A stretch of DNA of 64,000 nt from Aquimarina sp. Aq78. Lineage in GTDB: Bacteria; Bacteroidota; Bacteroidia; Flavobacteriales; Flavobacteriaceae. Positions within the stretch are counted from its first letter, which is position 1. Every line of letters starts with the position of its first letter. Of this stretch, positions 1-64,000 are shown piece after piece. The stretch covers positions 124,001 through 188,000 of the forward strand of contig NZ_OMKA01000026.1 of the NCBI RefSeq assembly GCF_900299525.1, written 5' to 3'. A program made the translations under genes and the position numbers. Below the pieces are notes generated by a model. That model was not told where the DNA came from, ran no database searches, and was given only the letters and a program-made list of their open reading frames with translations.

Positions 1-495
1 CGAAAGTCTTCCTAGTAATATTCCATTCTTTTCACTCATCTCTGGACTCCCCTGAAGGAATATCATCTTGCCATCGACAAAATCAGTTTTTCCGGTTTCT
101 TCAATATAGCATAAAATCGCATTACGAGCTGCTCTAACATGAGTAGGCATAGAATCTTTGGTAAGAGGAATATATTTTGCACCACTTGTGGTTCCTGATG
201 TCTTAGCAAAATATAATGGTTTGCCTGGCCAAAGTACATCATTCTCACCAGCTACAACACGATTTACATATGATTTTAATTCTTCATAATCTCGTATTGG
301 GACATTTTGAGTAAAATCTGAATATGTTTTTATCTGCTGAAAATTATGATCTTTACCAAAGGCCGTGTTTTCTGCTTTTTCTATAAGACTTGCAAAAACT
401 TGTTCTTGAGTTTTTATTGGGTTTGATGCCCATTTATTAATTTTTTTGCGAATTCGCCTAGCAAATACTTTAGCTCCTAATGTTTTTAAGGACAT
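1..495 (-). CDS. GH3 auxin-responsive-promoter family protein, N-terminal part (gene continues beyond the window)
   Basis: The minus-strand frame opens with ATG at 495 (MSLKTLGAKVFARRIRKK) and stays open for 165 codons to the window edge, so the C-terminal portion is missing. The visible part contains a YFAKTSGTTSGAKYIPLT segment, the Ser/Thr/Gly-rich nucleotide (P-loop-like) motif of GH3 acyl-adenylating enzymes. Plant GH3 proteins join amino acids to acyl acids; bacterial homologues are common in Bacteroidota but their substrate is mostly unknown, so only the family is called. It starts 6 bases after the M23 peptidase stop codon and is probably cotranscribed with it. The family call is fairly secure; the physiological role is not. 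Confidence 0.8.
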   Translation of the reverse strand, partial: MSLKTLGAKVFARRIRKKINKWASNPIKTQEQVFASLIEKAENTAFGKDHNFQQIKTYSDFTQNVPIRDYEELKSYVNRVVAGENDVLWPGKPLYFAKTSGTTSGAKYIPLTKDSMPTHVRAARNAILCYIEETGKTDFVDGKMIFLQGSPEMSEKNGILLGRLS

Positions 496-501
496 AGATA
501 A

Positions 502-1374
502 TTATTGTTCAAAATCAATAAAGTTAGACGGATCTGTTGGGTATCCATCTCGCCATAATTCAAAATGTAAATGAGGCCCGGTAGATAATTCTCCTGTCGA
601 ACCTGCTGTAGCAATTACTTCTCCGGCCTTAACCTGTTCTCCTTGTTGCTTGGTTAGAGAAGCATTATGTTTATATACTGTAAGTAAATTATTACTATGC
701 TTAAGTATAATTACATGACCAGTTTCTGCAGTCCATTCAGAAAAAATTACAGTCCCAGAAGATGCTGCTTTTACTGGGGTATCTTTGGGAACCGCTACAT
801 CTATACCATAATGTTTTTCATTCATGTTATAGTTAGAAGTGATATTACCTTTTACTGGAGGAAATAATGAAAAATCAGAGCTTGATTTTTCGCTTTCGAA
901 TAGGCTATATTTATCTTCCTTAGATACTTCTTCGCGAAGTTGTATATCTTGTTCTGAAGGTTTAAGGTCTACCTCTTCAGGATTTAATTTTTGGGATTGT
1001 ATTGCAGAATCAATATCAAATTCTACAGTTTTTACATCTCCTGTAAGTACTTTTCTGATTGATTTATAATATTCCTGATTAATATTAATTACCGACTCCA
1101 GAGAATCTGTAGTAGCTACTAATCTGGTAGCTCTTAAATTGAGTGATGTAGAAGAATATCCTGGGATATATTCTCTAAGCGGGGTAAATGCAATCAAAAA
1201 GGTAGTTCCTGCTACCAAGACAATTGAGGTAATCGTAACCATTACAAAAACATTAAGCCTGTTTAATTTAAATGATATTCGTTCCTCAAAAGTATCCTCA
1301 TTAAGGATAACCAAGCGGTACTTATTAAGCAGCTTCTTGGTAATTTTTTTTTGTTCTTTGTTCTTTTTTGCCAT
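502..1374 (-). CDS. Membrane-anchored M23 family (LytM) metallopeptidase
   Basis: This 290-residue protein has a basic cytoplasmic N-terminus, one membrane segment at about residues 42-64, a linker of about 100 residues and a C-terminal LytM/M23 domain (about 175-285). The zinc-site motifs are visible: HYGIDVAV (His and Asp ligands) and GPHLHFELW (the HxH motif) near residue 268. An M23 enzyme with these intact ligands would cut peptide cross-bridges in the periplasmic peptidoglycan; the topology places the domain there. It lies directly upstream of the GH3-like gene. A TATATTTG -7 motif lies about 50 bases upstream of the start. Regulators of amidases in this family usually lose these ligands, so this one is likely an active endopeptidase. 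Confidence 0.88.
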   Translation of the reverse strand: MAKKNKEQKKITKKLLNKYRLVILNEDTFEERISFKLNRLNVFVMVTITSIVLVAGTTFLIAFTPLREYIPGYSSTSLNLRATRLVATTDSLESVININQEYYKSIRKVLTGDVKTVEFDIDSAIQSQKLNPEEVDLKPSEQDIQLREEVSKEDKYSLFESEKSSSDFSLFPPVKGNITSNYNMNEKHYGIDVAVPKDTPVKAASSGTVIFSEWTAETGHVIILKHSNNLLTVYKHNASLTKQQGEQVKAGEVIATAGSTGELSTGPHLHFELWRDGYPTDPSNFIDFEQ

Positions 1375-1422
1375 AGATTACATCTTCAATAAAGAATGTT
1401 ATCAAATCGGTATCATTAATCG

Positions 1423-1430
1423 CAAATATA
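1423..1430 (-). promoter_or_regulatory. Bacteroidota -7 promoter element for the M23-GH3 pair
   Basis: TATATTTG on the minus strand matches the Bacteroidota consensus TAnnTTTG and lies about 50 bases upstream of the M23 peptidase start. No convincing -33 element was seen. The rest of the 366-base gap (1375-1740) is AT-rich and, apart from this and the tatA promoter, shows nothing recognisable. Confidence 0.5.
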
Positions 1431-1713
1431 CATAATGAACTCATCTTGGGTTTACCTTTTACCTGCGAAATTTACATTTTACCTTTTAATTTTGTCTTTT
1501 TATCAAATTACTTCATTCTTATTATATTCAAAAACGGTTTCCTCATCAAAGAAAATCAAACGTATGAAATGCAAATATAAATCAGAGAAAAATTCAACTT
1601 ATCCATATTAAAACACAACGGTTTTGATATGTAAATCGTCTATCGGTTTTGATAAAATTGATATAAAAATCCGTTTTTTAACAGCTAAAAACATATATTT
1701 AATCATTTCTTGC

Positions 1714-1721
1714 TAACTTTG
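1714..1721 (+). promoter_or_regulatory. Bacteroidota -7 promoter element for tatA
   Basis: TAACTTTG matches TAnnTTTG and lies 19 bases before the tatA ATG, the usual spacing in flavobacteria. Confidence 0.6.
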
Positions 1722-1740
1722 TAATCTAATAGTTAAGATC

Positions 1741-1932
1741 ATGATATTATCTAGTATATTTTTAGGAATGATTGGCCCATGGCAAATTGCTCTAATTGTA
1801 GCAATTGTGTTGCTTTTGTTTGGTGGAAAGAAAATCCCCGAGCTAATGAGAGGCCTTGGTAGTGGTATAAAAGAATTTAAGGATGCCTCAAAAGAAGAAG
1901 AAGAAGATCCTAAGATTGATGAGAAAAAATAA
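1741..1932 (+). CDS. tatA: Sec-independent protein translocase subunit TatA/TatE
   Basis: This 63-residue protein has the TatA architecture: a short periplasmic N-terminus, a hydrophobic helix (about residues 9-27), the conserved [20 protein letters not shown] hinge and amphipathic helix, and an acidic/basic tail. TatA oligomers form the passage for folded proteins across the inner membrane, working with TatC. No tatC lies nearby, which is common in Bacteroidota. The gene is monocistronic, with a -7 element 19 bases upstream and a strong terminator 20 bases downstream. TatA versus TatE or TatB cannot be separated on sequence alone, but the length and motif favour TatA. Confidence 0.93.
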
Positions 1933-1953
1933 TTTTTGTATTCAAATACATAT

Positions 1954-1987
1954 AAAAAAACCCAGTTCTTAGGAACTGGGTTTTTTT
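1954..1987. terminator. Bidirectional intrinsic terminator between tatA and the GH9 gene
   Basis: An 8-bp perfect stem (CCCAGTTC/GAACTGGG, 1961-1968 with 1973-1980) and a TTAG loop are flanked by A and T tracts on both sides. It suits both convergent genes. Confidence 0.88.
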
Positions 1988-2023
1988 ATTTTTCTGAATG
2001 TAATATAGAATACCATCAAATTA

Positions 2024-4483
2024 TTATTGAACAATAAATTTTTTAACGAGAGTTTCTCCTTTTTTAGAAACAGTTAAAAAATATATTCCTTTTGCAAACG
2101 AGTGCCTAATAAAGTGTTCATTTTGACTCGCTACTTCACGATAAATTCTTTTACCTATCATATCTATTATCTCTACTCTGGCTCCTTCTAATTCAGAATA
2201 GCTAATATTTATCGTATTTTCTGAAGGATTAGGATAAACAAGAAACTCGTTGTTAGATTCTTCCAAATCACCTACTTCATCTACTACTGTTTCATCACTT
2301 ATTGTTTCATCACTAGAAGCGTCATAGAGAATTCCAAACATACATACATTCCAAACCATTGTTTCCCAGGTAGTAAATTCATTTCCATTAATGAGAGACC
2401 ATCCGTCACTCCATCTTCTTAACCCAGGTAAGTCATCCCAAGCCGGATAAAGTTTGTCTGTAATAACTCTTTGATATTGCTGACCGCTTCTACCTTCGGT
2501 ACTACCATAGACAACTATACCAGGTACATTTCCGATAACTGGTTGTGTACCTCCACCCGGTGATTCACCATATTTGGTATAGTAACTATCCAGGTGTGCA
2601 GGACTTATAGGTTGTTTATCACCCAATCCTGTTACATAACTATGTCCTTGTGGATTTAACCCTAGAGAATAATTAGCATAATTGCTTATCTGGTTATAGT
2701 AATGTTGCTTATCTTCTTCTGAAGTGCTTAACCGCATCATATAACCAAGATCTTCTGTATATCTGCCTTGTGCAGTAGAAGCTCCCCATCCATTATATTT
2801 TGTAACACCTTGCGCATATGGAAAATCATTTTCATTCCAACCCATGTATCCTCCGGTATCAGCCTGAAATTTGAGTGCATTTAGCAACCCTTCGTTGATA
2901 GTGGGGTCTGTATAAATATCACTTACAAGTAAATAGCTAATGAATTGAGAAGATTTAATTGTTGCAGACATATTACCTCCTAAGTACTGGTCGGGCCATG
3001 TCCCTCCATTAATGATCGTGTTTATTACTTCATCTCTAAATAGTGTATGGTACCTATTCTGCGTATCCTCTGTATCATTACCGATAGCAGTAACCAGATA
3101 CATTTGCAACGCGGCATACAGCATAGCTCCACGATGTGTTCCGGAAACATAATTATTGTCAATGTATGACCATGCCTGTTCTGCCTTTGCAAACAAATCC
3201 GAAGCCCTGTCAGAGTCATAAGGTTCGATAATCCTGGAAGCTTGTGCAAACATTCCGGCTGCTTCAAGAGTTGTTTTTATCCCAACCTCAAAAGTTCCAT
3301 ATTGGCGATCATCTTCATAATCTGCCCTATGTGCTCCATATGTTGGATGCGCCATGGTTTCTGTTCCTTGCATTACACCTCCAAAATCATCTGAGTTATC
3401 CCAGTTATTCTGATTTAGTTGTAAATTCTCCCAAATTAAAACACCCCATAAAGCTTCATCAAGAAAATCAGGAATTTCATTTCCCGATTCTGGAATATTA
3501 TATTGTCTATCAATAAAATTTTGAGGAAATGCTTCAAAGGTTGAAAGCATTGTTATAGGAATAATAGTATGATAAGGTCGTCTGTCAAAATCCCCGGCAT
3601 CATGATATCCACCTATAACAGTATGCATTTCGGCATCTGCAGGCACATCAATAAAACCCAGAGCAGACCATGTATTCATAGTAAAAGCACTCTCCTGATG
3701 GCATTTTTCTCTTTCATATTCTGTATAAGGCCTTTTTAGTTCGATACCGCAACGTTGATGAAACATCCCTCTCGCATGAACTTCGGCTATTTTGCGTAAA
3801 TAATTATTCCCAACGCCAAAGGAATAAGATCTGCCAACACCATTTACAACAATATGGTATGGCCCTCCTACAGGAACATTTGATAGGTCTATCCTGTATA
3901 CGTGTTCACCAGAAGTTGCCAGTCCTATATCGGTATCATCTCCCCAATAGATTAGTTTTCCTGAAGTAATCACAGTATTATTCTCATTAACTATCTGGTA
4001 ATCTGGTATCACATCAAACATTGTAGATCCAAGATTGCCGCCGTAATATCCAAAATTGGCATAATTTCCTGTTGCATTTCCGCTATACCCTTCTTGATTT
4101 ACTTTAATTGATTCGCAAAACACTTCTGTATCAGAAAAAGCTAATGATGTAGTACCATAGGGGCTTACTATAGTATAGTTTGTATTATTTACTAAGTTTT
4201 GATTTAATTCGAGATATATATTATGTCGTACAAAAATCTCATAATATCCCACGGTCCAATCATACTTTCTTTCGTCATAAACACTAGCCCCTCTTCCTAT
4301 AGAAACAGGAATAGTGCCGTTTACAGTCCAACCAGAGGTAGAAGGAATTACATCTCGATTTTCTACGCTCATTTCTAGAACAACTACAATAACATTTGTG
4401 TTAGCTGTATGCACATCGACGATAGATTGTGCTGAAACAATTTTAAAAACAAATATTAAAACTAAATACAAGTATTTTTTCAT
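2024..4483 (-). CDS. Secreted glycoside hydrolase family 9 (cellulase/endoglucanase-type) with T9SS type A sorting domain
   Basis: The 819-residue protein starts with a signal peptide (about 1-18, cut before QSIVDVH). An Ig-like N-terminal region (to about residue 230, including IKVNQEGY typical of CelD_N domains) precedes the (alpha/alpha)6-barrel GH9 domain. The catalytic Asp motif YHDAGDFDRR lies near residue 298, and a likely proton-donor Glu in NGNEFTTWE lies near 701. The last 75 residues (from FLVYPNPSENTINISY to VKKFIVQ) are a type A T9SS sorting domain, so the enzyme is exported and either anchored or released at the surface. GH9 enzymes cut beta-1,4-glucans by inversion; exact substrate is unproven. 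The gene stands alone, with no SusC/D pair nearby. Confidence 0.88.
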   Translation of the reverse strand: MKKYLYLVLIFVFKIVSAQSIVDVHTANTNVIVVVLEMSVENRDVIPSTSGWTVNGTIPVSIGRGASVYDERKYDWTVGYYEIFVRHNIYLELNQNLVNNTNYTIVSPYGTTSLAFSDTEVFCESIKVNQEGYSGNATGNYANFGYYGGNLGSTMFDVIPDYQIVNENNTVITSGKLIYWGDDTDIGLATSGEHVYRIDLSNVPVGGPYHIVVNGVGRSYSFGVGNNYLRKIAEVHARGMFHQRCGIELKRPYTEYEREKCHQESAFTMNTWSALGFIDVPADAEMHTVIGGYHDAGDFDRRPYHTIIPITMLSTFEAFPQNFIDRQYNIPESGNEIPDFLDEALWGVLIWENLQLNQNNWDNSDDFGGVMQGTETMAHPTYGAHRADYEDDRQYGTFEVGIKTTLEAAGMFAQASRIIEPYDSDRASDLFAKAEQAWSYIDNNYVSGTHRGAMLYAALQMYLVTAIGNDTEDTQNRYHTLFRDEVINTIINGGTWPDQYLGGNMSATIKSSQFISYLLVSDIYTDPTINEGLLNALKFQADTGGYMGWNENDFPYAQGVTKYNGWGASTAQGRYTEDLGYMMRLSTSEEDKQHYYNQISNYANYSLGLNPQGHSYVTGLGDKQPISPAHLDSYYTKYGESPGGGTQPVIGNVPGIVVYGSTEGRSGQQYQRVITDKLYPAWDDLPGLRRWSDGWSLINGNEFTTWETMVWNVCMFGILYDASSDETISDETVVDEVGDLEESNNEFLVYPNPSENTINISYSELEGARVEIIDMIGKRIYREVASQNEHFIRHSFAKGIYFLTVSKKGETLVKKFIVQ

Positions 4484-4811
4484 GATAACCTACCAAAATT
4501 TCCTGAGTTTCTTAAAGTTTTAAAAACAATGGTATTGCTTTTTTCAAGTAGCTATAGTACTAGAAAAGTTATAGTTTTTAAATCCTTAGGAATAAAACAG
4601 GTGTTTTTACTGATTCTTTTGTCTTAAATAATAGACATTCTTAAAAATCAAACATATGCATATCAGAAAATAATTATGATATAGAATTGATGGTTATATA
4701 GTTTCAACTAATGAATGGATCTTTTCAATTCATAAATCAACAAATTGATAGAGATGTTAATTTGCTTTTAGTATAAAATAAGAAATTACAATGTTTTTTT
4801 GGCTGTATATT
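4484..4811. other. Intergenic region upstream of the GH9 gene
   Basis: These 328 AT-rich bases hold the GH9 upstream region and the end of the tex transcript. A possible minus-strand -7 element, TATGTTTG, occupies 4649-4656, about 165 bases from the GH9 start, which would imply a long leader. No ORF or RNA gene is recognised. Confidence 0.35.
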
Positions 4812-6938
4812 TTAGTCAATAAGAGAAAGTTGAATTCTCTTTCTGCTTATATCTACTTCTATTACGGTAACCATCAAGTGTTGTTGTAATTGTACTACGG
4901 CATTGACGTCGCTAATAAATTCGTTTGCCAGTTTTGAGATATGAATTAATCCACTTTCTTTAATCCCTATATCGACAAAACATCCAAAATTTGTAATATT
5001 ATTTACAATTCCCGGTAGTTTCATTCCTGTTTTTATGTCTTCTATGGTTTTTACATTAGGATCAAATTCAAAGACTGTCACTTTTTTTCTAGGGTCTACA
5101 CCCGGTTTTTCTAATTCTCTAACAATATCGGTTAATGTAGGAAGTCCTACCTCATCGGTAATATAGTTTTGTAGTTTGATTTTTGTAATAGCTTCTCTAT
5201 TTCCTATTAATTCACTTATAGGAACTCCCGCGTCTTTTGCCATTTTCGAAACCAATTTATATCGCTCTGGGTGCACTGCAGAATTATCAAGTGGGTTTTT
5301 AGGGCTCGTAATTCGTAAAAACGCTGCTGCTTGTTCATAAGCTTTTCCTCCTAGCCTAGGTACTTTTTTGAGTTCCTCACGTGATTGTATTGCTCCATTT
5401 TCTGATCGATATGTTACAATATTTTCTGCAAGCTTTTCACCAATACCCGAAACATAGCTTAGTAACGGGACACTAGCGGTATTTACATTAATACCCACAC
5501 CGTTTACACAACTCATTACTACGGTATCTAATTCATTTTTGAGCTTAGATTGATCCACATCATGTTGATACTGCCCCACTCCAATAGCCTTTGGGTCGAT
5601 TTTTACTAATTCTGCCAAAGGATCGGCTAGTCGTCTTCCGATAGATACTGCACCGCGTACAGTTACATCATAAGTCGGAAACTCGGCTCTGGCAATTTTG
5701 GATGCCGAGTATACTGAAGCTCCGCTTTCATTTACCATAAATACCTGGATTGGTTTCTCAAATGGTATTTTTTTAATAAAAGCTTCTGTTTCTCTGGCAG
5801 CGGTTCCGTTTCCTATTGCAATAGCTTCAATCTTATATGCATTTACCAGAGATCTGATTTTTTTGATTGCTCCTGTTACTTCTCGTTGTGGAGGATGAGG
5901 ATAAATATTTTCATTATGTAATAAATCACCTTGATTGTCAAGACAAACCAGTTTACAACCCGATTTAAATCCTGGATCCAAAGCCAGTATTTTCTTTTGC
6001 CCTAGTGGTGAAGCCAACAGTAATTGTTTTAAATTTTGCGCAAAAACCTTTATAGCATTATCATCAGCTTTTTCTTTAGATTGATTGAGTATTTCTGTAG
6101 AAATTGCCGGTGTTAATAATCGTTTATAAGCATCAGAACTAGCCAAAAACATATGATCTGTACAAGCTTCGACATTAGTTTTGATCATCACATCGTCTAT
6201 AATATCTAATGCGTCGCCTTCTGGCACCGTAATTTTTACTCTTACTATTTTTTCATTTTCGGCTCTTAAAATTGCTAGTAAGCGATGTGAAGGACATTTA
6301 TGAAGTGGTTCTTCCCAATCAAAATATTGTAAGTATTTCTGAGCGGCTACATCATCCTTTTTTGTCTTAATTACTGTAGAAGCTATTGTGGCTTTGCGTT
6401 GATATAATCTTCTCAGTCTATTTCTTATTTTTTCATCTTCATTAATCCATTCTGCTATAATATCTCTTGCTCCTTGCAATGCTAACTCTTCACTAGTAAT
6501 AATATCATTTAGATACTGCGAGGCGATAAAAAGAATTTCTTCTTCTCTTTGCTGCATAATGATCTTAGCCAAAGGTTCTAATCCTTGTTCTTTGGCAACA
6601 GAAGCTTTAGTTTTTCTTTTTTTCTTATACGGTAAATACAAATCTTCTACTTGTGTAAGTGTATCTGCAGACAGGATTTTTTTCTCTAACTCTGGTGTTA
6701 ATGCTTCTTGCTCTTTGATCGTGGCTAATACACTTTCTTTTCTTTTTTGAAGAGCTTCAAAGGCAGCTTTAAACTTTACTATTTCACCAACAGCCACCTC
6801 ATCAAGGTCTCCTGTCATCTCTTTACGATATCTAGAGATAAACGGAATCGTAGCTCCATCATTGAGTAAGGAAATAGTTTTAGTAATTTGTTTTTCTGAA
6901 ACAGGAATCTGCTTCGCTATAAAAGAAACGATACTCAT
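4812..6938 (-). CDS. tex: Tex-family RNA-binding transcription accessory protein
   Basis: A 708-residue protein beginning MSIVSFIAKQIPVSEKQI; an in-frame upstream ATG at 6974 would add 12 residues but fits the family less well. Tex domains are seen in order: N-terminal helical Tex_N (ATIPFISRYRKEMTGDLDE), an YqgF/RNase H-like fold around LALDPGFKSGCKLVCLD, helix-hairpin-helix repeats (LLSYVSGIGEKLAENIV; PRLGGKAYEQAAAFLRI), and a C-terminal S1 RNA-binding domain (PGIVNNITNFGCFVDIG). Tex proteins bind nucleic acid and influence transcription and stress tolerance. The gene appears to be transcribed alone. Confidence 0.93.
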   Translation of the reverse strand: MSIVSFIAKQIPVSEKQITKTISLLNDGATIPFISRYRKEMTGDLDEVAVGEIVKFKAAFEALQKRKESVLATIKEQEALTPELEKKILSADTLTQVEDLYLPYKKKRKTKASVAKEQGLEPLAKIIMQQREEEILFIASQYLNDIITSEELALQGARDIIAEWINEDEKIRNRLRRLYQRKATIASTVIKTKKDDVAAQKYLQYFDWEEPLHKCPSHRLLAILRAENEKIVRVKITVPEGDALDIIDDVMIKTNVEACTDHMFLASSDAYKRLLTPAISTEILNQSKEKADDNAIKVFAQNLKQLLLASPLGQKKILALDPGFKSGCKLVCLDNQGDLLHNENIYPHPPQREVTGAIKKIRSLVNAYKIEAIAIGNGTAARETEAFIKKIPFEKPIQVFMVNESGASVYSASKIARAEFPTYDVTVRGAVSIGRRLADPLAELVKIDPKAIGVGQYQHDVDQSKLKNELDTVVMSCVNGVGINVNTASVPLLSYVSGIGEKLAENIVTYRSENGAIQSREELKKVPRLGGKAYEQAAAFLRITSPKNPLDNSAVHPERYKLVSKMAKDAGVPISELIGNREAITKIKLQNYITDEVGLPTLTDIVRELEKPGVDPRKKVTVFEFDPNVKTIEDIKTGMKLPGIVNNITNFGCFVDIGIKESGLIHISKLANEFISDVNAVVQLQQHLMVTVIEVDISRKRIQLSLID

Positions 6939-7063
6939 AAAATCAAGTTTTAGAATCGCTAAATATAATGCCAAAAATGGCGGATTATTTTATGCGGAAG
7001 AGAAAGTTTTCTACAATTTTTGAAGAAAATTGCTTTTATACATACAAGACGTGTCACAAAATT

Positions 7064-9487
7064 CTAATTCAGATGTATTGTTTGAGTCTTGGATATCAAA
7101 CTTCCATCACTTCCCATTCCTTCAATAAAAAGTGTAATATTCTCTAAGTTGGTATTCTTAACCTTAAACGTTCCAAAGCCGTCCTTGTTAAAATCAACCC
7201 AAGGTTGCCAATGAATCAAACCATAATCTATAAATCCCAAATCAAGATAGTTTGAATATCCTGGATTATAAAACTCTTTAACAGGTTCAAATCCTTTTTC
7301 CATTGTGTATCCTACAGAATTTTCATCAATGTCAATTTTTGATCCTAAAGGAACTTTTCTAGTATATATCCTTATAGATGCCCCTGCACCCCCTCGGGCA
7401 CCCAAACCATAACTTATTTTATCAATATAAATTCTATCTACTTCATTAGTTCGTAATACTGTTAACATACTTTTATCGCCTCTTAACTCAACATTATCCA
7501 CAAATACAGGAACCTGAGTTGGAAAATTTATAGAACTTGGTGCACGGCTGTAAATAACTACATCTGAAGTAGCCGGTCTCTGATCGCGTATAAAAAAGCT
7601 TCCAACAGACTTAATATAGTCTAATATCACGGGAAAATCCCTAGCCATTCTAGGAGTAATTTTTTTAGAATTATTTTTAATGTATTTAAGCAATGGTACT
7701 TTACTTGTGTTTTCTGATTCTTCTTTACTTTTTGCCTTCAACAAAACTTCATCTAAAACCTCAACATTATCGGCAATAAACCCTTTAGGAATCTTTATGT
7801 TCTTGTTTATATTTTTGCTTTCTATATTATTTTGTTGTGAAATAACAATATCATTAAGTGGCTTTTTATGCTGATCTAATAGTATTTGCAAATATAATTT
7901 TGGTTCTACAAAAATATCATCAGAGGTTACCCCAGAAAGTTTAATTTCTTCTCCTTTTTCAGGAAAGAAATTAGGTAATTCAAAAGAATTTGTATTATCA
8001 ATATCAATAAAATTACCTTTTTGGTATGTAGTTGGATGCATATATAATTTATATATATCATCTTTGTTCTTACCTTGTATTTTTCCTTTTAGTTTATATC
8101 CCTGGTTAAATCCATACAACGTGTTAGGCTTATTATTAAAGATGGTATTCCAACTATACTTACTCCAGCCTTGAGTAATTAATAATAAATCAAGATCATA
8201 TCTTTTTTTTCTGTCTATATCAGTAAAATAATATATTTCATTCTCTATAAAACCTTTTAAGTAAGGTCGCAATACCATTGCCGAATAAATATTATCGTTT
8301 GGATTATATGATTTTGTACCTTCGGGTAATACAGAAATACTTAGATCATACCTAACTCCTTTTTTTGTAGGCACCTTGATATTTATCGATAAAGAATCTT
8401 TTATAGTCTTGTTGCTAGAAGCACTAATGTCCTCAACAATTTTATCAAAAGAATTAAACAATAATCTTTCTGCAATAGGGGTTTTCTCTTTAAATACGGT
8501 TAATGTATTTATTCCTGGATAAAACACGTCTCTTTTTAATGAAATCCTCCTTTTTACTTCGTTAGGTAAAAAATGCAAAGGGATTTTCTTAGATAAATGA
8601 TTTTGTTTAACTAATAAATAATAATGATCACCAGCTAAATCCTTTAATGTTCTTGTATTAGTATTAAGTTCTACCAACGTATGATCTGTTGCCATATTGT
8701 CAACTCTTATGGCTATTCCTTTATCATATATTTGAGGAAATGGTATTTGTATTTTCTCACCATTATTGAGTTCTACAATCGCTTTATATTTTTTATCTAA
8801 TCTTGGACGTATATTAAATTTGCCCATCCCAAATTTATTTGAACTAAATGAAATGATTTTATTTCCTTTATCATCAAAAACATAACCATTTTCAAAATGC
8901 ACTCCATAACCTCTACTATTAATCAGTTTAAAACCAACGCTATTATCTGTGTCTGAGACTAGATAACCACCTTCAGGAAGTAATTGAAAATCATATCTTA
9001 ACTTTTCTGTTAAAACTTTTTCAGGATTGGGTTCTTTTATGATCTCAATTTTCTTGGTATAGGATTCATCTTCTATGAAATTATTCATCCAATTCGTTGA
9101 TACTCTCATATAGTAATTACCATTATTCCAAGTAGAATCAATTTTTATATTACCTCTAAAATTACCTCTGGAACCAAAAAACAAACCATTATATAGTTCC
9201 TTTCCTTCCTGATTGAATAATTGAACATTAAAATTTGTTGAACCAAAAGATGGAAGATTATTTTGTCGATCATAAGCATAGCCTTTAAACCATACTTCTT
9301 CTCCATTAACGTAAGTGCTTTTGTCTAAATGCAAGTATAATGTTTCTCTAGGTATACTGAAGTAATCATTATTAGCTTGTTGTGCAGAGCGTGATAAACT
9401 ATTATTCTGAGCATTTAATCCTATTGAAAGAAAGAACAATAGTAGTATTGGTAAAAAATGATTCATAAGCCCGTATTTATATTTCAT
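7064..9487 (-). CDS. Exported protein with MG2-like N-terminal domain and TonB-receptor plug-like C-terminal domain
   Basis: This 807-residue protein has a signal peptide (the alternative start MNHFLPILLLFF is 7 codons in) ending near GLNAQ. The segment ETLYLHLDKSTYVNGEEVWF resembles the MG2 macroglobulin domain that follows signal peptides in Bacteroidota envelope proteins. Near the C-terminus, VPVFVDNVELRGDKSMLTVL and DRIYIDKISYGLGARGGAGA look like a TonB-dependent receptor plug, but no 22-strand barrel follows, so it is not a transporter. Such MG2-plug proteins occur widely in flavobacteria without a settled function. It may act as an outer-membrane-associated scaffold; that is a guess. 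Confidence 0.6.
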   Translation of the reverse strand: MKYKYGLMNHFLPILLLFFLSIGLNAQNNSLSRSAQQANNDYFSIPRETLYLHLDKSTYVNGEEVWFKGYAYDRQNNLPSFGSTNFNVQLFNQEGKELYNGLFFGSRGNFRGNIKIDSTWNNGNYYMRVSTNWMNNFIEDESYTKKIEIIKEPNPEKVLTEKLRYDFQLLPEGGYLVSDTDNSVGFKLINSRGYGVHFENGYVFDDKGNKIISFSSNKFGMGKFNIRPRLDKKYKAIVELNNGEKIQIPFPQIYDKGIAIRVDNMATDHTLVELNTNTRTLKDLAGDHYYLLVKQNHLSKKIPLHFLPNEVKRRISLKRDVFYPGINTLTVFKEKTPIAERLLFNSFDKIVEDISASSNKTIKDSLSINIKVPTKKGVRYDLSISVLPEGTKSYNPNDNIYSAMVLRPYLKGFIENEIYYFTDIDRKKRYDLDLLLITQGWSKYSWNTIFNNKPNTLYGFNQGYKLKGKIQGKNKDDIYKLYMHPTTYQKGNFIDIDNTNSFELPNFFPEKGEEIKLSGVTSDDIFVEPKLYLQILLDQHKKPLNDIVISQQNNIESKNINKNIKIPKGFIADNVEVLDEVLLKAKSKEESENTSKVPLLKYIKNNSKKITPRMARDFPVILDYIKSVGSFFIRDQRPATSDVVIYSRAPSSINFPTQVPVFVDNVELRGDKSMLTVLRTNEVDRIYIDKISYGLGARGGAGASIRIYTRKVPLGSKIDIDENSVGYTMEKGFEPVKEFYNPGYSNYLDLGFIDYGLIHWQPWVDFNKDGFGTFKVKNTNLENITLFIEGMGSDGSLISKTQTIHLN

Positions 9488-9600
9488 TTCTCTAGTATAT
9501 AAAAACCTTAAAACTAATAGAAATAAGATTAAACCGTTTTTTATAACTAGTTATCAATTAAAAACCAGTAGATATTAAATTTCTGCAATGTATATGAGGT

Positions 9601-10593
9601 CTAATCGAATTTTACCGTTTTTATAATTGCTTCAAGCTCAAATATATTATCTCTTTTACTTACCGAAGGAGCAAATACAAAGCCTTCTAATACCATTAAT
9701 CTATTATTAGCAATGTCTTCTATAACATAATTAACAAATGGACCTGCCATAAAACGATCTTTGATCTCCCAGGTTCCTTTGGTTTCGAAAGTAAATCTAT
9801 TGTCTAACTCAATTTCATAAAGATAAGGTGCATAAGCCTCTTCAGTAATGAAATGACCAACTTCTGGGGTAGGAATTTTCACTGTTCCCATAGAATCTCT
9901 CATTTTTATGATACTAGAAACTGTATTAGAATCTTTGGTAACCGTTCCTAGTGGTAATTCATAGATCATAAGATTCATACTGCCATGCTTAATATTTTTA
10001 CGAATCCAGAAAAACTGTTTTTCTTCAATAGCGATACGATAGGCTGAAGGGATCTTTAAAGTGATTCCCATTTTTTCTTGTAGCTGTGGAATCCTCTCTA
10101 AAGACTTTTTAATAATCGCTTGTTTTTCCTTAATTTCGATGGACTTATATTTCGAAATGATCTTTTCATGATTCTCTCGAATCAAAGTAGCAATATCTTC
10201 GTTTGTGGCTCCAGAGATTACTGCACCAATTTGAGGGTTAGAAAATTTGTTTTTTAATAATCCATATTTGTTTTCTCCTTCATTTTGTTTTTCAATCCAA
10301 AGAAAAATACGACTCTGTTTTGCGAGGCCAGTAAAAGTTTCCTTTGGCATTTGTCGCATTGTAAACAAAGGTTCTTCTTGAGGTAAACCCGGTACTTCGG
10401 CTCCAAAATATTTTCTAATGGTATCACCAATAGTACTGTTCCATAGTTCATTATCTATAACTACAGAAAGATGATTTATTCTTCCATTAGAGTGCGCCAT
10501 AGATTCCTGGCTCTTCTGGTTTTTATCTTTTTTAACCTCTGTACAGCTAACAATACAAAGCATGCAAATAATTGCGAGGGATAATTTTTTCAT
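9601..10593 (-). CDS. DUF4837 family lipoprotein
   Basis: A 330-residue protein with a lipoprotein signal peptide (MKKLSLAIICMLCIVSC, lipobox Cys at residue 17). The remainder is soluble and resembles the Bacteroidota DUF4837 family; landmarks are NHLSVVIDNELWNSTIGDTI and the closing region LMVLEGFVFAPSVSKRDNIF. It begins 20 bases after the stop of the upstream MltD-like gene, so the pair is likely cotranscribed, which hints at a cell-envelope role. The biochemical function is unknown. Confidence 0.75.
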   Translation of the reverse strand: MKKLSLAIICMLCIVSCTEVKKDKNQKSQESMAHSNGRINHLSVVIDNELWNSTIGDTIRKYFGAEVPGLPQEEPLFTMRQMPKETFTGLAKQSRIFLWIEKQNEGENKYGLLKNKFSNPQIGAVISGATNEDIATLIRENHEKIISKYKSIEIKEKQAIIKKSLERIPQLQEKMGITLKIPSAYRIAIEEKQFFWIRKNIKHGSMNLMIYELPLGTVTKDSNTVSSIIKMRDSMGTVKIPTPEVGHFITEEAYAPYLYEIELDNRFTFETKGTWEIKDRFMAGPFVNYVIEDIANNRLMVLEGFVFAPSVSKRDNIFELEAIIKTVKFD

Positions 10594-10613
10594 AAGGTAG
10601 ATAATATTAGCGG

Positions 10614-12242
10614 TTATGATTTTGAAAGTTTCAGTGTCATACCTGGTTTTATACCACTACCACTAATATCGTTCCAATTTTTAAGATTTTCGACAGATAC
10701 TCCTTTAAATTTTTGTGAAATGCTCCATAAAGTATCTCCTGTCTTAACCGTGTACACCTCAGAGCTATTAGCTGCAACCCTAGTTAAGGTTTTTTTTGTT
10801 GTAGTTTTTCTGGGTTTATCTACTACTGGTCTACGAGGATAAATGGTAAGACGTTGACCGATTTTAAGGTTATTACTTCGTAAACCATTCCATTTTTTAA
10901 TTTGACTTACTCTAACACCATAGCGTCTTGCAATTTTTCCTAAATAGTCGCCACTACGTACTCGATATCGAATCCGATCATTTGCCTCTCGGTATTTAGG
11001 TAATGGTTTTTCGCGCTTATCAAATTCTGCCTTAGCTAATGTATAGATTTGATCTTCATTAGTAACAAAAGAACCAATTTTATCTAATGGTAATCGCAAT
11101 ACATAATCTTCATCTTTGATATATGGAATGATATCTAGTTTATAGGAAGGGTTTAGAAATTGCAATTCTTCAATATCAATATTTATATATTCTGAAACCT
11201 GATCTAATGTGATCATTTGTTTAACTCGTATGGTGTCGGTTTCAAAATATGCAAACTCGGGTTTTCTGGGTTTAAAACCATGTTTGTCTGCGTACTCAAA
11301 AATATACATTGTTGCCAAAAAAGCAGGTAAGTATCCTGCTGTTTCTCTAGGAAGATTATGTCTGATATTCCAATAGTTTGTATATCCACCACTACGCCGA
11401 ATAGCCTTGGTTACATTACCGGGGCCCGAATTATACGAAGCCAAAGCAAGATCCCAATCTCCAAATACCTTATATAAATTAGAAAGATACTTACAAGCAG
11501 CTTTGGTAGACATAATTGGATCCATACGTTCATCGACATATGAACTTACCTCTAAACCAAACATTTTACCCGTACCAAACATAAACTGCCATAATCCTGT
11601 AGCTCCAACTCTGGATTTTGCTCTAGGTTTTAAAGCAGATTCTACAATAGCAAGGTATTTTATTTCTAAAGGAATATTTTGATTGTCTAGCTCCTGCTCA
11701 AAAAGTGGAAAATAAAATTCACTTAGTGCCATTAAGCGCTCTAAATGCTCATGCCTGTTTTTTAAATATCTTTTGATAACACTTTCTAATGAGGCATTAT
11801 ACTCTACATTAAAAGGAGTGCGCGCATTTAATGCTGCTAATCTTGCTTTTAAAGTATCAGTAGGAAGATCAACATATTCTACTGGTTCATATTTCAGTTC
11901 GGTAACTGATTTGTAAATAGTATCAAAAAGGTTAGAGTTATATAATTCTTGTTTCCAGATAGAATCTAACTGCGCCATCCTGGGGTGGTCATTTGCTACA
12001 TAAATTACACTGTCTTTTGCACTCGTCGATGTTAACGTAGTTGTTTGTAATTCGCCAGTTGTTTTGATTACTTGAGTTGTATCTACTACCCGAACCGTAT
12101 TTTGTTTTATGTCCTGAGTCTTATTAAGTACAATCTCCTTGGTATTTTTAAGATTTGATTGTTCCTCTGATGATGTTTCTTGTCCCACTAATGAAACCGA
12201 AACTAATAAAAAAGAAAGAAATAATGTGCAATAGTTATTCAT
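10614..12242 (-). CDS. MltD-like lytic murein transglycosylase with two LysM domains
   Basis: This 542-residue protein has a signal peptide (about 1-20, before QETSSEEQ), a linker rich in Thr and Lys, an SLT transglycosylase domain (about 180-310) and two C-terminal LysM repeats (about 422-466 and 496-542). The catalytic Glu is in IKYLAIVESALKPRA near residue 200, followed by the family motifs GATGLWQFM and LALASYNSGPGNV. MltD-type enzymes cleave glycan strands to 1,6-anhydro ends, and LysM binds peptidoglycan. It is the first gene of a pair with the DUF4837 lipoprotein. Confidence 0.9.
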   Translation of the reverse strand: MNNYCTLFLSFLLVSVSLVGQETSSEEQSNLKNTKEIVLNKTQDIKQNTVRVVDTTQVIKTTGELQTTTLTSTSAKDSVIYVANDHPRMAQLDSIWKQELYNSNLFDTIYKSVTELKYEPVEYVDLPTDTLKARLAALNARTPFNVEYNASLESVIKRYLKNRHEHLERLMALSEFYFPLFEQELDNQNIPLEIKYLAIVESALKPRAKSRVGATGLWQFMFGTGKMFGLEVSSYVDERMDPIMSTKAACKYLSNLYKVFGDWDLALASYNSGPGNVTKAIRRSGGYTNYWNIRHNLPRETAGYLPAFLATMYIFEYADKHGFKPRKPEFAYFETDTIRVKQMITLDQVSEYINIDIEELQFLNPSYKLDIIPYIKDEDYVLRLPLDKIGSFVTNEDQIYTLAKAEFDKREKPLPKYREANDRIRYRVRSGDYLGKIARRYGVRVSQIKKWNGLRSNNLKIGQRLTIYPRRPVVDKPRKTTTKKTLTRVAANSSEVYTVKTGDTLWSISQKFKGVSVENLKNWNDISGSGIKPGMTLKLSKS

Positions 12243-12379
12243 TTTACAAATGCATTTGCTTTTAGTTCAACGGAAATTTGGGGGCTATCTGTGTTGTTTT
12301 TAACATGTTATCAACAATACAGCAACGAAAATCGTACTTTTTTTTCTAAACTACAAAAAATCAAGGCGTTAAAAACATG

Positions 12380-12401
12380 AAAAAAACGGTTAAAACAACC
12401 G
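12380..12401 (-). terminator. Probable intrinsic terminator of pgk
   Basis: On the minus strand a CGGTT/AACCG stem (12397-12401 with 12387-12391) is followed by a run of T (plus-strand A tract 12380-12386). It sits about 50 bases after the pgk stop. The stem is short, so moderate confidence. Confidence 0.5.
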
Positions 12402-12451
12402 CTTTTTCATAATTTTTACAAAAAATAAGTGTTTTCTTACAAAATTATACC

Positions 12452-13642
12452 TTATTCATTTTCTATTGCAGCAATTCCTGGTAGTGTTTTACCTTCTAAG
12501 CTTTCTAACATAGCTCCTCCCCCTGTAGAAACATAACTTACTTTAGTACCAAAACCAAATTGTTTTACTGCCGCTACAGAATCTCCTCCTCCGACAAGAG
12601 AGAATGCTCCATTTTCTGTAGCTTCTGCTATAGAATGTCCTAATGCTATTGTTCCTTTAGAAAAATTTTCCATTTCAAAAACACCCAATGGTCCATTCCA
12701 TAATATGGTTTTTGATTTTAGAATTACTTCATGAAAAATTTTCATTGTTTCAGGTCCGACATCAAGTCCTTGCCAACCATCGGGAATTGTATTAACAGCA
12801 ACAACCTTAGTATTTGCGTTATTATCAAATGCATCTGCACCCAATACATCTACAGGAAGGTGAATTTCTACTCCTTTTTCTTTGGCTTTCTTTAAAATCT
12901 CTAATGCCAGTTCTTGTTTATCATCTTCACAAATAGAATCTCCTATTTGACCTCCCAAAGCTTTAATAAATGTATAGGTCATTCCTCCTCCAATAATCAA
13001 GTGATCTATTTTATCCAGAATATTCTCGATTATTGTAATTTTTGAAGATACTTTTGATCCTCCTAGAATTGCAGTAACAGGCTTCTCTCCGCTTCTTAAT
13101 ACTTTATCAATACTTTCTATTTCTTTTGCTAATAAACTACCAAAACATTTATGCTCAGGAAAAAATTGTGCAACAATAGTAGTAGAAGCATGTGCTCTGT
13201 GAGCTGTACCAAACGCATCATTTATGTAGATATCTCCCAGTTTTGACAATTGCTCTGCAAAAATTGCATCTCCACTTGTTTCATTAGGATGAAATCTTAA
13301 ATTTTCTAATAATAAAACTTCACCAGAGTTTAGCGCTGCGACAGCATCTTCTGCCTCCTGACCAACACAGTTAGCCACATATTTGACTTGAACCCCAAGA
13401 ACATCTGCAACTTTATCTACGATATGTCTTAATGAAAACTCATCCTGAACACCTTTTGGCCTACCCAAATGAGACATTAGGATCGCACTTCCTCCATCTT
13501 CCAAAACTTTAATTATTGTGGGTTTTGCAGCTTGAATTCTAGTGTCATCTGTTACTTCAAAATTTTCATTTAAAGGAACATTAAAATCTACTCGAATTAA
13601 GGCTTTTTTATTTTCAAAATTAAAATCGTCAATTGTCTTCAT
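12452..13642 (-). CDS. pgk: Phosphoglycerate kinase
   Basis: At 396 residues this is full length. The N-terminal substrate domain shows [13 protein letters not shown] and the basic-residue motif [10 protein letters not shown]. The C-terminal nucleotide domain has [23 protein letters not shown] and the closing [13 protein letters not shown] motif. The enzyme transfers phosphate from 1,3-bisphosphoglycerate to ADP in glycolysis (and the reverse in gluconeogenesis), in the cytoplasm. It is transcribed alone here and not linked to gap. No canonical -7 element was found immediately upstream. Confidence 0.97.
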
Positions 13643-14041
13643 GATACTGAATTGGTTTTTCGCAAACGAAAATAATTCTATTTCATTAAAAACATCAAAA
13701 TCTGATAGAAAAATTACCTGAAATCAAAGGTAATTTTTCACTTTTATCAAATTTTTATAAAAACCCTTTTTTCAATAAAAGAATCATAGTTAAATAATAG
13801 GATTACTATCAAACCAAAAAAAGATACAATTTTGATATTTATTTTAAATTGGGATTCTTCATCCAGCTTCATGTTTTTCTTTCTTATTATACTTATTTGT
13901 TTCAATATCTTAGAATTAGAATGCGATAAATCTTTGATGCTATTAAAATCATACTTGTCTTGGCAAAATATCCTAATAGTATTTTATGTTAAAAATTATT
14001 TCTATATTGTATATACAAAAACACTAAACAACTAACTAATT
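13643..14041. other. Divergent intergenic region between pgk and the small membrane-protein gene
   Basis: About 400 AT-rich bases. They contain an 11-bp perfect inverted repeat (AAAAATTACCT, 13709-13719 with 13728-13738, 8-base loop). A short open frame from 13832 to 14035 is judged spurious because it is phenylalanine/isoleucine-rich without a family match. No convincing TAnnTTTG promoter was found for either gene. Confidence 0.35.
13709..13738. repeat. Perfect 11-bp inverted repeat upstream of pgk
   Basis: AAAAATTACCT at 13709-13719 is exactly complementary to 13728-13738. It lies 67-96 bases upstream of pgk, where it could be a hairpin in the pgk leader, an operator, or a terminator-like relic. 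Confidence 0.5.
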
Positions 14042-14218
14042 ATGAGTAATTTATCCGCACGAACACCAAAAAAAATTACAGTAATCATAAGTATTATACT
14101 TGTTCTTTTAGGCCTTCTAGGTTCGCGTATTCACCCTGTTTTGGCAGAAAATAGTAATTGGCTTGTACTTGCAGGATATGTGCTTCTTCTACTAGGGGTT
14201 TATCTAAAAGGGCTGTAA
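14042..14218 (+). CDS. Small hydrophobic membrane protein (58 residues), function unknown
   Basis: The frame ATG(14042) to TAA(14216-14218) encodes MSNLSARTPKKITVIISIIL... and contains two hydrophobic stretches: about residues 12-30 and 41-57, separated by a short polar segment (HPVLAENSNW). The basic N-terminus and paired helices suggest a two-pass inner-membrane protein. Its sense-codon usage resembles neighbouring genes and it is separate from holB by 230 bases. I do not recognise a named family. Possibility of a chance ORF is low because of its clean membrane-protein pattern, but it is not excluded. Confidence 0.6.
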   Translation: MSNLSARTPKKITVIISIILVLLGLLGSRIHPVLAENSNWLVLAGYVLLLLGVYLKGL

Positions 14219-14438
14219 TTTTCTGTAAAGGTCAATACCTATCAAAATTCGTTTAACTCTGATTATTTTATAGAAAGGATTTTCTAGTAATATATAGTGA
14301 CTAATACTTAGTATGAATACATGTCCTAAAGTCAAATAAATACTACATCTTCTAATTACTATATTAATATTTTAGAGGTTGCTCATTTTTTATCAGGTTT
14401 TATATCTTATAGATCTGCTTTCTTTTTTAGGTATCCCT

Positions 14439-14446
14439 TATATTTG
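14439..14446 (+). promoter_or_regulatory. -7 promoter element almost touching the holB start codon
   Basis: TATATTTG matches TAnnTTTG exactly and ends only 3 bases before the holB ATG at 14450. If used, transcription would begin at or within a few bases of the start codon, giving a leaderless or nearly leaderless mRNA. Confidence 0.5.
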
Positions 14447-14449
14447 CCT

Positions 14450-15601
14450 ATGCTTTTCTCAGAAATTTTAGGCTTAAAACATATCAAAAGCTATTTGACC
14501 ACTAGCGCTAATCGTCAAAGAATACCTCATGCCCAGCTTTTTGTTGGTCCTAATGGTAGTGGAACATTACCCATGGCTATTGCCTATGCACAGTATGTCT
14601 TGTGCCAAAATCAAAATGGAGAAAATACAGATGGTATTGAGGCTTGTAATGTAAAGTTTGATCATCTGGCACATCCCGATTTACATTTTGTATATCCTGT
14701 TGCTGTAAACGATAAGGTGAAAAAGCATCCTACATCGGATCAATTTGCAGAGGAGTGGAGACATTTTGTAAATGAAAATCCATACGGAAGTATTTTTGAC
14801 TGGTATCTTTCTCTTGGAATTGAAAAAAAACAAGGTCAGATTGGAGTTGATGAAGCGCTTGAGATCGTAAAAAAACTTTCGTTAAAAAGTTATGAAGGAG
14901 GTTATAAAATAATGTTGATCTGGATGGCTGATAAAATGAATATTGCAGCTTCTAACAAGCTTCTCAAATTAATTGAAGAGCCTCCAGCAAAAACCATTTT
15001 TATACTTATCACAGAAGATGAGGAGCAACTTATACAAACTATTAGATCCAGATGTCAGGTATTACATTTTCCTCCTTTAGGAGAACAGGTAATAAAAGAA
15101 GCGCTTCGGGAAAAAGAGAATATTTCTGATAGTGATGCTTTAAAAATAGCACATCAGGCTAATGGTGATTATAGTAAAGCTTTACACCTGCTACATCATG
15201 ATGGTGGTGATGATCAATTTGAAGACTGGTTTATACAATGGGTGCGTACAGCATTTAAAGCCAAAGGAAATAAGTCTGCTGTAAATGACCTAATCACCTG
15301 GAGCGAGTCTATTGCTGGCACAGGAAGAGAAACACAAAAAAAATTCCTGAAATATTGCCTGGATTTTTTCAGACAAGCTATGTTACTTAATTATGGCGCA
15401 GAAGATTTAGTCTTTCTAGAACCAAATACAAATGGTTTCAAATTAAAAAACTTTGCTCCTTTTGTACACGGTGCCAATATTATGGACATCTGTAATGAGC
15501 TTCAGGATGCTGCTTATCATATAGAACGAAATGGTAATGCAAAAATCATCCTCACAGATCTTTCTATAAAACTTACCCGATTATTACATAAAAAAAGTTA
15601 A
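14450..15601 (+). CDS. holB: DNA polymerase III subunit delta-prime
   Basis: This 383-residue protein (start MLFSEILGLKHIKSYL; a TTG two codons upstream is unlikely) is an AAA+ clamp-loader subunit. IPHAQLFVGPNGSGTLPMA is a degenerate Walker A region (GPNGSGT lacks the consensus GKS/GKT), as expected for delta-prime, which does not hydrolyse ATP. MLIWMADKMNIAASNKLLKL with EEPPAKTIFILITE is the sensor/SRC-like region, and IRSRCQVLHF is the conserved SRC motif. Delta-prime helps load the beta clamp on primed DNA. It is transcribed separately from the neighbouring genes. Confidence 0.88.
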   Translation: MLFSEILGLKHIKSYLTTSANRQRIPHAQLFVGPNGSGTLPMAIAYAQYVLCQNQNGENTDGIEACNVKFDHLAHPDLHFVYPVAVNDKVKKHPTSDQFAEEWRHFVNENPYGSIFDWYLSLGIEKKQGQIGVDEALEIVKKLSLKSYEGGYKIMLIWMADKMNIAASNKLLKLIEEPPAKTIFILITEDEEQLIQTIRSRCQVLHFPPLGEQVIKEALREKENISDSDALKIAHQANGDYSKALHLLHHDGGDDQFEDWFIQWVRTAFKAKGNKSAVNDLITWSESIAGTGRETQKKFLKYCLDFFRQAMLLNYGAEDLVFLEPNTNGFKLKNFAPFVHGANIMDICNELQDAAYHIERNGNAKIILTDLSIKLTRLLHKKS

Positions 15602-15679
15602 TCACGTATAGTTTACTGCCTGTTAATACTTAAGAATAATAAATTAGAAATCAGCATTTTTTAGTCTCAAATCTTATTC

Positions 15680-15687
15680 TATATTTG
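15680..15687 (+). promoter_or_regulatory. Bacteroidota -7 promoter element for the DoxX-like gene
   Basis: TATATTTG matches TAnnTTTG and ends 20 bases before the ATG at 15708. Confidence 0.6.
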
Positions 15688-15707
15688 ATATCCTAAACTA
15701 ATCTCAC

Positions 15708-16103
15708 ATGGATAATTTTATAAATAATATTGTTTCAATAACTATCTTATTATTTCTTCTCATTACTTTTTTGCAATCTGGTATCGATAAAATAATCGAT
15801 TGGAAAGGAAATCTTAGTTGGTTAAAAGAACATTTTGCGTCTACTTTTATGGGTAATATGGTTCCTCTTCTTTTAACAATTATTTTAATTATTGAAATGA
15901 TTACGGCTGTATGTTGCGTTATTGGTATGTATTACCTTATTACAGATAATATTACATGTTATGCTGTTTTAGCTATGTTTTTAGCCTGTATAACGCTCTT
16001 AATGTTGCTTTTTGGACAAAGAGTAGCAAAAGATTATCAAGGGGCCTTAACAATCACCTGTTACTTTATAGTGGCCATCTTTGGGTTGTATATAGTTTCC
16101 TAA
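15708..16103 (+). CDS. DoxX-like small integral membrane protein
   Basis: This 131-residue protein has four predicted membrane helices (about 7-25, 50-72, 84-104, 109-130) and the early motif FLQSGIDKIIDWKGNL, typical of DoxX-family members. The family is poorly defined; some members are linked to thiosulfate:quinone oxidoreductase subunits or to oxidative stress, others have no known role. Nothing in the context decides between them. It is transcribed alone; its stop codon lies inside a perfect bidirectional terminator palindrome. Confidence 0.7.
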   Translation: MDNFINNIVSITILLFLLITFLQSGIDKIIDWKGNLSWLKEHFASTFMGNMVPLLLTIILIIEMITAVCCVIGMYYLITDNITCYAVLAMFLACITLLMLLFGQRVAKDYQGALTITCYFIVAIFGLYIVS

Positions 16104-16146
16104 AAACAAAAGAGAGCAGTTAATTAACTGCTCTCTTTTGTTTTTA
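16101..16146. terminator. 46-bp perfect palindromic bidirectional terminator
   Basis: The sequence from 16101 to 16146 is its own exact reverse complement: an A-rich arm, GAGAGCAGTTAA core and T-rich arm. It includes the TAA stop of the DoxX-like gene and terminates transcription from both sides, ending the convergent sprF-like operon (minus) and the DoxX-like gene (plus). Confidence 0.9.
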
Positions 16147-16161
16147 GTATTCATTTCATTC

Positions 16162-17118
16162 CTAATATGTACATCCACATTTACTTTGTCTACAACCAAA
16201 GTCGAATCCTAGCGTGATCATGTGCGATCCTGCTGCAGAGGTAGGTTGTAAAACTTCGTTTACATTAATCTGATATCCATAAGCAACATAAAAATTAGCT
16301 TTTTTGATTCCTAACATAGGAGATACAGAAAGCGGTTTAAAATCCTGATCAACCAAAGATCGAAGACTAACTCCTATCCAATAATAATCTTCTCGGTGCA
16401 TTTTACGAACCTTTAGATTAAGATCAGCAGTAGAACGACCATCTCCAGCAAAGTTTTGGTATAATATAGAAGGCTCTACCTCGATATCACTAAATCTATG
16501 ATAGAATGTATATCCAGTATACAGATAATAGTTCTGTATTTGAGAAGGTTCTGTTGGATTAAAATCATCAATCTCTTTCTGTAATAAATTCACAGCATTG
16601 GCGCTCAAAAAGAAACGACCAATACGATATAATAATCCAATATCAAAATTAGAATCATTTACACTTATATCTGCTAATCCAGGATTAAATGGGTTATCAG
16701 GGTCTCCATTATTAAACTTTGAAGTATCAATACCAAATTGAGTAAACTTGTAGCTAATCCCAAATGATAAATATTGATTATTGTATTCATTAAGTGTTAA
16801 ATGGTGAGCAAAAGATAACTGGATTCCTTTCTGAGTAGTAAATCCATTCTGATCATTAAACAGAATAGCACCTACACCCGAACGGTCTGATATTCTACCA
16901 TCTATTGATAAGGATTGTGTACCTGGAGAATCCTCGATACTAACCCACTGCTCAAAACCTGAAGCTCTGATCTGCCAACAATCTCCAATACCCGCATATG
17001 CCGAGGATATCAAATATGGGTTATCTGCGATATATTGATTTTGTACAGGGGCAAAAAACTCCTGAGCAAAAGTACAATAACTTGCAAATAGGCTAAATAT
17101 GATAATATACTTCTTCAT
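16162..17118 (-). CDS. sprF: PorP/SprF family type IX secretion outer-membrane protein (SprF-like)
   Basis: The 318-residue protein has a signal peptide (1-18, before QEFFAPVQ), then FAPVQNQYIADNPYLISSAY, the N-terminal signature of PorP/SprF proteins, and alternating beta strands predicted to form an outer-membrane barrel. SprF is needed in F. johnsoniae for export of the SprB adhesin, and related PorP proteins bind type B CTD cargo. Position directly downstream of the giant adhesin gene (93 bases) mirrors sprB-sprF. Unusually, the C-terminus ends in a cysteine-rich tail (GCRQSKCGCTY). The symbol follows family and context. Confidence 0.85.
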   Translation of the reverse strand: MKKYIIIFSLFASYCTFAQEFFAPVQNQYIADNPYLISSAYAGIGDCWQIRASGFEQWVSIEDSPGTQSLSIDGRISDRSGVGAILFNDQNGFTTQKGIQLSFAHHLTLNEYNNQYLSFGISYKFTQFGIDTSKFNNGDPDNPFNPGLADISVNDSNFDIGLLYRIGRFFLSANAVNLLQKEIDDFNPTEPSQIQNYYLYTGYTFYHRFSDIEVEPSILYQNFAGDGRSTADLNLKVRKMHREDYYWIGVSLRSLVDQDFKPLSVSPMLGIKKANFYVAYGYQINVNEVLQPTSAAGSHMITLGFDFGCRQSKCGCTY

Positions 17119-17211
17119 CTAATATTAAAAATTACAGATCATTAACTTTTCTCTTTCTATACTATCTGGCTTTTATCCACATAGTCTTATAACTTACTAA
17201 GGCTCTATATA

Positions 17212-20200
17212 TTATCTATATAATGTAAAGTGGCCTGTAAATTCTCTATTATCTACGTCATTCAGAATTATAGAATACCAATAATCTCCTGATGGAAGTT
17301 GTTTTCCTTGATATAAACCATCCCATCCTTGTTGGTCTCCTTTAAATTCTGCTAGCATTCTTCCATATCTATCAAAGACGATTACTTCCATATTTTCAAA
17401 GAAGAAAGGATCATCTATATTAGGAGTAATCTGTCTAGGGTACCAGAAACGATCTTCTGCCGTACTATTAGGACTATCCGGTGTAAAGTAGTTAGGAATA
17501 CGAATATTAATATAAGTTAGATTCTGAACCGTAAGTACCTCACAGCCATCTGCATCAACTACACGTAATACATAATCTGCAGTCTCTCTTATTACAAAAA
17601 TATTTCCATCTAATTCTGTATAGTCTGAAGGCTCTAATTGATCCAACGTCATTCCATCTTCTAACATCGTAAATGAGAATGCATAGAAAGGAGTGTTTTC
17701 AAATGGTCTTCCTCCTGATGCTATGATTTGATATTCATTAGGATCTACTGGGTTATTGGTCATTTGAGCAACTGGTATTGCCAATGGAGTATACTCAAGA
17801 ATCTCGATTGTATCTACAGTTCTTGTACATCCTTGGAATTCCATAATACCTTCATACTCTCCTGGAACTACCTCAAAATTACCTGTCAAATTCGAATTGT
17901 TAGGCGGATTTGGTGTTCCATTTATACCATTCAAAGTATAAATAATACCTAATCCTTGTGACTCTTCGACAATATCAAAACTTACAAGGTATTGCTCTTC
18001 ACTAGTCATCACAGGATTCGCAGGATCACTATAGTCAAATATAGGACATACTAATTCTGGTACTAGTTCACCAGCAAGGTTAACACCTGGTTCAATATCA
18101 ATATTAAAGGCTCCCTGACAGTTTGCATTATTTTGCGAATCTCTAATAAATACTGTGGTTGTGCCTCCTGGTAGATTATCAATAAACAAATTCGCAGGAT
18201 CTGTAACAGCTTGATAATTTACACCATCAATACTCCAGAAATAACTTGGATCTGCTGGATTTGTAGGTGGTAATCCTCCTGTAATGGATAAGGTAGCTGT
18301 ACCATTCATATCTCCTGCACAATCTTCTGGCGTTGTCGAATTTACAGTAGCCAAAATCGGTGCTGGTTCTATAATTTGAATATCAATAATAGTTCTTGGA
18401 CAACCATTATCATCTTCTACCTCTACTCGATATGTATCAGCTGGTAAACCTATAAATGTATGTTCATTATCCGGGTTTTCAGATTCATCTTCAATAAAGG
18501 TAAACACTGCGGTACCTGCACTATTATATAATGAGAAGTAGTATTGTGGAGTACCTCCAACAGCAGTTACTCGTATAGTACCATCAGTTTCTCCATTACA
18601 AGAAATAGGCGTTGCAAAAGCTTCTGCTATAAATTCTGCTGGTTGACGTATCTCAAAAGGTGTCACACTATCTACACAATCTCCACTAGTTACTGTATAA
18701 TTATAAGTTCCTGCTGGTAAATCACCAAAGAAACTAGTAGTTTGAGTATCCGTGGCTAATGGGCCAGGTAATGTTACAGCATTACCTAAGTAATCCGTAC
18801 CTGTTACTCTATATCCATAATTACCTAATCCTCCTGTAACACTTGCATCAATAGAACCTGTTGGCTCACCAAAACAAACAATAGACGTATTACTTAAGTC
18901 CAGTGTTGTCGCTAACGGAACAGGATCACGTACTGGTATGGTATTAGAAGCCGGAGAAACACATCCATTAACATCCCTAACAAAGAAGTTGTAATCCCCT
19001 GCAGGTAAAGTAAATTCATGGACTGTAGGTGAAATATTACCAGCAACAAAAGTAACTCCATCACTACTAAATACATATCCACCAGGAGTTCCTCCTCCTG
19101 CCGTAACCGTTATTGGGTTAGGACTAGGAGCAAGACAGGTTATTGGTCCTTGAACCACATCTATCGTCACAGCTGGTGGTGCATTAATAACCACAGGATC
19201 CTGAATAATTTCACATGCTAAGTTATCGGTAACCGTAACAATATAGTTACCTGGTTTAAGATCTATCCATTGGAAAGTATCTGTAGTACTTGCAACCGCA
19301 GCAGATTGTGAACCATCTGGGAATGTTAACATAAAGAAATATGTCCCTGGTCCCTGACCTCCTGTAGCAGTAGCTGTAATTGTACCGTCCTCACTATCAG
19401 AACAAGCTAATAGCGTTGGTGCAATTGCATTTAATCCTAAAGGTGTTGGTGGTTGAATATTAATTGTGCTTGTTACCTCGCAACCTCTGGTATCTCTAAC
19501 TCTAACAACATAGTCTATTCCCGCTGGCGCTGCGCCAGCATCCAATAAGAAGCCTCCAAACCTTGGATCTGTACCAAATGGCACTAATGGTCCTCCTCCA
19601 GCATCTTCTAGTTGATATTGTAAAGCTCCAGTACCTCCACTGGCAACTGCTTCAACAGTAGCATCATCACCTGGTGTACAGGTTTCATCCTGTATTTGAT
19701 TTACAGTAAGATTAATAACTGGTGGCTGGGTTATGGCAACTGTATTTGTAGGAGTACTACAGAATGGTGTTGCTGTAGCAGTTACTACTACTTCAATATT
19801 CCCTGCTTCTAATCCAGTGATTGTATGTGTTCCTGTAGCAGTATTACCTACTCCTGGTGTAACCGTACCCGTTGTTGTATTCGTTGCATTATAACTATAT
19901 GCTCCAGTATAACCTGTTACCGTTAATACAACAGAACCATCTGGTGGAAGAGTATTGAAACAAGTGATATCATTACCTAAAGCAATTGTTGCTTCAATAG
20001 TATCATATACAGGTACATCATATTGTGGCGTAAGAACAGAACATCCTGTGCCAATATCATAAATTTCAAAAATATAACTACCTGGTGTTGGTAATCCCGG
20101 AAGGGTAAATGTATTACTTGTAGTAGTAGCTCCTCCTGAAACAACATTATTGTCTGGTGGGATAACACCTGTTGTTTCCACAAAGTTAAATGGACCTACA

Positions 20201-23200
20201 CCTCCTGATATAGTAACTGTAACATCTTGTGTGTTCGTATTACAGTCAATTGCAGGTCCAGCATTTACTGTAGGATTGCTCATTACCGGGAATACAGGTT
20301 GTATCACATCAAAATCGGCAACAGCACAGTTATTATCATCAACAACTGTAATTGTATATGTTCCTGCAACTGGTGCAGTAATTTCATATTGAACTCCATT
20401 AGCAGGATTACCATCAGAATCTACCACATCGGTTTCTGATCCAGAAGACGAAGGTCCTGTGTATGACACATCATAAGGAGCTGTTCCTCCTGTAATCGTA
20501 ACTATGATAATTGGAGATACAGGATCATTTGCTCCATTACAAGTATAAGATCCGGGAAGTCCACTTGCGTCAAGAATTGCCGTTGGTCCTCCTACTACTA
20601 CCTGAATTGCTGGTGCATTAGAACATCCTTTATCAGAAATAGCAACGATATCATAAGTTCCTGCTGGTAAATTCTCAAATAATGGATTTAACTGCAATGG
20701 TCTTAGTACTGGTCCTGCTACAATCTCATATTGATATGGCGGATTATCATCTGCCGTTGGATCTAAACTTACTAAAATAGTACCGTCAGTTCCACTAAAA
20801 CAAGAGACCGGTGTAGGCGTTCCTGAAGGAATTGGATCTAAGAATGTAGGTACAGTGATATTAAAAGTTGCAGGACAACCTCCTGGAGCAGGTGGATTTG
20901 GTCCTATTGCACTATCATTAACTTCTACTCTATGATTTCCTGGTGGTACATTACTAAACGTAACATCATTTGCACCTGGTACACCAACTGCCTGAGTTAC
21001 TCCTGCAATAGGAGTACCTGTTCCAGCATCAACTAAACTAAAAGTCCAATTTCCTGGAGTAGCAGAACCACCACTTACTGTAGCTACTACAGTGGCATCT
21101 GAAGCACGACAAGTAGGGTCAGTAAAGGTTGCTGTTACTAATAATTCTGGATAAACCGTTATGTCTTGTGAAGCCGAAGGACAGCCATTCTCATCATATA
21201 CAAATACTCTATATGTACCTGGAGCGGTAACCGTAAATTCATGAGTATTGTTGTTTACACTTCCTGGCACTTGCGGACCAACAGTAGCAACAGGGGTAAC
21301 CATATTTAATTGGTATGTTAAATCTCCTGTTCCCGGCGCGGGTACATTACTTGTTGCAGTAACTGTAAATGTATAATTATTATCAAAATTACATGCGTCA
21401 TCTACAAATAATGGTATAGGGTTTAATGTAGGTGGTGCTGTAACCGCTGGTATAGCTATTTGTGTTGGTACTATACAACCATTAGCATCTTGTACATAAA
21501 TCACCCAATCTAAACTCGTTGTCGGGTCTAAACTAAAAGTATCTGTAAGTGCAAATACTGCGGGAGTTGCTGGTGGTGGTCCAGGAACAAGTGTTCCTGC
21601 TTCAACCGCAAAGTTGTATGGTCCAACTCCTCCGTTAGCTTCCATGGTAACTACTGATAATGGATTGTTACAATCAGGAGTAGATATACTCAAAGGACTT
21701 AATGTTAATGGGGCTGGTGCAGAAATTGTAACAACGTTTGAGGTGTCATCACATAATAGTGGTGCCGCAGCTGTCACAACAACTGTTATATCTCCAGCTT
21801 CCAAACCAGAAATTGTAATAGGTCCTGTAGCAGTATTTCCAGCTCCTGGCGTTACTGTACCAGTAGTCGCGTTAGTTGCATTATATGTATATGCTCCTGT
21901 ATATCCAGTAACTGTTAAAGTAACTTCTCCTGCTGTTAAATCATTTACACATGTTATATTGGTCAAAGGCGCTATAGTAGCCTCAATAGTATCATATTCT
22001 GGGACATTAAACGAAGGCGTTTGAATCGTACATCCCGTAGCAGTATCAGTAATTTCGAACACATAATTACCAACTCCTGGTAAATTAAATGACGCAATGG
22101 TTTGAACTCCTGGTGGGGGATCAACATTACCTGTTCCGGCAGCAACTGTTACAGGTCCTCCTAACGCTCCACTTGTTTCTACAAAATCAAATGGTCCTGT
22201 TCCTCCGGTTATAGAAACTGTTACTGGTTGAACATTAGTAACACAATTTATAGGTGTACCTGCAGTTACCGTAGGATCAGTCATTACTGGTAATGGAGCT
22301 ATTGGTACTGGTGCCAATACAAGTGAACAATTATTACTATCAAAAACAGTAATGTTATATACGCCATCTACCGGCGCATCAATAAGTAATGCAGTTGCCG
22401 GTGGTGCTGGTATCGGTGTTGGTACTGGGATTCTTGTTCTTACTACTCCATCTGGTTGTGTAACCGTTACAAAATAATCTGGTCCTGTTCCTGTAGTAGC
22501 ATCAATAGTAATTGCTATTGTTCCTGGGCTTACTGTATTGCCTGCGCCACAAGTTAATGGATCCTGGGCAGTTGCAGTTGCAATAATTACACTTGGGTTG
22601 TCTATAATATAGTCCTGATCAGCTGTACACAATACAGACAATGCTCCGTTTGCTTCTGTTGCTGTAACACGTACTGTATAGGTACCTGCACCAAGTCCTG
22701 TAAATTGAGGGCTCGTTTGTGGAACTACTACGATAGGTGCAATAATTTCATATTGATATGTAGCTGTAAGATCTTCGGTAGCTGGATCAAGTACTGCATT
22801 AACAACTCCATCTGTATCACCATTACACGTTACACTTGTATTAGGCTGTGCTAATAATACAGGTAATGTAGGTGCTTCTATACTCACCGGTGCCGTAAAT
22901 GAACACCCTGGTGCTACCCCTCTACCGTCATCTGTTATCTCAACAATATAACTACCCGGGGCAACATTAAAAAATACGCCGGTAGCGGCTCCTGTTACAT
23001 TTCCGGTAGGAGCACCACCAGAATCTTGTAATACATATGTTGCTGTTCCTTGTATTGTTCCTGAGGTTGTTGTTGTAGTGATTGTTCCTGTTGCATTCGT
23101 ACAATCAGGTGCCACTGTAAACGCTGCACTAATCTGTAATGGTCCATACACATCAACAGGAGTAGTTACCGTACAACCTGATTCATCGGTAACCCCAATA

Positions 23201-26200
23201 GTATATGTTCCTGGTGTCGAAACCGTAAATTCATGATTATTATTATCAATACTTCCGACAACCGCGGTACCACCATCTATTTGATACGTTAACGTTCCTA
23301 ATCCTGTAGCTTGAATACGTATCACATTACTATTGTCATAGGCACAATCATCTATAAAGTTAGCTGAAACTATTGTTGGAAGCGGGTTCGCTACTGTTGT
23401 AACTGTAACAGGGCCAAAAGTACACCCATTATCATCTATAACAAATATATGTTGTACCTGTCCATTTGTACTACCCAAATCAATTACATTACTTAGTAAT
23501 GGAAAATCTGCTAATAACGTTGGTGTAGTTACCGGAGCTCCAAAACCATCATCGGCTATTAGTGCATATTGATATCCATCAGCTGTTGGAGGGATAGCAA
23601 ATGGTGTACCTCCATTGGTATTCATAATAACCTGAGCATTCGTACCACAGCCATTAGCTGGAGTTTGATTAGTTGCTGTTGAAGTTATTGGAACTGGAAG
23701 ATCAATAGTAAAATCGTATCTCGCCGGACACATTGTACCATCAACTTCTTGTACAGTTACATAATATTGACCAGGTGGTATATTATTAATCGTAACCGGA
23801 ACATTTGGTACTGCCGGACTTGGAGTAGTGTTATCAGAACCTGTATATGCAGCACCTAAGCTTACATTAGTAAAGGCGTTAAACACTTCCCAAGATATTT
23901 CTGTTACCGTAGGATCATATGCCGAAACATCAAATGTAACACTTCCATCATCTAAAGCTGGTGTTTCATTACAACTTACATCCGTAACTACATCATTTAT
24001 AATACTCGGTTCTGATGGTGGTGCTATAGCAGGAACCATTTCTTGATATAAACAGTTCGTCGCATTATCTCTTACTTCTAAAATATAGGTTCTGTTAAAA
24101 TTCAATCCGCTATACGTATGATCTCTGATCGGCGTATTTGCATCAACAGCAGTCGCTCCTCCAACACTATCATCTAATGGCACAAAATCTCCCAGTCCTG
24201 GAGATGGCTCTCCAACAATTCTAATATCAAATCCTGGTGGTGGATTTGCTGGTGGATTAATACCTGAACCTCCTTGTACATCGATTTCAAATGTTACTCC
24301 TCCAGGACATGTTGCAGAAACTGTAATGTTCTGTACTAAGTCATTTGGTGGAGAGAAAATGTTAAAAGGACCAAAAGGACCATTATCTGTACATCCATTC
24401 GTATCAGTTACAAAAATAAAGTACTGACCAAAATCCAAACCTTCAAATCTTACAGTAGTTCCTGTAGTTACAGGGTTTGGAGTTGTAGCAGCAGTAGTCG
24501 CAGGAACTAATGGTAGTACTGCAAAATTCGCTGCAGTAACCAAAGTATAGGTATAGTTTGCTGTACCTCCTGCTATTTCAAAATCAATAGCTCCTAAATC
24601 TGTTATTACAACAGAACCTCCACAAGTAACTGGAGTCTCTGTTCTGCTTACCTCGGTAATAAGATCTGGTTGATTAACATCTACACTACTAGGAGTAGGA
24701 CATCCTCTAACGCCTCTAACCGTAAAATTATATGTAGCAGCAGTCAAATTTGGAAATGAAATTTCTGTACCAACAATCGTAACAAAAGTTCCCGTATTCT
24801 GAAAATCTATTTCATATGGTCCCTCTGTTCCTGTTACTCCAATTACTGCCGTTCCTGTATCTCCATTACAACTTAAAGTTACCGGAGGATTAGAAATGGT
24901 AGGTGCAACAGGGTCTGTAACTGTAAATGGTGCTGTAGTAAAGGTACACCCTCTATCATCGGTCACTCTAAACACATAAGATCCTGCGGTACCATTTGTA
25001 TAATTTGCAAATGGTGTTGTAGCATTGGTCAAGTGGTCAGCAAATGCTCCACCATCTATAGAAACCGCTATGTCATAAGGCGTATACCCTCCATTAACCG
25101 CAAATGAGAATTCTGCAGGAACTGGATTACCTAAGGCATCACAAGTATTATCTGCAACTTGAGTTACTACCAATTCTACTGCTGGCGCAATAGTTTGTGT
25201 TGGTAGTACTACAGGACAGCCATTACTATCTGTAATTGTAATTATATAATCTCCAGGTAAGGTTAAATCAGGAGTTGTAGTAAACGTAGTCAATGCTCCA
25301 ACATTGGTATCTGGTATAACCACTACACCACTTCTGGTTACATTATACGTATAATCTGGAGTACCAGAATCAGTACCATCAATATCGATAGTAAAGCTCA
25401 CTGTGCCATCATCTAAACAGAAATCAGAACTAGCATTAACACTTGCATCTAATTGTGGTAATTGATTGATATCAAATGTTTGTGGTGCAGATGGACAACC
25501 TGCTCCATCTGTAACAATAATTTCATATCCGGTTGCATTAGGTACATTATCATACGACTGATTAACAGGTCGGCTCGCACCTAGTGGTGTCCCTCCTGAA
25601 TCATTTAATACGTATGTATATCCTGCCCCACTACCTCCTGCAACTGCACTAATGGTAACTGTATTGGTATCAGCCGCACAGTCCTGAACTACTGGATCTA
25701 TGGTAAATGTAATAGGATCTGGTTGGGTAATCGTTACCGTAGTTGTAGCTTGACAATTAGGTGGTGAACCTCCCACCAGATTTGAATCTGTTACAATAAT
25801 GGTATATACTCCATCCTCTAAAGAACCAACATTTACCGGAGTAACTCCTACTCCTGCACCTCCTGGAACCACGATAGGACCAGTAATAGTATATGTAAAG
25901 TTAGCACTATTACCAACAGTAAATGAAAGTGCTCCATCACTACCTCCGATACAAGTCGTAGGGCTAGTTTCAACTGCATTAGTAATCTGTATTTCAGGAA
26001 CTAGTTCCTGTCTATAATCTTCATCATAAGAACACTGATTATCTCCTCTTGTAGCAGTAAAAGTATAGGTTACTGCTCTGTTTAACACAAATACTCCTGT
26101 TGTAGCATTACCAGATACTGGTGCTGGAACAACACTATATGTATATGTTGGTCCTACAGGAACACCAGTTGCTGTTACCTCAATAGTTTGCGCAGAACAG

Positions 26201-29200
26201 TCTGAATCTCCTGTTACAAAAGTAATATCGGTAACCTCTAAAAGTGGATCTATTGTAATTGGGAAAGACTCAACACAATCATCCGTAGCTTGATTTCTAA
26301 TATATACGGTATATGATCCATCGGTAGCAAAATCAATTTCAAAAGGGATTGCTGCCACTGTAGTAAATGGACCAGCTGGATTTAGACTCCATTCATAAGT
26401 ACCTGAACCACCTGCGATGGCTGTTATCTGAGCCTGAGCACCAGGTGTCGCAGTACAACTTAATAATCTGAAATCATCATTTATAGTAGCTGTAATTGCA
26501 GCCGGAGGAGTTAATGATATCGGACCTAATGCTAAATCACAATTAAATCTATCACGTATTATAACATTATGAGGTACCGTAGGATCAACTCCATTAAATG
26601 TATGAGATACATCACTTGTTGGACCGAATGTTATCGCTCCATCTAAAATATAAGTAAAAGGACCTTCTCCAGCGGTAGCATTAACAGTTATTCCTCCATT
26701 ATCTGCCGGACAGGCAGGATCTATTCCAACAAGGTTTCCTGCTAGTGCTTCATATGCATTGACAGTTATAGTATTTGATAATGCCGTACAGCCTAATCCA
26801 TCTACTACTTCTATCTGATAAGTTCCCGGAGTTGTAATTCCTGTTATAGGATTAGGTATTCCTGCTTGAGGAGCTGTTCCTACTAAATTAAAGGTATAAG
26901 CTCCATCCCCTCCAGTAGGAGTAAACGAAATGCTAGCGCCTGAATTACAATCTATATCTTTGTCTAAATTAGCCGTAATTGTTAATTCTGGGTTTATTGT
27001 AAAGTTCACTGTATTAGAAGTACATGTACTTCCTGTATTAGTAACTGTTACTGTATGCGCTCCTGGAGTAAGATTAGGAATCTCAAATGTGTTTACAGGT
27101 GCGCCTAAAAATACAACTGCCACTGGAGCACCACCATCTAAACTATAGGTAAAAGGACCGACAGGTGCTGGAACTCCTAAAGTAATAGTAATTCTCTGTG
27201 TAGCTGGGTCAGCAGGAGTATAACATGCATCTCCCCCAGTAGCCACTGGAACAATACTAGGTGCAGTTGTAAACGGTACAATCACCTGCTGATTAATTTC
27301 ACAAGCTGTTGTAGGATCACTTCCATCACGTGCAAAAACAGTATACGTTCCTGATGCTAAAGGACCAAACACATTACCCGACTGATACGGTGTAATTATT
27401 GCAACACCTGCAGCATCTCGTAATTGATATTCGTAACCTCCTCGTCCTCCTGTAACATTTACAGTAATAAAACCTGTTGGATCACCACAATCTGCAGCAT
27501 CTATGCCAAAAGGATCAAAACTAAATGGATTTGTTGGTTCTGTAATATCAACTGTAGTCGTTGTAGAACAATTTACAGATGGTGCAGAAAGGCTTGTATC
27601 TGTAACTGTAATCGTATAAGTACCTGCAGATAGTGAACCAATCGTTACAGGAGTTACTCCTGCTCCTGCTCCTGCTGGAACAACTGTAGGACCAGTAACT
27701 GTATATGTATAAGCAGCACTATTACCAACAGTGAAAGATAATATACCATCACTCGCTCCAACACAATTTACAGGTTTATCCTGCGAAGCGCTTGTAATTT
27801 GTATTTCAGGAACTGTAGTTCCTGTAAAACTTTCGGTATTTACACATTGATTATCACTTCTTCTTGCAGTAACCGTATAAAGTACTCCATTAGTAAACGT
27901 ATATGCTGTAGTAGTGCTAAATGCTGTTGTACCTGTAGCACCAGTTCCTGTAGCAGGGTCTGGTGTAATACTATATTCATAAAATGCCGGTAAAGTAAGA
28001 GCCGGAGATGCTGAAACTACAACATCAACCGTTTGATTAGAACAATTCTGATCTCCAGGAGTGATGGTTACACTATCAACTTCTAATATTGGATCTATAG
28101 TAATTGGGAAAGGTGTCAAACAATCATCGGTAGCCTGGTTTCTAATATATAATGTATAAGCGCCATCGGTGGCAAAATCAATTTCAAAAGGTATTGCTCC
28201 CACTGCTGTAAAAGGGCCTGCAGGATTCAAACTCCACTCATAAGTTCCCGAACCACCTGTAATAGAAGTTACCTGAGCTTGAGCACCAGGAGTTGCTGTA
28301 CAACTCAATAGCCTGAAATCATCATTTATTGTAGCTGTAATACTAGCTGGTGTTGTAAAGGTCACATCTGGAGTAACTGTAAAATCACAACCAAATCCAT
28401 CCTGAACAGTAACGGTATGTGATACCGATGGATCTACATTATTAAAAGTTTCAGTAGTATTAGCAGAAGGCCCAATAGTTACTTCTCCCGCTGTTCCTTG
28501 ATCCAGAATATAGGTAAAAGGTCCTGTCGATCCTGCACCAATAGTCACTTGAATAGAACCACTATCTGCATTACAAGAAGGATTAATAGCCGTAGCAGTT
28601 GCTGTAATTGCTGTATAAGGGCTTACATCAACACTACCAGCCGCTATAGTACAACTATTATCAAGATCATCAACAAATACTGGGTAATTACCAGCGGCAT
28701 TTGCTCTAAATTGATAAGTCGTTCCTGTTATCGGTGCCAATACAGTACCCAAGAAATCTGCCTGATTATTAAATGCAAAATTACCCGAACCTCCTGTTAC
28801 TGTAACTTCATAAATCGCAATAAATAGATGAGGGTCATAGTCAGGAAGATTAATGTCATTTTGAAAGTTTGGATTACAATGTAAATCTTCAACAAGTCTT
28901 ATTGTAGCCGAAAATGCTGCAGGATCATTTATTGTAACTACAAAAACCTCAGAGCAGCTACCATCGGCAGATAATACCTGTACATTATAAGTATCAGGGT
29001 TAAGTCCAGTAAATGTGTGGTTTGGAACCGTTGTAGGTCCCTCTGTATCATTAAAAGCCGTTGTAGTACTATTAATAATATATCTGTAATTAGCTTGGGA
29101 ATCATCAACTGTTATTTCAATACTTCCTTGATCTCCAGGACATGTAGGAGAAGTCGGAGTAACTGTTTCTCTTGCATCCAACTCATCTAAAAAGATAGTT

Positions 29201-31881
29201 TCCTGAAAAACACAAGCTGTAGGTAAACCTCCAACTTGACGAACATTAACAGTGTATGTTCCTACTTCTGTTAATCCTGAAAATTCTGCTGAAGCCTGAT
29301 ATCCAATTACTGTATTTGTTATAGGAGTAGTTAATTGATACTCATATTGAAGAGAAGAGTTTTGAACTCGTATTGTACCTGGTGAACCACAAATGATTTG
29401 TCGTATAACTGCAAGATCAGGATCAAAATTATTCTGAAATACATTAAAGTAAAAAGGGATGGTACAATTAGCATCAAAAGTAGCCAAAATTCTATATTCT
29501 CCTGCTTCTGTAATGGTATAATCGGTAGGTGCAATAGTTGGATTAGGGTTTGTAGGAGACGGTGGAGGTATAACTGCCGTAAATTGAGTTACCCAATTAC
29601 TATCAGGGCAATCGGGATTCCCATCACCATCTGTGTCGATAAAAGGAGTAGGACAATTAGGATCTCTAATTACTCCTATACAATCGGGATCAGCAGGATC
29701 TAAACGCTGCCAAACAATTTGGGTAGCAGAAGTAAATTCTGAATCTATATTTAAAGTAGTACCACTACCACAAAGAAAAATTTCAGGTAACTTTTCATCA
29801 TTAATTGCACAAATTCTATCCGTACTACCATTCACATTAGGATTGGTGGCTGATGGTAAACCATCTGCAATATTTATGAGAGGATTTACAATGGTATTAA
29901 AAGCACCAACATCAAAAGTTTGTTGAGAATCCTGACAGCCAGGAGCTCCGGTTTCTGTAACTATGTACGTTCCTCCCACAGTAACCGTTATGGTTTGACT
30001 ATTAGGAAAAGTAGCTGTTGGGTCCTCTACATGTGTCCAGTTATAATTGGTAAAACCTGCACCCGCAGTAAGGTCTAAAGAACCTGTACAAATAAATGCT
30101 GGTTGAGCAGTAGTAAAACAAATACCATCATTAACCAAAACGTTGGACGAACCTGCAATATCAGATCCACATGCATCTTGTTCTAAAATACTTTGCTCGC
30201 CACTTTGTGTAATACCAGAATCAACTCCGGTATAAGTAGAAATAGCTATATTACTAATTTGATTAGAACATGCATCTCGTAAATCGGCACAGGTAGCTAC
30301 CACACTAACTCCAAAACGGACAGTGTGAACTCCTCCATTACGAACGACCAAAGGATCGGCTATGGTAATATCAATTTGTCGGTTTGTACCATTAGGAGTA
30401 GCAACGATTCCCGGGTTACTAGTAGTTATACTACCCAATGTAAAATCAACATTATCAGGAAGTACATCCCTAATACTTGCTGCAGTAATAGCCTCATTAC
30501 CTTGATTCTCTATTGTGAGTTCATAAAACAACTGATCTGCAAAATTTACAGGATCACCTGTAATATCAATACCATTATTATCTAACACTCGCTTGGTAAC
30601 CGTAAGTTCGGGTTCGATAACTTCTATTTGAAACGAACTAAAAAATACACTATAGGCATCACCCGAAGAAGTCGTAAAAAAAGTAGCTGAGGTTGTATTG
30701 CCGGGAGGAGTATTTGGTATAACAGTATTGCCAGGATTAGGGATATTAAAAATATCTGCATCAAATCCTAAAGTATTACGCGAATGTGGTTCCCGAATAG
30801 GTGGATCACCAGGAATAGGTGCTACAGCAGCATTTCCATAACCCCCATCTACAGATATCGAACTATCAAAAAAGTTACCATTAGGGTTAGCAGGAGTAGT
30901 GAAGATGTTTTGTCTTACACCATCAGGTCTTTGGATCTGGAATATATCACCAGCAAATGGTCTATCTCCCTCTAGTGTTGCAACCGAATATCGTGCACGT
31001 ACTGGTAGTGGTGCAGGTAGCGTCTGGAAACCTGTATAAGTAAAGCTTTTTAAACATCCCGGGGTAGCTGGATTACAAGGCTGGTTATTTAAAAATCCAC
31101 TTCGTGTACTCATAAATTTTGCAGACAAATTTGGATCTTCATAAACTACAACTAATACCCATCCACTTGATATACCATTAGAACCAAAGCCAGAAAAACC
31201 TGAAGAAAACTCAGTAGATGCTCGCATATCTGCAATAGTATATGTCCCACTTGGATCTGCAATCCCTTGTAGAAGACTTGTTACATCTGCATAACATACA
31301 TACTGAATATCTGTTTCTGCGTCATTACCAGCAACCGTTGGGTATCCATCATAAATAACCGTTGTTTGTGCTGGCGTAATCGTGGTATACCCTGCTTGAC
31401 TCTGATGCCTAATTTTAATAGTCCTAAAATCTGGTCGAGTATCAGGCACAGGTAAATTATCGTATATTACATCTCCAGATCCATCCGTTGCAAAATAAGA
31501 AGCTGCCCAATATAATCCTGCATATGCAATTTCTTCACAATCAAAAGGGCCATTTAATTGCAAATCTGCAGAACTCGAACTAAATGTGCTTGGATCACCA
31601 TCTATATCAATATAGCCAAAAAATCTCTGGTTATTAGAAGCGTTTCCATTATAGCTATCATTGGGTGTAAAACCACTTTGATTTAGTCCTGTAATTGCAT
31701 TTCCAATAATTTTAAGTTCACCGTTAATTCTTAATGTACTCCCTGGAACTTCTTGAAAAGGTACTGGTATAGGGTTAACCTGAGCTAATAGTTGAATGCC
31801 TATCATTAAAAAAACCAAAACGATAGCAGATTTCAGTCGAAGTTTCATAAGCCGTGGGGTGTTTGGGTATTTAGTCATCAT
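17212..31881 (-). CDS. sprB: Giant SprB-like T9SS type B gliding/adhesion protein (4,889 residues)
   Basis: A single 14.7-kb uninterrupted frame. Order: signal peptide (about 1-34, ending at QLLAQ; an alternative start is MKLRLKSA, 11 codons in), a folded N-terminal module (to about 420), a DUF11-like domain (about 425-540), then several dozen SprB-type beta repeats to about residue 4780. The repeats follow a pattern of a Cys, NGxxDG, GGxxPYxY and AGxYTVxVxDxxGC. The last 90 residues are a CHU_C/type B T9SS domain (NYFTPDSPNSTAEDRFWYPR to FTGHFTLYR). SprB is the mobile adhesin of gliding in F. johnsoniae (6,497 residues). Lysine is scarce and Asp/Thr/Pro abundant. Multi-kilobase segments are duplicated internally. 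Confidence 0.88.
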   Translation of the reverse strand: MMTKYPNTPRLMKLRLKSAIVLVFLMIGIQLLAQVNPIPVPFQEVPGSTLRINGELKIIGNAITGLNQSGFTPNDSYNGNASNNQRFFGYIDIDGDPSTFSSSSADLQLNGPFDCEEIAYAGLYWAASYFATDGSGDVIYDNLPVPDTRPDFRTIKIRHQSQAGYTTITPAQTTVIYDGYPTVAGNDAETDIQYVCYADVTSLLQGIADPSGTYTIADMRASTEFSSGFSGFGSNGISSGWVLVVVYEDPNLSAKFMSTRSGFLNNQPCNPATPGCLKSFTYTGFQTLPAPLPVRARYSVATLEGDRPFAGDIFQIQRPDGVRQNIFTTPANPNGNFFDSSISVDGGYGNAAVAPIPGDPPIREPHSRNTLGFDADIFNIPNPGNTVIPNTPPGNTTSATFFTTSSGDAYSVFFSSFQIEVIEPELTVTKRVLDNNGIDITGDPVNFADQLFYELTIENQGNEAITAASIRDVLPDNVDFTLGSITTSNPGIVATPNGTNRQIDITIADPLVVRNGGVHTVRFGVSVVATCADLRDACSNQISNIAISTYTGVDSGITQSGEQSILEQDACGSDIAGSSNVLVNDGICFTTAQPAFICTGSLDLTAGAGFTNYNWTHVEDPTATFPNSQTITVTVGGTYIVTETGAPGCQDSQQTFDVGAFNTIVNPLINIADGLPSATNPNVNGSTDRICAINDEKLPEIFLCGSGTTLNIDSEFTSATQIVWQRLDPADPDCIGVIRDPNCPTPFIDTDGDGNPDCPDSNWVTQFTAVIPPPSPTNPNPTIAPTDYTITEAGEYRILATFDANCTIPFYFNVFQNNFDPDLAVIRQIICGSPGTIRVQNSSLQYEYQLTTPITNTVIGYQASAEFSGLTEVGTYTVNVRQVGGLPTACVFQETIFLDELDARETVTPTSPTCPGDQGSIEITVDDSQANYRYIINSTTTAFNDTEGPTTVPNHTFTGLNPDTYNVQVLSADGSCSEVFVVTINDPAAFSATIRLVEDLHCNPNFQNDINLPDYDPHLFIAIYEVTVTGGSGNFAFNNQADFLGTVLAPITGTTYQFRANAAGNYPVFVDDLDNSCTIAAGSVDVSPYTAITATATAINPSCNADSGSIQVTIGAGSTGPFTYILDQGTAGEVTIGPSANTTETFNNVDPSVSHTVTVQDGFGCDFTVTPDVTFTTPASITATINDDFRLLSCTATPGAQAQVTSITGGSGTYEWSLNPAGPFTAVGAIPFEIDFATDGAYTLYIRNQATDDCLTPFPITIDPILEVDSVTITPGDQNCSNQTVDVVVSASPALTLPAFYEYSITPDPATGTGATGTTAFSTTTAYTFTNGVLYTVTARRSDNQCVNTESFTGTTVPEIQITSASQDKPVNCVGASDGILSFTVGNSAAYTYTVTGPTVVPAGAGAGVTPVTIGSLSAGTYTITVTDTSLSAPSVNCSTTTTVDITEPTNPFSFDPFGIDAADCGDPTGFITVNVTGGRGGYEYQLRDAAGVAIITPYQSGNVFGPLASGTYTVFARDGSDPTTACEINQQVIVPFTTAPSIVPVATGGDACYTPADPATQRITITLGVPAPVGPFTYSLDGGAPVAVVFLGAPVNTFEIPNLTPGAHTVTVTNTGSTCTSNTVNFTINPELTITANLDKDIDCNSGASISFTPTGGDGAYTFNLVGTAPQAGIPNPITGITTPGTYQIEVVDGLGCTALSNTITVNAYEALAGNLVGIDPACPADNGGITVNATAGEGPFTYILDGAITFGPTSDVSHTFNGVDPTVPHNVIIRDRFNCDLALGPISLTPPAAITATINDDFRLLSCTATPGAQAQITAIAGGSGTYEWSLNPAGPFTTVAAIPFEIDFATDGSYTVYIRNQATDDCVESFPITIDPLLEVTDITFVTGDSDCSAQTIEVTATGVPVGPTYTYSVVPAPVSGNATTGVFVLNRAVTYTFTATRGDNQCSYDEDYRQELVPEIQITNAVETSPTTCIGGSDGALSFTVGNSANFTYTITGPIVVPGGAGVGVTPVNVGSLEDGVYTIIVTDSNLVGGSPPNCQATTTVTITQPDPITFTIDPVVQDCAADTNTVTISAVAGGSGAGYTYVLNDSGGTPLGASRPVNQSYDNVPNATGYEIIVTDGAGCPSAPQTFDINQLPQLDASVNASSDFCLDDGTVSFTIDIDGTDSGTPDYTYNVTRSGVVVIPDTNVGALTTFTTTPDLTLPGDYIITITDSNGCPVVLPTQTIAPAVELVVTQVADNTCDALGNPVPAEFSFAVNGGYTPYDIAVSIDGGAFADHLTNATTPFANYTNGTAGSYVFRVTDDRGCTFTTAPFTVTDPVAPTISNPPVTLSCNGDTGTAVIGVTGTEGPYEIDFQNTGTFVTIVGTEISFPNLTAATYNFTVRGVRGCPTPSSVDVNQPDLITEVSRTETPVTCGGSVVITDLGAIDFEIAGGTANYTYTLVTAANFAVLPLVPATTAATTPNPVTTGTTVRFEGLDFGQYFIFVTDTNGCTDNGPFGPFNIFSPPNDLVQNITVSATCPGGVTFEIDVQGGSGINPPANPPPGFDIRIVGEPSPGLGDFVPLDDSVGGATAVDANTPIRDHTYSGLNFNRTYILEVRDNATNCLYQEMVPAIAPPSEPSIINDVVTDVSCNETPALDDGSVTFDVSAYDPTVTEISWEVFNAFTNVSLGAAYTGSDNTTPSPAVPNVPVTINNIPPGQYYVTVQEVDGTMCPARYDFTIDLPVPITSTATNQTPANGCGTNAQVIMNTNGGTPFAIPPTADGYQYALIADDGFGAPVTTPTLLADFPLLSNVIDLGSTNGQVQHIFVIDDNGCTFGPVTVTTVANPLPTIVSANFIDDCAYDNSNVIRIQATGLGTLTYQIDGGTAVVGSIDNNNHEFTVSTPGTYTIGVTDESGCTVTTPVDVYGPLQISAAFTVAPDCTNATGTITTTTTSGTIQGTATYVLQDSGGAPTGNVTGAATGVFFNVAPGSYIVEITDDGRGVAPGCSFTAPVSIEAPTLPVLLAQPNTSVTCNGDTDGVVNAVLDPATEDLTATYQYEIIAPIVVVPQTSPQFTGLGAGTYTVRVTATEANGALSVLCTADQDYIIDNPSVIIATATAQDPLTCGAGNTVSPGTIAITIDATTGTGPDYFVTVTQPDGVVRTRIPVPTPIPAPPATALLIDAPVDGVYNITVFDSNNCSLVLAPVPIAPLPVMTDPTVTAGTPINCVTNVQPVTVSITGGTGPFDFVETSGALGGPVTVAAGTGNVDPPPGVQTIASFNLPGVGNYVFEITDTATGCTIQTPSFNVPEYDTIEATIAPLTNITCVNDLTAGEVTLTVTGYTGAYTYNATNATTGTVTPGAGNTATGPITISGLEAGDITVVVTAAAPLLCDDTSNVVTISAPAPLTLSPLSISTPDCNNPLSVVTMEANGGVGPYNFAVEAGTLVPGPPPATPAVFALTDTFSLDPTTSLDWVIYVQDANGCIVPTQIAIPAVTAPPTLNPIPLFVDDACNFDNNYTFTVTATSNVPAPGTGDLTYQLNMVTPVATVGPQVPGSVNNNTHEFTVTAPGTYRVFVYDENGCPSASQDITVYPELLVTATFTDPTCRASDATVVATVSGGSATPGNWTFSLVDAGTGTPIAGVTQAVGVPGANDVTFSNVPPGNHRVEVNDSAIGPNPPAPGGCPATFNITVPTFLDPIPSGTPTPVSCFSGTDGTILVSLDPTADDNPPYQYEIVAGPVLRPLQLNPLFENLPAGTYDIVAISDKGCSNAPAIQVVVGGPTAILDASGLPGSYTCNGANDPVSPIIIVTITGGTAPYDVSYTGPSSSGSETDVVDSDGNPANGVQYEITAPVAGTYTITVVDDNNCAVADFDVIQPVFPVMSNPTVNAGPAIDCNTNTQDVTVTISGGVGPFNFVETTGVIPPDNNVVSGGATTTSNTFTLPGLPTPGSYIFEIYDIGTGCSVLTPQYDVPVYDTIEATIALGNDITCFNTLPPDGSVVLTVTGYTGAYSYNATNTTTGTVTPGVGNTATGTHTITGLEAGNIEVVVTATATPFCSTPTNTVAITQPPVINLTVNQIQDETCTPGDDATVEAVASGGTGALQYQLEDAGGGPLVPFGTDPRFGGFLLDAGAAPAGIDYVVRVRDTRGCEVTSTINIQPPTPLGLNAIAPTLLACSDSEDGTITATATGGQGPGTYFFMLTFPDGSQSAAVASTTDTFQWIDLKPGNYIVTVTDNLACEIIQDPVVINAPPAVTIDVVQGPITCLAPSPNPITVTAGGGTPGGYVFSSDGVTFVAGNISPTVHEFTLPAGDYNFFVRDVNGCVSPASNTIPVRDPVPLATTLDLSNTSIVCFGEPTGSIDASVTGGLGNYGYRVTGTDYLGNAVTLPGPLATDTQTTSFFGDLPAGTYNYTVTSGDCVDSVTPFEIRQPAEFIAEAFATPISCNGETDGTIRVTAVGGTPQYYFSLYNSAGTAVFTFIEDESENPDNEHTFIGLPADTYRVEVEDDNGCPRTIIDIQIIEPAPILATVNSTTPEDCAGDMNGTATLSITGGLPPTNPADPSYFWSIDGVNYQAVTDPANLFIDNLPGGTTTVFIRDSQNNANCQGAFNIDIEPGVNLAGELVPELVCPIFDYSDPANPVMTSEEQYLVSFDIVEESQGLGIIYTLNGINGTPNPPNNSNLTGNFEVVPGEYEGIMEFQGCTRTVDTIEILEYTPLAIPVAQMTNNPVDPNEYQIIASGGRPFENTPFYAFSFTMLEDGMTLDQLEPSDYTELDGNIFVIRETADYVLRVVDADGCEVLTVQNLTYINIRIPNYFTPDSPNSTAEDRFWYPRQITPNIDDPFFFENMEVIVFDRYGRMLAEFKGDQQGWDGLYQGKQLPSGDYWYSIILNDVDNREFTGHFTLYR
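19700..23400 (-). repeat. Internal tandem super-duplication in the sprB-like gene, copies about 2.0 kb apart
   Basis: A block of several SprB repeats occurs twice in order: VDDACN.../VTAPGTYRVFVYDENGC..., SVTCNG/PVSCFS..., PEYDTIEATIA.../PVYDTIEATIA... and GYTGAYTYNATNATTGTVTP versus GYTGAYSYNATNTTTGTVTP. The first lies about 21.4-23.4 kb and the second 19.7-21.4 kb. Boundaries are approximate. Confidence 0.7.
25700..28640 (-). repeat. Second internal super-duplication in the sprB-like gene, copies about 1.9 kb apart
   Basis: Two copies of a block of about 380 residues carry the same long run: ITATINDDFRLLSCTATPGA, then GGSGTYEWSLNPAGPFT, then IPFEIDFATDG, YIRNQATDDC and VPEIQIT. They lie at about 27.5-28.6 kb and 25.7-26.7 kb. 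Near-identity of the first part suggests recent duplication or gene conversion; edges are approximate. Confidence 0.75.
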
Positions 31882-31896
31882 AATCTCTTTCTTACA

Positions 31897-34800
31897 TTAT
31901 TGAATTTTCAATATATAAAGATCTCCATCATACGAATTGTTTACGTTAGAAAATAAACTTTGTTTAGCTTCATCAAGATTGTCATGTCTCTTTAAGTAAA
32001 CGTATATATAGTTGTCTTTGGGGTTCCTGAAATATTGAGGCTCTAATCCTTGAGATCGTAGCTTCGCCATTCCTCTTTCAAAGTAATTTTCTCTTTTGAA
32101 AATATTAGTAATCAGATAATATCCATTTTCAATATTATGTCCTCCGATATATGATAGACTCTCTGTTAAAACGGTATCATCCTTAACTGTATCCTTGATA
32201 AGTCGAGTTTCTTGTAATAGCTTTTTATAGGATTCTACTCTACTCTTGGCAATGTGCAATATCCACATATCACCAAAGTATCTGTTATCAATATTATTTA
32301 AATACTTTTCTGTCGCCTCATCCCTGTTTGTGTAACTTTCTATAGCTACATACTGGAATTGATTTTCTGGGTTAAGTATTATTTTAGAATCATTGAATCC
32401 TAAATCTTTTAAAGTGCCTGAGAATTTATCAGCATATGTTCCTCCCTTAAATACATTACCTATTAAGTAATATCCTTCTGGGTATCCAGGTATATATTTG
32501 GTTGCAATTTGAGCTTCTGGTCTCGTTGTTTCTGCAAATTTCACAAACCTATTTTTAGCTGTTAATCTTTTAGAACTAGCAGGATCTGCTTCTCTTTTAG
32601 CTTCATCGGCATCATCATTCATACTAACAAGTGATTCTAAAAGCTTGCTAAATTCACGTTTATCCACATTTAAGTTGGTAGTTAGTAATGAATCTCTACG
32701 AGCAAATATCTTACTTGTGATTCGACTACTATTATCCAATTCTTTCTTAATTTCATCCAACCCTTCTTCGTTTGCAGTTGTTGTTGCTTTTGCTGCTTCT
32801 TGTTTTAATCTTTCTGCCTCTGCTAGACGAGCTGCTTCTGCCGCTGCCTCATCTGCCAATCTCTTCTCTTCTGCTAAACGAGCTGCTTCTGCTGCTGCCT
32901 CATCTGCCAGTCTCTTCTCTTCTGCCAAACGAGCTGCTTCTGCTGCCTCATCTGCCAGTCTCTTCTCTTCTGCTAAACGAGCTGCTTCTGCTGCCTCATC
33001 TGCCAGTCTCTTCTCTTCTGCCAAACGAGCTGCTTCTGCTGCCTCATCTGCCAGTCTCTTCTCTTCTGCTAAACGAGCTGCTTCTGCCGCTGCCTCATCT
33101 GCCAATCTCTTCTCTTCTGCTAAACGAGCCGCTTCTGCTGCTGCCTCATCTGCCAGTCTCTTCTCTTCTGCCAAACGAGCCGCTTCTGCCGCTGCCTCAT
33201 CTGCCAGTCTTTTCTCTTCTGCCAAACGAGCCGCTTCTGCCGCTGCCTCATCTGCCAGTCTTTTCTCTTCTGCTAAACGAGCTGCTTCTGCCGCTGCCTC
33301 ATCTGCCAGTCTTTTCTCTTCTGCCAAACGAGCTGCTTCTGCCGCTGCCTCATCTGCCAGTCTTTTCTCTTCTGCCAAACGAGCCGCTTCTGCTGCTGCC
33401 TCATCTGCCAGTCTTTTCTCTTCTGCTAAACGAGCCGCTTCTGCTGCTTCATCTGCTATCTTTTGCTCTGCAACTTCACGTTCTAATTGTTTTTGGGCAG
33501 CTAGACGTTCTTCTTCTACTTTTTGCTCTGTAACCTCACGTTCTAATTGTTTTTGGGCAGCTAGACGTTCTTCTTCTGCTTTTTGCTCTGCAACCTCACG
33601 TTCCAACTCTTTTTGGGCAGCTAGACGTTCTTGTTCTGCTGCTTCTGCTTCACGTGCCGCTTCTTCAGTAGCTATTCTTTCTTCTTCTGATTTTTGTTCA
33701 GCAACCTCTCGTTCTATTTGTCTTTGAGCAGCTAGACGTTCTTCTTCTGCTTTTTGTTCTGCTGTCTCACGTTCTATCCGTCTCTGTGCAGCTAGACGTT
33801 CTTCTTCTGCTTTTTGCTCTGCTGTCTCACGATCTATTCGTCTCTGAGCAGCTAGACGTTCTTCTTCTGCCTTTTGCTCTGCTGTCTCACGATCAATCTG
33901 TCTCTGAGCAGCTAGGCGTTCTTCTTCTGCTTTTTTGTTAAGTAGTTTTACTTCTTCTGCACGTTGTAATTCTAATTCTCTGGCAGCTTTGGCTTCTTTT
34001 TCTCTAGCTTCTGCTATTGATTTTTCAAGCTCACTCATAGCTTTTTGATCCTGGCTTCGAGAATCTCCTTGTTCCTCTTGTAGTTCTCTTATTAATTTAT
34101 TCTGTTCAAGAATTTCTTTCTTAAGTCTTCTAATCTCAGAATCTCTTTCTTCATAGGCCTTTTGAGTACTTGATTTTGTTCTACTACCTCTTCTTCTTCT
34201 CGGCCTTTCTTTTTCAAAATTATATGCTAAACCTACCTCATGAGTCGCTCCAAAATTACTGGTATCTCCAAACCCGGTTTCGTAGGTGTATCCAACCGAA
34301 ATATTCGATGTGATATTACCACCAATACCTAATGAGGCTCCATAAAAACTATTATATCCTGCTTGAGCCCAACCTAGTGCTGGTAATTCAACAATAACAT
34401 TACCCCCATATCTAAGATTTGAATCTGCACCCGAATCGGGTAACATATTGGCATATACCATTCCTCGTATTAGCTTATCTGATCTTCTTTCTAAACTGGT
34501 GGTATACATAACATGACCTGTAAAAGCCATATTGTCTGTTAATAGTTCACTACCTGTTATATTATAAGCAACAAGATTTGACACAGAAACTCCCACATCA
34601 AATTCTGCATAATTAAAGTTAACACCAGGAGTTAATTGAAAAACAGAACTGTTTTCATAGTTAAGAATAACAGGATCACTTACTTCTACTCCGTTATTTA
34701 AAACAATACTTGTCGCCGAATCAATATTAGATTTAATTCCGCTTTGCGAAAAGCCGAGATTTAAACCAAAAGTGAAGTTCATATCTCTATTTAATTCGAT

Positions 34801-35151
34801 ATTATATGCAAAGTTGGCTATACCACCAAAATACCTGTAAATACCTTCATTTTGTTGATGCAAACCGATAGAAACTCCTATTTTTTCATCAAAATTTGAT
34901 GTATAGTTAATTAAGTATGTCTGGGGATTGTCATTAAATGAAGCCCATTGTGTTTTATTATAAACGTTAATAGATTTTTTGTTTTCGCGAACTAAAGAGA
35001 AAGTAGGATTAAAATAAAAACGGTTATATTTTACTAGGGTATGAGTAGGAATATCGGTTGGAAGAATGCCATAAGTAGTCGTGCTTTCATCCTGTCCTCT
35101 AAGAAGGTTAAAGGATATACAAATGATTATTAATAGTAATTTTCTGGCCAT
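31897..35151 (-). CDS. sprD: SprD-like protein: PorP/SprF domain, long alanine-glutamate-arginine coiled coil and tandem SPOR-like domains
   Basis: The 1,084-residue protein starts with a signal peptide (to LLRGQ, about 20). Residues about 25-315 form a PorP/SprF-type outer-membrane beta domain. Then comes a basic stretch (RPRRRRGSRTKSS) and a coiled coil (about 325-800) of two repeat types: a 20-residue unit (AEEERLAAQRQIDRETAEQK-like) and a 16/17-residue unit (AAAEAARLAEEKRLADE, 12 complete copies). Two SPOR-like domains follow (about 895-985 and 995-1084; GYYLIGNVFKGGTYADKF and GYYLITNIFKRENYFERG). SPOR domains usually bind denuded peptidoglycan. It ends 15 bases before the adhesin gene and is 4 bases from the sprC-like gene, so the operon is tight. 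The symbol rests on operon position and the PorP/SprF domain. Confidence 0.72.
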   Translation of the reverse strand: MARKLLLIIICISFNLLRGQDESTTTYGILPTDIPTHTLVKYNRFYFNPTFSLVRENKKSINVYNKTQWASFNDNPQTYLINYTSNFDEKIGVSIGLHQQNEGIYRYFGGIANFAYNIELNRDMNFTFGLNLGFSQSGIKSNIDSATSIVLNNGVEVSDPVILNYENSSVFQLTPGVNFNYAEFDVGVSVSNLVAYNITGSELLTDNMAFTGHVMYTTSLERRSDKLIRGMVYANMLPDSGADSNLRYGGNVIVELPALGWAQAGYNSFYGASLGIGGNITSNISVGYTYETGFGDTSNFGATHEVGLAYNFEKERPRRRRGSRTKSSTQKAYEERDSEIRRLKKEILEQNKLIRELQEEQGDSRSQDQKAMSELEKSIAEAREKEAKAARELELQRAEEVKLLNKKAEEERLAAQRQIDRETAEQKAEEERLAAQRRIDRETAEQKAEEERLAAQRRIERETAEQKAEEERLAAQRQIEREVAEQKSEEERIATEEAAREAEAAEQERLAAQKELEREVAEQKAEEERLAAQKQLEREVTEQKVEEERLAAQKQLEREVAEQKIADEAAEAARLAEEKRLADEAAAEAARLAEEKRLADEAAAEAARLAEEKRLADEAAAEAARLAEEKRLADEAAAEAARLAEEKRLADEAAAEAARLAEEKRLADEAAAEAARLAEEKRLADEAAAEAARLAEEKRLADEAAEAARLAEEKRLADEAAEAARLAEEKRLADEAAEAARLAEEKRLADEAAAEAARLAEEKRLADEAAAEAARLAEAERLKQEAAKATTTANEEGLDEIKKELDNSSRITSKIFARRDSLLTTNLNVDKREFSKLLESLVSMNDDADEAKREADPASSKRLTAKNRFVKFAETTRPEAQIATKYIPGYPEGYYLIGNVFKGGTYADKFSGTLKDLGFNDSKIILNPENQFQYVAIESYTNRDEATEKYLNNIDNRYFGDMWILHIAKSRVESYKKLLQETRLIKDTVKDDTVLTESLSYIGGHNIENGYYLITNIFKRENYFERGMAKLRSQGLEPQYFRNPKDNYIYVYLKRHDNLDEAKQSLFSNVNNSYDGDLYILKIQ
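32818..33450 (-). repeat. Tandem 48/51-bp coding repeat (12 full copies)
   Basis: On the coding strand the unit encodes AAAEAARLAEEKRLADE (17 residues, 51 bp) or AAEAARLAEEKRLADE (16 residues, 48 bp). There are 12 complete copies and one diverged copy ending LAEAERLKQE. Copies are near-identical in DNA, with mainly synonymous differences. Confidence 0.9.
33460..33935 (-). repeat. 60-bp coding repeats, degenerate (about eight copies)
   Basis: The unit encodes a 20-residue heptad-like segment resembling AEEERLAAQRQIDRETAEQK, with substitutions such as QLEREV and QRRIER. It precedes the 48/51-bp array in the coding strand and is clearly older because copies differ more. Confidence 0.8.
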
Positions 35152-35155
35152 AAAA

Positions 35156-37228
35156 TTATCTCATTACCGTTATCGAACCTTTTCTGACTACGGAATTATT
35201 TTTTGTTATTATATAATAATAAAATGGGTCTTGACCCGATGATTTCGAATTCTCTCTGGGCCAGTTATTCTGATAACTTGGTGTTGTAAAATCTACCTGA
35301 CCTCGTGCATTATAAATCGTAACTTCTACTTCTTGTTGATTAAACAAACTTGGAGGAAGTAACCAATTATCATTAATACCATCACTATTAGGTGTAACTA
35401 CATTGGGAATAATCTCTGAAGATCCTGCAACATCTGAAATATTAAGTATCTCTGAATCTATAACACAATCCAACAATGTAATCCTAACAAAATAATCTCC
35501 GATGGTATCTATTTCTATAGAATTTGTACCCTGACCACTTATAACGGTAGAACCATCTACCAAAGACTGATTCTCTCCGTCTACTACAATAAACCATTCA
35601 TAAGCATAATTGCTGCTTTGAGGAACACTTAAAGTAGAGGTTTCTCCAAATGGAATAAAAGCAGGAGAAGCTTCTATAACAACAACATCTGATAAAAACT
35701 CAACCGTTAAATCATTTGACCGAGCTGTAGGAAATGTAGTGCTTCGTAAAGTAGCCTCTAAGGCATAAACCTCTCCTATATTAGTCGCCGTTACTGTAAA
35801 AGTAGTCTCTGTAACACCTGTAGATTGAGTGCCTAAAAACCATTCAAAATCAAATAAAGAATACTGATCCGGGATGATAGGAACTTCTAATCCCGTCGAA
35901 GTAATACCAAATAATGTCTCTAATCCCAAGGTACCTGTATCTGCATCACAGTCTAACAAAGTAGAAATCTGAGTCTTAAATCCTACAGGCTCAAAAACCT
36001 CTGTGATAGCCTGAAGGGTATCCATACAAGCATCATTAGCAAATACATCTGCATGATAAACTCCTGGATTGGTAACATCAAGAGACAAAGCTCCCGATGT
36101 CGTAATCGGAAGCGGACCCTTTATGCTTATACCATTCCTAAACCATTCTACCGTACTACCAGCAGAAGGTGCATTTGTCTCTATAGACAACGTTAACACT
36201 GGTTGGGTCGGTAATAACATAATCTGGGATGGAGGTTTAGTTGTAATGTCTGAGCCCAAATTAATAACCTCCACGGGGGGGGTAGTAATTATATTACATG
36301 TTGGAGTTCCAGTAACATTAACTGTATAAAAACCTGCAAAATTACTTTCTGGCAAAATCTCGGAAGGACCATCAAACTCCGGAATCAAAACTCCGTCCTT
36401 AAACCATTCATAAGTGAAACCTGCATCGGTAACACTGGTTGATAAAATCTTAACATCACTGGGGCAAAAAGATTGTGGTGAAGGCTCATTGATTCGTACT
36501 GTTGTAGAATTAAAGTCAATTACTTGCACTTCGGCACTATCAAAATTGAAAACTGCATTACAGCTTCCAAAATTTACCTGAACTTTATATTTTCCAATTT
36601 GTGATACATTTTCAAGCGTATTACCAGATTCACCCGGAATCACAACAAAATTATTGGTTCCTGTAGCATCAAAAGACCAAATGTATTCTGGAAAATCTCC
36701 TGGTAAAGCTGTCAACGTCGCCGATTCTCCAACACACAATGCTACTGTGTTAGCTTCAATATTTGCTCCGGTTAATGTGACTCCTTGAGAGAAATCAAAA
36801 TAATAAATAGGAATATTTTCTTGTACCGCACTTAAAATAGTACTTGCCGGTACATTCACACGTAAACTATAATTTTCTCCTGCTAAATCTGTAGGAATAG
36901 CAAAAGAAGGAAATTCAATATCACCACCGGGAGGAATCGCTATAGGTGTTGTAAATCGAGTTAAAATTCTGGTGGTATCATTAGAAAAAACTCCATTTTC
37001 ATCAGATAATTCTAAAACAAATTCTGTACCTGTTGTAAATAAAATATTTGCCTTAGCTATGGCTCCTCGATTGGGGCCGTTTTGATTTACACAGAGTTTC
37101 GTAGTAGTCGATCCAGTAGTAGAAGTAAATAAAGGAGCACTAATATCCTGAGCGTTGGCTTTCAAAGAAGAAAATAGAAAGCCTGTCACTATAGCAATTA
37201 ATGATATGAGGTTAAGTTTTTTTTTCAT
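35156..37228 (-). CDS. sprC: SprC-like T9SS type B sorting-domain protein with Ig-like/PKD-like repeats
   Basis: This 690-residue protein has a signal peptide (about 1-27, ending NAQ), several immunoglobulin/PKD-like beta domains with paired Cys, Gly and Trp motifs (YIWSFDATG; YEWFKDGVL; VEWFRNGIS; FEWFLG), and a C-terminal gliding-motility type B CTD (IPNVVTPNSDGINDNWLLPP to RKGSITVMR). It is the first gene of the block, 4 bases ahead of the sprD-like gene. In F. johnsoniae sprC, sprD, sprB and sprF form one operon; this order matches. SprC contributes to gliding, with uncertain molecular role. The symbol is by synteny. Confidence 0.68.
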   Translation of the reverse strand: MKKKLNLISLIAIVTGFLFSSLKANAQDISAPLFTSTTGSTTTKLCVNQNGPNRGAIAKANILFTTGTEFVLELSDENGVFSNDTTRILTRFTTPIAIPPGGDIEFPSFAIPTDLAGENYSLRVNVPASTILSAVQENIPIYYFDFSQGVTLTGANIEANTVALCVGESATLTALPGDFPEYIWSFDATGTNNFVVIPGESGNTLENVSQIGKYKVQVNFGSCNAVFNFDSAEVQVIDFNSTTVRINEPSPQSFCPSDVKILSTSVTDAGFTYEWFKDGVLIPEFDGPSEILPESNFAGFYTVNVTGTPTCNIITTPPVEVINLGSDITTKPPSQIMLLPTQPVLTLSIETNAPSAGSTVEWFRNGISIKGPLPITTSGALSLDVTNPGVYHADVFANDACMDTLQAITEVFEPVGFKTQISTLLDCDADTGTLGLETLFGITSTGLEVPIIPDQYSLFDFEWFLGTQSTGVTETTFTVTATNIGEVYALEATLRSTTFPTARSNDLTVEFLSDVVVIEASPAFIPFGETSTLSVPQSSNYAYEWFIVVDGENQSLVDGSTVISGQGTNSIEIDTIGDYFVRITLLDCVIDSEILNISDVAGSSEIIPNVVTPNSDGINDNWLLPPSLFNQQEVEVTIYNARGQVDFTTPSYQNNWPRENSKSSGQDPFYYYIITKNNSVVRKGSITVMR

Positions 37229-37851
37229 GATATCACACTTATGATTAAGGTGAATATACTATATTAACTTCGCGATTTGGGGCGCTTGTTAATAATATTG
37301 TTAATATATTTTTTACCAAGACATAAAATTATAAATTAAATGTTTATATCAAACTAAAATTTAACTTTTTTTTGTAATAATTTTCTGACCTTTTATTACT
37401 TGTCCAATTTTAACTGAAGCAAATACGATCTCGAAAAACATTTCAATATACATAAAAATTTGTTAATCAATGTCTTGAGCTAACGTAAAAAATCATTTCA
37501 TGCCTGTAAAAAAGGTTCAAATCTCCCCTGTTTTTATTAAAAAAACGGAAGTATATGGTAAAAAAAACATACTATTTGCACGTTTTTGGGCGTATTTTCT
37601 TTACGTTAAATGTTCTAAAAAAGGTAATTTTTCTCGATAAAGTGTAAAAAATAGCATTAAGTTTTTGGTCCTTGAAAAATGATATTATATAAAAATTAAG
37701 AGAAGATTTACACATAAAAACTCATCCTGTTTTTAAGTTGTTTTTTCTTTAAATCGGTTTTTTTCCTGAAGAAAAATTTCCGAAAAACGTTCTAAGAAAT
37801 TCTCTCTTTATTGGTAGAAATTTTACGAATTTATCACCGTAAATCATAAAA
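37229..37851. other. Upstream region of the sprCDBF-like operon
   Basis: About 620 AT-rich bases with no convincing ORF. No exact TAnnTTTG element was found close to the sprC-like start. The operon promoter presumably lies here, so its signal may differ from the housekeeping consensus. I see no RNA gene. Confidence 0.3.
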
Positions 37852-38110
37852 TCACCCTATTACTGTTATAGAAAATTTTCTGACTATGCAATTGTTTTTG
37901 GTTATTATAATAATAAAGTGCATCCTCATATTATTAGACCAAATTCTCCCTGGGTCAGTACGATCAATTTTTGAAAATCAAAATATTATTCTTGTACTGT
38001 ATTTAAACCAGAACTTGCCTGTACATTCGTTCCTAAATTATAGTTCTCTCTTCTTGAATCCGAGGTTATAATTAAAAGAAGGAAATCCGATGTCATATTC
38101 AAAAAAGATA
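37852..38110 (-). pseudogene. Decayed relic of a sprC-like 3' end (type B CTD)
   Basis: On the minus strand a stretch ending at a TGA (37852-37854) encodes IIIITKNNCIVRKFSITVIG, matching the sprC-like tail YYIITKNNSVVRKGSITVMR at most positions. Upstream the relic still reads PREN (as in NNWPRENSK), followed by two in-frame stops, and a 2-base deletion shifts the frame between the FYYY and IITKNN parts. The strong match runs from 37852 to about 37985; a weaker match continues to about 38110. No start codon or intact domain remains. Confidence 0.82.
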
Positions 38111-38504
38111 AAATATGTTTTCCGATTTTTAAAGCATTAACAGGTAGTATTATAGACATATAATAACAATGTTTTTTTAGTTTTAGGTTTTAAGATTATT
38201 TCTTCAAATCTATAGATGAATTTACCTTCAAGAAATCATAAAATATTAGTTATTTGCTATATAAAAATTCTTAATCATTTGATAATCAGTCATTTAGTTT
38301 ATTGTAGAATATTCCTGTAACACACTCATAATTAATGTATTATCCATAAAATAGTAGATAAAAAATAGTGTTTATCAAATAAGGCGAAAGTTATTTTGGT
38401 AAATGTGTTTTACAAGTAGCACACCTTTAGGAAATCCAATATGATTGTAACCATAAACCTAACGAATTCACAGCTCGATATGATATAAAGATTAATATTA
38501 GTCA

Positions 38505-38538
38505 TTAAAAAACCCTCATTAAATATTCAATGAGGGTT
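38505..38538 (-). terminator. Intrinsic terminator of the ompH-like gene
   Basis: A 10-bp perfect stem (AACCCTCATT 38511-38520 with AATGAGGGTT 38529-38538) has an 8-base loop and is followed on the minus strand by a T run. It lies 22 bases after the ompH-like stop. Confidence 0.85.
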
Positions 38539-38559
38539 ACAAAAATATTTTAAAGAAAA

Positions 38560-39093
38560 CTACTCCTTTGTTTCGGTAGTTGTTGTATCTCCTCCATTTA
38601 ATTCTTTAAGAATCTTATCTGTAATGTTTAATTCCTCTTTACCATAAAGTATATTACTAGTCTCTGTGTCTCCATAGATATAAGTATATCCATTTTTCTT
38701 ACCATAATCCTCTATAAAGCTCTTCACCTTACCTATAATAGAATCTATCTCTACTTGACTTCCTTGTTGGATCTCTTGCATTTTGGCTTGCTGCTCTCTT
38801 TGTAAGCCTTGTTGCTTAACCATCAATTCCTGTTCTTTCTTTTCTCTATTGGCAGCAGACATAGATTTCATAATGTTTTTGTACCCTTCTACTTCAATCT
38901 GAAATTGCTTTGCCTTTTCTTCAAGTTCAGCCCGTACTTCATTATTACGCTTTGTCCATTTTTCTTGTGCCACTTTCATTTCTTTATAATCAGAAACAAC
39001 TTTGGTATTATTTACATAACCCGTTTTTTCTATTTGTTGATTACAAGAAGCCAAAATTAATAATGCGCTTGCAACCCATACTATTTTTTTCAT
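38560..39093 (-). CDS. OmpH/Skp-family periplasmic chaperone-like lipoprotein
   Basis: A 177-residue protein with a lipoprotein signal (MKKIVWVASALLILASC, Cys at residue 17). It starts GYVNNTKVVSDYKEMKVAQE, the usual OmpH opening, followed by a long charged coiled coil (about 45-115) and a C-terminal beta-rich head part (GYTYIYGDTETSNILYG). Skp binds unfolded outer-membrane proteins in the periplasm. The lipid anchor differs from soluble E. coli Skp but occurs in flavobacteria. A -7 element TATTTTTG lies 23 bases upstream. Confidence 0.85.
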   Translation of the reverse strand: MKKIVWVASALLILASCNQQIEKTGYVNNTKVVSDYKEMKVAQEKWTKRNNEVRAELEEKAKQFQIEVEGYKNIMKSMSAANREKKEQELMVKQQGLQREQQAKMQEIQQGSQVEIDSIIGKVKSFIEDYGKKNGYTYIYGDTETSNILYGKEELNITDKILKELNGGDTTTTETKE

Positions 39094-39115
39094 TTTTCAA
39101 AAATTTAGTTCTGAG

Positions 39116-39123
39116 CAAAAATA
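39116..39123 (-). promoter_or_regulatory. Bacteroidota -7 promoter element for the ompH-like gene
   Basis: TATTTTTG on the minus strand matches TAnnTTTG and lies 23 bases upstream of the start codon. Confidence 0.55.
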
Positions 39124-39322
39124 TCAAAGTTCGTGCGATGTTATTCATTATATAGTCGTAAAAAACTATATATAAGAAAAAACAATCATTTTACATGTTG
39201 TAATATAAAAAAACTATTAAAAACGAATAAAAATAAGCCGTTTTAAGCTCTTTTTAAAAAAAAGGGGTGTAAATAGATATGGTTTGTTCTAAAAAGAGAA
39301 AAAAAGCATCTAAAAACAAAAA

Positions 39323-40174
39323 TTAGTCGTTTTTAAGAATGTAAATGTGCGAAGAATACTCACCAGATCGTTTTGCTTTAAGATTAGAACGTAATCCAAT
39401 CCAAAAAGCATTTAAAAAGTTCATTTTACCACTTTTGTACTTTTCGGATAAAAGTGACACATAAAATGAATCAAACTTCATAGGAAGTATTTTTTCCAAT
39501 TTTAAATTTTCTTCTTCAAAAAGTTTTTGGATAGAAGTTTTAGAAAAATGCCAAAGGTGTCTGGGCACATCATATGCTGCCCAAAACGAATTATATTGTT
39601 TTGCATCATATGACTTAAAATTTGGTACGGCTATAATCACAAATCCATTTGGTTTTAAAAGACGTCTTAATTCTCTAATTTGAAGTTGCAAATCTGGTAT
39701 ATGCTCTAAAACATGCCACATCGTAATAACATCAAAACTTTTCGAATCCAAATTAGCCGTTTCGGGTTTTAAATCAATTCCTTTTTGTTTTGCTAGTTCT
39801 TTTGCTTGATTATTTGGTTCTACTCCTTCGATTCTCCAGCCTTTATTTTTTGCTGCACTTAAAAAATCTCCTGTACCTGCTCCAATATCCAAAAGTACAC
39901 CTCGTTGTTGATTTAACTTAGAAATAAGTTTAACCTTTTTGTTTAAAGAATAGGTTTTAACTAAGTGGTATAGTTTTTCAAAAAGAGATCGTTTGGAATC
40001 TGTATGAGAAATATAATCTTCACTCTCGTAATATTTACCCAATTCTTTTTCATTAGGTTTCGGAGAGGTAACCAACATATCATATTCTTTATCATAAAGC
40101 AACTGAAACTTTTCTCCAGAAACCGTATAATCTTTACATTCGATAAAAAAATCTAAGGTTTTTTGTGTATTCAT
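39323..40174 (-). CDS. Class I SAM-dependent methyltransferase
   Basis: This 283-residue protein carries the SAM-binding loop LLDIGAGTGDFLSAAKNKG, followed by the acidic EGVEPNN ribose contact and the post-motif TMWHVLEHIPDL. N-terminal residues 1-90 and the C-terminal tail are outside the core. Such methyltransferases modify small molecules, glycolipids or other substrates; the substrate is not evident here. It follows the small lipoprotein gene by 18 bases and is probably in the mnmG-containing run. Confidence 0.85.
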   Translation of the reverse strand: MNTQKTLDFFIECKDYTVSGEKFQLLYDKEYDMLVTSPKPNEKELGKYYESEDYISHTDSKRSLFEKLYHLVKTYSLNKKVKLISKLNQQRGVLLDIGAGTGDFLSAAKNKGWRIEGVEPNNQAKELAKQKGIDLKPETANLDSKSFDVITMWHVLEHIPDLQLQIRELRRLLKPNGFVIIAVPNFKSYDAKQYNSFWAAYDVPRHLWHFSKTSIQKLFEEENLKLEKILPMKFDSFYVSLLSEKYKSGKMNFLNAFWIGLRSNLKAKRSGEYSSHIYILKND

Positions 40175-40192
40175 TTATGTAGATAGAAAAAT

Positions 40193-40687
40193 TTAAAATA
40201 ATGGTTCTATTTTTATGTTGTTTTTTATATCAATTAAAAACGATCGCATTTTATTATAAAACAAAGATCTTGTAGAAAGACAATTATCACCATTAGAATC
40301 TACAATGATAATTTTTACAAAAGTTTCAGCATCTCCTATTTCATTTTCAGCATCTTCTTTGTTCGATTTATTTATTAAATCACTAACCAAATTTGATCTT
40401 ACTTCTCTATCCACATCAAAACTTATTTTGATATTAAATTCCGCATCAAAATTATCGAACAGTTTTACATCAAAATTGGATAGGTTTTGATCCTTTGTTA
40501 AGCCAAACTGTTTTCGCAATGAACGTTTCGCTTCTTCTGGATACATATTGGGTTTAAAAAGAAATGATTCTTCATTAAACACATTCTCTGTTTCAATTCT
40601 AAAATTATCAATCTGTCTTACCTTGTGTGTAGTGATACACGAATAAAACAAGAATAAAGCAAAAAACAGTATAAAAGAGTTTTTCAT
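40193..40687 (-). CDS. Uncharacterised lipoprotein
   Basis: This 164-residue protein starts with a hydrophobic lipoprotein signal (MKNSFILFFALFLFYSC, Cys at residue 17) and continues with a soluble, mixed alpha/beta sequence (RIETENVFNEESFLFKPNMY; LRKQFGLTKDQNLSNFDVKL). I do not recognise a family. It lies in the same orientation between a parS-type site and the methyltransferase gene, 18 bases from the latter, so a shared transcript is likely. Confidence 0.6.
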   Translation of the reverse strand: MKNSFILFFALFLFYSCITTHKVRQIDNFRIETENVFNEESFLFKPNMYPEEAKRSLRKQFGLTKDQNLSNFDVKLFDNFDAEFNIKISFDVDREVRSNLVSDLINKSNKEDAENEIGDAETFVKIIIVDSNGDNCLSTRSLFYNKMRSFLIDIKNNIKIEPLF

Positions 40688-40726
40688 TATTTGTTTTTTA
40701 AAATTAGAATGTCTTACGACAAAAAA

Positions 40727-40742
40727 TGTTCCACGTGGAACT
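40727..40742. promoter_or_regulatory. parS-type site (15 of 16 bases)
   Basis: TGTTCCACGTGGAACT differs from the palindromic TGTTCCACGTGGAACA only in its final base. It occupies the gap between two genes and overlaps the stop codon of the 159-residue membrane protein. See the 43,106-43,209 cluster. Confidence 0.7.
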
Positions 40743-41220
40743 ATTCTTTAGATCTGTCATAAATTTCAACTCCCAAAAGTTCACTTAACTCATTAGCCTT
40801 CTTATAGGCCTTCCCATATTTTTCTGTTTTATAAAGTGTAAAATTCTTGTTTCCCGAAAAAAAACGAATTACAATTTTACTATGTCTTTCTTTTGTTCCA
40901 ATTGCACTAACAGCACCCCACTCATTATCTAAACTAAAAGAAGTTGTAAAAATGGAAATATAATCAGGATATTCTAAATCGAGTTTTGTTTCAAAAATAG
41001 GGAATCCAAAAAGCGAAAAAAGTTTTTGATTATTAAAATCTCTATTGATTTTATAAGAAACAGAATATCCAAATACTCCTAAAGATAAAAGTAAAAAGAT
41101 CAATCTGGATAAAAGTGGTTCCTCTGTATAAAAAAGAAAGGCAATAGCAATTACTAAAATCAGAATAGAAAGAATTCTTCCTTTTACAGGTTTTTCTTGT
41201 TCACAAAGCACACTATTCAT
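40741..41220 (-). CDS. Small membrane protein, family unknown
   Basis: Using the ATG at 41220 gives 159 residues. Two hydrophobic helices lie at about 16-33 and 37-54, then a soluble C-terminal domain of about 100 residues (FGFPIFETKLDLEYPDYISI; EWGAVSAIGTKERHSKIVIR; TLYKTEKYGKAYKKANELSE). The mnmG stop and this ATG overlap as TGATG, which indicates translational coupling; a GTG one codon upstream is a less likely start. I do not recognise a family. A PH-like or immunity-like role is not supported. Confidence 0.7.
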   Translation of the reverse strand: MNSVLCEQEKPVKGRILSILILVIAIAFLFYTEEPLLSRLIFLLLSLGVFGYSVSYKINRDFNNQKLFSLFGFPIFETKLDLEYPDYISIFTTSFSLDNEWGAVSAIGTKERHSKIVIRFFSGNKNFTLYKTEKYGKAYKKANELSELLGVEIYDRSKE

Positions 41221-43091
41221 CACCTACCCATATAAACCAAAAGTACAGAAATATCACTTGGCGATACTCCGCTAATTCGTGATGCTTGAGAAACGGTTGC
41301 TGGTTTTATTTTAGACATTTTCTCTCTTGCTTCAAAAGACAAAGATTTCAATTTTGTATAGTCAAAATTCTTAGGGATTTTTACATCCTCGAGTCTGTTT
41401 AGTTTATCTGCATTATTTTTTTCTTTTTCTATATAGCCCGAATATTTAACCTGAATCTCTGTTTGTTCTAAAACCTCTTTATCCAAATCATTCTCCTCTA
41501 TATATGTAGAAACTTTCTCAAAATGTTTTATATCATCCAAAGTAATCTGTGGTCGAGAAAATAATTTAAATAGTTTCCCGCTCTGATTAATAGGTGAAGT
41601 TTTCTTTTCTTCTAAAACAGGATTTGCTTCTTCTGGAGTAACACTCGTATCCTTAAAAAACTGAACAAAGGCACTTGCCTTCTTTTCCTTCTCTTCCATT
41701 CTTTTCATTCGTTCATCTGAAGCTAAACCAATCTCATGAGATTTTGGTGTTAGTCTAAAATCTGCATTATCTTGTCTTAATAAAGTTCTATACTCTGCAC
41801 GAGAAGTAAACATTCGATATGGTTCTTCTGTACCTTTAGTTATAAGATCATCTATTAAAACACCGATATAAGCTTCGCTCCTTTTAAGAATAAAAGATTC
41901 TTTTTCTTTCACTTTTAGCGCGGCATTTATTCCTGCCATTAATCCTTGAGAAGCTGCTTCTTCATATCCAGTTGTTCCATTAATTTGCCCCGCAAAAAAT
42001 AACCCAGAAATCAATTTCGTTTCTAAGGTGTGTGTTAATTGTGTTGGAGGAAAATAATCATATTCTATAGCATATCCTGGTCTAAAAAACTTTACATTTT
42101 CAAAACCTACTACAGATTTCAAAGCTTTAAATTGAACATCCTCTGGTAAGGATGTAGAAAATCCGTTTACATAAACTTCTACCGTATTCCACCCTTCGGG
42201 TTCTACAAACAATTGATGTCTTTCTTTATCTGCAAATCTATTAATCTTATCCTCTATAGATGGACAATATCTTGGTCCAATACTTTTAATTCTACCATTA
42301 AACATTGGAGAACGATCAAAGCCTTCTCGTAACAAATCATGAACCTCTAAAGAAGTATATGTCATATGACATGATCTCTGTTTGGTGAGCGGTTTTGTTA
42401 CATCTGTATAGCAAAATTTCTCAGGATTATCATCTCCTGGTTGTTCAATCATTTTAGAATAATCCAAAGATCTTCCATCCACTCTAGGAGGTGTTCCTGT
42501 TTTCATTCTTCCAGCATCAAAACCAAAATCAATCAATTGTTCTGTTATACCGGTTGCAGCTTTTTCGCCAGCTCTACCTCCGCCAAATTGTTTTTCTCCA
42601 ATATGGATTAATCCATTCAAAAATGTTCCGTTAGTCAACACAACAGTCTTTGCTTTTATCTCAATTCCTAAAGACGTTTGTACTCCTTTTATTTCTCCGT
42701 TTTCAACCAAAAGTCCGCTCACCATTTCCTGGTAAAAATCCAAATTAGGAGTTTGCTCTAACAGCAACCTCCATTCTTCTGCAAAACGCATTCTGTCACT
42801 TTGAACCCTTGGGCTCCACATTGCAGGTCCTTTTGATTTATTCAACATTTTAAATTGTATGGCAGTACGATCACTCACTATTCCACTATACCCACCAAGT
42901 GCATCAATCTCTCTTACAATTTGCCCTTTTGCAATTCCACCCATAGCCGGGTTACAACTCATTTGAGCAATGTTCTGCAAATTCATTGTAATAAGTAAAG
43001 TGCTACAACCTAAATTGGCAGCTGACGCTGCCGCTTCACTTCCTGCATGGCCTGCTCCAACTACTATTACATCATACTCCGTATCAAACAT
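41220..43091 (-). CDS. mnmG: tRNA uridine-5-carboxymethylaminomethyl modification enzyme, FAD-binding subunit
   Basis: This 623-residue protein is full length. It opens with the FAD-binding VIVVGAGHAGSEAAASAANL motif, then NPAMGGIAKGQIVREIDALG and GLFFAGQINGTTGYEEAASQ, the conserved GidA motif. With MnmE it installs the cmnm5 group on wobble uridine 34. mnmG is commonly near the replication origin. It sits between ybeY upstream and the 159-residue membrane protein, which is coupled to it by TGATG. Three parS-type palindromes occupy the 98-base gap to ybeY. Confidence 0.96.
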   Translation of the reverse strand: MFDTEYDVIVVGAGHAGSEAAASAANLGCSTLLITMNLQNIAQMSCNPAMGGIAKGQIVREIDALGGYSGIVSDRTAIQFKMLNKSKGPAMWSPRVQSDRMRFAEEWRLLLEQTPNLDFYQEMVSGLLVENGEIKGVQTSLGIEIKAKTVVLTNGTFLNGLIHIGEKQFGGGRAGEKAATGITEQLIDFGFDAGRMKTGTPPRVDGRSLDYSKMIEQPGDDNPEKFCYTDVTKPLTKQRSCHMTYTSLEVHDLLREGFDRSPMFNGRIKSIGPRYCPSIEDKINRFADKERHQLFVEPEGWNTVEVYVNGFSTSLPEDVQFKALKSVVGFENVKFFRPGYAIEYDYFPPTQLTHTLETKLISGLFFAGQINGTTGYEEAASQGLMAGINAALKVKEKESFILKRSEAYIGVLIDDLITKGTEEPYRMFTSRAEYRTLLRQDNADFRLTPKSHEIGLASDERMKRMEEKEKKASAFVQFFKDTSVTPEEANPVLEEKKTSPINQSGKLFKLFSRPQITLDDIKHFEKVSTYIEENDLDKEVLEQTEIQVKYSGYIEKEKNNADKLNRLEDVKIPKNFDYTKLKSLSFEAREKMSKIKPATVSQASRISGVSPSDISVLLVYMGR

Positions 43092-43105
43092 AATTTCTAT
43101 ACAAT

Positions 43106-43121
43106 TGTTCCACGTGGAACA
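43106..43121. promoter_or_regulatory. parS-type centromere site 1 (perfect palindrome)
   Basis: TGTTCCACGTGGAACA, a perfect 16-bp palindrome that matches the ParB-binding parS consensus used in many bacteria. It lies 15 bases upstream of the mnmG start. Confidence 0.8.
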
Positions 43122-43144
43122 TAAATTTATTAATCAAAAATAAT

Positions 43145-43160
43145 TGTTCCACGTGGAACA
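43145..43160. promoter_or_regulatory. parS-type centromere site 2 (in a 28-bp palindrome)
   Basis: The same 16-bp palindrome as site 1. The self-complementarity extends to 28 bp (43139-43166), because AT-rich flanks also match. Confidence 0.8.
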
Positions 43161-43189
43161 ATTATTACTTTATACATTATCATAATGCA

Positions 43190-43609
43190 CTAATGTTCCA
43201 CGTGGAACATTAGTAATTTTTCTTCTTCTTTTTGTCTCATAAGACTTTCGTCTATATCAGACTTATCCTTATATCCACAAAAATGTAGTACCCCATGTAT
43301 CAAAACACGTCTCATTTCCTCCTCCTCAGAAACCATAAATTCATTAGCATTATCCTTTACTCTTTCCGCAGAAATAAATATATCACCATTTAATTGGTTA
43401 CCTATTGTATTGTCAAAACTTATGACATCCGTAAATGTGTCGTGATCCAAAAAGTCCTGATTTATTTTAAGCAAGTATTTATCATCACACAAGATGAAAT
43501 TAATCTCTCCTTCTGACTTATTTTCTGATAATATAACTGCATTAATCCAAGAAGATAACGCGGCTTCGTTGGGTAGTTTTATGTTCGTTTCGTAAAAAAA
43601 ATTAATCAT
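43190..43609 (-). CDS. ybeY: Endoribonuclease YbeY (rRNA maturation)
   Basis: A 139-residue protein. It is shorter than E. coli YbeY (155) and ends in HGVLHFCGYKDKSD. The first two zinc-binding His of HGxLHLxGYDH are present, but the third His is replaced by Asp in GYKD. YbeY processes the 3' end of 16S rRNA and supports ribosome quality control. The gene overlaps the DUF4175 gene by 8 bases (43602-43609), and its last codons lie in parS site 3. Ending in MFHVEH reflects the palindrome and not a protein domain. Confidence 0.9.
   Translation of the reverse strand: MINFFYETNIKLPNEAALSSWINAVILSENKSEGEINFILCDDKYLLKINQDFLDHDTFTDVISFDNTIGNQLNGDIFISAERVKDNANEFMVSEEEEMRRVLIHGVLHFCGYKDKSDIDESLMRQKEEEKLLMFHVEH
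43194..43209. promoter_or_regulatory. parS-type centromere site 3 (overlaps the end of ybeY)
   Basis: A third copy of the 16-bp palindrome, extended to 26 bp (43189-43214). It encodes the last residues of YbeY (MFHVEH) on the minus strand. Confidence 0.8.
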
Positions 43610-46600
43610 TATCTTTCTTAAAATACTCTTGTACCTTTTGTTTATAATTTTGCCGCAAAGGTAATACTTGTCTATTTAATATTTCAGTAGTATTAAAATA
43701 TTGTTTTGCCTTTTCTAATTGCTGTCTATTTTGATTACCAAACTGTACTTGATTTGTTTTGCTTTCCCTTTTTTCTTCCTCACCTTGTTCCAAAGTGGCA
43801 TCCTCCAATTTAAGCAACTCATGTTTTAAATTGAGCATCTTAGATAATGTCCTTTCGTTAAATCCTTTTTCCAAAAGTTCTTGCTCTACCTGTTCCATTT
43901 TACGCAACAAGCTACTCCCAATCTTATTTCCTTTTCCTTCTTTCTTAATCTTATCTTGTAGTGCATTTCTAAGTTGTTGCTGTTGTTTGTATATTTCATA
44001 CAATTCCCCATTCATATCCTCCTTCTGCATCTGTGACTCACCTTCTCCATTTTTACCATCACCATTCTTTTTGTTCCCTTCTTTACCTCCTTTTTGGTTT
44101 CCTTGTTTACCACCACCTTTACTATTCTTGCCCTGTTTTTCTCCTTGCTTATTTCCCTCTTGTTCTCCTTTTTTATCACCTTTCTTTTTTCCTTTTTCAG
44201 CACCCTCTTCCATCTTCTTATTTAACTCATCCTGTTTCTTTATAATATCTGGTAACTGAAATTCATTAGAACCACTCTTGCCTTTACTCCCTGAAGCAGA
44301 CATGCTGTTTTGCATCTGGTCCAAAGTTCTACTCAATAAATATGCTAAATCATTTGATCCAGTAACAGTGTACTGTTGATTGGCCGAACCCTGGACAACT
44401 TGATTCTCTGCTAACCTTTCTAATGATTTATCTATATTAAACTCTATGTCTGTAAGTTTTTGTGTTACCACTTCTGTTATTTGTGGTGTTCGTAATGCTA
44501 AGGCATAAAGGCTGTCATCTATATGTATGAAGTTCTCTCTTAATATACTTTGCTTTCTAAGTTTGGATGAATAGCTGGGATTATTAATATCTATACCCTT
44601 AAACTTTTTCATTAAACCTTCTTGTCCTATAGAAAAATCAACAAGGTTATCCAAAATCTGTCTTAACATCTCCATGTCTTCTTGCTGTTGTTCTCCACCG
44701 GCCATTTGCATTTGCATCATCATACCATTACTCATCTGCTTCATTTTCTGAGCTGCACTTTTTTGGTTTTTCTTAGCATCCGATTTATTTTCCTTCTCTA
44801 GGTTTTCACTTGCCTTTTGCTGTTCTTTTTTTATCTCATTCTCATCCTCCTTTTTCTGATCCAAGCTCATTGGCTTTTTTAAATCCTTATTTTCCTCTCT
44901 AAGTTTATCCATTTCCTTTTGGAAATTTTCAAACTCTTTATTTAATTCTTCTTGCTTTTCTTTTGTGTTTTCCTCCTCATTTTTCTCAGATAACTCTTCT
45001 TGTCTTTTGGATAAATCTTCAAGCTCTTTAACCAGTTTTTCATGTTTCTCTATCACATAATATCGCTTGGTTAATTCTAAAAGTTGTTCTAGGTTTTTCT
45101 TTAGATTCTTATTTTCCTTACCTAACTCTTCCAGTTTTTTTGTTAACTCTTCCTTTTGAATTTTATCTGCCAAACGTTCAATTTCTTCAAGAAGTTTTTC
45201 GTTCTTTTTTAACTTTTCTTCGTTCCTTTCTAGTCTTTCTTTTAGCGCATCTTTAAAAGGTTCTTCTTTTTCTTTATTCTCTAACTGCTCAAGATTATCT
45301 TTCAATTTTTTAGAAAAATCCTGCATCATTTTCTCCTGTTCTTTTTGCCTTTTTAAGAAATCTTCCAACTTCTTCTTGTCATTAAAATCTAGATTTTTTT
45401 TCTCTTTTTGAGTTTTACTTAAGCTTTTTAATTCTTGTTCTTGTTCCTTAAACTTATCTAATGATTTGTTCAATCCGGATATCGCCTCATTTTGTTTTTT
45501 TAATAATGTATCTTCTCTTTCTTCTTTTGTGAGTTGCCTGAAATTAAATACTTGACTTTTTGTGCTCTTATAATTATGAATAACATCATTATCAAAAACC
45601 TCAAAATAAAACTCATAATTAAGTCCTTCTATCAAATCAATTCCAGCAGGAAAAGCATAAATAAATTCATCAAATACAGCTTTACTAATTGCTATATTCT
45701 TAATCTTAATATTAGATGCGTTCTCCTGATCATAATATACCAGTCGAAGTTTACTTAGACCATAGTCATCACTTACTCTACCAAAAAAATAAATAGTTTG
45801 ATTGTCGACCGAATCTTTTTCAGATTTTAGATTTAACTCTGGATACTGATCCCTAATCACATTAAGGTTAAACGCCAAATTATCGTGATCTTTTACATTC
45901 TGATTGGATGTCGTGATCTGATAATCCATATTAGAATACACCTTTTTATGATAAGAAAAATCCGTTCCGTTCTTTGCTAATGGGATAACAGAATCCTTGG
46001 TCTTTAATTCTACCCTGTCTGTATTTCTTGTATAAACTATCCAATCCACTTTTGTTCCTTCTGGGATAGTTGCATTGCCCGAACTTTTTAAAACTTCATC
46101 ACGTTTTTTAGTATAACCAGGATAGTCCAATTTCATTTCAAAATTAAGTAAAGCAGGAATAGGAACCACAGATAAACGATGCGGAATAGAATTTACCTCG
46201 TTAGCACTTATAACAAATTCTAAAGATTCTTTTGGTTGAATAAACCTATATTCAAACTCACCCAAGCCTACATTTTTTAAAAAATATACTTCATCGTTAT
46301 ATGTAATTGTAGCATTATCCGGTACTATATCTCCAGCAGTTCTCACTTTAAGTATGAAATCTTTATTTTCAAAAGCATTCAAATCCTTGTTAATTATAAA
46401 AAATTGAAATGGTGCCGGTGGTTCATAAGCTACTTCATAATTGACAACTCTTTTATAACTATCAGAAATCCAACCGGTCTTATTAAAAACAAACAATAGT
46501 AGGAATATAGCTACAGGAATTGCTGCGTATTTGAGGTATTTAGCATTCTTTTTAAAGTTGATAGCCAGCTTAAAGGGAATTGGTTTTAGCTCACTTGATT

Positions 46601-46991
46601 TTTGTTCAATACCCGCAAGCAACAAAGCAGATGAGTTTTCATTTTCACTCAGTTGTAATAAGTTTAAAAGTCTGTCACTTACCTCAGGAAAATGATTTCC
46701 AATTATCTCCGATGCTTTTTCATAATCTATTCCTTTTGTAAGCTTAAACAACTTTGCAATTGGCACCAATATAAACTTAATAAATAAGCCAAACTCAACA
46801 GCTATAAATAGCCAAAACAATATTGTTCTTCCTAACCTACTAAGCCACAAAAAATTCTCAATTAGTAACGTCATTAAAAAATACAAAACACCTATTGCAA
46901 AAAAAAGTATAATACCCTTTATGAGTTCGTTGATATAATATTTTCTTGTAAACTGTTCTAATTTACTTTTTATGAACTGAAAATTATCCAT
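43602..46991 (-). CDS. DUF4175 family membrane protein with long coiled-coil region
   Basis: This 1,129-residue protein starts with membrane helices (about 20-38, 44-70, 150-172), followed by a beta-rich domain (about 190-460), then a long lysine/glutamate coiled coil (about 470-760). It ends in a low-complexity Lys/Gly/Gln/Asn segment and a last helical domain. DUF4175 is widespread in Bacteroidota, often beside ybeY and mnmG as here, but has no settled function. The 8-base overlap with ybeY implies coupled expression. Confidence 0.8.
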   Translation of the reverse strand: MDNFQFIKSKLEQFTRKYYINELIKGIILFFAIGVLYFLMTLLIENFLWLSRLGRTILFWLFIAVEFGLFIKFILVPIAKLFKLTKGIDYEKASEIIGNHFPEVSDRLLNLLQLSENENSSALLLAGIEQKSSELKPIPFKLAINFKKNAKYLKYAAIPVAIFLLLFVFNKTGWISDSYKRVVNYEVAYEPPAPFQFFIINKDLNAFENKDFILKVRTAGDIVPDNATITYNDEVYFLKNVGLGEFEYRFIQPKESLEFVISANEVNSIPHRLSVVPIPALLNFEMKLDYPGYTKKRDEVLKSSGNATIPEGTKVDWIVYTRNTDRVELKTKDSVIPLAKNGTDFSYHKKVYSNMDYQITTSNQNVKDHDNLAFNLNVIRDQYPELNLKSEKDSVDNQTIYFFGRVSDDYGLSKLRLVYYDQENASNIKIKNIAISKAVFDEFIYAFPAGIDLIEGLNYEFYFEVFDNDVIHNYKSTKSQVFNFRQLTKEEREDTLLKKQNEAISGLNKSLDKFKEQEQELKSLSKTQKEKKNLDFNDKKKLEDFLKRQKEQEKMMQDFSKKLKDNLEQLENKEKEEPFKDALKERLERNEEKLKKNEKLLEEIERLADKIQKEELTKKLEELGKENKNLKKNLEQLLELTKRYYVIEKHEKLVKELEDLSKRQEELSEKNEEENTKEKQEELNKEFENFQKEMDKLREENKDLKKPMSLDQKKEDENEIKKEQQKASENLEKENKSDAKKNQKSAAQKMKQMSNGMMMQMQMAGGEQQQEDMEMLRQILDNLVDFSIGQEGLMKKFKGIDINNPSYSSKLRKQSILRENFIHIDDSLYALALRTPQITEVVTQKLTDIEFNIDKSLERLAENQVVQGSANQQYTVTGSNDLAYLLSRTLDQMQNSMSASGSKGKSGSNEFQLPDIIKKQDELNKKMEEGAEKGKKKGDKKGEQEGNKQGEKQGKNSKGGGKQGNQKGGKEGNKKNGDGKNGEGESQMQKEDMNGELYEIYKQQQQLRNALQDKIKKEGKGNKIGSSLLRKMEQVEQELLEKGFNERTLSKMLNLKHELLKLEDATLEQGEEEKRESKTNQVQFGNQNRQQLEKAKQYFNTTEILNRQVLPLRQNYKQKVQEYFKKDND

Positions 46992-47092
46992 ATTTTAAAC
47001 CTTCCTTTTTCATTAACCACTAAATCTACAATTTTATTTTTAATAGAATTGTTATATTTATGATAATTCAACCCTCTAGAACATAAGTTGTT

Positions 47093-48133
47093 ATGAAAGA
47101 TCTTAAATATATTTGTGCATACACAATACCTTTTATGGCTATTATTGGTATCTGGTTACAAGGAATTTACACTTACCTAACTCCTATATATGCTTTTGGT
47201 TTAATTCCTATATTAGAATTATTTACAGATTCATCTATCAAAAACGTAGACAATAATGACAAAATATTACAATCAAAAAAAAAGATATTTGATTGGATGC
47301 TTTATGTCAATCTTCCCATTGTTTATGGTGTTTTACTCTTTGCTATTATCACTTGTACTACATCAAATCTAGATACGTATGAAGTAGTCGGTATTATTAT
47401 TTCCTTAGGAATCGTATTAGGATCAAATGGTATAAATGTAGGACATGAGTTAGGACATCGATTTACCAAAGAGCGTTATATTGGTAAAGCACTTCTCCTA
47501 CCATCTTTATATATGCATTTTTATATAGAACATAATTTTGGTCACCACAATATGGTTGCAACAAAAGAAGATCCTGCCACCGCACGATACAATCAGCCTG
47601 TATATTCTTTTTGGATAACTTCAACTATCCGACAATACATTAGCGCTTGGAAAATACAATTCAAATTATTAAAACAAAACAATCTAGGATTCTTCTCTAT
47701 AAAAAATGATATGCTCTGGTATTTTTTAATCACCCTTTCATATCTTATGATACTTACATATTTCTTTGATCTTTATGGGTTGCTAATTGTAGTTTTAAGC
47801 GGAATAACAGGATTCTTATTACTTGAAACTATAAATTATATTGAGCATTATGGTTTGATGAGAATAAAAAATTCTTCTGGTCGCTATGAACGTGTGAGAG
47901 AAATTCATTCCTGGAACTCGAACCATACCTTAGGCAGAATTATGTTATATGAATTAACACGACATAGTGATCATCATCATAGAGCGTCAAAAAAATATCA
48001 GATTCTGGATCATTATGATAACAGTCCTCAATTACCTTTTGGTTATCCAACATCCATGGTGTTATCACTACTTCCTCCCCTATGGTTTTTTATTATGAAT
48101 AAACATGTTCCACGTGAAATGAAAAGTATTTAA
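47093..48133 (+). CDS. AlkB-like integral membrane non-haem diiron alkane monooxygenase/fatty-acid desaturase
   Basis: The 346-residue protein has four to six hydrophobic segments and the four His clusters of the AlkB family: NVGHELGHRF (about 117-126), EHNFGHHNMVATKEDPATAR (about 143-162), NYIEHYGL (about 245) and RHSDHHHRASKKYQIL (about 290). These bind two irons. AlkB enzymes hydroxylate the terminal methyl of medium-chain alkanes, and related flavobacterial proteins may act on other lipids. Rubredoxin is not adjacent. The gene is divergent from the DUF4175 operon. A near -7 sequence (TATATTTA) lies about 40 bases upstream. Confidence 0.78.
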   Translation: MKDLKYICAYTIPFMAIIGIWLQGIYTYLTPIYAFGLIPILELFTDSSIKNVDNNDKILQSKKKIFDWMLYVNLPIVYGVLLFAIITCTTSNLDTYEVVGIIISLGIVLGSNGINVGHELGHRFTKERYIGKALLLPSLYMHFYIEHNFGHHNMVATKEDPATARYNQPVYSFWITSTIRQYISAWKIQFKLLKQNNLGFFSIKNDMLWYFLITLSYLMILTYFFDLYGLLIVVLSGITGFLLLETINYIEHYGLMRIKNSSGRYERVREIHSWNSNHTLGRIMLYELTRHSDHHHRASKKYQILDHYDNSPQLPFGYPTSMVLSLLPPLWFFIMNKHVPREMKSI

Positions 48134-48195
48134 AAAGGTAATAAGAAATTAAACGGTTATACCACAAAATCATTTCCATAGCATATTTAAGATTG

Positions 48196-48203
48196 TATCT
48201 TTG
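48196..48203 (+). promoter_or_regulatory. Bacteroidota -7 promoter element for gltX
   Basis: TATCTTTG matches TAnnTTTG, 43 bases upstream of the gltX start. Confidence 0.55.
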
Positions 48204-48245
48204 CCTTTTATTTGTATGACTTTTTAAAGTTAAAAAAACACAATC

Positions 48246-49757
48246 ATGACAAAAGACATTAGGGTACGATTTGCACCAAGTCCCACCGGACCCTTACATA
48301 TAGGAGGTGTGAGAACCGCATTATTTAATTATCTTTTTGCCAAGCAACACAATGGAACCTTTGTTCTTAGAATAGAAGATACCGATCAAAACAGATATGT
48401 TCCCGGAGCCGAAGAATATATTAAAGAAGCATTGGATTGGTGTAGTATACCATTTGATGAAGGGCCAGGAAAAGATGGAGGGTTTGGTCCATATAAACAA
48501 AGTGAACGTAAACATTTATACAAACAATATGCTGATCAATTGATAAAAGATGGTCATGCCTATTACGCTTTTGATACTACTGAAGCTCTTGATAGTCACA
48601 GAAAAAATCACGAAGCTAATGGTAAAACATTTATATATAATTGGCATAATAGAGAAAAACTTACCAATTCTTTATCCTTGTCTGAGAATGAAGTAACAGC
48701 AAAAATCGATTCTGGTGAGTCTTATGTAATTAGATTTAAATCTCCTAAAGATGAAACTTTACATCTTACAGATGAAATTCGGGGAGATATGAAGATTGAC
48801 ACCAATATTCTTGACGACAAAATCTTATTCAAGAGTGATGGGATGCCTACTTATCATCTTGCAAATATTGTAGATGATCACTTAATGAAAATTACACATG
48901 TAATTCGAGGAGAAGAATGGTTACCATCTTTAGCTCTTCATGTTCTTTTGTATCGTTCATTTGGTTGGGAGGCACCAATTTTTGCTCATTTACCATTAAT
49001 TCTAAAACCAGTGGGTAAAGGAAAACTTAGTAAAAGAGATGGGGATAAAATGGGATTCCCAGTATTTCCTTTGCAATGGATAGATCCTAAAAATCAAAAT
49101 ATTTCTTCAGGATATCGTGAAGATGGATACCTACCAGAAGCCGTTGTTAACATGCTTGCTTTTTTAGGGTGGAATCCCGGTACAGAACAAGAATTATTTT
49201 CTCTACAAGAATTGATTCAGGAATTTGATCTGAAAAGAGTTAATAAAGCTGGTGCCAAATTTGATCCAGAAAAAACCAAATGGTTCCAACAGCAGCAGCT
49301 GCAAAAAATGGATAATTCCCTACTCTCTCAACAATTTGAAACTATTCTATCTGAAAAAAATATTTCTACAACCTTAGATCTAAATCTTGTTGTAAATGCA
49401 ATAAAAGAACGAGCGACATTTACTAAAGATCTCTGGAGCCTTAGTCATTTTTATTTCTTATCACCTAGTGAATATGATGAGAAAGCCATTAAAAAAGCAT
49501 GGAAAGAAGATACGCCACGTTTAATGCACGAATTAACAAGAATACTAAATGACATTTCGGATTTTTCTGAAAGCAATGTTTCAACCACTGTAAAAGGATG
49601 GATTACGGGAAAAGAAATTGGTTTTGGTAAAATCATGATGCCACTACGTATAGCTTTAGTCGGTTCACTACAAGGGCCTGATGTGTTTCAAATCGCATCA
49701 ATGATTGGTAAAAAAGAAACTATTAGGAGAATAGAAAACGCCATCGAAAAAAATTAG
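48246..49757 (+). CDS. gltX: Glutamate-tRNA ligase
   Basis: This 503-residue class I aminoacyl-tRNA synthetase has the HIGH-like motif APSPTGPLHIGGVRTALFNY at the N-terminus and the KMSKS-like KGKLSKRDGDKMG around residue 259, plus ARIEDTDQNRYVPG-type substrate motifs. It charges tRNA-Glu with glutamate in the cytoplasm. Because a GlnRS is present at 51.9-54 kb, tRNA-Gln is probably charged directly, so this enzyme would be discriminating. It is monocistronic, with a terminator 24 bases downstream. Confidence 0.96.
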   Translation: MTKDIRVRFAPSPTGPLHIGGVRTALFNYLFAKQHNGTFVLRIEDTDQNRYVPGAEEYIKEALDWCSIPFDEGPGKDGGFGPYKQSERKHLYKQYADQLIKDGHAYYAFDTTEALDSHRKNHEANGKTFIYNWHNREKLTNSLSLSENEVTAKIDSGESYVIRFKSPKDETLHLTDEIRGDMKIDTNILDDKILFKSDGMPTYHLANIVDDHLMKITHVIRGEEWLPSLALHVLLYRSFGWEAPIFAHLPLILKPVGKGKLSKRDGDKMGFPVFPLQWIDPKNQNISSGYREDGYLPEAVVNMLAFLGWNPGTEQELFSLQELIQEFDLKRVNKAGAKFDPEKTKWFQQQQLQKMDNSLLSQQFETILSEKNISTTLDLNLVVNAIKERATFTKDLWSLSHFYFLSPSEYDEKAIKKAWKEDTPRLMHELTRILNDISDFSESNVSTTVKGWITGKEIGFGKIMMPLRIALVGSLQGPDVFQIASMIGKKETIRRIENAIEKN

Positions 49758-49780
49758 CATCACTAGTATTAAAAATTAAG

Positions 49781-49814
49781 AAGACCATTGTTTAGTTAAA
49801 CAATGGTCTTTTGT
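49781..49814 (+). terminator. Intrinsic terminator of gltX
   Basis: A 14-bp perfect stem (AAGACCATTGTTTA, 49781-49794 with 49797-49810) closes on a GT loop and is followed by TTTTG. Confidence 0.88.
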
Positions 49815-49885
49815 TTACAAAAGTTTGTAACATTTCCTTCATATTCTACACTTATTAAGTATAAGATCTTTAGAACTATTTTGTC

Positions 49886-50053
49886 ATGGGAAAACAATAT
49901 AAGGTTATACGCGTATCAGAAAATTGGTCTGCAGAAAAGCTTAGAAAAAAAATAGAAAATACAATGAATGAGTTTTCTAAACAAGGTTGGGACGTTGTAG
50001 ACGTATCTTTTTTAGCTAATACTTATGTTGCTATGATAACTCTTTCAAAATAA
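49886..50053 (+). CDS. DUF4177-type small protein (55 residues)
   Basis: ATG at 49886 to TAA at 50051-50053 encodes MGKQYKVIRVSENWSAEKLR..., a two-strand/one-helix protein. EFSKQGWDVVDVSF is the conserved core of DUF4177, a small family of unknown role. It lies between gltX and the SPFH gene, 70 bases before the latter. Its length agrees with the family (about 55-65 residues). Confidence 0.68.
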   Translation: MGKQYKVIRVSENWSAEKLRKKIENTMNEFSKQGWDVVDVSFLANTYVAMITLSK

Positions 50054-50123
50054 CAATCAATCATTTGCTATTTATTAGTACATTGATTTACAGAAAAACT
50101 TTTAACTCTTAATATATAAAACA

Positions 50124-51068
50124 ATGGGACTATTTTTAATTCCAATAGTAATCTTCGGATTTATCATTCTGCTTTCAGGGATATTTACCGTAAAACAACA
50201 AACTTCTGCAGTTGTCGAACGTTTTGGTAAGTTTTTGAGTATCAGAAACTCGGGATTACATTTTAAAATTCCGATTTTTGATAGAATCGCTGGGCGAATC
50301 AATCTAAAAATCCAACAGCTTGATGTTCTTGTCGAAACCAAAACAAAAGATGATGTATTTGTACGTCTTAAAATCTCTGTTCAATTTCAGGTAATTAAAG
50401 AAAAAGTATACGATGCTTTTTATAAATTAGAAAATCCACATGATCAAATTACATCTTATGTTTTTGATGTGGTTCGTGCCGAAGTACCAAAAATGAAACT
50501 GGATGATGTTTTTGAACGTAAAGATGATATTGCTATAGCAGTAAAACAAGAACTTAATGAAGCAATGGTAAATTATGGATACGATATCATTAAAACCCTG
50601 GTAACCGATATTGATCCGGATATGCAAGTTAAAGAAGCGATGAACAGGATTAATGCTGCCGAACGTGAAAAAGTTGCGGCAGAATATGAAGCTGAAGCTG
50701 AAAGAATAAAAATTGTAGCAAAAGCACGTGCTGAAGCTGAAAGTAAAAGATTGCAAGGACAAGGTATTGCAGATCAACGTAGAGAAATTGCCAGAGGTCT
50801 AGAAGAAAGTGTTGACGTTTTAAACAATGTAGGTATTAATTCTCAGGAAGCTTCTGCTCTAATTGTAGTAACACAGCATTATGATACTTTACAATCTATT
50901 GGAGAAGAAACTAACAGTAATTTAATTTTACTTCCAAATTCTCCACAAGCTGGAAGCGATATGTTAAATAACATGATTGCATCATTTACGGCTTCAAATC
51001 AAATTGGAGAAGAAATGAAAAAACAAAATGCCAAAAAAGGTCTTGGCAAAAAGTCAGATAAAAATTAA
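50124..51068 (+). CDS. SPFH/Band 7 (stomatin-like) membrane protein
   Basis: The 314-residue protein has one N-terminal membrane helix (about 3-22) and then an SPFH/Band-7 domain (FTVKQQTSAVVERFGKFLSI; FVRLKISVQFQVI), followed by a coiled coil with AEREKVAAEYEAEAERIKIV and a variable tail. SPFH proteins form large membrane-bound oligomers that organise membranes and can modulate FtsH-type proteases. The gene is transcribed alone and followed by a terminator. Confidence 0.9.
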   Translation: MGLFLIPIVIFGFIILLSGIFTVKQQTSAVVERFGKFLSIRNSGLHFKIPIFDRIAGRINLKIQQLDVLVETKTKDDVFVRLKISVQFQVIKEKVYDAFYKLENPHDQITSYVFDVVRAEVPKMKLDDVFERKDDIAIAVKQELNEAMVNYGYDIIKTLVTDIDPDMQVKEAMNRINAAEREKVAAEYEAEAERIKIVAKARAEAESKRLQGQGIADQRREIARGLEESVDVLNNVGINSQEASALIVVTQHYDTLQSIGEETNSNLILLPNSPQAGSDMLNNMIASFTASNQIGEEMKKQNAKKGLGKKSDKN

Positions 51069-51090
51069 TAAAAATGTAATTTCTATTGCC

Positions 51091-51126
51091 AAACCCGATC
51101 AGATTTTATGATCGGGTTTATTTTTT
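51091..51126 (+). terminator. Intrinsic terminator of the SPFH gene
   Basis: An 11-bp stem (AAACCCGATCA 51091-51101 with 51109-51119), a 7-base loop and a TTTATTTTTT tract. Confidence 0.88.
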
Positions 51127-51350
51127 CACTAAAGATTAAAAATTACTACTATTTTTACCAAAAACTTAAAATAACACGTTTTTATATAACCAATGCATAA
51201 AAGTGATACGATTATATTACTATTTTTTTTTCCTCTCTTATATCATTTTATATTAAGTTGTTTTTAATAAGAAAAATTAATGATTTCTTAAAAACTATAA
51301 AAATTACTTATACCACAAAAAATTCTTATCTTTATGGAAAATTGTCCCCC

Positions 51351-51860
51351 ATGAAAAATTACTTATTTATTTTCCTTCTTATTTCCGGAAGTGTTTTTTG
51401 TCAAAACATGACTACACTAAAAGAATTTGCATTGCGAGATGCAAAAGCTACTTCTAAAGCATCAATGGATAGAAATTTAAGTACAATACTCAAATATACT
51501 CATCCAGAAGTTTACAAAGCTTATGGAGAAAAACAACTAATGGATACTATGGACGAAATTTATAGAACCATGGATGCTCAAAAAATAAAAATCCTTAGTT
51601 CTGAAGTAGACGAAGTAACAGAGATAAAAAAAGAAAACAAAGAATATCATTGCTTAGTTAAAAACACTGTAAAAATGGATTTTAATGGTAGGTTAATTAC
51701 CTTAAAAAGTTCATTATTTGGTTTTTATAATAGAAAAAAATCTCAATGGTATTTTGTAGAGTCTAATAAACTTCTTGACGATCCTCAAACTAAAGAGCTC
51801 TTTCCTAATTTTAAGACAGATATCGAAATTCCTTTAGATGAGCATATTGCAGATAATTAA
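51351..51860 (+). CDS. Small secreted protein, family unknown
   Basis: Starting at the ATG at 51351 gives 169 residues with a clear signal peptide (MKNYLFIFLLISGSVFCQ). Upstream codons in the same frame do not begin with a sensible start, so this is the preferred choice. The mature part (MTTLKEFALRDAKATSKASM; GFYNRKKSQWYFVESNKLL) resembles compact alpha/beta periplasmic proteins seen in flavobacteria, perhaps an NTF2-like fold; I give no family name. It is in the same orientation as the SPFH gene but separated by 280 bases and a terminator. Confidence 0.6.
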   Translation: MKNYLFIFLLISGSVFCQNMTTLKEFALRDAKATSKASMDRNLSTILKYTHPEVYKAYGEKQLMDTMDEIYRTMDAQKIKILSSEVDEVTEIKKENKEYHCLVKNTVKMDFNGRLITLKSSLFGFYNRKKSQWYFVESNKLLDDPQTKELFPNFKTDIEIPLDEHIADN

Positions 51861-51864
51861 AAAT

Positions 51865-51909
51865 CAAAAAAACTCATAGACACAGAAATATTTTCTGTAT
51901 CTATAAGTT
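51865..51909 (-). terminator. Intrinsic terminator of glnS
   Basis: The minus strand can form a stem of 18 pairs including two G-U pairs (51892-51909 with 51871-51888) followed by a T tract. It lies just after the glnS stop. Confidence 0.75.
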
Positions 51910-51915
51910 CTCCCT

Positions 51916-53958
51916 TTATATATCATAGTTAGAGGCAACTTCTTTGGCCTCTAATTGTAATAATTCATTTTTATCATCAAGAGCTTTAGTAATAAAATCT
52001 TTTGCTAATTGATCGGGTTGATTTCCTTTATTTTTAAGAATTACACCCAAAGCAATCATAGTAGCAATACGGGTTCCTGCTTTTTTTACAGCCGTATCAT
52101 AAAGTGGTACAAGCTCCTCTATTTCTACAGTTTTAGCCGCTTCTATAATTTTAGTTTTAAGCACTTCTCTTTTAGCATCTGGCACATTTGTATACTTCTT
52201 CCCTGCTCTTTTTATTTCTTCGATTGCAGGTATTTCATTTTGCTTATTCTGAGGTTTGTTTTGATTATTTTGATGTGTCGAAACCGGTTTTACTTTTGCC
52301 CATGTATCTCGTAAACCAACAGTTTTGTTAAATACCAAAGCATCAGGTTTACTATCAATATCCACATTAAAATACCCTAATCTTTGAAACTGAAACTGCT
52401 CTAATAGTTTAACATCTTTTAAGTTAGGTTCTACATAACCTGTTATTATTTTTAAAGAATCTGGATTTAAAAACTCAATAAAATCTTTATCCTTATGACC
52501 GTCTGGTGCCTCATCATTAAACAATCGATCATAAATCCTAATCTCTGAAGAAATTGCATGTGCTATCGATACCCAATGTAATGTACCTTTTACATTACGT
52601 TTTGATTCTTCGGTACCACTTCCCGACTTACTTTTTGGATCATATGTACATTGGATTTCTGTAATATTTCCTTCGGCATCTTTTATCACACGTTCTCCTT
52701 TGATGATATATGCATTTTTAAGCCGTACTTCTTTCCCTAAAGTCAATCTAAAGAACTTTCTACCTGCCTCTTCTTTAAAATCTTCTCTTTCGATATACAA
52801 TTCGCCAGAAAAGGGTACTTTTCTAGAACCTGCAGCTTCATCTTCTGGGTTATTTTCTGCTTCTAACCATTCTTCTTCTCCTTTTGGATAATTCATTATA
52901 ACGAGCTTAACTGGATCCAAAACAGCCATTACTCTTGATGCCGTTTTATTAAGATCTTCTCGTACACAGAACTCTAATAATGATACATCAATTACGTTTT
53001 CGCGTTTTGCAACGCCAACAGTTTCAACAAATTTTCGTATTGATGTTGGAGTATATCCACGTCTTCTTAATGCCGAAATTGTAGGCATTCTAGGATCATC
53101 CCATCCAGATACTACTCCTTCTTCTACTAACTTGAGTAACTTACGCTTACTCATAATTGTATAGCTTAGATTAAGCCTTGCAAATTCCCTTTGTTTTGGT
53201 CGTATATTAGTACTGTATATCTGATCAAGAAACCAGTCATATAATTTTCTATGAGGTTTAAATTCTAAAGAACATAAAGAATGTGAGATACTTTCTATAT
53301 AATCACTTTCGCCATGTGTCCAATCATACATTGGGTAAATACACCAATCATCCCCAGTTCTATGATGAGATTTTTTTAATATTCTATACATCAAAGGATC
53401 TCTCATTAACATATTTGGGTCTGCCATATCGATCTTAGCTCTCACTACATGCTCGCCTTCATCAAACTTACCTTCTTTCATTTTCTGAAACAGCTGTAAA
53501 TTCTCTTCAACAGAACGATCTCTGTATGGGCTATTACTTCCTGGTTCTACAGTAGTTCCTTTTTGAGAAGCAATGGTTTCTGCAGATTGAGAATCTACAT
53601 AAGCCTTCCCACCCTTAATGAGTTGAACAGTCCAATCGTATAATTGCTGAAAATAGTCAGACGAGTAACATTCTTTATCCCATTGATATCCCAACCACGT
53701 TATATCTTCTTTAATTGCATCTACATATTCCTGTTCTTCTTTGGCAGGATTAGTATCATCAAAACGTAGGTTTACCGGTGCATTATACCTAAGACCAAGA
53801 CCAAAACTAATACCTATTGCTTTAGTATGTCCTATATGCAAGTATCCATTGGGTTCTGGAGGGAAACGAAAACGTAAATTTTCTGTACTCATACCGGTTG
53901 TAAGGTCCTCCTCTACAATATGCTCTATAAAATTAAGCGATTTTTTTTCTTCTGACAT
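51916..53958 (-). CDS. glnS: Glutamine-tRNA ligase with C-terminal helical extension
   Basis: This 680-residue protein (start at MSEEKKSLNFIEHIVEEDL; an in-frame ATG 7 codons upstream is less likely) has the class I motifs RFPPEPNGYLHIGHTKA and YTIMSKRKL, the GlnRS-specific catalytic core and a beta-barrel anticodon domain. After about residue 560 comes an extra Lys/Gln-rich linker and an about 100-residue helical tail (PDAKREVLKTKIIEAAKTVE; LVPLYDTAVKKAGTRIATMI). Such extensions are reported as GlnRS/YqeY fusions in Bacteroidota; the match to YqeY here is only partial. It attaches glutamine to tRNA-Gln. A -7 element TAGTTTTG lies 19 bases upstream. Confidence 0.93.
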   Translation of the reverse strand: MSEEKKSLNFIEHIVEEDLTTGMSTENLRFRFPPEPNGYLHIGHTKAIGISFGLGLRYNAPVNLRFDDTNPAKEEQEYVDAIKEDITWLGYQWDKECYSSDYFQQLYDWTVQLIKGGKAYVDSQSAETIASQKGTTVEPGSNSPYRDRSVEENLQLFQKMKEGKFDEGEHVVRAKIDMADPNMLMRDPLMYRILKKSHHRTGDDWCIYPMYDWTHGESDYIESISHSLCSLEFKPHRKLYDWFLDQIYSTNIRPKQREFARLNLSYTIMSKRKLLKLVEEGVVSGWDDPRMPTISALRRRGYTPTSIRKFVETVGVAKRENVIDVSLLEFCVREDLNKTASRVMAVLDPVKLVIMNYPKGEEEWLEAENNPEDEAAGSRKVPFSGELYIEREDFKEEAGRKFFRLTLGKEVRLKNAYIIKGERVIKDAEGNITEIQCTYDPKSKSGSGTEESKRNVKGTLHWVSIAHAISSEIRIYDRLFNDEAPDGHKDKDFIEFLNPDSLKIITGYVEPNLKDVKLLEQFQFQRLGYFNVDIDSKPDALVFNKTVGLRDTWAKVKPVSTHQNNQNKPQNKQNEIPAIEEIKRAGKKYTNVPDAKREVLKTKIIEAAKTVEIEELVPLYDTAVKKAGTRIATMIALGVILKNKGNQPDQLAKDFITKALDDKNELLQLEAKEVASNYDI

Positions 53959-53976
53959 CTGTAATCTAATAAAACA

Positions 53977-53984
53977 CAAAACTA
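53977..53984 (-). promoter_or_regulatory. Bacteroidota -7 promoter element for glnS
   Basis: TAGTTTTG on the minus strand matches TAnnTTTG, 19 bases upstream of the chosen start. Its position supports the start at 53958. Confidence 0.55.
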
Positions 53985-54099
53985 CAAATTCTAATGCTGC
54001 CTTGCTATTGTATAAAAATCTTTAATACAATTATTTTATTATTACCAAAATTCATTAGAAAAGGGGTGTTCTCCCTGCTTAAATCATAAAGATTCTTTT

Positions 54100-54107
54100 T
54101 ACATTTG
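54100..54107 (+). promoter_or_regulatory. Bacteroidota -7 promoter element for folB
   Basis: TACATTTG matches TAnnTTTG and ends 12 bases before the GTG start of folB, so the leader would be only a few bases long. Confidence 0.55.
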
Positions 54108-54119
54108 CTTAAAAACCCC

Positions 54120-54476
54120 GTGGGATTAATAAAGTTGAAAAATATCAAGGTTTATGCCTATCATGGATGCCTTGTCGAGGAGAAAAAAATAGGATCCGAT
54201 TACAGAGTGGATCTAAAGATTAAGGCCGATCTATCAAAGTCTGCAATATCTGATCGTTTAGCAGAAACTGTAGATTATGTTCATCTTAATCATATTGTAA
54301 AAGAAGAAATGGCTATTCGTTCTAAATTGTTAGAACATGCTGCAGAGCGAATTTTAGTTCGTATATTAGATGAATTACCATTGATTGATAAAGTTATTGT
54401 AGATGTTTCAAAAATTAATCCACCTATTGGCGGAAATGTAGAAATGGTTACTATTACAAGGAGCAAAAACCGATAA
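54120..54476 (+). CDS. folB: Dihydroneopterin aldolase
   Basis: The most likely start is GTG at 54120 (MGLIKLKNIKVYAYHGCL), giving 118 residues, the usual size. Motifs are YAYHGCLVEEKKIGSDY, TVDYVHLNHIVKEEM, KLLEHAAERI and the end PPIGGNVEMVTI. The enzyme cleaves 7,8-dihydroneopterin to hydroxymethyl-dihydropterin plus glycolaldehyde in folate synthesis. It is monocistronic between glnS (divergent) and tRNA-Cys. Confidence 0.93.
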   Translation: MGLIKLKNIKVYAYHGCLVEEKKIGSDYRVDLKIKADLSKSAISDRLAETVDYVHLNHIVKEEMAIRSKLLEHAAERILVRILDELPLIDKVIVDVSKINPPIGGNVEMVTITRSKNR

Positions 54477-54545
54477 CAATAGTGTTAAAATTATATAAAA
54501 CGCTTTTTATTGTAAAATCATTTAAGAAGTAATCATAAATTTTTT

Positions 54546-54553
54546 TACATTTG
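54546..54553 (+). promoter_or_regulatory. Bacteroidota -7 promoter element for tRNA-Cys
   Basis: TACATTTG matches TAnnTTTG, 18 bases before the tRNA 5' end. Confidence 0.6.
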
Positions 54554-54571
54554 CCTTCCAATCAAAAATTG

Positions 54572-54642
54572 GGTGTCGTGGCCGAGTGGCTAGGCAGTGG
54601 TCTGCAACACCATCTACAGCGGTTCGAATCCGCTCGACACCT
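54572..54642 (+). tRNA. tRNA-Cys (anticodon GCA)
   Basis: A 71-base cloverleaf. The acceptor stem GGTGTCG (54572-54578) pairs with CGACACC (54635-54641) and a T discriminator follows, as usual for tRNA-Cys. The anticodon loop CTGCAAC holds GCA, and the T arm reads GCGGTTCGAATCCGC. CCA is not encoded. Confidence 0.96.
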
Positions 54643-54647
54643 CAAAA

Positions 54648-54674
54648 ATCCTGTACTTATGTGCAGGATTTTTT
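54648..54674 (+). terminator. Intrinsic terminator of tRNA-Cys
   Basis: ATCCTGTAC (54648-54656) and GTGCAGGAT (54661-54669) form a 9-bp stem with a TTAT loop and are followed by a T run. It abuts the stop codon of the LysE-family gene on the other strand. Confidence 0.85.
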
Positions 54675-55368
54675 ATTTAAACCTGGATTCTGGTGTTATT
54701 TTTTCAATCTCGTCTTGGATTCGTTTCTCCATAGTATCCGGCAAAACACCTTTTAAAATAAGAAATACACCAAACACAATCATAACAATACTAATGATCC
54801 TTTTGATCATGTAGGTTCTTTTTGGCGTTAATTTTCTCTTTAATCTTTTTGCTAGTAACATTTTAAAGAAATCAATAAAAAGATAAGTACCTATAACCAT
54901 TGTAAAAAAACGTAGAATTCTATTCGTATTCATGTCTAATTGTGGTCCTATAACAATGATAACACTTAACCAAAATCCTAATACTCCAATATTTATAAAA
55001 TTGAGTAAAAACCCTTTTATAAACAACATAAGATAGTTGTGTTTATTGATAATCTCTACTGAAGTATCTCTAAGTTTATTATAGTTTTTTCTTTCCTGAA
55101 TAAAAGAAATTACACCATAAGTAGACAATAACATCCCGCCAAATATAAATAAGGCAGGATCATCTTTTATTTTTTCTAAAATCTGATTGGTACTAAAATA
55201 TGCGATAAGAATAAATACTATATCTGCAAAGATAACTCCTAAGTCTACAGCCAAAGCAGCTCTAAACCCTTTAATAGCCGCTGTTTCCAGAAGTACAAAA
55301 AAAACGGGTCCAATCAAAAAGGCTAATAAAAAACCTAATGGTATAGCTGCTTGAGCATCTTGAAGCAT
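54673..55368 (-). CDS. LysE-family amino-acid exporter-like membrane protein
   Basis: This 231-residue protein has about six hydrophobic helices. The first carries AAIPLGFLLAFLIGPVFFVL, resembling the N-terminal segment of LysE/RhtB transporters. Members export amino acids or related compounds; the substrate here is unknown. A -7 element (TAACTTTG) lies 21 bases upstream of the start, and transcription converges with tRNA-Cys. Confidence 0.8.
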   Translation of the reverse strand: MLQDAQAAIPLGFLLAFLIGPVFFVLLETAAIKGFRAALAVDLGVIFADIVFILIAYFSTNQILEKIKDDPALFIFGGMLLSTYGVISFIQERKNYNKLRDTSVEIINKHNYLMLFIKGFLLNFINIGVLGFWLSVIIVIGPQLDMNTNRILRFFTMVIGTYLFIDFFKMLLAKRLKRKLTPKRTYMIKRIISIVMIVFGVFLILKGVLPDTMEKRIQDEIEKITPESRFK

Positions 55369-55389
55369 AGGGTCTAAGCGTATTTATTA

Positions 55390-55397
55390 CAAAGTTA
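55390..55397 (-). promoter_or_regulatory. Bacteroidota -7 promoter element for the LysE-family gene
   Basis: TAACTTTG on the minus strand matches TAnnTTTG, 21 bases upstream of the start codon. Confidence 0.55.
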
Positions 55398-55406
55398 AAA
55401 AACTAC

Positions 55407-56084
55407 TTAGTTAACTTCAACAATTTTTCCACCTAAAAATTTTTTGGTATCCTTTTGTTTTGGATCTCCATAAATTCTAATAGTTCCTCCTGCATTAGTT
55501 TTTGCTTTAATATAATCTTTAGCATTTACTTCTGCCACTCCTCCTGCACTAATTTTTACTTGTGTTCTTTCTGTTTCGAGTTCACTACCAAAATACTTTC
55601 CTCCAGAATTAATAACAATTTCCTGTTCTTTAGATATACCTTCTAAGTGCACCTCTCCACCAGTAACCGCTTTAATAAATAATGTTTCAGTTTCAGTTTT
55701 TGCTTGTATAACTGCTCCTTCTTGAGCTCTTAAATCAAGTTTATTTCTATTAAGAACATCTTTTACTTCTACCGTTGATCCTTCATTAGCATCAATTTTT
55801 CTAAGTTCTTCATAATGAACCAAAACTTCGGTATTGCTTTTATCCCATAGATTATCCAAAGACATTCTAATTTTTAGAATAAGACCTTCTTGAATAATTT
55901 CTACATCGTATCTTTTATAACCAGTGACTATAACTTTATGTTTATCACTTTTAACAAGAGTTACCTTTATTTTATCAAAAACTTTTACTTCTGTAAAATA
56001 ATCTAGATTTTTGGTTTTAACGTCTTCTTGTGCTTGTCCTAATGCGACTAATAAAAACACAAAAAGAAATATTAATTTTTTCAT
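55407..56084 (-). CDS. Head-GIN (DUF2807) domain protein, secreted
   Basis: This 225-residue protein has a signal peptide (1-18, ending LGQAQ). It consists of a single repetitive beta domain with regular short motifs (VEVKDVLNRNKLDLRAQEGA; GEVHLEGISKEQEIVINSGG; AGGVAEVNAKDYIKAKTNAG), the pattern of the head-GIN/DUF2807 beta helix. The family is common in Bacteroidota, with unknown function. It may be cotranscribed with the LysE-family gene, although that gene also has its own -7 element. Confidence 0.82.
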   Translation of the reverse strand: MKKLIFLFVFLLVALGQAQEDVKTKNLDYFTEVKVFDKIKVTLVKSDKHKVIVTGYKRYDVEIIQEGLILKIRMSLDNLWDKSNTEVLVHYEELRKIDANEGSTVEVKDVLNRNKLDLRAQEGAVIQAKTETETLFIKAVTGGEVHLEGISKEQEIVINSGGKYFGSELETERTQVKISAGGVAEVNAKDYIKAKTNAGGTIRIYGDPKQKDTKKFLGGKIVEVN

Positions 56085-56151
56085 CGCCCTACTTTTAAGA
56101 TTTATATTTCAATTTTGATCTTACATAAAACAAACGACACTAATTTTTTGA

Positions 56152-58350
56152 TTATTCTATTTCTTCCTTATTTCCTAACAAGGTGAAATCTAAGTGTCTT
56201 TTTATAAGATCAGCATTTTTTACTTTTACATATACCTCATCTCCTAATTGGTATACTTTTTTAGTTTGTTCTCCTATAATGGCATATTCATCTTGATCAA
56301 AAACATAGTGATCATCATTCATGTCTCTAAGACGAATCATACCTTCACATTTATTATTAATGATTTCTACATAAATTCCCCATTCTGTAACTCCAGAGAT
56401 GACTCCCAAAAACTGTTCATCCTCATGATCTTTCATAAACTTTATCTGCATAAACTTTATAGAGTCACGCTCTGCACTAGCAGCCAGATTCTCCATACTG
56501 CTACTATGATTACATTTTTCTTCATATTCATCTTCTGCAACAGATTTTCCTTTATCTAAATAATGTTGTAACAAACGGTGTGCCATAACATCTGGATATC
56601 TTCGTATTGGAGAGGTAAAATGTGAATAATAATCAAACGCTAATCCATAATGACCAATATTATGAGTAGTATATTCTGCCTTACTCATACTGCGTATAGC
56701 TAAAGTATCAACTAAATTTTGTTCTTTTTTACCTTGAACATCCTTTAATAATCCGTTTAACGATTTTGTAGTAGTTTTTCGATCTCTAAGATCTAATTTA
56801 TATCCAAATCTTCCAATAATATTTTGTAGTGCTGCTAATTTTTCATCATTAGGTTCATCATGTACACGATAAATAAATGTTTTTTTAGGATTTTGCTTTC
56901 CTATGAACTCTGCGACCTTTTTGTTAGCTAATAACATAAACTCTTCAATAAGTTTATTAGCGTCTTTAGAAGTCTTAAAAAACACTCCTACGGGTTCGCT
57001 ATTTTCGTTTAGACTAAATTTCACTTCTACTTTATCAAAAGAAATAGCTCCCTCACCCATTCGTTTACCTCGCATAATTTTAGCAAGTTCATCTAATTTG
57101 AGTACTGCATCAGCTATTTTTTGATCAGCTTTATATTCTTTTCTGGTAAGTGAGATCTCAGCAGGAATTACATTTTCGCGAGTTTCTATAATATGCTGTG
57201 CTTCTTCGTATGCAAATCTAGCATCAGAATAGGTTGCTGTTCTTCCAAACCATTGATTTTTAATTTCTGCTTTATCATTTAATTCAAACACTGCAGAAAA
57301 TGTATATTTCTCTTCATTTGGTCTTAAAGAACAGGCATTATTAGATAAAACCTCTGGTAACATAGGCACTACTCTATCTACCAAATATACAGATGTGGCT
57401 CTTTCATAAGCTTCATCATCGAGTATTGTTCCTGGTTTAACATAGTGTGATACATCTGCAATATGAATTCCGATTTCATAATTGCCATTTTCTAAAACCT
57501 GAAATGATAATGCATCATCAAAATCTTTAGCATCTTTAGGATCAATAGTAAACGTAAGAATTTTTCTCATATCCCTACGATTCTTGATCTCAGACTCCTG
57601 AATAGATGTATCTAAAGTGTTTGCATAATCTTCGACTTCTTCAGGAAACTCATAAGGTAAACCATACTGAGCCAAAATAGCATGTATCTCGGTATTATGC
57701 TCACCTGGTTTCCCTAGTACTTTAACTATTTTTCCAAAAGGTGAATCTGCTTTTTCTGGCCAATCTTCTAGTTTTACTAAAACTTTATCTCCATTTTCTG
57801 CATCTGCTATTTTATTCTTAGGAATAAAAATATCGGTATACATTTTGCCATCTTGCATATTTACAAAGGCATAATTTTTTTGAATATCTATTACACCAAC
57901 AAACTCACTCCTTTTACGAGAAATAATCCTAGTAATCTCTCCTTCGCTCTTTCCTCTTCGCTTTCTACGATAAATATAAACCTCTACCTCATCACCATTC
58001 AGTGCTTTATTAAGATTATTATTTGGGATAAAAATATCATCTTCAAGATCTTTTACAATTACATATCCTGTACCTTTTGAAGTGATTTCTAAAATACCTG
58101 TATAAGTGTTAATGTTAGGTATAATCTTAAATTTTCCTCTTTCTACTTCTTCAATTTGTTTCTTAGCAGCGAGTTGAGATAATTTTTTTATAATCTGATT
58201 TCTACTACTTGCATCGTCTACTCCTAATTTTGATGCGATTTGTTTATAATTAAAATTTTTATTTGATTCAGCTTTTAATATTTTGAGTATTTCCTGTGTA
58301 ATATTCTCTATTTTAGGTGACTTTTTTCTTCTTCTACTCTTTCTTTTCAT
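56152..58350 (-). CDS. rnr: Ribonuclease R
   Basis: This 732-residue protein starts at MKRKSRRRKKSPKIENITQE; an earlier in-frame ATG at 58401 would add 17 atypical residues. It has an N-terminal winged-helix-like segment (FNYKQIASKLGVDDASSRNQ), OB/cold-shock domains, a central RNB catalytic domain (FTIDPKDAKDFDDALSF near residue 272 carries the Asp residues) and a C-terminal S1 domain (GVISGVTEWGIYVEIINNKC). RNase R is a processive 3' to 5' exonuclease that degrades structured RNA. It is not directly linked to smpB here. Confidence 0.95.
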   Translation of the reverse strand: MKRKSRRRKKSPKIENITQEILKILKAESNKNFNYKQIASKLGVDDASSRNQIIKKLSQLAAKKQIEEVERGKFKIIPNINTYTGILEITSKGTGYVIVKDLEDDIFIPNNNLNKALNGDEVEVYIYRRKRRGKSEGEITRIISRKRSEFVGVIDIQKNYAFVNMQDGKMYTDIFIPKNKIADAENGDKVLVKLEDWPEKADSPFGKIVKVLGKPGEHNTEIHAILAQYGLPYEFPEEVEDYANTLDTSIQESEIKNRRDMRKILTFTIDPKDAKDFDDALSFQVLENGNYEIGIHIADVSHYVKPGTILDDEAYERATSVYLVDRVVPMLPEVLSNNACSLRPNEEKYTFSAVFELNDKAEIKNQWFGRTATYSDARFAYEEAQHIIETRENVIPAEISLTRKEYKADQKIADAVLKLDELAKIMRGKRMGEGAISFDKVEVKFSLNENSEPVGVFFKTSKDANKLIEEFMLLANKKVAEFIGKQNPKKTFIYRVHDEPNDEKLAALQNIIGRFGYKLDLRDRKTTTKSLNGLLKDVQGKKEQNLVDTLAIRSMSKAEYTTHNIGHYGLAFDYYSHFTSPIRRYPDVMAHRLLQHYLDKGKSVAEDEYEEKCNHSSSMENLAASAERDSIKFMQIKFMKDHEDEQFLGVISGVTEWGIYVEIINNKCEGMIRLRDMNDDHYVFDQDEYAIIGEQTKKVYQLGDEVYVKVKNADLIKRHLDFTLLGNKEEIE

Positions 58351-58589
58351 TAATATCTGTTCTATATATTTATGATAAAAGTACAGCTTATCTTTTAACA
58401 TCAGTAATTTTAACTTTAAACTTTTATTAATACTTAAATCATATTACTGTTGAATAACTCTAAAATACATTATCTGTAAATCAAGATATTACACCAAAAA
58501 AAAGTAAGAAAATACAGTTATTTTTCTTAAAATTTACTTAATTTTAGTACACTAGGATTCGATTTTATCCGTTTAGTATTTAATTCGAT

Positions 58590-58769
58590 ATGCACAAAAT
58601 CAAAAAAATACATAAGATAATATTACTCTTCATACTCATATTTCTATTGGGCATATATTCGTTTACCTTATACATTAACAATACAATAGATCAGAAAAAA
58701 GAAACCTTGGAAGGATCAGAAATAAATAGTTCTGTAAAAACTGATCGTGAAGCCAGTCAAATCAATTAA
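58590..58769 (+). CDS. Small single-pass membrane protein (59 residues), function unknown
   Basis: ATG at 58590 to TAA at 58767-58769 encodes a basic N-terminus (MHKIKKIHK), a hydrophobic helix (about 10-32) and a polar tail (DQKKETLEGSEINSSVKTDR). It lies in the same orientation as the DUF2007 gene, 128 bases upstream of it. The pattern is coding-like but no family is recognised, so a chance ORF cannot be fully excluded. Confidence 0.5.
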   Translation: MHKIKKIHKIILLFILIFLLGIYSFTLYINNTIDQKKETLEGSEINSSVKTDREASQIN

Positions 58770-58897
58770 TTTTTTACTGTATAAATTTATTTATCAATCT
58801 AAGAAAAATTGATATTCGTTTTGGTTACTGTTAATTTGATTGTTACGCTTATTTTGTATCTTGTAAAAGGAAGATTATCAAGGAATAATTTTAAGAA

Positions 58898-59137
58898 ATG
58901 AAAGATTTTATTACTATTAAAACATATACATATCCTTTTGAATATGCCATACTAAAACTACTTCTCGATCGAGAAGGTATTTCTTATTTCTTTGAAAATG
59001 AAACAATGGTAGGTGTTTTTCCTTTCTACTCAAACGCACTAGGAGGTATTAATTTGAAAGTTCATCAAAGAGACAAAAATAAAGTACTTCAGATCATAAA
59101 CGATCTTAACACAGATTCTCATCTTAGAATCGTATAA
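58898..59137 (+). CDS. DUF2007-like small protein (79 residues)
   Basis: This 79-residue protein has the family pattern of a short alpha/beta domain: TIKTYTYPFEYAILKLLLDR, EGISYFFENETMVG and GGINLKVHQRDKNKVLQIIN. DUF2007 proteins are proposed signal-transducing, PII-like modules, without experimental support here. It is downstream of the small membrane protein and upstream of the AT-rich region before rpiB. Confidence 0.72.
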   Translation: MKDFITIKTYTYPFEYAILKLLLDREGISYFFENETMVGVFPFYSNALGGINLKVHQRDKNKVLQIINDLNTDSHLRIV

Positions 59138-59655
59138 ACTAATACTCTTATTTCTTTATAGTTTTCAACATATATTAAATATATCTTTTTCTTTTTTTTA
59201 AATTTAAAATTAATAATGATGATTATAATATAGTGTGGATAGCGGTATAACTTTTTTGAGTTTTATTTGTTTTTTAAGTTAAACTGAATTTTGAGAAAAA
59301 TATGAACAGGATATCATTGTTCTAATTGCTTGAAAATGTTCTAAAAATGAAATTTAATTAACAACTGTTAATAGTTAATCAACAGCTTAAATTTTTAATA
59401 TTATTACGGCAAAACCGTAGTTTATAACATTAACTTAGCACTTGAAAACTTAGCTAAAAAAAGAGGGTTTAAAATTTTGATTTCTTACTACTATACTTGT
59501 ATTCTAATAAAAATTAAAACTACCAAAAATACTTTATGAATTTTAAGAACTGTTTATCCACACTCACTGTTAACAGAAGGTTATGAGTTATTAACATTAC
59601 CGTAATATTGGGTTAAATTATTGGTTTTTTGGAGTTTACTTTTTTTAGATTGAAT
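59138..59655. other. AT-rich intergenic region with a DnaA box; candidate replication origin
   Basis: A gene-free stretch of about 520 bases, more AT-rich than its surroundings. It holds a perfect DnaA box TTATCCACA at 59554-59562 and a one-mismatch box (TGTGGATAG, read as CTATCCACA, at 59234-59242). It also has repeated GTTAAT/TTAACA motifs (59360-59380, 59569-59595) and a TACGG/CCGTA hairpin (59405-59419). This matches what origins of many bacteria look like, but two boxes are few; call it a candidate. Nearby parS sites, mnmG and rnpA add support. Confidence 0.45.
59554..59562 (+). promoter_or_regulatory. Perfect DnaA box
   Basis: TTATCCACA, identical to the consensus R-type DnaA box, in the middle of the AT-rich region upstream of rpiB. 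Confidence 0.6.
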
Positions 59656-59663
59656 TATCTTTG
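59656..59663 (+). promoter_or_regulatory. Bacteroidota -7 promoter element for rpiB
   Basis: TATCTTTG matches TAnnTTTG and ends 13 bases before the ATG at 59677, so upstream in-frame codons are unlikely to be translated. Confidence 0.6.
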
Positions 59664-59676
59664 CTTAACTAATGAA

Positions 59677-60123
59677 ATGAATAAAAAAATGAAAATAGCT
59701 ATTGGAAATGATCACGCAGGGACTGAATATAAATTTGCAATTGCAGAATATTTGGAATCTGAAGGAATTGAGATTACTAACTACGGCACTAATGAAAACA
59801 ATAGTGTTGATTATCCAGATTTTGTACATCCTGTAGCAAAAGATGTAAACACTGAAAAAGTTAGTTTTGGAATTTTGGTATGCGGAAGCGGAAATGGTGT
59901 AGCTATGACAGCTAATAAATACAATAATGTTAGGGCTGGACTTTGTTGGACAAAAGAAATTACAGAATTGACCAGACTTCATAATGATGCTAATATCATA
60001 TGTATTCCTGCAAGATTTACATCAGTACCTCAAGCTATCGAAATGGTAAAAACATTTTTAGCAACAAAATTTGAAGGAGGCAGGCACTTAAACAGAGTAC
60101 ATAAAATACCAATGTGTATTTAG
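59677..60123 (+). CDS. rpiB: Ribose-5-phosphate isomerase B
   Basis: This 148-residue protein (MNKKMKIAIGNDHAG) could instead start at 59689 (MKIAIG), the more usual family start. Motifs are IAIGNDHAGTEYKF, VDYPDFVHPVAKDV, the active-site Cys region ILVCGSGNGVAMTANKYNNV and the end FEGGRHLNRVHKI. It interconverts ribose 5-phosphate and ribulose 5-phosphate in the pentose phosphate pathway. The next gene begins 4 bases after its stop, and three genes in a row to 61493 look like one transcript. Confidence 0.93.
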   Translation: MNKKMKIAIGNDHAGTEYKFAIAEYLESEGIEITNYGTNENNSVDYPDFVHPVAKDVNTEKVSFGILVCGSGNGVAMTANKYNNVRAGLCWTKEITELTRLHNDANIICIPARFTSVPQAIEMVKTFLATKFEGGRHLNRVHKIPMCI

Positions 60124-60126
60124 CCT

Positions 60127-61044
60127 ATGGTAAAAATTCACGCCCATAACCATTCATATTCTCATGATAAACTTACTGGGCGTAATTTATTATTTTCTAT
60201 TCTCTTAAATATTGGAATTACAGCTGCCCAGGTAGTTGGTGGTTTAATGTCTGGTAGTCTTTCTTTATTATCGGATGCATTACATAATTTTAGTGATGTA
60301 CTTTCTTTGATAGTTAGTTTTTTTGCTAATCGATTAGCAAAAAGAGAAGCTTCTATTAAAAGAACTTTTGGTTTTAAAAGAGCAGAGATCATGGCAGCAT
60401 TTATAAATGCTATTTCATTAGTTATAATAGCATTAATTCTTGTGTTGGAAGCCATAGAAAGGTTACTTAATCCACAAGAAATAAGTGCACATGTTGTAGT
60501 TATACTTTCTGTAATAGCAATTTTTGGGAATGGACTAAGCGTTTTGCTTTTAAGAAAAGATAGTAAAGTAAATATGAACATGAGATCGGCATATTTACAT
60601 CTTATAACAGACTTAATGGCGTCTTTTGCAGTTTTAATAGGAGGGTTGTTAATGAAGTTTTATAAACTATTCTGGGTAGATAGTGTTTTAACTTTTGCAA
60701 TTGCGATCTATCTGATTATTGTAGGTTATGATCTCTTAAAAAAATCATTCAAAGTATTAATGTTGTATACTCCCGATTCTATTGAGTTAAAAGAAATAGT
60801 AAATACAATTAATGCTTTACCAAAAGTTAAAAGTATACATCACGTACATGTATGGCAACTTAATGAAGAAGAAACACATTTAGAAGCACATATAGATTTT
60901 GATAATGATATTTTGGTTTCAGAATTTGGAGAAATACTTAATACTATTGAAGATATACTTTATAAAGAATTCAGAATAAACCATGTTACCCTACAACCAG
61001 AATATGGAAATAAGGATAATAAAGATATTATTGTACAGGATTAA
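60127..61044 (+). CDS. Cation diffusion facilitator family metal transporter
   Basis: This 305-residue protein has about six membrane helices. The CDF metal sites are visible: SLLSDALHNFSDVLSLI (Asp/His pair in helix 2) and SAYLHLITDLMASFAVL (His/Asp in helix 5). A C-terminal cytoplasmic domain includes HHVHVWQLNEEETHLEAHID. CDF proteins export zinc, cadmium, cobalt or iron in exchange for protons. An N-terminal His-rich stretch (HAHNHSYSHDK) fits metal binding. It starts 4 bases after rpiB. Confidence 0.93.
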   Translation: MVKIHAHNHSYSHDKLTGRNLLFSILLNIGITAAQVVGGLMSGSLSLLSDALHNFSDVLSLIVSFFANRLAKREASIKRTFGFKRAEIMAAFINAISLVIIALILVLEAIERLLNPQEISAHVVVILSVIAIFGNGLSVLLLRKDSKVNMNMRSAYLHLITDLMASFAVLIGGLLMKFYKLFWVDSVLTFAIAIYLIIVGYDLLKKSFKVLMLYTPDSIELKEIVNTINALPKVKSIHHVHVWQLNEEETHLEAHIDFDNDILVSEFGEILNTIEDILYKEFRINHVTLQPEYGNKDNKDIIVQD

Positions 61045-61049
61045 AAAAT

Positions 61050-61493
61050 ATGGATATAAAATTTAAAGTTAAACGTTTTGATGAACTCTCTGCACTAGAA
61101 CTATATAAAATTTTGCGCTTGCGCGCAGAAGTATTTATAATAGAGCAAGAATGTATATATCAGGATATTGATGATAAGGATCAAAAAGCACTTCATGTAA
61201 TAGGGTATAAAGATGAAAAAGTTGTCGCATACACGCGATTATTTGATGCAGGTGATTATTTTAAGGAAACTAGTTTTGGACGAGTAGTCATACCTAAAAA
61301 AGAAAGACAATACGGGTATGGTCACAAACTAATTAAAGAGTCCGTAAATGCCATAGAAACACATTTTAAAACTAAGGTAATTAAAATATCTGCTCAGACC
61401 TATTTAAAAAAATTCTATGAAGCACATGGTTTTAAACAAATAGGAGAAGAGTACCTTGAAGATGGCATCCCTCATATTGGTATGATTAGATAA
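61050..61493 (+). CDS. ElaA-like GNAT acetyltransferase
   Basis: This 147-residue protein shows FKVKRFDELSALELYKILRL with RAEVFIIEQECIYQDIDDKD, the ElaA N-terminal signature, and the acetyl-CoA loop region ERQYGYGHKLIKESV. A C-terminal part QTYLKKFYEAHGFKQIGEEY is typical of GNAT enzymes. The substrate is unknown. It begins 5 bases after the CDF gene and is followed by a bidirectional terminator. Confidence 0.88.
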   Translation: MDIKFKVKRFDELSALELYKILRLRAEVFIIEQECIYQDIDDKDQKALHVIGYKDEKVVAYTRLFDAGDYFKETSFGRVVIPKKERQYGYGHKLIKESVNAIETHFKTKVIKISAQTYLKKFYEAHGFKQIGEEYLEDGIPHIGMIR

Positions 61494-61495
61494 TA

Positions 61496-61531
61496 AAAAC
61501 TCGTTAAGTCTATGGACTTAACGAGTTTTTT
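61496..61531. terminator. Bidirectional intrinsic terminator
   Basis: A 15-bp perfect stem (AAAACTCGTTAAGTC, 61496-61510 with 61515-61529), a TATG loop, and A/T tracts on both sides. It separates the ElaA-like gene and the S41 protease. Confidence 0.9.
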
Positions 61532-61535
61532 ATTC

Positions 61536-63158
61536 TTACTTTAAAAGTTCTTCGTATTTATTTTTGCTACTCAGTATTTCCTGACTTTTAGCTACTTCTG
61601 GATTGTGTGTTACATAATACGTATATAACCCTTCACGATAGAAATAACGCTTAATAATCTCATCTGTTAGTAAATTAACAATCTCGGTTTTATAGGTATC
61701 TAAAGCTGCTTGTTTAGAAGTATTTATCGAAGCAATAAGAGTGTTATAGGTAGAGATTATATCTTTATCAAACTTTTCTTTTTTCGCTATTTCTAATGAC
61801 TTTTTAAATGATTTTTCGGTTTCGGTTTCAAAATTAAACTCACTTTGTTTTACAAAACTTTTAAAATCTTCATAATCTTTATCTGTAAATTTAAAATCAG
61901 AGGATTTTTTTAATTGATGAGAATAATAATATTTTGTTCCATATTCGAAAATAGCATCAGACCGTAATAAAGCTGTAGTAATTTTACTGAATTTAGAGGT
62001 CTCTAATTCAATATCAGGCTGTATACCACCACCATCATATACCGTTCTTCCGTTTTTGGTTTTAAAGGCTTTAAAATCTTGTTCATTGATACGCACAGCA
62101 TTATTGTTTTTATCACGATTCCAATAATCTAATGCCTGAATACATCTACCACTAGGAGTATAGTATCTAGAAATAGTAATTTTTAATTGAGTACCATAGG
62201 TTAGTTTTTTTGGTCGCTGTACTAGTCCCTTACCAAAACTTCTGGCACCAATAACTATTCCTCTATCAAGATCCTGAATACCACCCGCAACAATTTCACT
62301 TGCCGATGCACTTCTTCCATTTACTAATACTACCAAGGGAATCTGGATATCAACAGGTTCTCTTTTTGTAAAATATTCTTTATTATATTTTTTAACTACT
62401 GATTTTGTGGTGGTAATTAACTCTCCTTTTGGTACAAAAATATTGGTAACATTTATAGCTTCACTTAATAAACCACCGGGGTTACCTCTTAAATCTAAAA
62501 TCACTTTATTAGCACCTTTGGCTTTTAGGTCTTTTAAAGCATCGATAGTTTCACTAGAAGCTTTGTTATTAAATTTTGATAATACGATGTATCCAGTATT
62601 ATCATCTAGCAATGTATGAAAAGGAACTGCATCTACTTCTATTTCTTCTCTTGTTAACACAGTTGTTCTGGTTACTCCTTGTCTTTTATAGGTAATATCA
62701 ACTTTAGTTCCGCTGGCTCCTTTAAGAAGTTCTCCTGCATCATCTTTAAAATCAGAAACTTTTACATCTCCTATTTGAATAATTTCATCACCAGCTTTAA
62801 GACCAGCTTTATCTGCAGGATAACCTTTATAAGGTTCTATAATAATGATTTTATCTTTTATTGTTTTTACAGAGGAACCAATACCTGTATATTCTCCTGC
62901 ATTACGTATTTTTGAAGCTTCAACATCCTGCTCGTTCCAATATTTGGTATATGGATCCAAATCATCTAACATGGCTTTGATTGCCGTATCCATTAATTCT
63001 GCCGGATTCGTCTCATCTACATAGTTCATATTTAATTCTTTGAACATTGTAGTGAAAATTTCAATTTGCTTAGCGATTTCAAAAAAATCTGACTTAAAAC
63101 TCACAGTAGATAGTAAGATAATCACAGCGACTACTGGGTAGATAATTTTCTTCTTCAT
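61536..63158 (-). CDS. S41 family C-terminal processing peptidase (Ctp/Prc-like)
   Basis: This 540-residue protein has an N-terminal hydrophobic segment (about 5-22), a PDZ domain (about 80-160; AGLKAGDEIIQIGDVKVSDF), and the S41 catalytic domain (about 190-380). The catalytic Ser in NGRSASASEIVAGG (about 283) and Lys in ARSFGKGLVQ (about 307) are present. A C-terminal helical extension of about 160 residues follows. Such proteases cut the C-termini of periplasmic or envelope proteins. Two further genes lie upstream in the same direction, with a terminator between M1 and rnpA. Confidence 0.92.
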   Translation of the reverse strand: MKKKIIYPVVAVIILLSTVSFKSDFFEIAKQIEIFTTMFKELNMNYVDETNPAELMDTAIKAMLDDLDPYTKYWNEQDVEASKIRNAGEYTGIGSSVKTIKDKIIIIEPYKGYPADKAGLKAGDEIIQIGDVKVSDFKDDAGELLKGASGTKVDITYKRQGVTRTTVLTREEIEVDAVPFHTLLDDNTGYIVLSKFNNKASSETIDALKDLKAKGANKVILDLRGNPGGLLSEAINVTNIFVPKGELITTTKSVVKKYNKEYFTKREPVDIQIPLVVLVNGRSASASEIVAGGIQDLDRGIVIGARSFGKGLVQRPKKLTYGTQLKITISRYYTPSGRCIQALDYWNRDKNNNAVRINEQDFKAFKTKNGRTVYDGGGIQPDIELETSKFSKITTALLRSDAIFEYGTKYYYSHQLKKSSDFKFTDKDYEDFKSFVKQSEFNFETETEKSFKKSLEIAKKEKFDKDIISTYNTLIASINTSKQAALDTYKTEIVNLLTDEIIKRYFYREGLYTYYVTHNPEVAKSQEILSSKNKYEELLK

Positions 63159-63205
63159 TGATGTTTTCTTTTAAATATTGGAAACCAAGTAAACATATGA
63201 TGTTG

Positions 63206-63589
63206 TTATTTTGATTTTATTTCTTGTTCGACAAATTTTTGTAATATTCCTTTTATTTTAGATTCTATTAACGAATATTCAGGTATTTCTTTACCTGAAA
63301 ATAAAAACATAAAAGTGAATTGGTGAGTAGTGTTGGGCACAATATACTTATTTTTTCTATAACTTTCACGCATTAAACGTTTTATACAATTACGATCTAC
63401 TGCTTTTTTGAAATTGCGTTTACTAGCCGACACACCAGCCCTGATTTTAATATTCTCTTCAAAATTTGATTTTTTATACACTAACCTAACGGGGTATTTG
63501 GATATAGATTTTCCTTCAGAAAAAAGTAATTCTATTTCCGTTTTACTTTTTAACCTTTCTTTTTTATTAAAAGTAGCCTTCATTGGCAT
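63206..63589 (-). CDS. rnpA: Ribonuclease P protein component
   Basis: This 127-residue basic protein has ATFNKKERLKSKTEIELLF, KIRAGVSASKRNFKKAVDRN and the RNR-type signature DRNCIKRLMRESYRKNK, which contacts the RNA component of RNase P (5' processing of tRNAs). The start may instead be the ATG at 63583. rpmH, which usually precedes rnpA, is not visible in the window; M1 peptidase sits upstream. rnpA is generally origin-proximal. Confidence 0.94.
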   Translation of the reverse strand: MPMKATFNKKERLKSKTEIELLFSEGKSISKYPVRLVYKKSNFEENIKIRAGVSASKRNFKKAVDRNCIKRLMRESYRKNKYIVPNTTHQFTFMFLFSGKEIPEYSLIESKIKGILQKFVEQEIKSK

Positions 63590-63623
63590 TAAATGTAGTG
63601 ATTAGATTTCTTATATAAGTAAT

Positions 63624-63652
63624 AAAAAAACCGGTTTTAGTACCGGTTTTTA
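63624..63652 (-). terminator. Intrinsic terminator of the M1 peptidase gene
   Basis: AAAACCGGT (63627-63635) and ACCGGTTTT (63642-63650) form a 9-bp stem, with A/T tracts on either side. On the minus strand it ends the M1 gene and separates it from rnpA. Confidence 0.8.
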
Positions 63653-63693
63653 ATAAGACTTTAGTCTATATGGTCCACTCCTGTTAATAGCAA

Positions 63694-64000
63694 TTATTCT
63701 GAAAAGCTATTATTATTAGGGTTTATATCTGCCATAGTATTTGTAATGTCAATGCCAATAGCTTTTATTTCAGATTTTGGTCTAGAAAGATTTAATGAAT
63801 AAGTTGGGTTAGTCCAAGGCCAATCAGGCAGTATAGTCCTCTTCATTGATGGGATTGGGTTTTCCTTTTCATTACGCATTACTCTTAAAGGAATATAGAA
63901 TGATTCTATAGTACTGTCTTTATATTCTACATAAACATCAATAGGCATTGGCATTAATCCAATACGCTCTATAGTGACTTTGGTTGTGTTGTTGTCTTCT
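63694..64000 (-). CDS. M1 family metallopeptidase, C-terminal part (continues beyond the window)
   Basis: The minus-strand frame is open from the window edge to TAA at 63694-63696, giving the last 101 residues. It reads TTKVTIERIGLMPMPIDVYV, then FYIPLRVMRNEKENP and LPDWPWTNPTYSL, a C-terminal beta-sandwich pattern seen in flavobacterial M1 aminopeptidases. The catalytic domain lies outside the window, so the call rests on the C-terminal region only. A terminator follows. Confidence 0.68.
   Translation of the reverse strand, partial: EDNNTTKVTIERIGLMPMPIDVYVEYKDSTIESFYIPLRVMRNEKENPIPSMKRTILPDWPWTNPTYSLNLSRPKSEIKAIGIDITNTMADINPNNNSFSE

Follow-up and report, generated by a model that had tools for sequence, protein, structure and literature searches.

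The 64,000-nucleotide stretch of Aquimarina sp. Aq78 DNA analyzed here (the window; bases 124001-188000 of the 725,336 on contig 16) carries a group of 16-bp palindromes around the genes mnmG and ybeY, which raises the question of what these elements are for. A first-pass annotation had read them as ParB-binding parS sites and their surroundings as probably the main segregation locus of the chromosome. Judged from sequence, the four sites are very probably the parS sites of a chromosomal ParABS system, that is, a predicted chromosomal centromere.

parS-type sites and parAB genes in the genome

A pattern search recovered three perfect palindromes and one near-perfect copy at exactly the annotated positions (Table 1). 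As had been proposed from the sequence, the palindromes fit the parS consensus of ParB, each with an exact NGTTYCACGTGRAACN-type match; TGTTCCACGTGGAACA is also the parS of P. putida, and that of M. xanthus is TGTTCCACGTGGAACG (PMC7022226). The three perfect sites follow each other at start-to-start spacings of 39 and 49 bp, and all four span 2.5 kb. The perfect sites had been placed between mnmG and ybeY, which holds for sites 1 and 2, whereas site 3 lies inside the final codons of ybeY. Downstream of mnmG, site 4 touches the stop codon of an ORF of 160 aa. Since this ORF, which looks membrane-protein-like by eye, is placed between the two, the downstream site stands ~0.5 kb away from mnmG.

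Table 1 Features of the mnmG-ybeY locus in the window.
Feature	Coordinates	Strand	Description
parS site 1	43106..43121	.	perfect TGTTCCACGTGGAACA palindrome, mnmG-ybeY gap
parS site 2	43145..43160	.	perfect TGTTCCACGTGGAACA palindrome, mnmG-ybeY gap
parS site 3	43194..43209	.	perfect TGTTCCACGTGGAACA palindrome in final ybeY codons; codes for the FHVEH tail before the stop
parS site 4	40727..40742	.	TGTTCCACGTGGAACT; one mismatch (outermost base), exact core; 3' of mnmG
mnmG (gidA)	41220..43091	-	623 aa; TIGR00136, 857 bits (cut-off 525); parS sites on both sides
ybeY	43190..43609	-	139 aa; TIGR00043, 103 bits (cut-off 45); upstream of mnmG
160-aa ORF	40741..41223	-	no Pfam or NCBIfam match; between mnmG and downstream parS
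SAM-dependent methyltransferase	39323..40174	-	conserved downstream neighbor of mnmG

Allowing up to three mismatches, the window contains 5 matches, compared with a mean of 0.15 and a maximum of 1 in 100 dinucleotide shuffles. Across the whole genome (5,969,234 bases, 37 contigs), a search at up to two mismatches returned these four places only; the reversed control pattern gave one match per strand. The sites are few and clustered in one region of the chromosome, with no scatter of the 16-mer elsewhere, and chance is therefore a poor explanation, as the first-pass annotation had argued. A weaker parS-like site with three mismatches (TGTTCCACGTGAAATG, 48106-48121) lies 5 kb from the cluster, where it falls within the end of a fatty-acid-desaturase-like gene. 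Of 80 relatives, only locus L104 showed a site of up to two mismatches about 5 kb upstream of mnmG.

The parS reading had been made dependent on a ParB gene, and the genome holds one match to the ParB HTH family. The encoded protein of 304 aa lies directly after parA, on contig 18 and not on contig 16 with the parS sites. ParB_N, HTH_ParB and ParB_C all score over their cut-offs, TIGR00180 is matched with 172.6 bits (cut-off 58.45), and the motif GERRFRA can be read by eye in the translation, so that the N-terminal CTPase motif, the HTH and the C-terminal dimerization domain are all present. The adjoining ParA (L025:8874-9638) contains KGGVGKTT and matches PF13614 (AAA_31) with 230.8 bits, as a Walker-type ParA does.

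Alignments to solved structures place the recognition helix of ParB at GKKRSTIANYLRLLKL, with SMGHGRAL further on. The residues equivalent to Caulobacter positions 173 and 201 are R and G, those equivalent to 179 and 184 are Y and K, and the equivalent of 172 is K; this numbering was set by eye from the GK.R...N and GH.R motifs, both conserved, as the five alignments shown do not include the Caulobacter chain. At positions 173 and 201, ParB has R and G where Noc has Q and R, positions 179 and 184 vary among ParB proteins and are almost always K in Noc, and position 172 is a conserved S (PMC7383237). An identity as Noc with NBS sites was rejected, the specificity residues being R and G rather than Q and R; the Noc model TIGR04285 gave 243.2 bits, under its cut-off of 315.

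The partner complex Smc-ScpAB was sought as well. In the own genome the best Smc match to TIGR02168 reached 27.6 bits against a cut-off of 567, with 10 of 14 control genomes scoring over it. ScpA (PF02616) was found in none of 60 genomes of the family, the own one included, and was positive in 9 of 14 control genomes. A ParB-loaded Smc-ScpAB was thus not recovered, as far as Smc in this genome and ScpA in the family are concerned, which makes a role of ParB as Smc loader doubtful here. The lineage appears to have kept ParB-parS without Smc-ScpAB.

Conservation beside mnmG and within ybeY

A scan of named genomes with MnmG confirmed at least 592 stretches, the best 80 of which (68-83% identity) were used; as only the best matches were kept, this sample leans to close relatives. 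Within it, the synteny of parS with mnmG and ybeY, which had been proposed as a check, is clear: 78/80 loci have an exact NGTTYCACGTGRAACN core no more than 700 bp from mnmG, upstream in 75, downstream in 68 and on both sides in 65. ybeY stands directly upstream of mnmG on the same strand in 78/80, and a homolog of the methyltransferase lies within 2.5 kb of mnmG in 74/80. The remaining 1.33 Mb of flanking DNA contain just 8 further sites, seven of them 0.96-1.19 kb upstream of mnmG in L038 and L074, and the eighth in L085, 2.8 kb past the start of mnmG. When 75 loci were aligned on the nearest upstream site, the core carried 2.07 bits of information per column versus 0.09-0.14 in the flanks. 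Over 1.59 Mb in all, 187 cores were counted versus 0 for the reversed pattern. Among these cores, 69 are not self-complementary, e.g., GTTCCACGTGAAAC.

The two loci with no exact site at mnmG are L088, from a Capnocytophaga MAG, and L105. Variants of parS with a changed center (CACATG, CACAAG or CTCGTG) occur beside mnmG in L063, L075, L073, L077, L078, L076 and L081, from Kordia, Tenacibaculum, Polaribacter and others. At 8812-9941, locus L038 (Flavobacterium sp. MC2016-06) holds six consensus sites spaced 39-51 bp apart and, after them, a tandem array of 117-bp units with the changed-center site TGTTCCACATGGAACA in each unit; this looks like an amplification of parS in which one variant spread via duplication. 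A further recurrent element, TCTTCCACGTGAAACA, is found 6.4-7.4 kb after the mnmG start in L030, L031, L034, L035 and L045. There it encodes the peptide LPRET of a protein that, judged by eye, resembles a lytic transglycosylase with LysM-like repeats, and its recurrence is probably due to protein constraint rather than to parS.

The core extends well beyond close relatives. In single-contig genomes of the family it is present in 31/32, and mnmG is present in 29 of the 30 of these parS loci that were listed; at the exception, L142, the adjoining ORFs resemble by eye the methyltransferase and OmpH-like genes of the window. The one complete relative lacking the exact core, G394, has both a ParB HTH and DnaA, and the ParB HTH is found in 249/249 genomes of the family. 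In a sample of the class, 264/296 genomes contain the core, most commonly two copies per genome (by eye), and the reversed control matches 9 genomes (read by eye). The 32 class genomes without an exact core include all seven sampled of family f39 and all three of f62 (counted by eye). Among the class matches listed, 30 loci from six families have mnmG within a stretch of ~3 kb in 28 cases and the methyltransferase in the other two. When 30 core-positive genomes were selected, one from each of thirty families, mnmG lay within the ~3-kb locus in 26; the four other loci had ybeY (one), the methyltransferase (two) or, in L268, none of nine probe proteins. In the phylum sample the core is present in 140/148 genomes and absent in 8/148. 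The relatives without the consensus (L088, L105, G394, f39 and f62) may have lost the sites, or these may have diverged or changed place. Genome G030 has 12 cores on four contigs; at L251 1500-2121 a core starts each of about six 99-bp units of a tandem array, and two of the four contigs end at or near such copies.

The overlap between parS and ybeY was followed by tblastn, with sub-counts made by eye. An exact site lies within the final 40 nt of ybeY in 46/78 loci, and FHV, mostly as FHVE or FHVK, is present in 44 of the 46 tails printed, the two others being in another frame; one of the 44, that of L090, has stop codons in the frame as printed, which makes it uncertain. YbeY of the window ends in ...LLMFHVEH-stop. 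In 26 of the other 32 loci parS follows the ybeY stop within about 100 bases. L079 and L104 have it deeper inside the ybeY frame as read, and L063, L075, L091 and L105 have no exact site near ybeY. No FHV occurs in a ybeY tail lacking an exact site (78 loci, by eye), so that YbeY seems able to do without the tail, whose presence goes with that of the DNA site. L063 and L075 end in FHMEQ, with the changed center CACATG in all of their upstream sites, and each keeps one consensus parS downstream. A comparison of codon usage in the FHVE tails is weak, as tails chosen by the exact site have its codons by construction. Predicted centromere site and protein-coding sequence plainly coincide at the end of ybeY.

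Position relative to the replication origin

Along the window the cumulative GC skew of contig 16 declines; its minimum, at 196 kb, lies 29 kb from the parS cluster, and a second, near-equal one at 244 kb lies 77 kb from parS. Four single-contig genomes of the family were sampled for skew with twenty 20-kb stretches each. In all four, parS was the closest of the three loci to the best-fit switch, at 5 to ~400 kb, compared with 0.92-2.15 Mb for dnaA or parB. Switches forced to lie at parS scored 0.65-1.16, compared with -0.42 to 0.36 at dnaA or parB, and in three of the four a switch exactly at parS scored somewhat below the best fit. For G407 the distance between parS and the switch is 189-399 kb as estimated by coarse sampling. 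Denser reading put the skew minimum of G448 at 45 kb from parS, with the preceding 100 kb nearly flat, and that of G253 at 85 kb or more, the skew still dropping at the end of the stretch. As judged by GC skew, which is an indirect measure, the sites lie near the replication origin.

Complete genomes place dnaA and parAB elsewhere. The distance between parS and dnaA is 0.81-2.03 Mb (median 1.21) in 31/31, and that between parS and parB is 0.62-1.54 Mb (median 1.12) in the 26 with a listed parB; most of the genome lengths behind these values are rounded to 0.1 Mb. Of these 31 complete genomes, all with a parS site, 14 have dnaA within 30 kb of base 1. In many other bacteria mnmG, gidB and parAB are grouped near the origin. 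On that view, mnmG and parS would be what remained of the group. The description of mnmG as a classical origin-side gene agrees with the skew, but dnaA and parAB, two further classical origin-side features, are located ~0.6-2.0 Mb from parS in complete relatives.

In a search for clusters of DnaA boxes with three patterns over 360 kb of contig 16, none of the 600-bp windows listed contained two or more boxes of any one pattern, and no oriC is claimed. The skew minimum falls into the same syntenic stretch in two genera, namely L016 11224-17349 (contig 16, ~191-197 kb) and 1.396-1.400 Mb of G448. The genes near it are divergent, with matches that stay below cut-off to a potassium/proton-antiporter family and a lactonase-type hydrolase family. 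This shared stretch is no more than a lead, a candidate region in which oriC might be sought.

A probable centromere beside mnmG and its alternatives

The assignment to ParABS draws on computed observations: the genome has these sites and no others like them, relatives conserve them between unconserved flanks, ParA and ParB genes are present, and the skew-defined origin is close; ParB binding, clamp spreading and segregation are what we infer from these. Weighing against the assignment are the loose distance between parS and the skew switch and the relatives in which no exact core occurs. One alternative is that a transcription factor for mnmG and ybeY uses the palindromes as operators and that their likeness to parS is incidental. 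Two of the four sites are indeed intergenic and upstream of mnmG, as operators might be. However, sites also occur downstream of mnmG (68/80 loci), inside the ybeY end (46/78) and, in other lineages, in overlap with the downstream methyltransferase gene; how many there are, how they are spaced and how far they lie from the start codon differs between loci, and the core is the consensus of ParB, a protein of all 249 family genomes. The operator reading is therefore extremely improbable. That they act as RNA hairpins, for instance as terminators between genes, is scarcely credible: it is true that perfect copies of the 16-mer are self-complementary and that gene ends hold several of the sites, but in the asymmetric cores (69/187, such as GTTCCACGTGAAAC) a pair is broken with the ParB consensus still met, and what is conserved is sequence beyond mere pairing. 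An RNA stem accounts for the asymmetry less well than two ParB half-sites do.

The sites might also bind ParB and yet represent a remnant or secondary locus, with the true segregation locus elsewhere. This explanation shares ParB binding with the preferred one, so that the two are not fully exclusive. The remoteness of dnaA and parAB from parS speaks for it, as does the failure to find Smc-ScpAB (Smc in the own genome, ScpA in 60 family genomes). Against it, the genome offers no further site at up to two mismatches, parS is strongly conserved at mnmG (78/80 loci), and in 4/4 relatives parS lies closer to the skew origin than dnaA or parB does, the distance in this genome being 29 kb. We regard a mere remnant as very unlikely. 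Together with the ParB gene, the same three lines, uniqueness, conservation at mnmG and the nearby skew origin, support the earlier suggestion of a main segregation locus, which stays a prediction.

The best account of the locus is an otherwise ordinary ParABS centromere in an unusual place, beside mnmG, with dnaA and parAB elsewhere. ParB, encoded together with ParA at a distance, would bind the four parS sites, load there as a CTP-dependent clamp and then spread. ParA would move the ParB-parS complex, so that segregation would begin with the freshly replicated origin region. The site overlapping the ybeY end would double as coding DNA and give YbeY its FHVE-type tail. Without Smc-ScpAB, ParB would act mainly through ParA, probably, or through some other partner.

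Whether this extends to all Bacteroidota could go either way. The mnmG/ybeY locus may be a fixed centromere that outlasted the dispersal of dnaA and parAB, with parS also forming the YbeY tail and ParB-parS working without Smc-ScpAB via ParA or another loop extruder; this generalization builds on gene context within the class, ScpA in the family and Smc in this genome. The presence of parS beside mnmG gives an easy, sequence-only marker of the origin region in a large group, and a correct origin is needed for growth-rate estimates from read coverage, for Hi-C and for gene-dosage studies. The sequence class of parS and the marking of origins by parS are already known; within the literature searched, the breadth of the parS-mnmG linkage and the overlap of parS with ybeY are new.

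Compared with chromosomal ParABS systems that use TGTTNCACGTGNAACA-type parS, the locus shares the same 16-mer, the near-origin cluster and canonical ParA and ParB domains. It differs in that parAB and dnaA are distant (medians of 1.1 and 1.2 Mb in complete relatives) and in that no Smc-ScpAB was found here. In gut bacteria including Bacteroides caecimuris and Muribaculum intestinale, parS clusters mark the origin, which does not always coincide with dnaA, and neither of these two Bacteroidetes yielded a known condensin (PMC10197239). The parS passages of that study do not name mnmG or ybeY, whereas here the gene context is described across sampled families of the class. For the flavobacterium Mariniflexile litorale, Ori-Finder predicted oriC beside mnmG, with dnaA at odds with the GC skew (PMC11278836); a figure legend of that report labels mnmG as ter, against its own text. 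Its origin passages do not discuss parS. The prediction is an independent report, in one flavobacterium, of a predicted oriC on the mnmG side and a dnaA off the skew.
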